DNA from: Pseudolabrys sp.
Lineage (GTDB): Bacteria > Pseudomonadota > Alphaproteobacteria > Rhizobiales > Xanthobacteraceae
DNA length: 36,604 nucleotides
Assembly: GCA_022843325.1 (NCBI GenBank)
Contig: JALHNV010000034.1
Coordinates: forward strand, 1-36,604
Direction: 5' to 3'
Numbering within the stretch: position 1 is the first letter of the stretch; the number at the start of each line of letters is the position of its first letter. This document shows positions 1 to 36,604 of the stretch, piece after piece. Both the position numbers and the translations under genes were made by a program. A model generated the notes under the pieces. That model was not told the origin of the DNA, made no database searches, and saw nothing but the letters and a program-made list of their open reading frames with translations.

Positions 1-64
1 ATTGCATGGACGGGGCCAAATCCCTATATTCCGGCCACTTTCAGATCATCACCGATGATCCACT

Positions 65-89
65 GCTTCGCCCGGCGGGCGGGCGAAGC
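65..89 (+). promoter_or_regulatory. Hairpin in the leader of trcR
   Basis: Bases 65-74 and 80-89 form perfect 10-bp inverted arms around a 5-base loop, ending 3 bases before the GAGGAG ribosome site (93-98) of trcR. There is no T-run after it, so it does not look like an intrinsic terminator. It may be an mRNA leader structure or a solo copy of a dispersed palindrome. Bases 1-64 hold nothing I can identify. Confidence 0.4.
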
Positions 90-105
90 GTAGAGGAGAT
101 TTGCC

Positions 106-831
106 ATGTCGACACCAGCGCCCCTGATGCCGAAAGCCACCGCTGTCTGGCTGCTGGACAACACCGCGCTGACGTTCGACCAGGTGGCCGAGTTCTGCAA
201 GCTGCACCCGCTCGAGGTGAAGGCGATCGCCGACGGCGATGCCGCCCAGGGCATCAAGGGCATGGATCCGATCACCAGCGGCCAGCTCAGCCGCGAGCAG
301 ATTTCCGAGGCCGAGGCCAACCCGAACCTCCGCCTCAAGCTGACCGAGGCCAAGGTGGCCATGAGTTCCGACCGCAGCGGAGGCAAGAAGGGTCCGCGCT
401 ACACCCCGGTGTCGCGCCGCCAGGACCGCCCGAACGCCATTCTGTGGCTGGTGCGCAATCACCCGGAGCTCAAGGACGCGGCGATCATGCGCCTGGTCGG
501 CACCACCAAGTCGACCATCGCGGCGATCCGCGACCGCACGCACTGGAACGCCGCCGCACTCGCGCCGATGGACCCGGTAACGCTCGGCCTGTGCACGCAG
601 ACCGACCTCGATTTCGAGGTCAACCGCGCCAATAAGGAAAAGCCGCTGCCCTCCGACGGCGGCGCGACGCTGCTGCCGGCTTCCGAGACCACCGCGCGCA
701 AGGAGGCGGAAGTCGCCGCCGCGGCGGAAACCGCGAGCCAGAAGCCGGGCGGCGATCTCGACGTCAGCGCCGTCTTCGCCAAGCTCAAGCAGCTCGGCGG
801 CGGCAAGCACGACCGCGACGACGACGAGTAG
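106..831 (+). CDS. trcR: Cell cycle transcriptional regulator TrcR (DUF1013)
   Basis: The 241-residue protein matches the alphaproteobacterial DUF1013/TrcR family, DNA-binding regulators tied to cell-cycle transcription. Recognisable stretches are the N-terminal WLLDNTALTFDQVAEFC, a helix-turn-helix-like segment near residues 13-45, the GMDPI motif, and a second one around residues 110-150 (NAILWLVRNHPEL, then LVGTTKSTIAAIRDRTHW). The last ~70 residues are Ala/Glu-rich and low-complexity, which varies in this family. The ATG at 106 is chosen because GAGGAG sits 7 bases upstream. The gene is monocistronic as far as the window shows, and a long palindromic repeat starts 4 bases after its stop. 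The family assignment is firm; its targets cannot be read from sequence. Confidence 0.88.
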   Translation: MSTPAPLMPKATAVWLLDNTALTFDQVAEFCKLHPLEVKAIADGDAAQGIKGMDPITSGQLSREQISEAEANPNLRLKLTEAKVAMSSDRSGGKKGPRYTPVSRRQDRPNAILWLVRNHPELKDAAIMRLVGTTKSTIAAIRDRTHWNAAALAPMDPVTLGLCTQTDLDFEVNRANKEKPLPSDGGATLLPASETTARKEAEVAAAAETASQKPGGDLDVSAVFAKLKQLGGGKHDRDDDE

Positions 832-834
832 GCT

Positions 835-940
835 GTCATTCCGGGGCGCGAGCCTTTTGGCGAGCGAACCCGGAATCCATAATCGCAAACCGGGGTTATG
901 GATTCCTGGCCCGGCGTGAAGAACGCCGTCCCGGAATGAC
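835..940. repeat. Long palindromic intergenic repeat, family A copy 1
   Basis: An outer arm GTCATTCCGGG (835-845) is answered by CCCGGAATGAC (930-940). An inner pair around 869-882 and 896-909 (AATCCATAA / TTATGGATT) gives a second stem. It fills the gap between the convergent trcR and MBL-fold genes and could end both transcripts. A clear second copy of the same architecture lies at 4784-4886. Confidence 0.8.
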
Positions 941-949
941 GAAGAACCA

Positions 950-1762
950 TCAATACCCCCGCGTGCCCTCGATCGCGCCGATATAGCGCTCCACCGACTT
1001 TTCCAGCACCTGCTTGCCGCCGCTGGCGATGACGCTGGTGAAGTAGTGGCCGTAGATGGTGTCGAACGAAAACGGCTGTAGCGCCGCGCCGATGCCGCGC
1101 ACCTCGCGCGCCGACAGCGGGATGAAGTTCGGATAGCTGCGCATGAACGACACGAACTTGCGGTCGACGGTGACGCTGAGAATGTCGCCGGCGCAGACCA
1201 CGCCACGGCCCTCCGCGCCGCCGGCCCAGTGCATCACCGTGCCGCCGGGGAAATGACCGCCGCAGCGCACCAGCGTGACGCCGTCCCATAGCTTGAGCGT
1301 GTCGCCGTCCCAGTGCCGCACCGCCGGATTGGGATTCATGATCCACTCCTTGTCGGCGGCGTGCAGATGGATCGGGCAATCGAAGGCGCGCGCCCACTCG
1401 CCCATGGTCGTGTAGAAATGCGGGTGCGAGATCGCCATCGCCTTGATGCCGCCGAGGCCCTTGATCAGCGTCACCGTGGCGGCGTCGAGCGTGGCGACGC
1501 AATCCCACAGCACATTGCCGCCCGGCGTCTGCACCAGCAGCGCGCGCTGGCCGATGGCAAAGCCGGCGCTCAGCCCGATCACGTTGGGCTCGTGCTGGCG
1601 GAAGCTGTTCATGTGGCTTTTGCCGAGCGCGTCGAGCGTGGTCCAGCCCTGCCCGCTGGGCGGCACGTATTGCCGCTCCTCCTGGCAGATCGTGCAGTGC
1701 GCGGGCGGCTGTTCGCTTTGCGGATATTGCGTGCCGCAGGCGGTGCAGATGAAAGACGGCAT
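950..1762 (-). CDS. MBL-fold metallohydrolase-like protein with N-terminal zinc ribbon
   Basis: This 270-residue protein starts with a rubredoxin-like or zinc-ribbon knuckle (CTACG and CTICQ, residues 5-22), followed by a metallo-beta-lactamase-fold core. The usual HxHxDH metal signature is altered: the equivalent strand reads AISHPHFYTTMGEW, with both histidines of HPH but no Asp-His. Later conserved positions remain: GGHFPGGTVMHW, CAGDILSV and the terminal IYGHYF. The ATG at 1762 is chosen because GGGGA precedes it and the zinc knuckle starts at once. The next gene lies 216 bases away on the other strand. The fold is confident; substrate and activity are unknown, and the altered metal site may mean a mononuclear centre. 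Confidence 0.8.
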   Translation of the reverse strand: MPSFICTACGTQYPQSEQPPAHCTICQEERQYVPPSGQGWTTLDALGKSHMNSFRQHEPNVIGLSAGFAIGQRALLVQTPGGNVLWDCVATLDAATVTLIKGLGGIKAMAISHPHFYTTMGEWARAFDCPIHLHAADKEWIMNPNPAVRHWDGDTLKLWDGVTLVRCGGHFPGGTVMHWAGGAEGRGVVCAGDILSVTVDRKFVSFMRSYPNFIPLSAREVRGIGAALQPFSFDTIYGHYFTSVIASGGKQVLEKSVERYIGAIEGTRGY

Positions 1763-1860
1763 GTGATGTCCCCGGAATGGTCGTTGCGGGGCGCATTGTG
1801 GTTGTTCGGGAGGGGTTTGCAAATCGCGGCGCAAGGTGTGGGTGTGGGCGGCTCCCAGGG

Positions 1861-1931
1861 CGTCATGGCCGGGCAACCGGGTCCGGCCATAGGCCGGCCC
1901 GGCCGTGACACTTGTCCCGGCCATCCACGAC
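1861..1931. repeat. Family B palindromic repeat with an internal insert
   Basis: The two halves of the element that flanks the GIY-YIG gene are present here: GTCATGGCCGGG (1862-1873) and CTTGTCCCGGCCATCC (1911-1926) followed by ACGAC. They are split by about 37 extra bases, themselves rich in GGCC palindromes. This is the only notable structure in the 216-base gap 1763-1978. Confidence 0.7.
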
Positions 1932-1978
1932 GAGGCGAGACCACAATTTCTGCGGTACAATGTCGGCCCGGGGGTGGC

Positions 1979-2236
1979 ATGACAGTGGGGCGGCCGGTGC
2001 GCACCAAAACCGTTAAATACACGACCGGTGAGATCGGCGGCGTGCGCGTCGTCGAGGATTTCCTGCCGTCGCCCGACGAACTGGTGCGGCGCGAGGATAC
2101 GGTCAAGGTGACACTCGCGCTGTCGAAGAGCAGTGTCGACTACTTCAAGCGCGCCGCCAAGCAGCGCCGCGTGCCCTATCAGCGGATGATCCGCGCGCTG
2201 GTGGATGCCTATGCGGAGAAGCAGGAAAGGAAGTAG
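1979..2236 (+). CDS. BrnA/CopG-like ribbon-helix-helix antitoxin, orphan
   Basis: This 85-residue protein resembles CopG/BrnA-type antitoxins. It has an N-terminal KYTTGEIGGVRVVEDFLPSP segment of the kind found in antitoxins that cap a toxin, and a C-terminal ribbon-helix-helix (KVTLALSKSSVDYFK, then YQRMIRALVDAY) for DNA binding. The ATG at 1979 follows a GGGGG run; longer in-frame starts overlap the opposite gene and look spurious. No BrnT-like toxin frame is visible on either side (1763-1978 or 2237-2297), so the gene is either a solo antitoxin or has lost its partner. It sits between two family B repeats. Family is moderately sure, pairing unknown. Confidence 0.72.
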   Translation: MTVGRPVRTKTVKYTTGEIGGVRVVEDFLPSPDELVRREDTVKVTLALSKSSVDYFKRAAKQRRVPYQRMIRALVDAYAEKQERK

Positions 2237-2250
2237 ACCGGGCGCGCACA

Positions 2251-2294
2251 AACTCGTCATGGCCGGGCTTGTCCCGGCCATCCACGACTTGCTT
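2251..2294 (+). repeat. Left inverted repeat of GIY-YIG unit (family B)
   Basis: This 44-base copy matches the reverse complement of 2596-2640 except for one base change and one single-base gap. Inside it is a perfect palindrome, ATGGCCGGG-N5-CCCGGCCAT (2259-2281). It ends 3 bases from the nuclease stop codon. Confidence 0.9.
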
Positions 2295-2297
2295 CAC

Positions 2298-2585
2298 TCA
2301 AATGAGATGGTCGTACAAATCCTCCCACGCCGGATTCATGGCGTGGATGAGCCGCACCTTCCACGCGCGCGGCCAGTGCTTGATGGTGCTCTCGCGCTGA
2401 ATGGCATCGCGGATATCGTCGAACTGTTCATAATAGACAAGTGACTTGAGACCGTAGCGCTGCGTGAAACCTTTCACCTGCCCCTCGCGATGCTGGAACG
2501 CACGCTGTGGCAAATTGCTGGTGACGCCGGCATAGAGAATGCCGTCGCGCTTGTTGGTCATGAAATAGACCCAGCCACCGGACAT
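2298..2585 (-). CDS. Single-domain GIY-YIG nuclease family protein
   Basis: The 95-residue protein is a stand-alone GIY-YIG domain. Its signature strands are WVYFMTNKRDGILYAGVTS (residues 4-22), corresponding to the GIY and YIG motifs (here VYF and YAG). Then come the helix HREGQ (His, Glu), the YGLKSLVYYE strand, and the ESTIKHW segment with the conserved metal-binding Glu. It resembles the many short GIY-YIG proteins of Bradyrhizobium relatives. The ATG at 2585 starts right at the domain. The gene is bracketed by inverted repeats 2251-2294 and 2596-2640, leaving 3 and 10 bases outside the frame. I infer a mobile or repeat-associated role; biochemical activity is not shown. Confidence 0.85.
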   Translation of the reverse strand: MSGGWVYFMTNKRDGILYAGVTSNLPQRAFQHREGQVKGFTQRYGLKSLVYYEQFDDIRDAIQRESTIKHWPRAWKVRLIHAMNPAWEDLYDHLI

Positions 2586-2595
2586 CGCTGCATTT

Positions 2596-2640
2596 AAGCA
2601 AGACGTGGATGGCCGGGACAAGCCCGGCCATGACGGAGTT
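2596..2640 (-). repeat. Right inverted repeat of GIY-YIG unit (family B)
   Basis: This 45-base copy is the inverted partner of 2251-2294 and contains the same ATGGCCGGG-N5-CCCGGCCAT palindrome. Its outer end (2640) directly abuts the stop codon of the propionyl-CoA synthetase gene (2641-2643). Confidence 0.9.
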
Positions 2641-4557
2641 TTACGCCCCCACACCCTTCCCCTTCAACGCGACCCCGATCTCATCCAAAATAGCCGGGTC
2701 ATCGATCGTCGCCGGCATCTGCCACGCCTCGCCGTCGGCCATCTTCTTGATGGTGCCGCGCAGGATCTTGCCCGAGCGCGTCTTGGGCAGCCGCGCCACC
2801 GTGATCGCCAGCTTGAACGCCGCGACCGGCCCGATCTTGTCGCGCACCAGCGCCACGATCTCCTTCTCGATCTCGAGCGGCGCCTTGGTGACGCCCGACT
2901 TGAGCACGATGAAGCCGCACGGCACCTCGCCCTTCAGCTCGTCCTTGATGCCGAGCACGGCGCATTCGGCCACATCGGGATGGCCGGCCAGCACCTCCTC
3001 CATGCCGCCGGTCGAGAGCCGGTGGCCGGCGACGTTGATGATGTCGTCGGTGCGGCTCATCACATAGACATAGCCGTCGGCATCCTTGTAGCCGGCGTCG
3101 GCCGTCTTGTAGTAGCCGGGGAATTCCGCGAGGTAGGCCTCGCGGAAGCGCTCGTCATTGTGCCACAGCGTCGGGAACGCGCCCGGCGGCATCGGCAGCT
3201 TGATGACGATGGAGCCGATGGTGTTCTCCGGCTGCACGTGATTGGCCTCGTCGACGATGTCGATGGCATAGCCCGGCATCGGCACGCAGGCCGAGCCGTA
3301 GCGCACCGGCAGCTTGCCGAGGCCGAGCGGATTGCCGGCGATGCACCAGCCGGTTTCGGTCTGCCACCAGTGATCGATCACCGGCACCTTCAGCACATCC
3401 TCGGCCCATTGCAGCGTCGGCGGATCGGCGCGCTCGCCGGCCAGGAACAACGCGCGGAAATGCGACAGGTCGTGCTGCGACAACAGTCTGGCGTCCGGGT
3501 CCTCCTTGCGGATGGCGCGGAACGCGGTCGGCGCGGTGAACAGCGACACGACGCTGTGCTGCGCGCAGACCCGCCAGAACGCGCCGGCGTCCGGCGTGCC
3601 GACCGGCTTGCCCTCGTACATCACCGAGGTCGCGCCATGCAGCAGCGGCGCATAGACGATGTAGGAATGGCCGACCACCCATCCGATGTCGGAGGCGCAC
3701 CACCACACTTCGCCGGGATCGATGTTGTAGAGGTTCTTCATCGACCATTTCAGCGCGACCATGTGGCCGCCATTGTCCCGCACCACGCCCTTGGGAATGC
3801 CGGTGGTGCCCGAGGTGTAGAGAATGTACAGCGGATCGGTGGCGGCGACCGGCACGCATTCCGAGGTCTTGGCGTAGTTGACCGCGTCCTCCCACACCGC
3901 GCGCCAGTCGTGGTCGCGGCCCGGCGTCAGCGCCGCTTCGCATTGCGGGCGCTGCAGGATCAGGCAGGTATCGGGCTTGTGCGCGGCGAGATCGATCGCA
4001 GCGTCAAGCAGCGGCTTGTAGGGGATGACGCGCGCGCCCTCGATGCCGCAGCTCGCCGACAGGATCACCTTCGGTTTGGCATCGTCGATGCGCGTCGCCA
4101 GTTCCTTGGCGGCAAAGCCACCGAACACCACCGAGTGGATGGCGCCGATGCGGGCGCAGGCCAGCATGGCGAACACCGCCTCTGGCACCATCGGCATATA
4201 GAGGATGACGACGTCGCCCTTCTTGACGCCGAAGTCGCGCAACATGGCGCCGAGGATCTGCACCTCCGACAGCATGCGGCCGTAGGTGAAGGTCTTGACC
4301 GTATTGGTAACGGGCGAATCGTAGATCAGCGCCGGCTGCTGGCCGCGGCCGGCGGCGACGTGGCGGTCGAGCGCGTTGTAGCAGGTGTTGCAGGTCGCGC
4401 CCGTGAACCAGCGGCCGTAAATGCCGGCCTCGGAGTCGAAGATCTTCGTCGGCTTGTCGTACCAGTCGATGGCCGCCGCGGCCTCGGCCCAGAACGCCTC
4501 CGGGTTGCGCTGCCAGTGCGCGTAGACATCGTGGTAGCGGCTCGCCAGGGCATCCAT
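2641..4557 (-). CDS. prpE: Propionyl-CoA synthetase (propionate--CoA ligase)
   Basis: The 638-residue enzyme belongs to the acetyl/propionyl-CoA synthetase branch of the ANL superfamily. It activates a short acid to an acyl-adenylate, then to acyl-CoA, in the cytosol. Visible motifs are the AMP-binding P-loop YTSGTTGIPKG (about 247-257), WWQTETGW (about 397-404), YKTADAG with the following SRTDD hinge, and the C-terminal LPKTRSGKILRG with the catalytic Lys that is usually acetylation-controlled. Length and the N-terminus (RYHDVYAHWQ...IDWYDKP) fit PrpE better than acetyl-CoA synthetase. GGGAGG (4567-4572) lies 9 bases before the ATG at 4557 and touches another in-frame ATG at 4566, so I prefer 4557. 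No prpBCD partners are in the window. Confidence 0.9.
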   Translation of the reverse strand: MDALASRYHDVYAHWQRNPEAFWAEAAAAIDWYDKPTKIFDSEAGIYGRWFTGATCNTCYNALDRHVAAGRGQQPALIYDSPVTNTVKTFTYGRMLSEVQILGAMLRDFGVKKGDVVILYMPMVPEAVFAMLACARIGAIHSVVFGGFAAKELATRIDDAKPKVILSASCGIEGARVIPYKPLLDAAIDLAAHKPDTCLILQRPQCEAALTPGRDHDWRAVWEDAVNYAKTSECVPVAATDPLYILYTSGTTGIPKGVVRDNGGHMVALKWSMKNLYNIDPGEVWWCASDIGWVVGHSYIVYAPLLHGATSVMYEGKPVGTPDAGAFWRVCAQHSVVSLFTAPTAFRAIRKEDPDARLLSQHDLSHFRALFLAGERADPPTLQWAEDVLKVPVIDHWWQTETGWCIAGNPLGLGKLPVRYGSACVPMPGYAIDIVDEANHVQPENTIGSIVIKLPMPPGAFPTLWHNDERFREAYLAEFPGYYKTADAGYKDADGYVYVMSRTDDIINVAGHRLSTGGMEEVLAGHPDVAECAVLGIKDELKGEVPCGFIVLKSGVTKAPLEIEKEIVALVRDKIGPVAAFKLAITVARLPKTRSGKILRGTIKKMADGEAWQMPATIDDPAILDEIGVALKGKGVGA

Positions 4558-4582
4558 CGATTTCATCCTCCCAACTTTTCTC

Positions 4583-4687
4583 GTCGTCCTGAGGTGCGAG
4601 CGCGGAACGCGCGAGCCTCGAAGGATGACAGCCCGTGCCCGTCGCCCTTCGAGGCTCGGCCTTGCGGCCGAGCACCTCAGGGTGACG
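4583..4687. repeat. Long double-stem palindromic repeat, family C
   Basis: Outer arms read CCTGAGGTGC near 4588-4597 and GCACCTCAGG near 4672-4681. Inner arms are GAGCCTCGAAGG and CCTTCGAGGCTC. It lies between prpE and the divergent TSUP gene, where a bidirectional promoter would be expected. Together with copy 2 of family A it occupies most of the 4567-4881 gap. Confidence 0.75.
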
Positions 4688-4783
4688 GTTCGCGTTTGAC
4701 CCCGATTGTGGAACGGGCGTCATGCACAAACAAGGCTGGCGCGACGCGCGCCGCTCGGCTTTGATCCGGCGTCAATATCCCAC

Positions 4784-4886
4784 GTCATTCCGGGACGGCC
4801 TCTTGGCCGGGCCCGGAATCCATATCCCCGGTCTGTGTCTATGGATTCCGGGCTCGCTCGCAAAGGCGCTCGCGCCCCGGAATGAC
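4784..4886. repeat. Long palindromic intergenic repeat, family A copy 2
   Basis: The same outer arms as the copy at 835-940 occur here: GTCATTCCGGG (4784-4794) and CCCGGAATGAC (4876-4886), with inner GGAATCCAT / ATGGATTCC stems. The right arm runs over the first ATG (4882) of the next gene. Confidence 0.8.
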
Positions 4887-5655
4887 AATGACCTTCCACA
4901 CCGACCCCCTGTTCTACGCTTTGGCGATCACCGGCGTTCTGGCGCTGGGCATTTCCAAAGGCGGCTTCAACGGCGTCGGCCAGATCGCCACGCCGCTGCT
5001 GGCGCTGATCATGCCGCCGCTGGAGGCCGCCGCCATCTTCCTGCCGATCATGATCGTGCAGGACGTCACCGCGATGTGGGTCTACCGCAAGGACTGGAAC
5101 GGCCGCATCCTCGCCATCATGATCCCCGGCGGGCTGGCCGGAATCGCCGCCGCCGGCTTCCTCGCCGCCCATATTTCCGACGGCGCGGTCCGCATCTTCA
5201 TCGGCGTCACCACCATCGCCTTCGTGCTGTACTGGTGGATCGGGCCGACGCGGGTGGCCAGGGACATCGGCAGCACCAGCATCGCCGGCGGCACGTTCTG
5301 GGGGGCGCTGTCGGGCTTCACGTCGACCATCGCGCAGGCCGGCGGCCCGCCGTTCCAGATCTACGTGCTGTCGCGGCAATTGCCGAAAATGACCTATGTC
5401 GGCACCGTCACGATCTTCTTCGGCACCCTGAATTTCTTCAAGACCATCCCGTTCTTCCTGCTCGGCCAGTTCACCCCGACCGGTTTCGCCACCTCGATGG
5501 CGCTGCTGCCGCTGGCCATCGCCTTCAATTTTCTCGGCTTCTGGCTGGTGCGGATCACGCCGGAGAAGATTTTCTACCGGATCACCATGATCCTGTTGTT
5601 CCTGATCTCGCTCGAACTGCTGCGCTCCGGCATCACCGACATCTGGCGCGGCTGA
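4882..5655 (+). CDS. Sulfite exporter TauE/SafE family (TSUP) permease
   Basis: A 257-residue integral membrane protein with about seven to eight hydrophobic segments. It carries two related halves, each with a TSUP-like glycine-rich motif (LALGISKGGFNGVGQIATPL near 20-40; GGTFWGALSGFTSTIAQAGG near 135-155). The family exports sulfite, sulfoacetate or other small organosulfur anions; the substrate here cannot be deduced. The start is unusual: the ATG at 4882, and the sequence upstream of the in-frame ATG at 4888, come from the right arm of a palindromic repeat. The 4888 start has GGA six bases upstream. The gene ends 3 bases before the convergent membrane-protein gene. Confidence 0.87.
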   Translation: MTMTFHTDPLFYALAITGVLALGISKGGFNGVGQIATPLLALIMPPLEAAAIFLPIMIVQDVTAMWVYRKDWNGRILAIMIPGGLAGIAAAGFLAAHISDGAVRIFIGVTTIAFVLYWWIGPTRVARDIGSTSIAGGTFWGALSGFTSTIAQAGGPPFQIYVLSRQLPKMTYVGTVTIFFGTLNFFKTIPFFLLGQFTPTGFATSMALLPLAIAFNFLGFWLVRITPEKIFYRITMILLFLISLELLRSGITDIWRG

Positions 5656-5658
5656 TCT

Positions 5659-6882
5659 TCAGGGCCCGCTCGGCGCCGCCTTGATGGCGGCGCCGAGATC
5701 GTGCACCGCCTTGCGAAGCGTGTCGCCGTCGGTCATGCGTGCCAGGCGAATACCGAGCAGCAGCGATTTGTATTCGTCCGCCAGTTCGGACAGCTCGCTC
5801 ATCGCTTTCAGATCGAGCATCAGTTTCTGCTGCGCCTCGGCGGGAACGTCATTGGTCCACAGCGCGAAGCAGTAGAGCGGCAGCGTACGGCGCGCGCGTT
5901 CGAACGAGACGTTGGCCATCACGTCGGTAACTTCCTTGATCAATTTGGCGGTCGAATCCTTGAGGTCGGGGCCGAGCCCCGCCACCGCGGTCGCCAGCAC
6001 GGTCTCTCCGACCACGGTCAGGAGTTCGAGTCCGAGGTTGAGCGTTTTAATCCGGTTCGGCGTCACCGTATCGCTTTTGAGCCGGTTGACCACCCCGCCG
6101 ATGCGCTGCGACTCGTCGCTCGACAGGTTCTGCATCAGGGCGATGCACAGAGCCGGCAGCATGCTGACTGCCTTGTCGAAGGCGATATCGCTCATAAGAT
6201 TGTTGACGAAGGTCGCGCGGGGCTCCGCCATCACGCGATCGACTGCGCGGTCGGCGGCGCCGAGCAGCGCATCGAGGACAATGGAAGGCCCGATCGGAAA
6301 ATCGGAATCGCCGGCACGGAACTTGAACACACTGCTGCGGAAGAACACCAGCGAGGAGAACCCGGCGAGCAGCACCGCACTAACGAGATTGATGTCGGTG
6401 TTGACCCAATCGTCGCTGCTCTCGGAGGTGAAGCCGAGTTTGCCGCGGAACACATAGATCAGCGCCAGCGCCGCCACCGAGCCGAAAGCATTGAGGGAAA
6501 TGTAGAAGATCGCCGGCGCCGTCAGCAATGCGCGAGTCGGCCGGTCGCGATAACGCGAGACCAACTCAGCGGCGCCGACCGATCCGCCGATGAGAAAAAC
6601 GCAAACATAGCCGATGATCCAGGATAGATGGCTACGATACGGAAAGGTCGCGACCCAGAACGCAGCGAATGAAAGAACAGCAAGCGCAACGGTCAGGACG
6701 GCAATCCCGACGATGCGAAAGCGGGTCCATTCCTTGCGCGCCTCACGGTCAAAGACCGGAACCGCCGTCTGGTTGGCCGCAACGAGGGTACATATCAGCA
6801 GGATGACACCAATGGCAGAAGCTGCCAGCGCACCAACCACGCCCAAGGTCGCCCAACTCGTCGCAAACCTTTCCACGCGCAC
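5659..6882 (-). CDS. Unknown multi-pass membrane protein with helical cytoplasmic domain
   Basis: I do not recognise this 407-residue protein. The N-terminal half has five predicted membrane helices (about residues 11-37, 56-80, 86-106, 120-146, 165-184), and the C-terminal ~215 residues are soluble, helical and leucine-rich. No catalytic motif is apparent. The start must be a GTG: either 6882, which touches a run of G, or 6876, which is six bases beyond that run and is the better-spaced choice. Its promoter-side neighbour on the same strand, 65 bases away, is a small winged-helix-like protein, so the two may be co-transcribed. It ends nose-to-nose with the TSUP gene. Confidence 0.7.
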   Translation of the reverse strand: MRVERFATSWATLGVVGALAASAIGVILLICTLVAANQTAVPVFDREARKEWTRFRIVGIAVLTVALAVLSFAAFWVATFPYRSHLSWIIGYVCVFLIGGSVGAAELVSRYRDRPTRALLTAPAIFYISLNAFGSVAALALIYVFRGKLGFTSESSDDWVNTDINLVSAVLLAGFSSLVFFRSSVFKFRAGDSDFPIGPSIVLDALLGAADRAVDRVMAEPRATFVNNLMSDIAFDKAVSMLPALCIALMQNLSSDESQRIGGVVNRLKSDTVTPNRIKTLNLGLELLTVVGETVLATAVAGLGPDLKDSTAKLIKEVTDVMANVSFERARRTLPLYCFALWTNDVPAEAQQKLMLDLKAMSELSELADEYKSLLLGIRLARMTDGDTLRKAVHDLGAAIKAAPSGP

Positions 6883-6947
6883 CCCCCCCGGTCGCTTGGT
6901 TGCAACCAGCGTAGTACAACCGTGGGTACCGAGGAAGGGGCTTCGGG

Positions 6948-7265
6948 CTACCAGAAGCTCAGCAGGCGGGCGCGCTGCTTTTCAGCGGCATCCAGGCCGG
7001 CGGGCGTCAGCGCATAGCCGGCATTATCCTGCTGAATATATTGACGCTCGAGCAGTTCGCGCAGGCTGCGCTGGTACAGTTCGTCACCCAGCTCCGACCG
7101 CGGCAAGAGCTGATCCCCCGTCAAAGGCGCTTCCTTGGCCAGTATAGTCAGAATGACGCCGCGGGCGCTCTCACCGGGGTCGAGAGACTCGGCCGCCGGC
7201 GCCGCCGCGGACGGGACCGAGGGAGACACCGTGGTCAAAAAGGTCTCAAGCGGGGCCGATTTCAT
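6948..7265 (-). CDS. Small winged-helix-like protein of unknown function
   Basis: The 105-residue protein has a disordered Ala/Pro/Ser-rich N-terminus (residues 1-40). Its C-terminal part resembles a winged helix: GVILTILAKEAPLTGDQLL, a recognition-like helix ELYQRSLRELLERQYI, then a two-stranded wing QQDNAGYALTPAGLDA. This is the pattern of small MarR/PadR-like DNA-binding or protein-docking domains, but similarity is weak. The ATG at 7265 is chosen because AGG lies upstream at a workable distance; an in-frame ATG at 7283 has no ribosome site. It probably precedes the unknown membrane protein in one transcript and is divergent from the acyl-CoA ligase gene. Confidence 0.62.
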   Translation of the reverse strand: MKSAPLETFLTTVSPSVPSAAAPAAESLDPGESARGVILTILAKEAPLTGDQLLPRSELGDELYQRSLRELLERQYIQQDNAGYALTPAGLDAAEKQRARLLSFW

Positions 7266-7417
7266 GGTTGCCAGCCTTTGCATCGAAGATCGCAATATAC
7301 GCACTAAAATACGCGGTTTCCAGAGCCATGCCCGGCAAGTATGTGAACGCTGGTCCTAAGGCAAGTATTGCAGGCCAAGGCGGGCCGCCGCTAGGTTCCA
7401 CAAAGGGGAATCCACCG

Positions 7418-9046
7418 ATGGCCAGATCCACCTATGACACCGACCTCGACCGCAACCCGGCCAATTTCCAGCCGCTGACGCCGCTCGGCTATCTGGAGCG
7501 CGCCGCGGGCGTGTTTCCCGGTCATACCGCCATCGTCCACGGCGCGCTGCGGCGATCTTACGCCGAGTTCTACGCACGGACGCGGCGCCTGGCCTCGGCG
7601 CTGGCCCGCCACGGCATCCAGCGCGGCGACACCGTCGCCGTGCTGCTGGCCAATACGCCGGCCTGCCTGGAGTGCCACTACGCGGTGCCGATGACGCAGG
7701 GCGTGCTCAACACGCTGAACACAAGGCTCGACGCGGCGATCATCGCCTTCTCGCTCGACCACGCCGAGGCCAGGGTCGTCATCACCGACCGCGAATTCTC
7801 GAAAACGATGAAAGAGGCGCTGGCGCTCTGCAAGGTGAAGCCGCTGGTGATCGACTACGACGACCCGGAATATGCGGGCCCCGGCGAGCGGCTGGGCGAG
7901 ATCGAATACGAGGACTTCGTCGCCTCCGGCGATCCGGATTTCATCTGGGCGATGCCGGACGATGAATGGGACGCCATCTGCCTCAACTACACCTCCGGCA
8001 CCACCGGCGATCCGAAGGGCGTCGTCTATCACCACCGCGGCGCCTACCTCCTGGCGATGGGCAACATCGTCACCTGCGGCATGCGCCAGCACCCGGTCTA
8101 TCTGTGGACGCTGCCGATGTTCCACTGCAACGGCTGGTGCTTCCCGTGGACGGTGTCGATCGTCGCCGGCACCCATGTCTGCCTGCGCCAGGTGCGCGCC
8201 GCCGCCATGTTCGAGGCCATCGCCACGCACAAGGTGACGCACATGTGCGGCGCGCCGATCGTGATGGCGACGCTGCTTAACGCCACAGCGGCCGAGAAAA
8301 AAACGCTGCCGCATGTCGTCGAGTTCGTCACCGCGGCGGCGCCGCCGCCGGAAGCCGTGCTGGCGGCGATGAAGCAGGCCGGTTTCAACGTCACGCATGT
8401 TTACGGTCTGACGGAAGTCTACGGCCCGGCCGTCGTCAACGAATGGCACGCGGACTGGGACGCGCTGCCGCTCAATGACCAGGCGGCCAAGAAGGCGCGC
8501 CAGGGCGTGCGCTATCCGGTGCTGGAAGGGCTCGACGTGCGCGACCCGGAGACCATGATCCCGGTGGCGCGCGACGGCGCGACGCTGGGCGAAGTGATGA
8601 TGCGCGGCAATGTGGTGATGAAGGGCTACCTGAAGAACAGGGCCTCGACCGCCGCAGCCTTTGCCGGCGGCTGGTTTCACACCGGCGATCTCGGCGTGAT
8701 GTATCCGGACGGCTATGTGCAGCTCAAGGACCGCTCCAAGGACATCATCATCTCCGGCGGCGAGAACATCTCGTCGATCGAGGTCGAGGACGCGCTGTAC
8801 AAGCACCCCGCCGTCGCCGCCGCCGCGGTGGTGGCCAAGGCGGACGACAAATGGGGCGAGACGCCCTGCGCCTTCATCGAGCTGAAGCCCGGCGCCAGCG
8901 CCACCGCCGACGAGTTGACGCAATGGTGCCGGCAGAATCTGGCCGGCTACAAGGTGCCGCGCCACATCGTGTTTGCGGAAATCCCGAAGACCTCAACGGG
9001 CAAGATTCAGAAGTTCAGGCTGCGGGAGATGGCGAAGGGGGTGTAG
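7418..9046 (+). CDS. Acyl-CoA synthetase (medium/long-chain, DmdB-like ANL enzyme)
   Basis: A 542-residue fatty acyl-CoA ligase of the ANL superfamily. The P-loop YTSGTTGDPKG lies at 191-201, THVYGLTEVYG is the A5 adenine motif near 325-335, GWFHTGDLGVMYPDGY and KDRSKDIIISGGENIS form the A7/A8 hinge, and PKTSTGKIQKF near the C-terminus holds the catalytic Lys. Length and motif spacing match the 3-methylmercaptopropionyl-CoA ligase/medium-chain ligase group common in alphaproteobacteria; chain-length preference cannot be told. The ATG at 7418 follows GGGGA. An AT-rich orphan gene begins 3 bases after its stop. Confidence 0.88.
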   Translation: MARSTYDTDLDRNPANFQPLTPLGYLERAAGVFPGHTAIVHGALRRSYAEFYARTRRLASALARHGIQRGDTVAVLLANTPACLECHYAVPMTQGVLNTLNTRLDAAIIAFSLDHAEARVVITDREFSKTMKEALALCKVKPLVIDYDDPEYAGPGERLGEIEYEDFVASGDPDFIWAMPDDEWDAICLNYTSGTTGDPKGVVYHHRGAYLLAMGNIVTCGMRQHPVYLWTLPMFHCNGWCFPWTVSIVAGTHVCLRQVRAAAMFEAIATHKVTHMCGAPIVMATLLNATAAEKKTLPHVVEFVTAAAPPPEAVLAAMKQAGFNVTHVYGLTEVYGPAVVNEWHADWDALPLNDQAAKKARQGVRYPVLEGLDVRDPETMIPVARDGATLGEVMMRGNVVMKGYLKNRASTAAAFAGGWFHTGDLGVMYPDGYVQLKDRSKDIIISGGENISSIEVEDALYKHPAVAAAAVVAKADDKWGETPCAFIELKPGASATADELTQWCRQNLAGYKVPRHIVFAEIPKTSTGKIQKFRLREMAKGV

Positions 9047-9049
9047 CGG

Positions 9050-9787
9050 ATGAGAAGCCCGATCGTTGATTGGCTAATTCGAATAGATACAGACGAAGAA
9101 TGGGACGCCGATCTGCTCATTACACATTTCCAATCTGACGAATGCAAAGTATTTAAAGAACCCGATAACTGCTACTATTTGAGATCCGACCAATTCAAAG
9201 GTGTTCAGGATCATAAACAGGTCATAGCGACCGCTCGACCTTTGATGGAGCACATCAACGGAGTCGCCAAGATAATTGCTCCTTGGTCTAATCCTGCAAA
9301 TTTCGACAAACTGGTTTCCATTCACGAGAACGGAAATCGCGGGATAGTAATTCTCGTTGGCCCCATCGAATTCCGCATCCCGGCACCAATTCCACCACGA
9401 ACAGTTTTGGCTGGCATCTCTCCTTCAATAGACCGAGCAGATGCGTTCATTCGATTAGCCAAAGACCATCAAAACGTGGCTAAGGCACTGCGTATCTATG
9501 GCAGTCGGCCGCCCACATGGTCGAACCCATATAATATTTTTGAGATAGTCAGAGAGGATATGGACGGCCAGCAGCAGGTTATCGACGGTGGATTGATTGG
9601 GAAAAGAGAATTAAAGCGGTTCACAGGCACTGCCAACGATCCCATGACCGTCGGCGACGAAGCGCGTCATCAAAAGGGATCGCGCTCAAATAAAATGCCC
9701 AAACTAAAACCAATGCCGCACGAGGAAGCCAAAACACTTTTGCACAGCCTCTTGAAGAATTGGCTTGAACTGAAGGCGAAGAAATAA
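9050..9787 (+). CDS. Unknown protein, AT-rich, probably acquired
   Basis: I do not recognise this 245-residue protein. It appears soluble, has no signal peptide or membrane helix, and contains a hydrophobic beta-rich core around residues 90-115 (GNRGIVILVGPIEFRIPAP). The C-terminus is basic and Lys-rich. The base composition is visibly lower in GC than every neighbour, with many A/T third positions (AAA, ATT, GAT), which suggests recent transfer. A purine-rich stretch across the end of the acyl-CoA ligase gene, including GGGGG, lies before the ATG at 9050, so it is probably translated behind that gene. It sits between the ligase and a HicAB locus, so 9.05-10.6 kb may be one accessory insertion. 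Confidence 0.68.
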   Translation: MRSPIVDWLIRIDTDEEWDADLLITHFQSDECKVFKEPDNCYYLRSDQFKGVQDHKQVIATARPLMEHINGVAKIIAPWSNPANFDKLVSIHENGNRGIVILVGPIEFRIPAPIPPRTVLAGISPSIDRADAFIRLAKDHQNVAKALRIYGSRPPTWSNPYNIFEIVREDMDGQQQVIDGGLIGKRELKRFTGTANDPMTVGDEARHQKGSRSNKMPKLKPMPHEEAKTLLHSLLKNWLELKAKK

Positions 9788-9812
9788 TTCAGACCGCATC
9801 TCAATGCGCCCA

Positions 9813-10253
9813 TCACGCCGCCTCAGCCTCCATCACGCCGACCACCAGCCTCTTCCCCATCGCCCGCAAGGCGGCCGTCAGGGCCGGCAACTTGGTCGCG
9901 TGCTTCGGATCGAGAATGCGGCGGACTTCCTTCTCGTCCTTACCGATGCGCTTCGCCAGTTCGGTCTTGCTGATCCCTGCGGCCGCAAAGGCTTCGAGAA
10001 CCGCCAGCTTGGCCGCCACGTCCGGCGCGACGGCCACGGCGACCAGTTTCTTGCCGCTCGCACGCGGCTTCGGCAGCGGCAAACCGCGCGCCAGGTAAGA
10101 CAATAGAACCAAGCCGAGCGCTTCTTCCGCCATGCTCCGCGCATCGGCGATATCGTCGCCTTGCGTTATCGCCTCCGGCAAATCCGGGAAACTGACGACA
10201 TAGCCTTGCCGCGTTCCGCGCTCGAACTGCGCATGATAGACAAAGGATCGCAT
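9813..10253 (-). CDS. hicB: HicB-family antitoxin with C-terminal helix-turn-helix
   Basis: The 146-residue antitoxin has the HicB partial RNase H-like fold at the N-terminus (YHAQFERGTRQGYVVSFPDLPEAITQGDDIADA, residues 4-38). A linker then leads to an XRE/Cro-like helix-turn-helix (ISKTELAKRIGKDEKEVRRIL, around 95-115) that should bind the operon's own operator. It neutralises HicA by direct binding. The ATG at 10253 is preceded by GAGGAA. The gene lies 46 bases downstream of hicA on the same strand, the usual hicA-hicB order, and likely shares the promoter at 10534-10562. The size and HTH type are those of the longer HicB class. Confidence 0.86.
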   Translation of the reverse strand: MRSFVYHAQFERGTRQGYVVSFPDLPEAITQGDDIADARSMAEEALGLVLLSYLARGLPLPKPRASGKKLVAVAVAPDVAAKLAVLEAFAAAGISKTELAKRIGKDEKEVRRILDPKHATKLPALTAALRAMGKRLVVGVMEAEAA

Positions 10254-10299
10254 GGCCTGTTCCTCGTAACGCTTCGGACGATTCCAAAGCAGCACTGCT

Positions 10300-10500
10300 T
10301 CATTCGGCAAGACCAAGATGTTTTCTGATCTTCCGCGCGGTCTTCGGATCGATCTCGCGAGACGGCACAGTGGTGAGTTTGTCGCCGACAAAAACCATCA
10401 TGTGCCCGCCCTTGCCGCGCCACACCTCGGCACGGAAGGACAAGCCCTTGCTGCGCGCTTCTTCCCGCAATGCGGCGATGAATTTGTCACGCTTGTTCAT
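10300..10500 (-). CDS. hicA: HicA-family mRNA interferase toxin
   Basis: This 66-residue toxin has the HicA double-stranded-RNA-binding-like fold. It shows the N-terminal helix KRDKFIAALREEARSKGLSF, the strand EVWRGKGGHMMVFVGDKLTTVP with the catalytic His of the G-x-H motif, and a final helix KTARKIRKHLGL. HicA enzymes cleave mRNA and stop translation until HicB neutralises them. The usual GSH reads GGH here; the His itself is kept. The ATG at 10500 gives the standard length; an in-frame upstream start at 10545 would lie inside the promoter palindrome, which argues against it. Transcribed first in the hicAB operon. Confidence 0.84.
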   Translation of the reverse strand: MNKRDKFIAALREEARSKGLSFRAEVWRGKGGHMMVFVGDKLTTVPSREIDPKTARKIRKHLGLAE

Positions 10501-10533
10501 GGCCCGAGCAAAGCTCAATCCGGACAGACACCC

Positions 10534-10562
10534 AATATCGGACATTTATGTCCGAATGTCAA
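10534..10562 (-). promoter_or_regulatory. hicAB promoter with palindromic operator in the spacer
   Basis: Read on the minus strand, TTGACA (10557-10562) is followed after exactly 17 bases by GATATT (10534-10539), a good sigma-70-type promoter. The spacer is nearly filled by a perfect palindrome, CGGACAT-N2-ATGTCCG (10539-10554). It would start transcription about 27 bases before hicA. The natural inference is autorepression by the HicB helix-turn-helix domain. Confidence 0.7.
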
Positions 10563-10615
10563 GCTCGCGAATGTCTGCCAGGGGGGTAGTTCGGCGCAGA
10601 GAAAGTGTTGAGCCC

Positions 10616-10921
10616 CTACCGGTACGGCGCGATCGGGTCGAACAGGCGGTCCGAATTATAGCGCTGGTGGAACGAGCCGCGCTGCTGGGTGCCGCCGAAC
10701 TGCAGCGTCGTGTTGCCCTGGCGGATGGCCGGGCCCACCGGGCTGCCGATGGTGCCGAAGCGGGAATGCGGCGTCTCCGGTGCGGCATAGCGCGAGGCGC
10801 TGTCGCCGGTGCCGCCCTGGTTCTCGATCGTGAACGCCTGCGCCACCGGCGCCGCCAGCAGCGCCAGACCGAACGCGGCGGCGGCCAGGAACGGACGATG
10901 ACGCGGCGGCGAGAGCTTCAT
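10616..10921 (-). CDS. Small secreted protein of unknown function
   Basis: The 101-residue protein has a clear Sec signal peptide: a basic MKLSPPRHR start, the hydrophobic core FLAAAAFGLALLAAP, and an AQA cleavage site near residue 29. The mature ~72 residues are polar, Gly/Arg/Gln-rich and low in secondary structure, with no cysteine and no recognised domain. It presumably acts in the periplasm or outside. The ATG at 10921 fits the signal peptide; longer in-frame extensions run through the next gene. It lies 95 bases downstream of a Bug receptor on the same strand. Confidence 0.65.
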   Translation of the reverse strand: MKLSPPRHRPFLAAAAFGLALLAAPVAQAFTIENQGGTGDSASRYAAPETPHSRFGTIGSPVGPAIRQGNTTLQFGGTQQRGSFHQRYNSDRLFDPIAPYR

Positions 10922-11016
10922 GGCGGCCTCTGGAACCGGTTGCTGTGTGCGCGAGCAACAAAGAGATCGCAGCAATATGGCGGCAGCACGGCGGCTTGGC
11001 AATGCGCGGCGGATCG

Positions 11017-11988
11017 TCACTCCACTTTCAGGCCGAGCTTGCCGACCAATGCGCGCCAGGTCTTTTCCTCGCGGTCGATGTCGGCGCCATAGGCCTCCGG
11101 CGTGCCCGGCAGCGCCTCGGCGCCCTCGGTGGCCAGCCGCTTCCTGACGTCTTCCGACGCCAGCGCGGCGTTGAGTTCCTTGTTCAGCCGATCGATGATC
11201 GGCCGCGGCGTGCCGGCCGGCGCCGCCAGGCCATAGCGCAGCGCCACGTCGAACTCCTTGACGCCCGACTCCTGCACCGTCGGCAGGTCCGGCAGCAGCG
11301 CCGATCGCGTCGGACTCGACACCGCCAGCGCCCGCAGCTTGCCGCCCTGGACGTTGCCGATCGAGTTCGGGATTGGCACGAACATCATCGGAATGTGGCC
11401 GCCGACCAGATCGCTCATTGCCGGTCCCGAGCCTTTGTAGGGAATGTGCTGCAGCTTGACGCCGGTCGCGCTGGCGAACAGTTCGGCGGCGAGATGGTTG
11501 GCGGTGCCGACACCGGGCGATCCATAGGGCACCGGCGACGGCGACGCCTTCGCATAGGCAATGAACTCGGCCACGGTCTTCACCGGCACCGACGGGTGCA
11601 CCACCATGACGCTCGGCGCCGTGCCGATCATCCCGATCGGTGCGAAGTCCTTGCGCGGATCGTAGCCGGCGCTGGTGTAAAGACTGGGCGCAATGGCCAG
11701 CGTGCCGGTGTAGCCGAGCACGATGGTGTAGCCATCGGGCGCCGCTTTCGCCACCGCGCGCGTGCCGATGGTGCCGCCGGCGCCGCCACGATTGTCGACC
11801 ACCACCTGCTGGCCGAGCGTGGCCGACATCTTGTCGGCGACGTTGCGCGCCATCACCGTGGTGCTGCCGCCGGGCGGGAACGGCACCACCAGCGTGATCG
11901 GCCGGTTCGGATAGTCCTGCGCCGCCGCGGGAGCCGCGAACGACAATGCCAGCACAGCAAAAGCGAGACCCTTCAGCGACGAGCACAT
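11017..11988 (-). CDS. Bug-type tripartite tricarboxylate transporter receptor
   Basis: A 323-residue periplasmic solute-binding protein of the TctC/Bug family. Signal peptide residues 1-24 end in AAAQ. The mature protein begins DYPNRPITLVVPFPPGGS, the signature strand and loop, followed by VVDNRGGAGGTIG and APDGYTIVLGYTGT, which line the ligand pocket. Such receptors bind carboxylates or aromatic acids and deliver them to TctA/TctB, neither of which is in the window. GGGGAGG precedes the ATG at 11988. It lies 40 bases downstream of a clear paralogue (12029-13018) with the same GTIGTR and C-terminal KLGLKV residues, pointing to tandem duplication and probable co-transcription. Confidence 0.88.
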   Translation of the reverse strand: MCSSLKGLAFAVLALSFAAPAAAQDYPNRPITLVVPFPPGGSTTVMARNVADKMSATLGQQVVVDNRGGAGGTIGTRAVAKAAPDGYTIVLGYTGTLAIAPSLYTSAGYDPRKDFAPIGMIGTAPSVMVVHPSVPVKTVAEFIAYAKASPSPVPYGSPGVGTANHLAAELFASATGVKLQHIPYKGSGPAMSDLVGGHIPMMFVPIPNSIGNVQGGKLRALAVSSPTRSALLPDLPTVQESGVKEFDVALRYGLAAPAGTPRPIIDRLNKELNAALASEDVRKRLATEGAEALPGTPEAYGADIDREEKTWRALVGKLGLKVE

Positions 11989-12028
11989 GACGTCCTCCCC
12001 GAGTTGAGTTTCTCAGCCGCAGCGCGTT

Positions 12029-13018
12029 TCAGTCGACCTTCAAACCGAGCTTGCGGACCAGCGCGCCCCATTTCTTTTCTTCGATGTCGATGTCCCTGGC
12101 GTATTCGGCCGCCGTCGACGACATCGGATCGCCGCCTTCGGCCTGGATGCGCTTCTTGACGTCCTCGTCGGTGGCGAGCTTGCGCAGCTCGGCGCTGAGC
12201 GCCTCGACGATCGGCTTCGGCGTCCCGGCCGGCGCCAGCACGCCGTAGTGCAGATCGGCCTCGAAGCCCGGCATGCCGGACTCGTCGAAGGTCGGCACGT
12301 CCGGCAGCAGCGAGAAGCGCTTCTTGCTGCTCACGGCGATGGCGCGCAGCTTGCCGGCGGCGAGGTTGCCGAGCGCCGGCGGCAGCACGCCGAAGGCGAC
12401 CGGCACGTGGCCGCCGAGCAGATCGTTCATCAAGGGCGCGGTGCCCTTGTAGGGAATGATGGCGACATCGATGCCGGCTTCCGACTTGAAGTATTCCGCC
12501 GACATGTAGCCGCCGGTGCCGACCGCCGAACTGCCGAGGTTCATCTTGCCCGGCTCCTTCTTGGCCATGGCGATGACATCTTTCACCGTCTTGGCGGGGA
12601 ACGTCGGATGCGCCAGCAGCGCCACCGGCAGCGAGGCGACGAGGCCGATGGCCTCGAAGTCCTTGCGCGGATCCATGTTCATGCTGGCGTAGAGGCTGGG
12701 ATTGATCGAGATGGTGCCGGTATGGCCGAGCAGCAGCGTGTAGCCGTCGGGCGCGGCGCGGGCGACGCCGCGGGTGCCGATGGTGCCGCCGCCGCCGCCG
12801 CGGTTCTCGACGACGAATTGCTGCTTGAAGGCTTCCGAAAGCTTCTGCGCCACCACGCGGGCCATGGCATCGACGCCGCCGCCGGGCGGGAAAGGCACCA
12901 CCAGCGTCACCGTGCGGGTCGGATAGTCGGCGGCGCGCGCGCCGCCCCATGTCAGGCAACCAGCAGCCAGCACAACGGCGGCAAGGCGAGCAACGACGCC
13001 CGCAACAGACAGAGCCAT
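12029..13018 (-). CDS. Bug-type tripartite tricarboxylate transporter receptor, paralogue
   Basis: The 329-residue periplasmic binding protein has a signal peptide (residues 1-29, AARA end) and the Bug signature DYPTRTVTLVVPFPPGGG, VVENRGGGGGTIGTRG and PDGYTLLLGHTGT. It is evidently the sister of the following gene. The pocket loop after PPGG differs (GVDAMAR against STTVMAR), so the two may bind different acids. GGGAGG precedes the ATG at 13018. It is the first gene of the pair on this strand; an intrinsic terminator at 13128-13163 separates it from the small gene upstream. Ligand unknown, and no transporter membrane subunits are nearby. Confidence 0.88.
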   Translation of the reverse strand: MALSVAGVVARLAAVVLAAGCLTWGGARAADYPTRTVTLVVPFPPGGGVDAMARVVAQKLSEAFKQQFVVENRGGGGGTIGTRGVARAAPDGYTLLLGHTGTISINPSLYASMNMDPRKDFEAIGLVASLPVALLAHPTFPAKTVKDVIAMAKKEPGKMNLGSSAVGTGGYMSAEYFKSEAGIDVAIIPYKGTAPLMNDLLGGHVPVAFGVLPPALGNLAAGKLRAIAVSSKKRFSLLPDVPTFDESGMPGFEADLHYGVLAPAGTPKPIVEALSAELRKLATDEDVKKRIQAEGGDPMSSTAAEYARDIDIEEKKWGALVRKLGLKVD

Positions 13019-13127
13019 GAAGTCCTCCCGGGTCCGATCAGGCCGTTCTGCGACCTTTTGTCATCCCGCATCGTGCAGTCGAAAACGAGGCTAGGCAATG
13101 GGATTAACGGCGCCGGCAGACGATTTT

Positions 13128-13163
13128 GCAGCACAAAAACCGGACCCGGGAAAACCCGGGCCC
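13128..13163 (-). terminator. Intrinsic terminator of the DUF465 gene
   Basis: On the minus strand a 9-bp GC-rich stem (one G-T pair) centred on CCCGGG-N4-CCCGGG (13145-13160) is followed by GGTTTTTG. It sits after the small gene at 13217-13402 and before the Bug receptor gene, so it should end the former's transcript. Confidence 0.75.
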
Positions 13164-13216
13164 GCCGTTGCGACAGACGCTGTAAGGGCGCGAAGCGGCG
13201 TCTCGACTCGAGACGG

Positions 13217-13402
13217 TCAGTGCACGCTGGCGAGACCGTTCTGCCTCAGGCGCTCGATCTGTTCTTTGAGCAGGAGTTTTTTGCGTTTGAGTTCGACAAC
13301 CCTCAGGTCGTCGACCGCAGGATGAACCAGGCAATCGTTAATTTCGGCTTCGAGTGCCTGATGTTTGCGTACAAGTTCCGTAAGGTGCGATTGCAGCGAC
13401 AT
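13217..13402 (-). CDS. DUF465/YdcH family small coiled-coil protein
   Basis: The 61-residue protein is almost all helix. Residues 1-20 (SLQSHLTELVRKHQALEAEI) and 33-55 (LRVVELKRKKLLLKEQIERLR) form the two helices typical of DUF465, with the KRKKLLLKEQI stretch as its hallmark. Function is unknown for the family. GAGGAGA precedes the ATG at 13402 on its strand. A second, larger DUF465 protein is encoded divergently 213 bases away (13616-13825), an arrangement that I think recurs next to purE in related genomes. The gene ends at a good intrinsic terminator. Confidence 0.85.
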   Translation of the reverse strand: MSLQSHLTELVRKHQALEAEINDCLVHPAVDDLRVVELKRKKLLLKEQIERLRQNGLASVH

Positions 13403-13615
13403 TCAGTATGTCTCCTCAATCAATGGCCCCGTCTCCCAATTAAGTCCGGCACGGACTCAATACAAGATCGACGCTACACCCGGTCGCAGGCTCCGGCAAT
13501 CAGACACGACGTCCTTGATGGGCCGTATTTTTACGTAGCGCCTGTACCGGGTTGTGGAAAACGTGATAATTGTAACCAATGCTGCGCCGGCCGCGCGGCA
13601 ACAACTGCGGTGCCA

Positions 13616-13825
13616 ATGAACAGCAACGACGACGAGCGCGGATTGCGGGAGCAGTTGGCGCGTCTGCACCAGGAGCACCGCGATCTCGACGCAGCGATCG
13701 CGGCGCTGGCCACCTCGCCCGGCTCCGATCTGATCCAGGTGCAGCGGCTGAAGAAGCGCAAGCTGGTGCTGCGCGACAAGATCCGTCAGATCGAGGACGT
13801 GCTGACGCCGGACATCATTGCGTAG
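13616..13825 (+). CDS. DUF465/YdcH family small coiled-coil protein, second copy
   Basis: The 69-residue protein has two amphipathic helices (REQLARLHQEHRDLDAAI, then IQVQRLKKRKLVLRDKIRQIE) with the same RLKKRKLVLRDKI hallmark as its divergent neighbour. The ATG at 13616 gives a complete family member; longer in-frame extensions overlap other genes. No strong ribosome site is visible. Function is unknown. The 213 bases separating it from the other DUF465 gene should carry both promoters, but I see no clear -35/-10 pair there. It converges on the GGDEF gene. Confidence 0.8.
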   Translation: MNSNDDERGLREQLARLHQEHRDLDAAIAALATSPGSDLIQVQRLKKRKLVLRDKIRQIEDVLTPDIIA

Positions 13826-13842
13826 AGCGCCATCGCCTGGTG

Positions 13843-13873
13843 CCCCGATAAAGCGAAGCGCAATCCGGGCTAC
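13843..13873. repeat. Partial family E intergenic repeat
   Basis: The segment with AAAGCGAAGCG and AATCCGGGCTAC resembles one half of the palindromic element at 36072-36178, in the opposite sense. It lies in the short convergent gap between the second DUF465 gene and the GGDEF gene. Confidence 0.5.
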
Positions 13874-13887
13874 ATGAACGAACCGCC

Positions 13888-14487
13888 CTATCCCCGCCGC
13901 TCGTTCTTGCGGGCATACATCGCCCGGTCCGCCGCATCGATCAGCGCCGCCGCCGCGGAATCCGGCGCCAGCGCCACGGCGCCGACGCTGGCTTCGACGG
14001 CGATGTGCGCGCCATCCCACATGACGCTGGCGGCGGCCACCGCCTGTTCGAGATCGCGCGTTTTGGCCGCGGCGAGAGCCTCGCCGACATTCCACATCAG
14101 CACGGCGAACTCGTCGCCGCCGAGCCGGGCCACCACGTCCGAGGCGCGGACATGCGCCTTGATCTCGGCCACGACCGCCTTGAGCAAGGCATCGCCGGCG
14201 GCATGGCCGTGGCGGTCGTTGACCGTCTTGAAGCCGTCGAGATCGACGTAGAGCAACGCCGCCTCGGCGCCATAGCGCGTGATGTAGGACAGCGAGCGCG
14301 CCAGTTCGCGCTCGAAGCCGCGGCGGTTGAAGACATCCAGCAGCGGGTCGACGTCGGCGCGCGCTTCGAGCTCCGCGATCTTCCATCCCGCGTCGAGCAA
14401 TTCGCTCTTCAGCCGCTCGATCTCGGCGGCCATGTCGGCCGGGTCCGCGCCCGGGCCGTAGGTCGGGTTCCGTTGTTCAGATGCCAC
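13888..14487 (-). CDS. GGDEF-domain diguanylate cyclase, cytosolic
   Basis: The 199-residue protein has a short coiled coil (MAAEIERLKSELLDAGWKI) and then a complete GGDEF domain: DPLLDVFNRRGFERE, LYVDLDGFKTVND, HGHAAGDALL, and the active-site loop ARLGGDEFAVL. The substrate and metal residues are present, so it could make cyclic di-GMP from two GTP. No RxxD inhibitory site is seen five residues ahead of GGDEF. It has no sensor or membrane part. I chose the GTG at 14487, which has GGGAT upstream; longer versions would run into the purE promoter and gene on the other strand. Divergent from purE. Confidence 0.83.
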   Translation of the reverse strand: MASEQRNPTYGPGADPADMAAEIERLKSELLDAGWKIAELEARADVDPLLDVFNRRGFERELARSLSYITRYGAEAALLYVDLDGFKTVNDRHGHAAGDALLKAVVAEIKAHVRASDVVARLGGDEFAVLMWNVGEALAAAKTRDLEQAVAAASVMWDGAHIAVEASVGAVALAPDSAAAALIDAADRAMYARKNERRG

Positions 14488-14537
14488 GTCGTTATCCCGT
14501 ATTCTGTGAGCCAGACGTGCGGCACGGCCATTTCGCC

Positions 14538-14565
14538 TTGCCACCGGGGGGTCGGAACCTATAAT
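14538..14565 (+). promoter_or_regulatory. Promoter of purE
   Basis: TTGCCA (14538-14543), a 16-base spacer and a perfect TATAAT (14560-14565) make a strong sigma-70-type promoter. Transcription would begin near 14572, about 40 bases before the purE ATG at 14612. I see no purine-repressor-like palindrome around it. Confidence 0.72.
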
Positions 14566-14611
14566 CCGCCGCTTCCTTCCGCAAGCAGTGCGGAAGTCGG
14601 GGCACGATATC

Positions 14612-15097
14612 ATGGCGGCAAAACCGGTTGCGATCATAATGGGCAGTCAATCCGACTGGGCCACCATGAAGCATGCCGCCGAGACCCTCGACGCCCTCAA
14701 GATCGGCTATGACGCGCGCATTGTCTCGGCCCACCGCACGCCGAAGCGGCTCTACGACTTCGCCAGCACGGCGCGCGACAACGGCTTCAAGGTGATCATC
14801 GCCGGCGCCGGCGGCGCCGCCCACCTGCCCGGCATGGCCGCCTCGATGACGGCGCTGCCGGTGCTCGGCGTGCCGATGAACACCCACGCGCTGGAAGGCA
14901 AGGATTCGCTGCTGTCGATCCTGCAGATGCCGGGCGGCATTCCGGTCGGCACGCTGGCCATCGGCAAGCCGGGCGCGATCAATGCCGGCCTGCTGGCGGC
15001 CGCGGTGCTGGCGCTGTCGGACGACAAAATCGCCAGGCGGCTCGATGCCTGGCGCGCGAAGCAAACCGCTTCCGTCGCGAAGAAGCCGAAGGACTGA
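14612..15097 (+). CDS. purE: N5-carboxyaminoimidazole ribonucleotide mutase PurE (class I)
   Basis: The 161-residue enzyme moves the carboxyl group of N5-CAIR to give CAIR in purine synthesis. Signatures are [10 protein letters not shown] near the N-terminus, [15 protein letters not shown] with the catalytic His, [14 protein letters not shown] and [13 protein letters not shown]. The length is normal for the bacterial class I octameric enzyme, which works with PurK. The ATG at 14612 is preferred over a GTG at 14588 because homologues begin close to the MGSQSDW strand and a GGGG lies upstream. A clear promoter lies at 14538-14565. purK follows after a palindromic repeat. Confidence 0.95.
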
Positions 15098-15115
15098 CGA
15101 TGCGCTGGTCCCAAT

Positions 15116-15203
15116 CTCCGCTCATTCCCGCGAAAGCGGGAATCCAGAGCCGCCTGTCGTGGCGCAAAGATCTGGATCCCCGCTTCCGCGGGGATGAGCG
15201 GAG
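15116..15203. repeat. Palindromic intergenic repeat, family D, between purE and purK
   Basis: Outer arms CTCCGCTCAT (15116-15125) and ATGAGCGGAG (15194-15203) are exact inverses. Further inside are TCCCGCG-AAA-GCGGGAATCCAG and a matching CTGGATCCCCGC...GCGGGG. The right arm contains an in-frame ATG of purK at 15194. Confidence 0.85.
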
Positions 15204-15235
15204 TTTTGCCGCACCCTTTCCGTGGCAGGCATAAC

Positions 15236-16309
15236 TTGCTGAAAGCAGGCTCCACCATCGGTATTGTCGGCGGCGGCCAGCTCGGTCGCATGCTGGCGCT
15301 CGCGGCGGCGCGGCTCGGCCTGCACTGCCATATCTATTCGCCGGAGAAGAATTCCTGCGCCTTCGAAGTGGCGGCGGCCGCGACCTGCGCGCCCTACGAC
15401 GACGAGACGGCGCTGGCGCGCTTCGCCGCGGCCTGCGACGTCATCACCTACGAGTTCGAGAACGTGCCGGCCAAGACCGCGGCCTATCTCGCCCGGCGCA
15501 AGCCGGTGCTGCCGGATCCGCGGGTGCTGGAAATCACCCAGGACCGGCTGATCGAAAAGAACTTCCTCACCGAGCTCAAGATCCCGACCGCTCCTTACGC
15601 CTCGGTGCACAGCGCCACGCAGTTGGCCGAAGGCATCGCCAAGGTCGGCCTGCCCGCGGTGCTGAAGACCAAGCAGCTCGGCTATGACGGCAAGGGTCAG
15701 GCCAAGATCGCCAAAAACGGCGATCCGGCCGCCGCCTGGCGCAGCGTGCGCGGCGCGCCCAGCATCGTCGAGGGCTTCATCGCCTTCGAGCGCGAGGTCT
15801 CGGTGATCGCGGCGCGCAGCGCCGACGGCAAGGTCGAATGCTTCGAGGTGACCGAAAACGAACACCGCGACCACATCCTGCATACCTCGCGCGTGCCGGC
15901 CAAGGTGACGCCGGCGCTCGCGGCGGACGCCAGGCGCATCGCCACCCGCATTGCCAAGGCCTTCGACTATGTCGGCGTGCTGGCGGTGGAAATGTTCGAG
16001 GTCCGCAAGGGGCGCACGCGCACGCTGATGGTCAACGAGATCGCGCCGCGCGTGCACAATTCCGGCCACTGGACCATCGACGGCGCCACCGTCTCGCAGT
16101 TCGAGCAGCACATCCGCGCCGTCGCCGGCTGGCCGCTGGCCAAGCCCGTCCGGCTCGGCAAGGTCGAGATGATCAACCTGATCGGCGACGAGGTGAACGA
16201 CGCCGCGCAGTGGCTCACCGTCCCCGGCGCCGCGGTCCATGTCTACGGCAAGGGTGCCCCCAGCCCGGGCCGCAAGATGGGGCATGTCACGAAGGTCATT
16301 TCGCGGTAG
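15236..16309 (+). CDS. purK: N5-carboxyaminoimidazole ribonucleotide synthase PurK
   Basis: This ATP-grasp enzyme makes N5-CAIR from AIR, ATP and bicarbonate, the step before PurE. It shows the Rossmann-like start GSTIGIVGGGQLGRMLALAA, the ATP-grasp core (LPAVLKTKQLGYDGKGQ, IVEGFIAFEREVSVI, LMVNEIAPRVHNSGHWT) and the C-terminal barrel ending SPGRKMGHVT. The start is uncertain. An ATG at 15194 lies inside a palindromic repeat and has no spaced ribosome site, whereas TTG at 15236 has GGCAGG upstream and begins right where homologues begin (LLKAGSTIGI). I prefer 15236 (357 residues). It probably shares the purE transcript unless the repeat ends it. Confidence 0.92.
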   Translation: MLKAGSTIGIVGGGQLGRMLALAAARLGLHCHIYSPEKNSCAFEVAAAATCAPYDDETALARFAAACDVITYEFENVPAKTAAYLARRKPVLPDPRVLEITQDRLIEKNFLTELKIPTAPYASVHSATQLAEGIAKVGLPAVLKTKQLGYDGKGQAKIAKNGDPAAAWRSVRGAPSIVEGFIAFEREVSVIAARSADGKVECFEVTENEHRDHILHTSRVPAKVTPALAADARRIATRIAKAFDYVGVLAVEMFEVRKGRTRTLMVNEIAPRVHNSGHWTIDGATVSQFEQHIRAVAGWPLAKPVRLGKVEMINLIGDEVNDAAQWLTVPGAAVHVYGKGAPSPGRKMGHVTKVISR

Positions 16310-16335
16310 AGTTGCCCCCCTCACGGGAGGCCCTC

Positions 16336-16938
16336 ATGCCGCGCAACACGCGTTTTCCGGATCGCCTGCGCCTGCCGCTCGACTTCGCCCCCGGGCCGCT
16401 GGCCGCCGACATGGCTGCGATCACGCTGTCGGGCTGGACCCCGCATTTCGTCCGCCAGAACTACGAGGGCGACTGGGACGTGCTCCCGCTGCGGGCCCCG
16501 GCCGGCGCCCGCCACCCGATCCAGATGATCTATTCCGACCCCGCCTGTGCCGACTTCGTCGACACGCCGCTGCTGGCCGCCTCGGCGTCGTTCCGGCGGG
16601 TGCTGGCGGCCTTCGCCTTTCCGCTGCAGGCGGTGCGGCTGATGCGGCTGACCCCGGGTTCCCTGATCCGGGAACACCGCGACCACGACCTCAGCTTCGA
16701 GGACGGCATGGTCCGCATCCATGTGCCGGTCACGACCAATGACGGCGTCGATTTCCGGCTCAACGGCGTGCGCTGCGTGATGCCGGCGGGCTCGGTCTGG
16801 TACCTGCGGCTGTCCGACCCGCACAGCGTCGCCAATCGGGGTGGAACCGACCGGGTCCATCTGGTGATCGATGCCGCGGTCAATGACTGGCTCGGCGCCC
16901 TTTTGGAGCGGGCAGCGGCTGGCGCCCCGGCGCTTTAG
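16336..16938 (+). CDS. Aspartyl/asparaginyl beta-hydroxylase-like 2-oxoglutarate oxygenase
   Basis: The 200-residue protein has the jelly-roll core of the Asp/Asn beta-hydroxylase family of Fe(II)/2-oxoglutarate enzymes. The iron-binding HxD is H114-R-D116 in [13 protein letters not shown], the distal His is H163 in DPHSVAN, and R173 in DRVHLVID is placed to hold 2-oxoglutarate. All catalytic residues are therefore present. Its peptide or small-molecule substrate is unknown. The ribosome site GGGAGG lies 5 bases before the ATG at 16336. It begins 26 bases after purK and may be co-transcribed, although no functional link to purine synthesis is evident. Confidence 0.83.
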
Positions 16939-17020
16939 GGCCTATGTACAGGCGTCCGGGAGGCCCTTTTCGGGCCCGCCGATGGACTCGCCGTCCCAAT
17001 TCTGTTACAGCCGCGCGACT

Positions 17021-17049
17021 CAAAAGCCCCCGCGATTGCTGGGGTTTTG
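17021..17049 (+). terminator. Terminator-like hairpin ahead of rpsU
   Basis: CAAAAG-CCCC is mirrored by GGGG-TTTTG around a 10-base loop, giving a GC stem with A and T tracts on both sides. It could end transcription from the hydroxylase gene, or act as a leader attenuator, because only 38 bases remain before the rpsU start. Confidence 0.55.
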
Positions 17050-17087
17050 ACCGAAAACCCGTCCGAGCCACCAACGAAGGAGCAAGC

Positions 17088-17399
17088 GTGCAAGTTCTCG
17101 TTCGCGATAATAACGTCGATCAGGCCCTCAAGGCGCTCAAGAAGAAGATGCAGCGTGAGGGCATTTTCCGCGAAATGAAGCTTCGCGGCCATTACGAAAA
17201 GCCGTCGGAAAAGAAGGCGCGGGAAAAGGCGGAAGCGATCCGTCGCGCCCGCAAGCTGGCGCGCAAGAAGATGCAGCGCGAAGGCCTGCTGCCGATGAAG
17301 CCGCGTGTCATTCCGGGCGCTGCCGGTCCGGGCGGTGCGGGTGCAGGCGGTCGTGGCGGCGCCGGTGGCGCAGGCCGCAGCGGTCCGCCGCGCTTCTAA
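17088..17399 (+). CDS. rpsU: 30S ribosomal protein S21 with Gly-rich C-terminal extension
   Basis: The 103-residue protein carries the whole S21 domain in residues 1-70: [45 protein letters not shown] and the Arg/Lys-rich helix. S21 joins the small subunit near the anti-Shine-Dalgarno end of 16S rRNA and helps initiation. Beyond the usual ~70 residues is a ~25-residue tail made almost only of Gly, Ala, Arg and Pro, ending SGPPRF. The start is GTG at 17088, with AAGGAG at ideal spacing. A strong hairpin terminator follows the stop, so it is probably transcribed alone. Confidence 0.95.
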
Positions 17400-17431
17400 A
17401 GAATTCGCTTCGACGGGTTTCGGTCGAAAGA

Positions 17432-17463
17432 GCGCGGGCGCTGGTCGCCCGCGCTTTGCGTTT
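17432..17463 (+). terminator. Intrinsic terminator of rpsU
   Basis: GCGCGGGCG (17432-17440) pairs with CGCCCGCGC (17446-17454) around a 5-base loop, followed by TTTGCGTTT. It starts 32 bases after the rpsU stop and ends 11 bases before the next start codon. Confidence 0.85.
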
Positions 17464-17474
17464 GAGGATGCAAC

Positions 17475-17987
17475 ATGCGTGACCATCGTCTGATCGGATT
17501 GCTGCTTGCGCCGCTGCTGCTGTTCGCAGCCGCGCCCGCTGTCGCTGAAACCAAGCTCAGCGACCTCGCGGGCACGTGGAGCGGCAGCGGCACCGATCGC
17601 GACACGCCGATGGCCGCGGCACAGCCGACGCAATGCCGCGCCCGCGTCACCGCCGATCTGACGCGGCTCACCAGCGACATGACGTGCAACGGTCAGGCCG
17701 GCCTGATGAAGCAGGTCCGCCTCGCCGTGACGCTGAGCGGCACGCAATTCACCGGCACCGCCGAGCAGATCAGTTCGATGCGCAACAGCAGCGCCAAGCC
17801 GACACGGCGCAGCGGCACGGTCACGGGCACACGGCGCGGCGATAGCGCGATGTTGACGGTGCGGTTTCCCGGCCTGACGCCGAACGCCACGGTGACAATG
17901 ACCCTGACATCACCGGCGTCGTTCGGCCTGACGGTCTCGACGCTGGGGTCGACACTGACGCAGGTCGACTTCAACCGCGCGCGCTGA
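17475..17987 (+). CDS. Small exported protein of unknown function
   Basis: The 170-residue protein has a Sec signal peptide (MRDHR, hydrophobic LIGLLLAPLLLFAAAPA, AVAE cleavage near residue 24). The mature part starts LSDLAGTWSGSGTDRD, the opening of a lipocalin-like beta-barrel, and continues as Thr/Ser-rich beta strands with two cysteines (CRARVTADL and MTCNG) that could form a disulfide. The GTWSGSG opening recurs in small periplasmic barrel proteins, but I cannot name a family. It starts just after the rpsU terminator, so it needs its own promoter, which I do not see. Convergent with the following MBL-fold gene. Confidence 0.68.
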   Translation: MRDHRLIGLLLAPLLLFAAAPAVAETKLSDLAGTWSGSGTDRDTPMAAAQPTQCRARVTADLTRLTSDMTCNGQAGLMKQVRLAVTLSGTQFTGTAEQISSMRNSSAKPTRRSGTVTGTRRGDSAMLTVRFPGLTPNATVTMTLTSPASFGLTVSTLGSTLTQVDFNRAR

Positions 17988-18010
17988 CGCGTGTCCCGGG
18001 CGCAGCGCAG

Positions 18011-19156
18011 CTACTGCGGCCCGAACACAAAGCGCGTGCCGACCGCCGAGTGGATCACCTTGTCGCCCAGCGACGCGCGCGCGAGGTCGTAGAAGCGGTC
18101 GCCGGTGCAATGCGCGGTGACCAGATAATCCGGATCGATGTCGCGGAATTCATCGATCGTCTTGTTGATGTAGTCATCGCCCAGCGGCGGCACGACGTGG
18201 AAGCCGCCGATCACGGCATGCACCTTGTCGATGCCCGACGCCGCCATCGCCTGCCGCACCGTGTTGATGACGCCGCGGTGGCTGCACGAGGTGAGCACCA
18301 CCAACCCCTTGTCGCGCACCATGTAATTGGTCGCGATCTCGTGGTCGAAATCGTCGGGGATGTAGGTGCCGGTGTTCTTCTCCGGCGGCATGTCCTCGGG
18401 GAAGCAGCCGAAGCCGTCGACGATGCCGATGAATTCGGTGCTCGGCTGCAGCGGCTTCTCGAACGAGGTCTGGCCGATGCGGCCGGTGGTGAAGGCATGG
18501 TCGGCGACGATGGCCGGCTCGGACGCCATCATCAGCGTCAGGTCGGCGTCGAGGATCGCCTTGCGGTCGAGCGCGCCGAAATTGCCGCCCGGATTGCGCC
18601 GCAGGCAGAAGCAGTCCTCGCCGCCGACATAGAACGGCAGCTTCTTCTTCAGCGCGCTGCCCTTGGCATTGAGAAAGCCGACCATGCCGCCGAAGTGGTC
18701 GTAATGGCCGTGGCTCAGCACCATGGCGTCGAATGTCGCCGGATCGATGTTGAGGATTGCCAGGTTGTTGAGCAGCACCTCCGGCGTATAGCCGAAGTCG
18801 ATCATGACATTGCGCTCGACCTCGCCGGCGAAGGACTGCGCGTGCATGGCCAGGCCCCACTCGCCGTTGAGAATGGTGCGCGGCGGCCGGTCGGGGTGCG
18901 TGTTGCCGCTCTTGCGCTCGATGGTGAGGCCGTCGCGCTTTTCGTTGGCGACAAACTGGATGACGATGTTGTCGGTGACCATGCGCACCGCCAGCCGGTC
19001 GACCACCGGCACGTCGCCGCGCAACGTCTTGGCCGGCGCGGTCCGCCGGCCGGCGGCCATCGCCGCAATCATCGCCGAGACGAAACCGGCGCCCCCGGAG
19101 CACAGCGCGCCGAGATCGGCGGCCGGCGCGACGCAGTTGCAGACATTGAACAGCAT
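18011..19156 (-). CDS. MBL-fold metallohydrolase (dihydropterin ribofuranosylaminobenzene phosphate synthase-like)
   Basis: A 381-residue metallo-beta-lactamase-fold protein with an intact metal signature, SHGHYDHFGG (HxHxDH, about residues 148-157). Later come LTSCSHRGVIN and VIGGFHV, and a terminal VTAHCTGD, the ligand arrangement of the subfamily named after methanopterin-precursor enzymes. In bacteria such proteins are of uncertain function, so the name reflects similarity only. The N-terminal ~50 residues contain three cysteines (NVCNC, LCSGG) and a hydrophobic Ala-rich stretch, which could be an export signal or a loose extension. GGGGGAA lies upstream of the ATG at 19156. It is followed at 46 bases upstream by the alpha/beta hydrolase on the same strand. 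Confidence 0.8.
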   Translation of the reverse strand: MLFNVCNCVAPAADLGALCSGGAGFVSAMIAAMAAGRRTAPAKTLRGDVPVVDRLAVRMVTDNIVIQFVANEKRDGLTIERKSGNTHPDRPPRTILNGEWGLAMHAQSFAGEVERNVMIDFGYTPEVLLNNLAILNIDPATFDAMVLSHGHYDHFGGMVGFLNAKGSALKKKLPFYVGGEDCFCLRRNPGGNFGALDRKAILDADLTLMMASEPAIVADHAFTTGRIGQTSFEKPLQPSTEFIGIVDGFGCFPEDMPPEKNTGTYIPDDFDHEIATNYMVRDKGLVVLTSCSHRGVINTVRQAMAASGIDKVHAVIGGFHVVPPLGDDYINKTIDEFRDIDPDYLVTAHCTGDRFYDLARASLGDKVIHSAVGTRFVFGPQ

Positions 19157-19202
19157 ATCAAATTCCCCCGGCCGATTGTCGTCGCCGATCCTACAGTGCC
19201 CT

Positions 19203-20000
19203 TCAGAGCGTGGCGAGAAACGCCTTCACCGTTTTCTCGGCGCCGTGATCGTCGAGGTCGACGTGGCGGCCCTGCGGGAAACGCACCATGCGCTTGGGCT
19301 CGCCCGCCAGCGCGAACAGGCGTTCGCCGGAAGAAATCGGCACCACGCCGTCGCGCTCGCCATGCATCACCAGCAGCGGCGCTTTCACGTTGGCGATGCG
19401 CAGGTCGGAGCGGAACGTGTCCTTCATCAGCCAGCGCACCGGCACGAAGGGATAGGCCGCGGCGCCGAGGGCGGCGGCGCTGACGAAGGGCGCATCAAGG
19501 ATGAGGCCGGCGACCGGCCGTTCGGCGGCCAGCGCCACCGCGACCGCGCTGCCGAGCGATTCGCCGAACGGCACGATGCGCTGCCCCGGATATTGCGCAG
19601 TGATAAAATCATATGCCGCGCGCGCATCGCGGATCAGGCCGTCCTCGCTGGGCGTGCCGCTGGAGCCGCCATAGCCGCGATAGCTCAGCGCCAGCAGCCC
19701 GGTGCCATCGGCCGTCAGCCAGCGGAACCGTCCGGCGCGCTGATGGAGACCGCCGGCATTGCCCTGGAAATAGATCACCACCGGCTTGCCATCGCGCGGC
19801 GGCACCAGCCAGGCGTGCAGCGTCTCGCCATCATCGGTAGTAAGGCGGATGTCTTGCGCCTGCGGCAATCCGCCCTGCGCCGCCGTGCGATGAGCCGTGT
19901 CAGGAAAGTACATCAGCGAGCGCTGGAAGATGTACATCAGCGCCAGCACCGCGACATAGCCCAGCACGGCGACGATAACGATCGATTTCAATGTGGACAT
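19203..20000 (-). CDS. Membrane-anchored alpha/beta hydrolase
   Basis: The 265-residue protein has one N-terminal transmembrane helix (STLKSIVIVAVLGYVAVLALMYIF) followed by the QRSLMYFPD motif of the BEM46/YfhR-type hydrolases. The alpha/beta hydrolase core shows an oxyanion region YFQGNAGG, the nucleophile elbow GESLGS with the serine, the acid within HGERDGVVP, and the catalytic His in GRHVDLDDHG. Substrate is unknown. The ATG at 20000 begins like family members; an in-frame ATG at 20024 lies in a CCATGG shared with the start of the divergent acetyltransferase gene and has AGG upstream, so it remains possible. Confidence 0.82.
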   Translation of the reverse strand: MSTLKSIVIVAVLGYVAVLALMYIFQRSLMYFPDTAHRTAAQGGLPQAQDIRLTTDDGETLHAWLVPPRDGKPVVIYFQGNAGGLHQRAGRFRWLTADGTGLLALSYRGYGGSSGTPSEDGLIRDARAAYDFITAQYPGQRIVPFGESLGSAVAVALAAERPVAGLILDAPFVSAAALGAAAYPFVPVRWLMKDTFRSDLRIANVKAPLLVMHGERDGVVPISSGERLFALAGEPKRMVRFPQGRHVDLDDHGAEKTVKAFLATL

Positions 20001-20022
20001 CAGAAATGCTAGCACGGCGGCC

Positions 20023-20517
20023 ATGGATGCCGACCTGACAATTCGTCCCGCGACCGACGCCGACGATGACGCCATCTGGCAGATCCTGGAGCCGACCTTC
20101 CGCGCCGGCGAGACCTACCCAATTCCACGCGACATCCCGCGCGGCGACGCCCTCGCCTATTGGCGCAGCCCCGGCCACACCGTGTTCGTGGCGCAAGCCA
20201 GCGATGCAATTCTGGGCAGCTATTATCTCCGCGCGAACAATCGTGGCGGCGGCGCCCATGTCGCCAATTGCGGCTACATGGTGCTTTCCACCGCCAGCGG
20301 CCGCGGCGTGGCGCGGGCGATGTGCCGCCACTCGCTGGAACAGGCCAAGGAACGGGGCTTCCAGGCCATGCAGTTCAACTTTGTCGTCGCCTCCAACAGC
20401 CGGGCGGTCCGGCTGTGGCAGGCCTGCGGCTTTGCCGTCGTGGGGCGGTTGCCAGGCGTTTTTAACCATCCCGCTCTCGGCCCGGTCGACGCACTGGTCA
20501 TGCACCGGACGCTCTAG
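20023..20517 (+). CDS. GNAT family N-acetyltransferase
   Basis: The 164-residue enzyme has the GNAT fold: the opening TIRPATDADDDAIWQILE, the acetyl-CoA pyrophosphate loop ASGRGVARAMC (about residues 94-104), and the NSRAVRLWQACGFAVVGRLPG segment near the C-terminus that closes the cofactor site. It should transfer an acetyl group from acetyl-CoA to an amine; the acceptor is unknown. The ATG at 20023 is preferred to a GTG at 19993. It shares a CCATGG with a possible start of the divergent hydrolase gene, so the two promoters must overlap or lie inside the opposite gene. Confidence 0.85.
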   Translation: MDADLTIRPATDADDDAIWQILEPTFRAGETYPIPRDIPRGDALAYWRSPGHTVFVAQASDAILGSYYLRANNRGGGAHVANCGYMVLSTASGRGVARAMCRHSLEQAKERGFQAMQFNFVVASNSRAVRLWQACGFAVVGRLPGVFNHPALGPVDALVMHRTL

Positions 20518-20642
20518 CGCGACCGCGCGTTAAAATCGTTTGCGGTGCAACCATTTGAGCCGGGGGACGTTTCGATCAGGGGTGGGTAACCAGATGGGAT
20601 GTAAACCGGGGCCTCTTAAGCGGATTCGGGATCGACTTGACG

Positions 20643-21779
20643 ATGGATAAGCCGGGCTTTTTGGAAAGCGAGTTCAAACGGCTGGTTGCGACCCGCGATG
20701 ACGGGCCGGCCGACGACAATGTTGTGCCTTTTTCCGAGTCCGCCCGTCCGCCACCGAACCGGCAGGAGCGGGAGCGCCGGTTCCATGCGCTGCTCAACGC
20801 CCTGCCCGCCGCCGTCTATACGACCGACGCCAATGGCCTGGTGACTTATTACAACGACGCCGCCGCCGCGCTGTGGGGTAACCGCCCGGCCCTCGGCCAG
20901 CAGGAGTGGTGCGGTTCGCACGAAATGCTCTCCCCTGACGGCATGCCGCTGCCGCACGACCAGTCCCCGATGGCGGTCGCGATCAAGGAAAACCGGCCGG
21001 TGCGCGGGCTGGAAGGCGCCACGCTGCGTCCCGACGGTACCTGCGTGCCATGGCTGGCCTACCCGACGCCGCTGCATGACGAGGACGGCCACCTGGTCGG
21101 CGCCGTCAACATGCTGGTCGACATCACCGAGCGCAAGCAGATCGAGGAGCAGCAGTCGCTGATGGTGCGCGAGCTGCACCACCGCGTGAAGAACACGCTG
21201 GCCACGGTGCAGGCCATCATGGGCTCGACCGCGCGGTCGGCGGAAACCATCGAGGAGTTCAAGACGGCACTGATCGCACGCATCGGCTCGCTGGCGCGCA
21301 CCCACCGGCTGCTGACCGACGACGGGCCGACGGTGTCGTTCGGCGACATCCTGAAGAACGAACTCGATGCCTTCGATGACGGCAGCGAAGGCCGCATCAC
21401 GCTGACCGGCCCCGAAGTGAAGCTGTCGTCGCAACTGGCGGTGTCGCTTGGCATGGCCGTGCACGAGTTGACTACCAATGCCGCCAAATTCGGCGCGCTG
21501 TCGATGTATGGCGGCAAGATCGACGTTAACTGGGCCATCACCATCGAAAAGACGCGGCGGACGCTGACCTTCAACTGGGTGGAAAGCAGCGGCCCTGAGG
21601 TGTCCGAACCGCTGCGTCACGGCTTCGGCTCCCGGCTCCTGGACTTCGTGCTGCCCGGCCAGATTCAGGCCAAGGCCACGGTCGATTATCGCCGCGAAGG
21701 CGTCCAGATCCACTGCGTCGTGCCGCTGCCGCTGGAAGATGAATCGGATACGGCGGATACCGCCTGCGATCCCCGTTAA
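20643..21779 (+). CDS. PAS domain HWE-family sensor histidine kinase
   Basis: The 378-residue soluble kinase contains a PAS domain (about residues 47-165, RFHALLNALPAAVYTTDANG through VNMLVDITERKQ) and an HWE-type kinase core. The phospho-acceptor lies in ELHHRVKN (His179/180), the N-box is HELTTNAAKFGALS, and the WVE triad of HWE kinases is in FNWVESSGP. GFGSRLL is the G-box. It has no membrane helix, so it should sense a cytosolic signal such as redox or light, depending on a PAS ligand I cannot infer. No response regulator lies beside it. The ATG at 20643 is chosen over an in-frame TTG at 20637; no strong ribosome site is seen. Confidence 0.87.
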   Translation: MDKPGFLESEFKRLVATRDDGPADDNVVPFSESARPPPNRQERERRFHALLNALPAAVYTTDANGLVTYYNDAAAALWGNRPALGQQEWCGSHEMLSPDGMPLPHDQSPMAVAIKENRPVRGLEGATLRPDGTCVPWLAYPTPLHDEDGHLVGAVNMLVDITERKQIEEQQSLMVRELHHRVKNTLATVQAIMGSTARSAETIEEFKTALIARIGSLARTHRLLTDDGPTVSFGDILKNELDAFDDGSEGRITLTGPEVKLSSQLAVSLGMAVHELTTNAAKFGALSMYGGKIDVNWAITIEKTRRTLTFNWVESSGPEVSEPLRHGFGSRLLDFVLPGQIQAKATVDYRREGVQIHCVVPLPLEDESDTADTACDPR

Positions 21780-21780
21780 C

Positions 21781-21815
21781 GGTTTGCAAACCACGTCTGT
21801 TTACGTTTCGTAAAC
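21781..21815. promoter_or_regulatory. Two tandem palindromes ahead of the formyltransferase-like gene
   Basis: GGTTTGCAAACC (21781-21792) is a perfect 12-bp palindrome, and GTTTACG-N3-CGTAAAC (21799-21815) is a perfect interrupted one. Both share GTTT...AAAC ends. They lie in the 66-base gap between the kinase stop and the next start, where a regulator binding site or weak terminator is possible. Confidence 0.5.
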
Positions 21816-21845
21816 CGGCTGAGCACCCGCCGTTCCGGAGCGCCT

Positions 21846-22577
21846 ATGCTCGATACCGTGATCCTGCTGACCGGTCCCGTCGATGAGACGGTGCTGGCTG
21901 AGGTGCTGCAACGGCACAATCCGGCCCTCGCCATCCGCTCGGTCAAGACGCTGGCGGAGCTGGAGGCGATCGATGGCGACACGCTGGCGCGCGCGCGGCT
22001 TGTCGCCTTCGTCACGCCGGTGATCGTGCCGGCGCGCATCCTCGATCGGATCGGCCATGGCGGCTACAATTTCCATCCCGGCCCGCCGCATTATCCCGGC
22101 TGGGTGCCGTCGCATCTCGCGGTCTATGAGCGCGCCACGCAATATGGCGCCACCGCGCATCGGATGACGGCGCGGGTCGACGCCGGCCCGATCGTCGATG
22201 TCGGCCTGTTCGCGGTGCCGCCCGGCACCTCGGTGCTCGATCTCGAGCGCATGGCGTTCAAGGCGCTGGCGCGGCTGTTCTGGCAGCAGGCCAAGCCGCT
22301 GGCGACGCAGGCCACGCCGCTGGCCGAACTGCCGGTCGCCTGGAGCGGCCGCAAAAGCACGCGCCGGATGTACGAGGCGCTGTGCGAAATCCCGGCCGAT
22401 ATCACCAAGGACGATCTCGACCGCCGGATTGCCGCCTTCGGCGAGGGCCATTTCGGCACCTTCCCGACCGTGACGCTGCATGGCCACCGCTTCCGCCTTG
22501 TCGACGTCGACAGCAGAGCCGCTGTTGAATCGCCGGCGCTGGCCCCGGCAGAGCCGCGCAGCATGGCTGCGGTCTAA
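21846..22577 (+). CDS. Formyltransferase family protein
   Basis: The 243-residue protein has the N-terminal formyl-transferase fold of methionyl-tRNA and GAR formyltransferases. It contains the catalytic NFHPGPPHYPGWVP loop (Asn75, His77) and RVDAGPIVDVG with the conserved Asp near residue 120. It lacks the C-terminal tRNA-binding domain of Fmt, which is usually over 300 residues long. It may therefore act on a sugar nucleotide, an amine or another small molecule using 10-formyl-tetrahydrofolate; the acceptor is unknown. It starts 66 bases after the HWE kinase on the same strand, behind two palindromes. Confidence 0.78.
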   Translation: MLDTVILLTGPVDETVLAEVLQRHNPALAIRSVKTLAELEAIDGDTLARARLVAFVTPVIVPARILDRIGHGGYNFHPGPPHYPGWVPSHLAVYERATQYGATAHRMTARVDAGPIVDVGLFAVPPGTSVLDLERMAFKALARLFWQQAKPLATQATPLAELPVAWSGRKSTRRMYEALCEIPADITKDDLDRRIAAFGEGHFGTFPTVTLHGHRFRLVDVDSRAAVESPALAPAEPRSMAAV

Positions 22578-22738
22578 CCACGACGACGCGGCGATCCGTC
22601 GCACAGGCGCGCTCGCGCACGATCACACGCGATCACCATCGCGTCATTCGCGCCCATAGTGACCCGCCGCGGGTCGACATGAATGCGCGCCGGATGCATG
22701 AGTAACCTATCCCCCGCGAATCGAGGAATTCCGCAGCG

Positions 22739-23407
22739 ATGGCGATCGATCGACGTTTGTTCGTACTTGGCATGCCCGCTCTGCTCGCCGGTTGCGTCAC
22801 GCAGCGCACGCCGCACGTCGAACTGCAGATGCCGTTCGGACTGCATTATCAGACCATGTATGCGGCCATCGACACCGAGCCCTTTCCGGTTCCCGCGGTG
22901 GATCTCAGCAGGGTCGATCCGGAATATCTCCGCCGCGAGGTCGCCTACGCGACGCGCGAACAGCCGGGCACCATCGTCGTCGATACGGGTGAGCGTTATG
23001 CCTATCTCGTGATGGAGAACGGCCGCGCCCTGCGCTACGGCGTCGGCACCGGCCGCGAGGCGGCGTTCAATTTCCAGGGCAGCGCCATCATCCTGCGCAA
23101 GGCGGAATGGCCGCGCTGGACGCCGACGCCGACCATGATCGCCCGCGAGCCGGAGCGTTACGCGAAATATGCCGGCGGCCTGGCCGGCGGTCCGGAAAAC
23201 CCGCTCGGCCCGCGCGCTCTCTATCTGTTCAAGGACGGCAAGGACACGCTGTATCGCCTGCACGGCACGACGGAGCCCGAGACCATCGGCACGACGGTAT
23301 CGTCGGGCTGCGTGCGCCTGCTCAATCAGGACATCATCGACCTCTATCGCCGGGTGCCGATCGGCACCAAGGTCGTCGTGATGCCGGCCACGCCGCTGAT
23401 GTCCTAA
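22739..23407 (+). CDS. L,D-transpeptidase (YkuD) lipoprotein
   Basis: The 222-residue protein carries a lipoprotein signal with lipobox LLAGC (Cys19), so the mature form should be lipid-anchored in the periplasm. The YkuD catalytic domain spans about residues 78-218. Its active site is complete: His175 in YRLHGTTEP and the nucleophile Cys191 in TVSSGCVRLLNQD. Such enzymes make 3-3 cross-links or attach proteins to peptidoglycan. GAGGAA precedes the ATG at 22739. The 161-base gap before it (22578-22738) shows only GC-rich imperfect inverted repeats. Convergent with pntB. Confidence 0.9.
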   Translation: MAIDRRLFVLGMPALLAGCVTQRTPHVELQMPFGLHYQTMYAAIDTEPFPVPAVDLSRVDPEYLRREVAYATREQPGTIVVDTGERYAYLVMENGRALRYGVGTGREAAFNFQGSAIILRKAEWPRWTPTPTMIAREPERYAKYAGGLAGGPENPLGPRALYLFKDGKDTLYRLHGTTEPETIGTTVSSGCVRLLNQDIIDLYRRVPIGTKVVVMPATPLMS

Positions 23408-23474
23408 GCGGCGGCGGCGCCTGCCCGCCGCTCACGCTCCGCGGCGCTGATACGCCGCGTCGCCACCGCGGCGC

Positions 23475-24869
23475 CTACATCCCCTTGACGATGCTCTCGG
23501 TCATCTTCTTGGCGTCGCCGAGCAGCATCATGGTGTTGTCGCGGTAGAACAGCGGGTTGTCGATGCCGGCATAGCCCGACGCCAGCGAGCGCTTGATGAA
23601 CATCACGGTGCCGGCCTTCCACACCTGGAGCACCGGCATGCCGTAGATCGGCGACGACTTGTCGTCTTCGGCCGCCGGATTGGTGACGTCATTGGCGCCG
23701 ATGACGAAGGCGATGTCGGCCTGGGCGAATTCCGAGTTGATGTCTTCGAGCTCGAACACCTCGTCGTACGGCACGTTGGCTTCCGCCAGCAGCACGTTCA
23801 TGTGGCCCGGCATGCGGCCGGCGACGGGGTGAATGGCGTATTTGACCTCGACGCCTTCCTTCTTGAGATGGTCGGCCATCTCGCGCAGCGCATGCTGGGC
23901 CTGCGCCACCGCCATGCCGTAGCCCGGCACGATGATGACCTTCTGCGCATTCTTCATGATGTAGGCGGCGTCTTCGGCCGAGCCGAGCTTGACCGGCTTC
24001 TGCTCGCCGCCGCCAGCCGGTCCCGCCACTTCGCCGCCGAAGCCGCCGAGAATGACCGAGATGAACGAGCGGTTCATGCCCTTGCACATGATGTAGGACA
24101 GGATCGCGCCCGATGAGCCGACCAGCGCGCCGGTGATGATCAGCGCCGAATTGCCGAGCGTGAAACCGATGCCGGCCGCCGCCCATCCCGAATAGGAGTT
24201 GAGCATCGAGATGACCACCGGCATGTCGGCGCCGCCGATCGGCACGATGATCAGCACGCCGAGCACCAGCGCGATCACCGTGACCAGCCAGAAGTCCAGC
24301 GTGCTCTGCGACACCACCAGGCCGTAGATGAAGAAGATCAGCGCCAGCACCAGCGCGATGTTGATGACGTGGCGGCCCGGCAGCATGATCGGCGCGCCGC
24401 CCATGCGGCCCGACAGCTTGAGGAAGGCGATCACCGAACCGGTAAACGTCAGCGCGCCGATGGCGACGCCGATGGCCATTTCGACAAGGCTCGCCTTGTT
24501 GATGTTGCCGACGGTGCCGATGTCGAAGGCCTGCGGCGCGTAGAAGGCGCCGGCCGCGACCAGCACGGCCGCCATGCCGACCAGCGAGTGGAAGGCCGCG
24601 ACCAGTTCCGGCATCGAGGTCATCGGCACCTTGCGGGCGATCACCGCGCCGATGCCGCCGCCGATGGCAATGCCGCCGACGACCAGGATCCAGCCGATGG
24701 CGTCGGTCGGCGGATGCGCCGCCAGCGTCGTCAGCACGGCAATGGTCATGCCGGTCATGCCGAGCAGGTTGCCGCGCCGGCTGGTGTCGGGCGACGACAG
24801 TCCGCGCAGCGCCTGGATGAACAGGACGCCGGCGACGAGGTAAAGCAAAGCGGCGAGGTTGGCGCTCAT
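23475..24869 (-). CDS. pntB: NAD(P) transhydrogenase subunit beta
   Basis: The 464-residue protein provides most of the proton channel and the NADP(H)-binding domain III of the proton-translocating transhydrogenase in the inner membrane. About nine hydrophobic helices fill the first ~270 residues. Domain III then shows IIVPGYGMAVAQAQHAL, HPVAGRMPGHMNVLLAEA, VIGANDVTNPAA and GYAGIDNPLFY. The complex reduces NADP+ with NADH using the proton gradient. It starts only 4 bases after pntAb, indicating translational coupling, and is the last gene of the pntAa-pntAb-pntB operon. A GC-rich inverted repeat (23442-23459) lies in the convergent gap but has no T-tract. Confidence 0.95.
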   Translation of the reverse strand: MSANLAALLYLVAGVLFIQALRGLSSPDTSRRGNLLGMTGMTIAVLTTLAAHPPTDAIGWILVVGGIAIGGGIGAVIARKVPMTSMPELVAAFHSLVGMAAVLVAAGAFYAPQAFDIGTVGNINKASLVEMAIGVAIGALTFTGSVIAFLKLSGRMGGAPIMLPGRHVINIALVLALIFFIYGLVVSQSTLDFWLVTVIALVLGVLIIVPIGGADMPVVISMLNSYSGWAAAGIGFTLGNSALIITGALVGSSGAILSYIMCKGMNRSFISVILGGFGGEVAGPAGGGEQKPVKLGSAEDAAYIMKNAQKVIIVPGYGMAVAQAQHALREMADHLKKEGVEVKYAIHPVAGRMPGHMNVLLAEANVPYDEVFELEDINSEFAQADIAFVIGANDVTNPAAEDDKSSPIYGMPVLQVWKAGTVMFIKRSLASGYAGIDNPLFYRDNTMMLLGDAKKMTESIVKGM

Positions 24870-24873
24870 GCTG

Positions 24874-25197
24874 CTACTTCTTCTTTTTCTGATACATCGC
24901 CAGCATGCGGCTGGTGACCAGGAAGCCGCCGAAGATATTGACCGAGGCGAACACCAGCGCGACGAAGCCGAGCGCGCGCGCCCAGACCGGGCCGCTGCTG
25001 TCGGCGGCCAGCGGCACGCCGACCGCGAGCAGCGCGCCGACCACGATCACCGACGAGATGGCGTTGGTCACCGACATCAGCGGCGTGTGCAGCGCCGGCG
25101 TCACCGACCACACCACGTAGTAGCCAACGAAAACGGCCAGCACGAAGATGGAGAGGCGGAACACGAAGGGATCAACCGCGGTCGCTATGTGGTCCAT
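24874..25197 (-). CDS. pntAb: NAD(P) transhydrogenase subunit alpha, membrane part
   Basis: The 107-residue protein has three membrane helices (about residues 12-30, 38-62, 70-95), the domain II portion of the alpha subunit. In E. coli this is fused to the NAD-binding part; here, as in Rhodospirillum, it is a separate gene. VGYYVVWSVTPALHTPLMSVTNAIS is the conserved stretch (given here in pieces: VGYYVVWSV, PALHTPLMSVTNAIS). The C-terminus is KKKK. AAGGAA precedes the ATG at 25197. It lies 47 bases after pntAa and 4 before pntB. Confidence 0.93.
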   Translation of the reverse strand: MDHIATAVDPFVFRLSIFVLAVFVGYYVVWSVTPALHTPLMSVTNAISSVIVVGALLAVGVPLAADSSGPVWARALGFVALVFASVNIFGGFLVTSRMLAMYQKKKK

Positions 25198-25244
25198 GGC
25201 AATTCCTTACTTCTTAAAATCGCGGCATCGTCAGCGTCGTCATC

Positions 25245-26378
25245 TCACGCCGCCGTCTTCGGCATGAAGTTCGGATGCACGATGGCGCCATCGCGCGTCA
25301 GCACGGTCGCCTTGACGAGTTCGTCGTCCCAGTTGATCGCCAGCTTCTTTTCCTTCTTGTCGATCAGCGTGTCGACGAAGGTCAGCAGGTTCTTGGCATA
25401 GAGCGCCGAGGCCGAGGCGGCGAGACGGCCCGCGACATTGAGATGGCCGACGATCTTGACGCCGCCGACCAGCTCGGTGGCGCCGGCCTTGGCGCCTTCG
25501 ACATTGCCGCCGCGCTCGACCGCGAGATCGATGATCACCGAGCCGGGCCGCATCGACGCCACCATCTCCTTGGTGATCAGCCGCGGCGCCGGACGCCCCG
25601 GGATCAGCGCCGTGGTGATGACGATGTCCTGCTTCTTGATGTGCTCGGCCACCAGCGCCGCCTGCTTGGCCTGGTATTCCTTGGACATTTCCTTGGCGTA
25701 GCCGCCGGCGGTCTGGGCGTTCTTGAATTCCTCGTCCTCGACCGCCAGGAACTTGGCGCCGAGACTTTCGACCTGTTCCTTGGTGGCGGGGCGCACGTCG
25801 GTGGCGGTGACGATGGCGCCCATGCGGCGCGCCGTGGCGATCGCCTGCAGGCCGGCGACGCCGACGCCCATGACGAAGATCTTGGCCGCCGGCACGGTGC
25901 CGGCCGCGGTCATCATCATCGGCAGCGCACGGCCGTATTCGGACGCGGCATCGACGACGGCGCGGTAGCCGGCGAGATTGGCCTGGCTGGACAGCACGTC
26001 CATCGACTGCGCGCGGGTGATGCGCGGCATCAATTCCATGGCCACCGCGATCAGCCCGGCATCGGCCATCTGCTTGAGCGCGGCCTCGTTGCCGTAGGGG
26101 TCCATGATGGCGACGACCAGCGCGCCCGGCTTGTAGGCGGCGAGCTCGTTCGGCGCAGGCCGGCGCACCTTGAGCACCAGATCGGCCGTCCTGGTGACGT
26201 CCTCGCCGATCTCGGCGCCGGCGGCCTCGTAATCGGCGTCGGCAATGCCCGACGCATGGCCGGCGCCGCGCGCGACCGCGACCTCGGCGCCGAGCGTCTT
26301 GAACTTCTTCACGGTCTCCGGCGTCGCCGCGACCCGAGGCTCTCCGGCATCGGTCTCACGCGCTATGGCAATCCGCAT
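25245..26378 (-). CDS. pntAa: NAD(P) transhydrogenase subunit alpha, NAD-binding part
   Basis: The 377-residue soluble domain I binds NAD(H) and is peripheral on the cytosolic face of the transhydrogenase. It shows the alanine-dehydrogenase-like N-terminus (IAIARETDAGEPRVAATPE) and the Rossmann motif GVGVAGLQAIATARRMGA followed by TDVRP. Further on are the QAKQAALVAEHIKKQDIVI segment, the mobile loop region ALIPGRPAPRLI, and the closing helical part. GGGGAG is upstream of the ATG at 26378. The gene heads the pnt set and is preceded at 41 bases by the aa3 oxidase subunit IV gene on the same strand, which may drive it. Confidence 0.95.
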   Translation of the reverse strand: MRIAIARETDAGEPRVAATPETVKKFKTLGAEVAVARGAGHASGIADADYEAAGAEIGEDVTRTADLVLKVRRPAPNELAAYKPGALVVAIMDPYGNEAALKQMADAGLIAVAMELMPRITRAQSMDVLSSQANLAGYRAVVDAASEYGRALPMMMTAAGTVPAAKIFVMGVGVAGLQAIATARRMGAIVTATDVRPATKEQVESLGAKFLAVEDEEFKNAQTAGGYAKEMSKEYQAKQAALVAEHIKKQDIVITTALIPGRPAPRLITKEMVASMRPGSVIIDLAVERGGNVEGAKAGATELVGGVKIVGHLNVAGRLAASASALYAKNLLTFVDTLIDKKEKKLAINWDDELVKATVLTRDGAIVHPNFMPKTAA

Positions 26379-26419
26379 TCGCTCCCCCGCCCCGCCTCAA
26401 GTTCTTGGAAGTTCCGACG

Positions 26420-26716
26420 CTAGTGCGCCAGTGCCGTGAAGACGAAAATCAGGAAGCAGATCGCGAAGGCGATGTAGCTCGACGTCTTGCTGCCCGTGAC
26501 CAGCCCGGGGATGGCGCCGATGATGGCGATGATGAACACCGGCAGCGCCATGAACCAGCGTCCGAAAACGCCGCCAACGGTCAGGCCGATCAGAAGATTG
26601 ATGACGTGGACGGTGCCGACGAAGGTGATCTCGACGAAGCGCTCGTAGGTGCTCTCGTGGGCCGGAAGATCGTTGCCGGTAGCGGTCAGATATTCGGTAT
26701 TGCCGTGGTCGGCCAT
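26420..26716 (-). CDS. aa3-type cytochrome c oxidase subunit IV
   Basis: The 98-residue protein resembles the small bacterial subunit IV of aa3 oxidase. It has a short polar N-terminus, the motif HESTYERFVEITFVGTVHVI leading into the first hydrophobic helix, and two further hydrophobic stretches (FMALPVFIIAIIGAIPGLV and SYIAFAICFLIFVFTALA). The oxidase core genes are not in the window. It lies 41 bases upstream of pntAa on the same strand, a linkage I believe is common in this group. GGAGA precedes the ATG at 26716. Confidence 0.85.
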   Translation of the reverse strand: MADHGNTEYLTATGNDLPAHESTYERFVEITFVGTVHVINLLIGLTVGGVFGRWFMALPVFIIAIIGAIPGLVTGSKTSSYIAFAICFLIFVFTALAH

Positions 26717-26826
26717 AGGGGCAGGTCTCCGGGACTAGCAATTGCGGCGCTTGTGGGGTTAGCGCAATTGCAGCCGCAGGGCAACGGTCGGAAACGCTAC
26801 GGGCGCAGGGAGAATCCGGCGCGCGG

Positions 26827-28206
26827 TCAGTCCGCTGTGGACGGCTGGAGATCGACCGCCGCCAGGGCGGCGGTTTGCCGCGCCGCCACCTGATCCACCG
26901 AAAAGTTCTCGATCGCCTCGTTGAACAGGCGGTGGAAATTCAGCTCCGCCGCCAGATGCAGGAACACGGCGCCGAGCCCGATCGCGGCGCGGTCCATGAA
27001 CACGAATTCGCGCGGCACGGTGACCGGACCCTTGGCCTTGAGCGCCTGGTGCACCCGGAACGCTTCCTTGCGGCCGTATTCCGAGGGTTTGACGCCGTCG
27101 GCAATGGTGCGCACGCGGTCGTCCAGCATCGGCCCGTAGATGAAGCGGGCCCAGATGTTGAGCGTATCGATCAGGTCGCGGTTGAGGCGCTTGAAGCCCC
27201 AGGTCTCGTAGGCGTGGACCACCCGGTCGTCGTCGCCCTCTTGCAGGCCGCGGTAGAGATCGACCACGCCGCCGACGAAGCTGGGCGGAAAGATGCGGAT
27301 GCAGCCGTAGTCCAGCAGATTGATGCCGCCCGGTTTCCCTTTCGCATCGTCGAACACGGTGTAATTGCCGAGGTGCGGATCGCCATGGATGACGCCGAAG
27401 CGGCTGAACGGCTGCCACCAGGCGGTAAACATGGCGTGGGCGAGCGTGTTGCGCTGCTTGAGCGGATCGTCCTTGTGGTCGAGCAGCTTGTGGCCCTCGA
27501 GCCAGTCCATGGTCAGCAGCCGCCCGGTCGACAGCGCGGGCCAGACCTTCGGCACCCGGATCGCGGGCTCGTCCTTGAGCATGTGCTGATAGAGCCGCGC
27601 GTGCTTGGCCTCGCGTTCATAATCGAGTTCCTCGCGCAGGCGGGCGGCGATCTCGACGGCGATCTCGCTGGTGTCGATCACCGGGTCGAAGCGCTTGCGG
27701 ATCGAGAACAGCATGCCGAGCTGGCTGAGATCGGCTTCGACCGCCGACTGCATGTCGGAATATTGCAGCTTGCAGGCAAGCTGCGAACCGTCCGCGGCCG
27801 TGGCGCGATGCACCTGGCCGAGCGAGGCGGCGGCGGCCGGCTGATGCTCGAACGATTTGAACTTGTCCTGCCAGCCGGCGCCCAGCTCGGCGTTCATGCG
27901 GCGCTTGACGAAGGCCCAGCCCATCGGCGGCGCATTGCTTTGCAGCTTCATCAACTCGTTGGCGTATTCCGGCGGCAGCGCATCCGGTATGGTGGCGAGC
28001 AGTTGCGCCACCTTCATCATCGGGCCTTTGAGGCCGCCGAGCGCCGCGGTCAGCGCCACCGCATTGGCGGCGCGGTCGAGCGGCATGCCGAACAAGCGCG
28101 CGCCTGCCATGCGCGCGGCGACGCCGCCGACCTTGTGGCTGACGCGGGCATAGCGCTTGGCGCGGGCGGAGAAGCGGTTCTTTTCGAGGTCGGCCATGGG
28201 CATCAT
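26827..28206 (-). CDS. ABC1/UbiB (AarF) family atypical kinase
   Basis: The 459-residue protein belongs to the UbiB/COQ8 protein-kinase-like family, linked to ubiquinone biosynthesis. Visible motifs are the family helix GPMMKVAQLLA (KxGQ type, but with Ala instead of Gly), the Ala-rich loop PAAAASLGQVHRA that replaces the kinase P-loop, the lysine strand LACKLQY, the catalytic loop VIHGDPHLGNYTV, and the metal-binding LLDYGCIR in place of DFG. No C-terminal membrane helices are obvious. Three Met codons (28206, 28203, 28197) are possible starts, none with a clear ribosome site; MADLEKNRF from 28197 resembles homologues. It stands 110 bases upstream of the oxidase subunit IV gene. Confidence 0.87.
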   Translation of the reverse strand: MMPMADLEKNRFSARAKRYARVSHKVGGVAARMAGARLFGMPLDRAANAVALTAALGGLKGPMMKVAQLLATIPDALPPEYANELMKLQSNAPPMGWAFVKRRMNAELGAGWQDKFKSFEHQPAAAASLGQVHRATAADGSQLACKLQYSDMQSAVEADLSQLGMLFSIRKRFDPVIDTSEIAVEIAARLREELDYEREAKHARLYQHMLKDEPAIRVPKVWPALSTGRLLTMDWLEGHKLLDHKDDPLKQRNTLAHAMFTAWWQPFSRFGVIHGDPHLGNYTVFDDAKGKPGGINLLDYGCIRIFPPSFVGGVVDLYRGLQEGDDDRVVHAYETWGFKRLNRDLIDTLNIWARFIYGPMLDDRVRTIADGVKPSEYGRKEAFRVHQALKAKGPVTVPREFVFMDRAAIGLGAVFLHLAAELNFHRLFNEAIENFSVDQVAARQTAALAAVDLQPSTAD

Positions 28207-28254
28207 CTAATAGCAGATGGCCGAATAGAAAGGCGCGCTATGCGCCTGCGACAT

Positions 28255-28644
28255 TCACGCTTTGGGCCAATTGTCCCTGATCCATCGGGCGAGGCCCTGC
28301 TCGTCGATTTCGCCAGCCGCAAGCCCCAGAATTACAGCCGCAGCATCGGCTTCCGATACGATGAAGTCGACGCCATTGATGCCAAGGAAGGTATAGATCG
28401 CCAGCAGCGACGTTCGTTTGTTGCCATCGACAAACGGGTGATTCTTGGCGATGCCATAGCCATAAGCAGCCGCGAGTTCTGGCAGTTCGGCGCCCTCGTA
28501 ATCCCGCTTGTTGCGTGCGCGATTGAGCGCGGATTCGAGCATACCCATGTCGCGGATACCCGACGGACCGCCATGAATGGCAAGTTGCTCGTCGTGAATG
28601 GCGACGATCATTTCAACCGCCAGCCATTCAACCGGCTCGTTCAT
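28255..28644 (-). CDS. doc: Doc-type Fic-domain toxin
   Basis: The 129-residue protein is a death-on-curing toxin of the Fic fold. It contains the Doc-type motif HPFVDGNKRTS (around residues 69-79), with the His and the anion-binding GNKR. The N-terminal VEMIVAIHDEQLAIHGGPSGIRDMGMLESAL is typical of Doc (shown here for identity of the region 10-40: IHDEQLAIHGG and GMLESAL). Doc phosphorylates elongation factor Tu and stops translation. Its start overlaps the stop of the upstream antitoxin gene by 4 bases (ATGA), so the two are co-translated. The antitoxin is AbrB-like rather than the classic Phd. Confidence 0.88.
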   Translation of the reverse strand: MNEPVEWLAVEMIVAIHDEQLAIHGGPSGIRDMGMLESALNRARNKRDYEGAELPELAAAYGYGIAKNHPFVDGNKRTSLLAIYTFLGINGVDFIVSEADAAAVILGLAAGEIDEQGLARWIRDNWPKA

Positions 28645-28907
28645 TTGGCGAGTTCAGCGAGCGCGTTGCGATAGATCTTCATGCCGCGCCGCGCGACTTC
28701 CATCGCCTTCTCAAACTTCGGATCGTAAGGCGTGAAGCGAATGCCACCCTCCGCGGTCACAGTCGCATAGAATGTATCGCCGGCGCTCAAACCCAATCGG
28801 CTCATCATCTCCTTCGGGATGATAAAGCCGGTCGAGTTTCCGATTTTCTTGAGCTGAACCGAGCCGAGAGACGCCGGGTCAGCTTCGATCTTCTTCTCAA
28901 TGGACAT
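28641..28907 (-). CDS. AbrB/MazE-family antitoxin of the Doc toxin
   Basis: This 88-residue protein has a swapped-hairpin AbrB DNA-binding domain: VQLKKIGNSTGFIIPKEM, then LGLSAGDTFYATVTAEGGIRFTPY. Its C-terminal helix (FEKAMEVARRGMKIYRNALAEL) should wrap the Doc toxin. GGAGG lies 6 bases before the ATG at 28907. The gene heads the operon and overlaps doc by 4 bases. Two palindromes of matching design (28922-28940 and 28944-28962) overlap its likely promoter, as expected for autoregulation. The locus stands alone between ubiB and the M3 peptidase gene. Confidence 0.86.
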   Translation of the reverse strand: MSIEKKIEADPASLGSVQLKKIGNSTGFIIPKEMMSRLGLSAGDTFYATVTAEGGIRFTPYDPKFEKAMEVARRGMKIYRNALAELAK

Positions 28908-28921
28908 AGGGGGCCTCCAGC

Positions 28922-28962
28922 GTTATACAAAACGTATAACACCGTTTTACATTCCGTACAAC
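28922..28962 (-). promoter_or_regulatory. Promoter and twin operators of the antitoxin-doc operon
   Basis: A perfect palindrome GTTATAC-N5-GTATAAC (28922-28940) and a near-perfect GTTTTAC-N5-GTACAAC (28944-28962) lie 22 bp apart, about two helical turns. On the minus strand TTGTAC (28956-28961) and TATACG (28933-28938) are 17 bases apart and could be -35 and -10, so each operator covers one promoter box. The AbrB-type antitoxin is the likely ligand. Confidence 0.68.
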
Positions 28963-28975
28963 AACCGCTTGCCCC

Positions 28976-30856
28976 CTACCCCAGCGCCTCCAGCTCGCCG
29001 ATCAGGTTGGCGATGACGCTCAGGCCGCCGTCCCAGAACTGCGGGTCGCGGGCATCCAGGCCGAACGGGGCCAGCAGCTCCGAATGATGCTTGGTGCCGC
29101 CGGCCGCCAGCATGGCGAGGTAGCGTTCGGCGAAGCCTTCCTCGGACCGCTCGTAGACCGCATAGAGCGAGTTCACCAGGCAGTCGCCGAAGGCATAGGC
29201 GTAGACATAGAACGGCGAATGAATGAAGTGCGGGATGTAGGTCCAGAACGTCTCGTAGCCGGGCTTGAGCTCGATCGCCGGGCCCAGGCTCTCGCTCTGC
29301 ACCGACATCCACAATTCGCAAATCTTGTCCGGCGTCAGTTCGCCCTTGCGCCGCTCCAGATGCACCTTGCGCTCGAAGGTATAGAACGCGATCTGCCGCA
29401 CCACGGTGTTGATCATGTCCTCGACCTTGGCGGCGAGCATGGCCTTGCGCTGCTTCTTGTCGGTGGTGTTGGCGAGCAGCTTGCGGAAGGTCAGCATCTC
29501 GCCAAACACGCTGGCGGTCTCGGCCAGCGTCAGCGGCGTCGGCGCCATCAGCGGCCCGTTCGGCGCCGCCAGCACCTGGTGCACGCCGTGGCCGAGTTCA
29601 TGCGCCAGCGTCATCACATCGCGCGGCTTGCCCTGATAGTTCAGCAGCACATACGGATGCGCCGACGGCACGGTCGGATGGGCGAAGGCGCCCGGCTGCT
29701 TGCCCGGCCGCACCGGCGCGTCGATCCAGTTCTTGACGAAGAACTGGTCGGCGACTTCCGCCATGCGCGGCGAGAAGGCGCCATAGGCGGTGATCACCGT
29801 GGCGCGCGCGTCGGCCCAGGGAATGGTGCGCTGTGCCACCTTGGGCAGCGGCGCGTTGCGGTCCCAGTGCGGCAGCGTCTTTTTGCCGAACCATTTCGCC
29901 TTCAGCGCATAATAACGGTGCGACAGCTTCGGATAGGCGGCGCGCACCGCCTCGACCAGCGCCTCGACCACTTCCGGCTCGACGCGGTTCGACAGATGGC
30001 GCGCCTCGGCGACGTCCTTGAAGCCGCGCCAGCGGTCGGAAATCTCCTTGTCCTTGGCCAGCGTGTTGGTGATCAGCGTGAACGGCCGCAGATTTTCCTT
30101 GAACGTTTTGGCCAGCGCCTCGGCGGCCGCCTTGCGCTTCTTGCCGTCGGCATCCTGCAACAGGCTCAGCGCCGGCTCGATGCCGATGTCCTTGCCGCCG
30201 ATCCTGAAGCGCAAGGCCGCGACGGTGTCGTCGTATTGCCGATTCCAGGCCGAGTACCCCGTCAGCGACTTCTCGTGAAACAGCTGCTCGAGCCGGTCCT
30301 CGAGCTGGTACGGTTTCTCCTTGCGCACGTCCTCGATCCACGGCCGGTAATGACCGAGCGGGCCGTCACGCATCGCGGCGTCGAGCACCGCGTCGTCGAT
30401 ACGGTTGATCTCGAGGTCGAAGAACAGCAGATGCGAGTAGGCATCGGTGATGCGTTCGCTCATGTCGCCGTAAAATTTGGTATAGGCCGGGTTGGTGCTG
30501 TCGGTGGCGTGCAGCAGACCCGAATAGGAGCCGATGCGGCCGAGCAGATCGCCGAGCGTTTCGTAGCGCTTGATTGCTTCGAGGAGACCCGGCGCGCCCG
30601 GCTCCGCTGCCAGCGCCGCCAGCCTGCCCTTGTACGCGGTCTCGAAGTCCGCGCTCTGACCGGCGATGGAATCGAGATCGCGCGCCAGCGCCGGGCTGTC
30701 GAGGCCGGGATAGAGATCGTCCAGGTTCCAGCCCGGCAGATCGCCCAGCTTTTTGTCGCCGGGCGCGCCGGCGGTCCTGCTAGCGGTCTTGCCGGGCGTC
30801 TTGCCGGCGGTCGGCTTGCGGCGAGCGGCAGTGCTGGTTTTCGTGCGAGGGGCCAT
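28976..30856 (-). CDS. M3 family oligoendopeptidase F-type
   Basis: The 626-residue cytosolic zinc peptidase cleaves short peptides. The zinc motif HELGHG (HExxH) lies around residue 415-420, and the second ligand follows in TLAETASVFGEM. Further signatures are NLDDLYPG near the N-terminus, FVHPTVPSAHPYVLLNY-like elements before the active site, and the late WTYIPHFIHSPFYVYAYAFG stretch (here in parts: WTYIPHFIH, SPFYVYAYAFG) that closes the channel in PepF. The first ~40 residues are a Lys/Thr/Ala-rich low-complexity tail. No ribosome site is obvious before the ATG at 30856. The length fits the alphaproteobacterial oligoendopeptidase F group. Confidence 0.9.
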   Translation of the reverse strand: MAPRTKTSTAARRKPTAGKTPGKTASRTAGAPGDKKLGDLPGWNLDDLYPGLDSPALARDLDSIAGQSADFETAYKGRLAALAAEPGAPGLLEAIKRYETLGDLLGRIGSYSGLLHATDSTNPAYTKFYGDMSERITDAYSHLLFFDLEINRIDDAVLDAAMRDGPLGHYRPWIEDVRKEKPYQLEDRLEQLFHEKSLTGYSAWNRQYDDTVAALRFRIGGKDIGIEPALSLLQDADGKKRKAAAEALAKTFKENLRPFTLITNTLAKDKEISDRWRGFKDVAEARHLSNRVEPEVVEALVEAVRAAYPKLSHRYYALKAKWFGKKTLPHWDRNAPLPKVAQRTIPWADARATVITAYGAFSPRMAEVADQFFVKNWIDAPVRPGKQPGAFAHPTVPSAHPYVLLNYQGKPRDVMTLAHELGHGVHQVLAAPNGPLMAPTPLTLAETASVFGEMLTFRKLLANTTDKKQRKAMLAAKVEDMINTVVRQIAFYTFERKVHLERRKGELTPDKICELWMSVQSESLGPAIELKPGYETFWTYIPHFIHSPFYVYAYAFGDCLVNSLYAVYERSEEGFAERYLAMLAAGGTKHHSELLAPFGLDARDPQFWDGGLSVIANLIGELEALG

Positions 30857-31324
30857 TCACATCCGACAATCGTTAGAGGGTTGCGCGTTGAAGCAGCGGT
30901 CGCGGCTTGGCAACAAGATAGGCAGGAAAGCCGGTCTGGCAACCGCCAGACCGCCTGCGCCGCGCTTTTACCGGTGCGGCGGGCTGCCACAATCCATATT
31001 GCTTTCGCCCTGTTTCAGCGGTACTAACTCGGCCGGCTCGCGGACCGCTGCAACCGTGACGCCGGGCGACTTTGTACGGCCTAGCACGAGCAGACGTCCG
31101 GGCCCTCCCCGGATGAAGACCACCACCAGACCGGGCCCCTCTGGCAGCCGCGAGGCTGCGATGTCGGCTGGAAATAAAGAGCGGCCCGCTGTGTCCATAA
31201 GCCTGTTCGAACCCCGTTCGGCACGAGCCGTTCCGCGTCCTTGGCCGCGGCAACGGCAGGCTCATGACATGGCGCGCCGCGTCAACCCGATCATCGTAAC
31301 AAGCATCAGAAACGGCTTACGCCC
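30857..31324. other. 468-base gap with no firm gene
   Basis: This is the longest stretch without a supported gene apart from the right edge. It should hold the leaders of the divergent peptidase and TerC genes. A minus-strand frame at 30968-31198 (76 residues, start MDTAGRSLF, with AGG 4 bases ahead) contains the plausible hydrophobic stretch GLVVVFIRGGPGRLLVLG, but its codon choice is mixed and I cannot support it as a gene. No yybP-ykoY-type manganese riboswitch, often found ahead of TerC genes, is recognisable. Confidence 0.4.
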
Positions 31325-31987
31325 ATGATGGAATTTCTCTATTCCCCCGTAATGGTGGCCTTCTTCCAGGTCGTCATGATCGACCTGGTTCTCGCCGGTG
31401 ACAACGCCATCGTCATAGGTCTCGCCGCCGCGGGCCTCCCCGCGGATCAGCGCAAAAAGGCAATTCTGGTCGGCATCATCGCCGCCACCGTGCTGCGCAT
31501 CGTCTTCGCCGGCATCACCACGCAATTGCTGCAGATCGTCGGCCTGTTGCTCGCCGGCGGCGTGCTGCTGCTGTGGGTGTGCTGGAAGATGTGGCGCGAG
31601 CTGCGCACATCGCACCAGGAAGAGCATGCCGCCCAGGAGGCCCTGGAAAACGCCGATCTCAACGCCGACGGCACCGTCGCTGACGGCGCGCCGCGCAAGA
31701 CCTTCCGTCAGGCGGCCTTGCAGATCCTGATCGCCGACATCACGATGTCGCTCGACAACGTGCTCGCCGTCGCCGGCGCCGCCCGCGACCATCCTTACGT
31801 GCTGATCTTCGGCCTGGTGCTGTCGATCGCGCTGATGGGCGTCGCCGCGAGCTACATCGCCAACCTGCTGCAGAAGCACCGCTGGATCGCCTATGTCGGC
31901 CTGGCCGTGATCCTCTACGTCGCGGGTGAGATGATCTGGCGCGGCGCCCACGAGGTTCAGCCCTACGTCGGGCAGCTCCTCGGATAA
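31325..31987 (+). CDS. TerC family integral membrane protein (YjbE-like)
   Basis: The 220-residue protein has about seven membrane helices and both hallmark acidic motifs of the TerC/YjbE family, DLVLAGDNAIVIGLA near residue 22 and DITMSLDNVLAVAG near residue 138. A hydrophilic loop (about residues 97-125) lies between the halves. YjbE-like proteins are implicated in metal export, notably manganese during metalation of exported enzymes, so this role is inferred. Two adjacent ATG codons (31325, 31328) could start it. A strong hairpin follows the stop, then the CaCA antiporter gene. Confidence 0.87.
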   Translation: MMEFLYSPVMVAFFQVVMIDLVLAGDNAIVIGLAAAGLPADQRKKAILVGIIAATVLRIVFAGITTQLLQIVGLLLAGGVLLLWVCWKMWRELRTSHQEEHAAQEALENADLNADGTVADGAPRKTFRQAALQILIADITMSLDNVLAVAGAARDHPYVLIFGLVLSIALMGVAASYIANLLQKHRWIAYVGLAVILYVAGEMIWRGAHEVQPYVGQLLG

Positions 31988-31993
31988 GTCCTT

Positions 31994-32021
31994 GCGGCGG
32001 CCGCTCACAAGCGGCCGCCGC
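31994..32021 (+). terminator. Hairpin after the TerC-family gene
   Basis: A perfect 12-bp inverted repeat, GCGGCGGCCGCT against AGCGGCCGCCGC, with a 4-base loop CACA, begins 6 bases after the stop codon. The following AGTTTCAA is only weakly T-rich, so it may be a partial terminator or an mRNA-stabilising stem before the antiporter gene. Confidence 0.7.
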
Positions 32022-32086
32022 AGTTTCAACTGACAGCAAGTGAGGTCGACCTCGGCGCAGACGCCGATCCAGCAGGAGCGTTCCCC

Positions 32087-33103
32087 ATGATTACCGTTCT
32101 TCAGTTCGCGGGCGGATTCGTCCTTTTGCTGTTTGGCGCCGAGTACCTGGTGCGCGGCGCCGTCTCGCTGGCGCGCCGTCTCAATGTCTCGCCGATGATC
32201 ATCGGCATGACCATCGTCGCCTACGGCACCACGGCGCCGGAACTGGTGGTCAGCCTGCAGGCGGCGATCGACGGCCTGCCCGGCATCGCCGTCGGCAATG
32301 TGGTCGGCTCCAACATCGCCAATATCTTGCTGATCCTCGGCCTCTCCGCTGTCATCTTCCCGATCGTGGTCAGTCCGAAGGCGCTCTACCGTGACGCCGC
32401 CGTGATGGGTGGCTCGGCGCTGCTGTTCACGGCGCTGGCGCTGTCCGGCCGGATCGAGCGCTGGCAGGGCATCCTGATGGTCGCGGTGCTGGTCGGCTAT
32501 TCGATCTATGCGTTCTGGTCCGAGCGCCAGCGCGGCAAGGCCAACGACGCCGGCGACCTGGCGGAAGAACTGTCGGACGAGTTCAAGGACCCGCCGCAGG
32601 CGACCTGGCTGTCGGTGCTCTGTGTCATCGGCGGCGTCGCCGCAGTCGTCACCGGTGCCAAGCTGCTGGTGACCGCCGCCGTCTTCACCGCGCGTTCGCT
32701 CGGCGTCGGCGAAGAGATCATCGGCCTCACCATCGTCGCGGTCGGCACGTCGCTGCCGGAACTCGCCACCGCCACCGTCGCCGCGCTCAAGAAACATTCC
32801 GAAGTCGCGGTCGGCAACATCATGGGTGCCGGCATCTATAATCTGCTGGCCATCATGGGTCTGGTGTCGGCGGTGTCGCCGGTCGATGTGCCGCGGCAGA
32901 TCCTGGCCTTCGACCTGTGGTTCATGCTGGCCGTCACCGGCACGCTGCTGTTCTTCCTGTTGGTGCGGAAGGGTCTCGCGCGTCCGGTTGGCGCGGCGTT
33001 CCTGGCGCTGTTCGTCGCCTACACGGTGCTGCAGTACTACGGCGTCGAGCGGGTGTTCGGGCCGGCCAAGCAGGCCGCGGCCGGCATCGGCCTCAGCGGC
33101 TAA
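32087..33103 (+). CDS. Calcium/sodium antiporter, CaCA family
   Basis: The 338-residue inner-membrane exchanger has ten predicted helices in two inverted halves. The alpha-repeats are GMTIVAYGTTAPELVVS with AVGNVVGSNIANILLILG, and GLTIVAVGTSLPELATA with AVGNIMGAGIYNLLAIMG. The key Glu residues of both PEL motifs, which hold the cation, are present. The second repeat reads GAGIYN where GSNIxN is usual, a change at the ion pathway. An acidic cytoplasmic loop (AGDLAEELSDEFKD) separates the halves. It follows the TerC gene by ~100 bases on the same strand, suggesting a shared cation-homeostasis theme. Confidence 0.88.
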   Translation: MITVLQFAGGFVLLLFGAEYLVRGAVSLARRLNVSPMIIGMTIVAYGTTAPELVVSLQAAIDGLPGIAVGNVVGSNIANILLILGLSAVIFPIVVSPKALYRDAAVMGGSALLFTALALSGRIERWQGILMVAVLVGYSIYAFWSERQRGKANDAGDLAEELSDEFKDPPQATWLSVLCVIGGVAAVVTGAKLLVTAAVFTARSLGVGEEIIGLTIVAVGTSLPELATATVAALKKHSEVAVGNIMGAGIYNLLAIMGLVSAVSPVDVPRQILAFDLWFMLAVTGTLLFFLLVRKGLARPVGAAFLALFVAYTVLQYYGVERVFGPAKQAAAGIGLSG

Positions 33104-33125
33104 GCAATCGGGCAGCCGCGCGCGG

Positions 33126-34322
33126 TCACGTCTCTCGCGCGCGGCGGCTCAGCACGAACAGCAGCATCACCAGACACACATTGGTGAGCGCCAGCGCCGT
33201 CAGGATCAGCAGCGTCCAGCCGGCGCCGCCGAGCCGGTACGCCACCGCGCCGGCAAAGGGCGCGGCCGCCATCGCCACCATCACCGGCAGACCGAGCCGC
33301 CCGACCAGCGCCGGATAACGCTCGGGGCCGAACAGCGCCAGCGGCAGCGTGCCCTTGGCGATGGTGCCGATGCCGTTGCCGGCGGCATAGCCGATGACGC
33401 CGAGCGCGATAAACGTAAACTCGAACAGGAACAGCAGCACGCCGGTCGCGACCAGCAACGTCGACGCGATCATGGTCCAGATCGGGTGGTACTGATTGCC
33501 GGCGAAGCGCTCGATCATGCGCGCGCCGACCGCGGACGGACCGATCAGCGCGCCGAGCGCGACCGCCGCCGCCAGATCGAGACCGCGCGCCTGCAACAGC
33601 AGCAAGATGAGATTGCCCATCATCGACAGGATCGCCGCGGCGATGGTGACCACCGCCGCCAGCAGCACGAACAGCCACACCTCGTGGCGCGCCAGCCGCA
33701 CGCCGGGCGTCACCGTCTGGCTGGCCGCCGGCGCAATGAACGAGCGGCGCGGCAGGATCAGCAGATACGCCGGCACGGCGACGCCGATAAACACCGCGGC
33801 ATAGCCGAAGCACGCGCCGCGCCAGCCGGCATATTCAATGAGCAGCGCCGTGATCGGCCAGCACACGGTGCTGGCGAAGCCGCCAAACAACGTGACCGAG
33901 GCAATGGCGTTGCGCGCGTCGCGGCCATAGATGCTGCCGAGCGTGGCGAAGGCCGCGTCGTAGAGCCCCGCCCCCATGCCGCCGCCGATCACCACCCAAG
34001 CGGCGAGGTACCAGACGTAATTCTGCGCGGTCCCAAGCAGCAGCAATCCGGCGCCCATCAGCGCCGCGCCCGCTGCCAGCGCGACACGGCCACCGTTGGC
34101 GCCGATCAGGCGGCCGGCGCGCGGCGACACAATGCCGGCCACCAGGAGGCCGACCGAGACGCCGGCAATGACCCAGTCCGTCGTCCAGCCGGTATCCGCG
34201 ACGATCGCCGGCGCCAGCACGGCCAGCAGATAGAACGTCGATCCCCAGGCGAGGATTTGCAGGAACCCCAGCACCGTCACGACGACGCGCGGGTTCGGCC
34301 GGCCGTCGGCGGTCGTGTCCAT
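33126..34322 (-). CDS. MFS transporter
   Basis: The 398-residue protein has twelve hydrophobic segments typical of the major facilitator superfamily. It shows an MFS loop-2/3-like motif (SPRAGRLIGANGGRVALA, about residues 61-78) and a glycine-rich helix (VIGGGMGAGLYDAAFATLG) in the N-half. The family assignment is clear, the substrate is not. The ATG at 34322 is preferred (MDTTADGRPNPRVV); in-frame upstream Met codons at 34331 and 34370 have no better ribosome site. It is divergent from the sigma-54 activator gene and convergent with the antiporter gene. Confidence 0.82.
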   Translation of the reverse strand: MDTTADGRPNPRVVVTVLGFLQILAWGSTFYLLAVLAPAIVADTGWTTDWVIAGVSVGLLVAGIVSPRAGRLIGANGGRVALAAGAALMGAGLLLLGTAQNYVWYLAAWVVIGGGMGAGLYDAAFATLGSIYGRDARNAIASVTLFGGFASTVCWPITALLIEYAGWRGACFGYAAVFIGVAVPAYLLILPRRSFIAPAASQTVTPGVRLARHEVWLFVLLAAVVTIAAAILSMMGNLILLLLQARGLDLAAAVALGALIGPSAVGARMIERFAGNQYHPIWTMIASTLLVATGVLLFLFEFTFIALGVIGYAAGNGIGTIAKGTLPLALFGPERYPALVGRLGLPVMVAMAAAPFAGAVAYRLGGAGWTLLILTALALTNVCLVMLLFVLSRRARET

Positions 34323-34443
34323 GCCGGCCATTGTCCACATTTGCAGCAGCGCCGGTAGCCCGGTGCGCAATAGTCTTCACAGCCCGTTAAGCAACAGCGG
34401 CGACACTGCACCAAATCGGCACAGCCGCCGTGCAGGAGTTCCC

Positions 34444-36048
34444 ATGTCCGAAACCGTGCTCATAGTCGACGACGATCCGGTGCAGCGCCGTCTGCTTGAG
34501 GCGCTGGTGGAGCGGCTCGGCTATCGCGCGCTGGTCGCGGACGGCGGCGATGCCGCGGTGAACATGCTGACCGGCCCTGCCCCGGCGCGTGTCGACTGCC
34601 TGGTGCTCGACATGGTGATGCCCGACCTCGACGGTCTCGGCGTGCTGGCGCGCATGCGCGAGGCCTCTCTCGACATTCCCGTCATCGTGCAGACCGCCCA
34701 TGGCGGCATCGACAATGCGGTCGCGGCGATGCGCGCCGGCGCCACCGACTTCGTCGTCAAGCCGGCCGGCGCCGAACGGCTTCAGGTGAGCCTGCGCAAT
34801 GCGCTGGCTACCAAGCGCCTGGCCGGCGAGTTGCAGCGGCTCAAGCGCCGCCGCGACGGCACGCTGACCATCAACGACGTCATCACCCGCTCGGCCGCGA
34901 TGCGGCCGGTGTTGCACGCCGCCGACAAGGCGGCCGATTCCAGCATCCCGGTGCTGATCGACGGCGAGTCCGGCGTCGGCAAGGAGCTGATCGCCCGCGC
35001 CGTGCATGGCAGCGGCGCGCGCCGCGCCATGCCTTTCATCGCGGTCAACTGCGGCGCCATGCCGGAGAACCTGGTCGAGTCGATTCTGTTCGGGCATGAG
35101 AAAGGCGCCTTCACCGGCGCCACCGAAAAGCACAACGGCAAATTCCTCGAGGCCGATGGCGGCACGCTGTTCCTCGACGAAGTCGGGGAATTGCCGCTGA
35201 CGGCGCAGGTGAAACTGCTGCGCGCCTTGCAGGAAGGCGAAGTCGAACCGGTCGGCGGCCGCAAGGCGGTGAAGGTCGACGTGCGCATCGTGTCGGCCAC
35301 CAACCGCGATTTGATCGCCGACGTGAAAGCGGGCCGCTTCCGCGAAGACCTGTTCTACCGCCTGCACGTGTTTCCGATCCTGGTGCCGCCGCTGCGTCAG
35401 CGCGTCGACGACATTCCCGATCTGGCGCGGCACTTCCTCGCCCGCATCGCTGCGGAAGAAGGCAAGCGCGTGCGCACCATCAGCGGCGGCGCGCTCGACC
35501 TGCTGTCGGCCTATCGCTGGCCCGGCAATGTGCGCCAGCTTGAGAACGCCATCTTCCGCGCCGTGGTGCTGAGCGAGGGCGAGGAAATCGGCGTCGCCGA
35601 ATTTCCGCAGATCGCGGCGCAGCTCGGCATCGACGTCGCTGTCGAGGTCGACCCCGACACCGTCGCCGCGCAGCCGAGCATGGCGCACATGATCGAGCCG
35701 GCGCCGGCGCTGGCCGCCGCCTGGCCCGAGGCCAGCGACAGCGCGCATGCTGGCCCCCATGCCGGCCCCTTGGCGCGCGACACGTCCGGCATAGCGTCGG
35801 CGATGCCGTCGCTGCGCCTGACCGATGCGCGCGGCGACGTGCGGCCGATCGACGACATCGAACGCGAGGTGATCCGCTTCGCCATCGCGCATTATCGCGG
35901 TCAGATGTCGGAGGTGGCGCGCCGCCTGCAGATCGGCCGCTCGACGCTGTACCGCAAGCTCGAGGGCCTTGGTCTGGATGACGGCGGCGATGCCAAAACG
36001 CCTGAAAACAAGACGCCGGCGGCCAAGGAAGCCGTGACGGCGGGTTGA
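34444..36048 (+). CDS. NtrC-family sigma-54-dependent response regulator
   Basis: The 534-residue regulator has a receiver domain (residues 1-120; acidic pocket DDD at 9-11, phospho-acceptor Asp56 in LVLDMVMPDLDG, Lys106). A sigma-54 activator AAA+ domain follows: Walker A GESGVGKE at 174-181, GAFTGA at 221-226, Walker B TLFLDE at 241-246. A Fis-type helix-turn-helix is near the C-terminus (VARRLQIGRSTLYRKLEGLGL). All ATPase and sigma-54 contact motifs are intact. A long Ala/Pro-rich linker (about 400-480) separates AAA+ from the DNA-binding domain. AGGAG lies 6 bases before the ATG at 34444. No partner kinase is adjacent. Confidence 0.92.
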   Translation: MSETVLIVDDDPVQRRLLEALVERLGYRALVADGGDAAVNMLTGPAPARVDCLVLDMVMPDLDGLGVLARMREASLDIPVIVQTAHGGIDNAVAAMRAGATDFVVKPAGAERLQVSLRNALATKRLAGELQRLKRRRDGTLTINDVITRSAAMRPVLHAADKAADSSIPVLIDGESGVGKELIARAVHGSGARRAMPFIAVNCGAMPENLVESILFGHEKGAFTGATEKHNGKFLEADGGTLFLDEVGELPLTAQVKLLRALQEGEVEPVGGRKAVKVDVRIVSATNRDLIADVKAGRFREDLFYRLHVFPILVPPLRQRVDDIPDLARHFLARIAAEEGKRVRTISGGALDLLSAYRWPGNVRQLENAIFRAVVLSEGEEIGVAEFPQIAAQLGIDVAVEVDPDTVAAQPSMAHMIEPAPALAAAWPEASDSAHAGPHAGPLARDTSGIASAMPSLRLTDARGDVRPIDDIEREVIRFAIAHYRGQMSEVARRLQIGRSTLYRKLEGLGLDDGGDAKTPENKTPAAKEAVTAG

Positions 36049-36071
36049 CGCTTGTCCCGGCTCTGCGGCCC

Positions 36072-36178
36072 GTAGCCCGGATGGAGCGCAGCGGAATGCG
36101 GGGAAGCCCTCCCCGGATTTCGCCGAGTTTATCATCGGGCCGCGCTTCGCGCGGACCCGTTGGCTCATCATGGGCTAC
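36072..36178. repeat. Palindromic intergenic repeat, family E
   Basis: Outer arms GTAGCCC (36072-36078) and GGGCTAC (36172-36178) are inverses. Inside are GGGGAAGCCCTCCCC and CGCGCTTCGCGCG hairpins. It follows the sigma-54 activator gene and may end its transcript. Confidence 0.6.
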
Positions 36179-36251
36179 ACAACCAAGGCACGCCCGGTCG
36201 GGCTCACGTTTGGTTGATTAAAATTTTAAGTAAATCCGGCCCGCGTTAGCT

Positions 36252-36266
36252 TTAAGCGAAGGTTAA
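36252..36266. promoter_or_regulatory. Candidate CtrA-binding site
   Basis: TTAAGCGAAGGTTAA fits TTAA-N7-TTAA, the consensus for the alphaproteobacterial cell-cycle regulator CtrA. It lies 160 bases before the last gene. A TTAAAATTTTAA palindrome (36218-36229) is just upstream. The rest of 36181-36425 is relatively AT-rich and shows no confident -35/-10 pair. Confidence 0.4.
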
Positions 36267-36425
36267 TGCGGCGGTTTGTCTGATTTCATTCGTCAACGCC
36301 CGCAGGCATGCCCATAATGGCGATGCAGTCTGACACGTGGCGTGACAGCGGCATTCCCGGTTAAAGCGCTACGGACATTTTTATCGTTTTCGTTGAGTTC
36401 TGTTGCGTGCAGTGGAGTGTGTGAC

Positions 36426-36604
36426 ATGCGCAAGCACCGCGTCGACCGTTTGCTGGCCAGCACGGTCCTCAGCTTTATCGTTGCCGTGCCGACGCTCGCC
36501 GTCGCGACACCGGATCGCATCCAGTCGGTCGCGCCGCTGGCGCCATCGCTCAATCGGGCGCCGCGCCCGCGCGACGTGGCGCCGCTGCCGCCCGCCCCGC
36601 TGCC
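36426..36604 (+). CDS. Secreted or cell-envelope protein, N-terminus only
   Basis: The window ends inside this gene; 59 residues are visible. They show a Sec signal peptide (basic MRKHRVDR, hydrophobic LLASTVLSFIVAVPTLAVA, likely cleavage after AVA) followed by a Pro/Ala-rich stretch with PRPRDVAPLPPAPLP. Such proline-rich starts are frequent in envelope enzymes of this group, but no domain is visible yet. The ATG at 36426 follows GGAGTGTGTGAC. A TTAA-N7-TTAA motif 160 bases upstream hints at cell-cycle control. Confidence 0.6.
   Translation, partial: MRKHRVDRLLASTVLSFIVAVPTLAVATPDRIQSVAPLAPSLNRAPRPRDVAPLPPAPL

Follow-up and report, generated by a model that had tools for sequence, protein, structure and literature searches.

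Ssn is a site-specific, single-strand GIY-YIG nuclease of Neisseria with a repeated target named NTS. In a study said to have appeared in Nature Communications in 2025, this enzyme reportedly cuts a repeated single-stranded site and affects transformation, and thousands of homologues are said to have sites of their own. Ssn would be the closest known system to the one described below. On the side of the repeats, the available text of Di Nocera et al. 2013 (PMC3733652) describes the CGTC-3 REP as a CGTC tag, a 9-bp stem beginning with AT, a 5-nt loop and a CCA tail, occurring as heterodimers. In the same portion of text, CGTC REPs apparently have no dedicated transposase, REPs prefer sites downstream of genes, and the string GIY is absent. 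A literature search for GIY-YIG nucleases joined to CGTC REPs, dRS3 or REPINs gave none among the matches listed, within the text available for them.

The DNA analysed here, referred to as the window, is a stretch of 36,604 nucleotides from Pseudolabrys sp. Close to its beginning, a nuclease gene is enclosed by inverted hairpins (Table 1), an observation that is confirmed. The initial annotation had described two inverted arms, separated by 3 bases from the stop codon of the gene on the left and by 10 bases from its start on the right, the right arm touching the prpE stop codon (2641-2643); all of this can be read directly from the sequence. In the repeat search the arms form one inverted pair that extends outward to 2240 and 2650 (55 nt, 87% complementary). 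Both arms contain, without any mismatch, the 32-nt core CGTC-ATGGCCGGG-CTTGT-CCCGGCCAT-CCACG: the CGTC head, a 9-bp stem (ATGGCCGGG/CCCGGCCAT), the 5-nt loop CTTGT and the tail CCACG. With the class number taken from the text of PMC3733652 that is available, the arms appear to fit the CGTC-3 definition. Since the REP proper stops at its CGTC heads (2255 and 2635), each arm may have 4-5 bases at its outer end that are not part of the element. Folded as single-stranded DNA, the arms have z-scores of -5.8 and -5.0, and none of 200 shuffles is equally stable. Allowing at most 3 mismatches, the core is matched 59 times in the own genome, and its reversed control 0 times.

Table 1. Positions of the unit, its parts and its neighbour in the window
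Feature	Position	Strand	Basis
Whole unit: REP, GIY-YIG gene, inverted REP (REPIN-like dimer with the gene as spacer)	2251-2640		Sequence, repeat search, flank score, comparison with dispersed pairs
Left REP, head CGTC outward and tail CCACG towards the gene, inside arm 2251-2294	2255-2286	+	Sequence, pattern search, folding; appears to fit CGTC-3 (PMC3733652, available text)
GIY-YIG nuclease gene, 95 aa, stop codon included	2298-2585	-	ORF, PF01541, predicted fold
Right REP, inverted copy, head outward and tail towards the gene, inside arm 2596-2640	2604-2635	-	Sequence, pattern search, folding
prpE, neighbour serving to locate orthologous sites	2641-4566	-	Name from the initial annotation, kept as a label

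The gene is intergenic, between prpE and the next gene, with no intron and no split target gene. No direct repeats were seen by eye at the outer ends of sites that have a gene-less or empty counterpart, where divergence of the flanks prevents placing the junction to the base. Two other origins were considered and rejected: an RNA element, a search of positions 1700-2800 at the Rfam gathering thresholds giving 0 matches, and a phage origin, no match being found at E <= 1e-8 among 50,697 phage records. To note, the window harbors two further hairpin elements. An extra class A REP at 1861-1929 (plus strand) is interrupted by 37 inserted bases (1874-1910) at the precise junction of its first stem arm with the loop, and an inverted hairpin pair of another class comprises GCTCATTCCCGCGAAAGCGGGAATCCAG (15120, plus) and GCTCATCCCCGCGGAAGCGGGGATCCAG (15174-15199, minus).

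The 95-residue product matches the PF01541 profile at 52 bits (cut-off 22.6), and the inverted-repeat score of its flanks is 40.5, compared with a 99th percentile of 14.96 among 305 control places of the same geometry; the initial annotation of a GIY-YIG gene between inverted repeats is thus well founded. The AlphaFold2 model has a mean pLDDT of 95.9. Foldseek retrieves UPF0213 (1zg2, E 6e-4), followed by Slx1 and UvrC at weaker E-values, and phmmer returns 1zg2 at 3e-4. In an alignment of 78 sequences (A4), from which three loci with stop codons (L194, L243, L252) were left out, R28, H32, E65 and K69 are invariant and Y7, Y18, G20 and N84 are conserved at 90% or more; these we take to be the GIY-YIG catalytic positions. 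The protein has no further DNA-binding domain. We infer that the nuclease would recognise this class of hairpin, bind it and cut it.

The own genome (3.88 Mb) contains seven PF01541 matches. L007 resembles UvrC and L004 lacks a flanking repeat, while the other five are accompanied by hairpins: class A hairpins surround the window gene (L006) and L003, class B hairpins (tail CCCGC) surround L002 and class C hairpins (ATTGCCGGG, CTTGA, CCATG) L005, and L001 lies near hairpins with a CCAGTA tail. In this one genome, four hairpin classes thus occur side by side, every one of them with a gene clade of its own. A profile built from the five genes finds relatives in 35 of 43 genus genomes, at 0-9 per genome and several with stop codons; 10 weak, partial or broken matches were left out. 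Enclosure was scored across each gene irrespective of hairpin class, with the 99th percentile of control places as threshold and without the duplicate loci L008, L048 and L087, which are also outside the class-pattern set and the tree. The score exceeds the threshold at 79 of 95 genus loci (305 control places), the enclosed fraction following the profile score: 41/44 at 130 or more, 36/45 at 100-130 and 2/6 below 100. A second set, from named genomes, comprises 80 loci, 79 of them with enough flank (L178, with a short flank, was left out), and at least 4 of the 79 (L175, L229, L240, L247) are genus loci already among the 95; here 65 of 79 exceed the threshold (181 control places). No significant enclosing repeat is found at the remaining 16 genus and 14 named-genome loci. 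Inverted repeats are therefore far commoner at these GIY-YIG genes than at control places, contrary to the finding by which the initial annotation would have given up its proposal.

Flanking inverted repeats are also seen farther away, in the plasmid-collection records, where 16 of the 33 with matches were read and scored without control places. Eleven of the 16 reach a score of at least 23, including records of Sinorhizobium meliloti, Shinella, Rhizobium, Azospirillum, Novosphingobium, Sphingobium, Aeromonas and Neisseria gonorrhoeae; three (a Sinorhizobium, Planktothrix and Spirosoma) score 16.5-18, and two (Rhizobium tumorigenes and Photobacterium) have no inverted repeat. In N. gonorrhoeae, Azospirillum and some other records of this collection, the hairpins closest to the gene form clusters instead of a plain tail-inward pair. 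The N. gonorrhoeae (L158, 2.17 Mb) and Aeromonas caviae (L167, 4.94 Mb) records are filed as plasmids and look like chromosomes. In Azospirillum lipoferum 4B plasmid AZO_p3 (L164), the GIY-YIG gene and its hairpins lie between sufB and sufC, and in Planktothrix agardhii plasmid p1 (L166) the homologue sits between annotated MmeI and DISARM drmA genes, among GTCATTCTGAG repeats.

The hairpin class at a gene follows the protein tree. Nine hairpin classes were written as patterns after the flanks had been seen and before the tree was built. The tree, with 91 proteins, 93 alignment columns and 18 forks left open, omits L004 and L095-L097, L004 being also outside the class-pattern set. Hairpin classes require 16 changes on it, compared with a mean of 62.4 after shuffling (0 of 200 shuffles as low), and classes A, B and F each occupy one clade (bootstrap 98-99). 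As the flanks are linked to the gene, this fit taken alone could reflect joint inheritance. Outside the genus, where clade A was assigned by score alone (E <= 1e-46), a class A hairpin lies upstream in 24 of 28 clade-A loci of other genera (one with the tail CTACG) and a CCA-tail hairpin downstream in 20 of the 28. Among the 29 clade-A loci L254-L282, the upstream hairpin is present in 25 and ends 22 nt before the match start in 18 of these. This near-fixed spacing, unlike that of the downstream hairpin, hints at a possible role in expression at L254-L282.

Repeats that are not linked to the gene provide a further line of evidence. Among 43 genus genomes, the number of unlinked repeats of each class was compared with the presence of each gene clade: the matched pairs are significant (A/A p = 0.031, B/B 7e-4, C/C 6e-4), and significance also extends to unmatched combinations such as C repeats with B genes (p = 6.5e-5), so the genus set does not separate the classes. 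The test was therefore rerun at family level with an off-class control, on 198 genomes at least 90% complete, subtracting the two flanking copies and accepting a clade-A gene at E <= 1e-46. Unlinked A repeats have a median of 34 in the 42 genomes with a clade-A gene versus 8 in the 156 without (p = 3.9e-8), and, compared within genera, they are more numerous with the gene in 15 of the 16 genera that are informative (p = 2e-4 by permutation). B repeats, which share the stem and loop and differ in the tail, show no excess with a clade-A gene in the 198 family genomes (p = 0.91; within genus 0.64), a control of limited power because B repeats occur in only 55 of them. Exceptions exist on both sides: 28 genomes without a detected clade-A gene have at least 30 A repeats, and five with the gene have fewer than 5. 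Enrichment of enclosure, class-by-class pairing and the class-specific copy-number association together make a link between nuclease and repeats very probable.

The dispersed copies are themselves organised. Forty stretches of the own genome, covering 47 of the 59 core matches and excluding the two gene units, contain 82 REP copies, 35 of them distinct. Neighbouring REPs are tail to tail in 39 of 40 pairs, with spacers of 17-31 nt in 33 pairs, 52-55 nt in six and 82 nt in one. Equal stems occur in none of these 40 pairs, compared with 16 of the 26 pairs that flank genes in the genus (p = 6e-9). At positions 4, 5 and 9 of the stem, G-C and C-G replace each other with pairing kept; over all nine pairs, 309 of 315 cells are paired. 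Two dimers folded as single-stranded DNA give z ~ -9, one as a long imperfect hairpin and the other as a pair of hairpins sharing a stem. Unequal stems would prevent a short dimer from folding into a single long perfect hairpin, while the gene spacing would allow equal stems. Since the dispersed copies are REPIN-like inverted heterodimers, the unit can be described as such a dimer with the nuclease gene as its spacer. This is also why the comparison with REP-associated transposases made in the initial annotation is apt. A search with PF01797 (Y1 REP-associated transposase) gives 0 matches in the own genome and passes the cut-off in 4 of 43 genus genomes. A RAYT as the mover was rejected on the lack of a PF01797 match in the own genome.

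The initial annotation had also proposed to compare prpE loci for empty sites. In this comparison the outcome that would have refuted its proposal, the gene at this locus in all relatives, did not occur: a GIY-YIG match lies within 1 kb of prpE in 5 of 39 genus genomes, the 3' side being off the contig in 4 of the 39. Thirty of the 39 prpE loci and 30 of 42 murB loci were read. At prpE, the full unit is present in four (the own genome G000, G024, G040 and G007, the last with a second, shortened copy), and in the close relative G031 the 3' part of the gene alone remains, adjoining a REP and an unrelated insertion. Three loci have a hairpin without the gene: one REP in G010; 3' of prpE in G014 (L121), a tail-less palindrome with CGTC-type heads at its two ends; and in G032 (L104), one REP and one double-headed, tail-less palindrome around unrelated sequence. 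A double-headed palindrome is the expected remnant of a deletion between the two palindromic stems of the unit and may be its scar. The other 22 loci have no such hairpin in the 700 nt 3' of prpE (fewer where the contig ends). Between murC and murB, 19 of the 30 loci could be placed, the gap not being locatable by script in 11. The unit is found in G000 and G042, and in G031 the position is occupied by a degenerate REP without the gene. Eight genomes (G007, G008, G010, G012, G022, G025, G027, G040) have murC and murB overlapping or no more than ~10 nt apart, with no insert, and the other eight loci carry other sequence in the gap. In G042 (L134) the murC-murB unit lies between direct repeats of ~45-50 nt, each running into a REP, a possible trace of duplication.

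Dispersed repeats vary in the same manner. At eight orthologous places compared between G000 and G031, two have the same element, five a hairpin element of another class in G031, and one is empty; one of the five G031 elements is a class G unit with a GIY-YIG gene (L364), facing a class A dimer (L301) in the own genome. Sites of repeat and gene thus turn over. The gene copies at prpE form one clade on the protein tree, and the murB copies of G000 and G042 fall in a group that also includes one from G019; identity between the own genome's two class A genes is 63%. As site-mates are clade-mates, the gene at a given site is old and often lost, and jumping is old or rare. No recent jump was seen at the prpE and murB sites or on the tree, and frequent or recent jumping was rejected, copies at one site sharing descent.

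The reading that we favor, with a probability of roughly 0.6 for the whole explanation including its mechanism, is that the unit is a nuclease-bearing REPIN: two inverted CGTC-3 REPs, tails inward, enclosing a small GIY-YIG gene. Its support comes from the architecture, the conserved active-site residues, the class pairing, the class-specific copy number, and presence and absence at orthologous sites; we infer binding, cutting, a single-stranded substrate and spread by repair. The short dimers elsewhere (two REPs, mostly 17-31 nt apart) would be copies lacking the gene, which the nuclease would serve in trans in the way that a RAYT serves REPINs. When a region turns single-stranded, at a fork, during repair or upon DNA uptake, the REP would fold, and the nuclease would read the hairpin through its class-specific loop and tail and nick beside it. 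GIY-YIG nucleases are not known to rejoin ends, and repair is for this reason assigned to the host, which would mend the break from another copy by gene conversion or template switching. Such repair would keep the copies alike and occasionally plant or remove one, and the distribution at sites would result from an old insertion and repeated loss rather than from frequent jumping. By analogy with Ssn, the nuclease probably cuts its own hairpins, whereas the further step, in which cutting drives spread through repair, is put forward tentatively. The GIY-YIG enzyme is the best candidate here for an agent that would maintain or spread the repeats. What the initial annotation had suggested, a nuclease acting as the agent of repeat spread, is partly supported: the link between enzyme and repeat is backed by enclosure, class pairing and copy number, and cutting of the hairpins and movement of the unit are predictions.

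Three other explanations deserve to be weighed. The nuclease might serve its host: an Ssn-like enzyme would cut exposed or incoming single strands that bear the repeat, tuning uptake or recombination, and the repeats would persist as useful sites or terminators. The role reported for Ssn in Neisseria transformation is in line with such a function, as are the age of the gene copies at a site and the five of eight orthologous places at which the close relative G031 holds a hairpin element of another class, as if a hairpin were needed. A gene that is patchily present (0-9 per genus genome, several copies with stop codons) and that leaves gene-less sites and remnants fits this function poorly, which makes it unlikely overall.

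Alternatively, the gene could be passive cargo, trapped by chance in REP dimers moved or amplified by another enzyme, in the way that REP elements surround unrelated sequence at prpE in G032. Chance trapping does not account for the class-by-class pairing on the tree or for a number of unlinked copies that depends on the gene, and the search for a Y1/RAYT enzyme finds nothing in the own genome, with only 4 of the 43 genomes of the genus above the cut-off; we regard this explanation as quite improbable. Smallest of all is the chance of mere crowding, in which REPs gather in intergenic gaps and the gene happens to sit in one. The preference of REPs for positions downstream of genes, given in the available text of PMC3733652, would lead to some such encounters, yet flanking pairs agree in class and orientation, and control places of the same geometry, which were not limited to short intergenic genes, rarely score this high. 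The nuclease-bearing REPIN is thus retained as the preferred reading. Its extension to a general rule is a bolder proposal, to which we give slightly less than even odds: small stand-alone GIY-YIG nucleases would be the dedicated enzymes that the CGTC REP superfamily has seemed to lack and would define a second, nuclease-driven kind of REPIN, unrelated to RAYT and reaching well beyond the alphaproteobacteria, each clade reading its own loop and tail and spreading it by break and repair without a transposase.

As to known systems, Ssn and the window system have in common a small stand-alone GIY-YIG protein and a repeated genomic partner sequence. The gonococcal homologue, presumably Ssn itself, is 46.7% identical to the window protein (E 4e-20) and is encoded among GTCATTCCCGC..GCGGGAAT hairpins. 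From their sequence, these hairpins are of the CGTC-1/dRS3 kind, following the accessible text of PMC3733652. The window system differs by its REP class (CGTC-3), by a tight two-REP unit around the gene and by REPIN-like dispersed dimers, and cleavage is here a prediction. Should targets from alphaproteobacteria already be listed in the work on Ssn, the pairing would be known, and novelty would lie in the unit, in the REPIN-like dimers and in the copy-number effect. With the CGTC-3 REPs, as the available text of PMC3733652 presents them, the window REPs share the CGTC tag, the 9-bp stem beginning with AT, the 5-nt loop, the CCA tail and the heterodimers; whereas that text has no dedicated transposase for them, those of the window enclose a GIY-YIG gene. 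The pairing names a candidate enzyme for CGTC REPs and predicts class by class which protein acts on which hairpin, so that the open question of 2013 becomes a simple in vitro test. It also points to small enzymes that form a natural series, in which one target may be set apart from the next by a few tail bases. RAYT/REPIN systems, the subject of PMC3116915 and PMC2817692, likewise have an enzyme gene flanked by REPs and dispersed inverted REP pairs whose number tracks the enzyme gene; the window system has a GIY-YIG nuclease in place of the Y1 transposase, a CGTC instead of a GTAG tag, and no PF01797 match in its own genome. The likeness to homing endonucleases drawn in the initial annotation is looser: both share the catalytic GIY-YIG fold and the notion that repair of a break brings about spread, while the window gene, 95 aa long and devoid of an added domain, has no intron or interrupted gene and is enclosed by its own repeats at the end of a gene.
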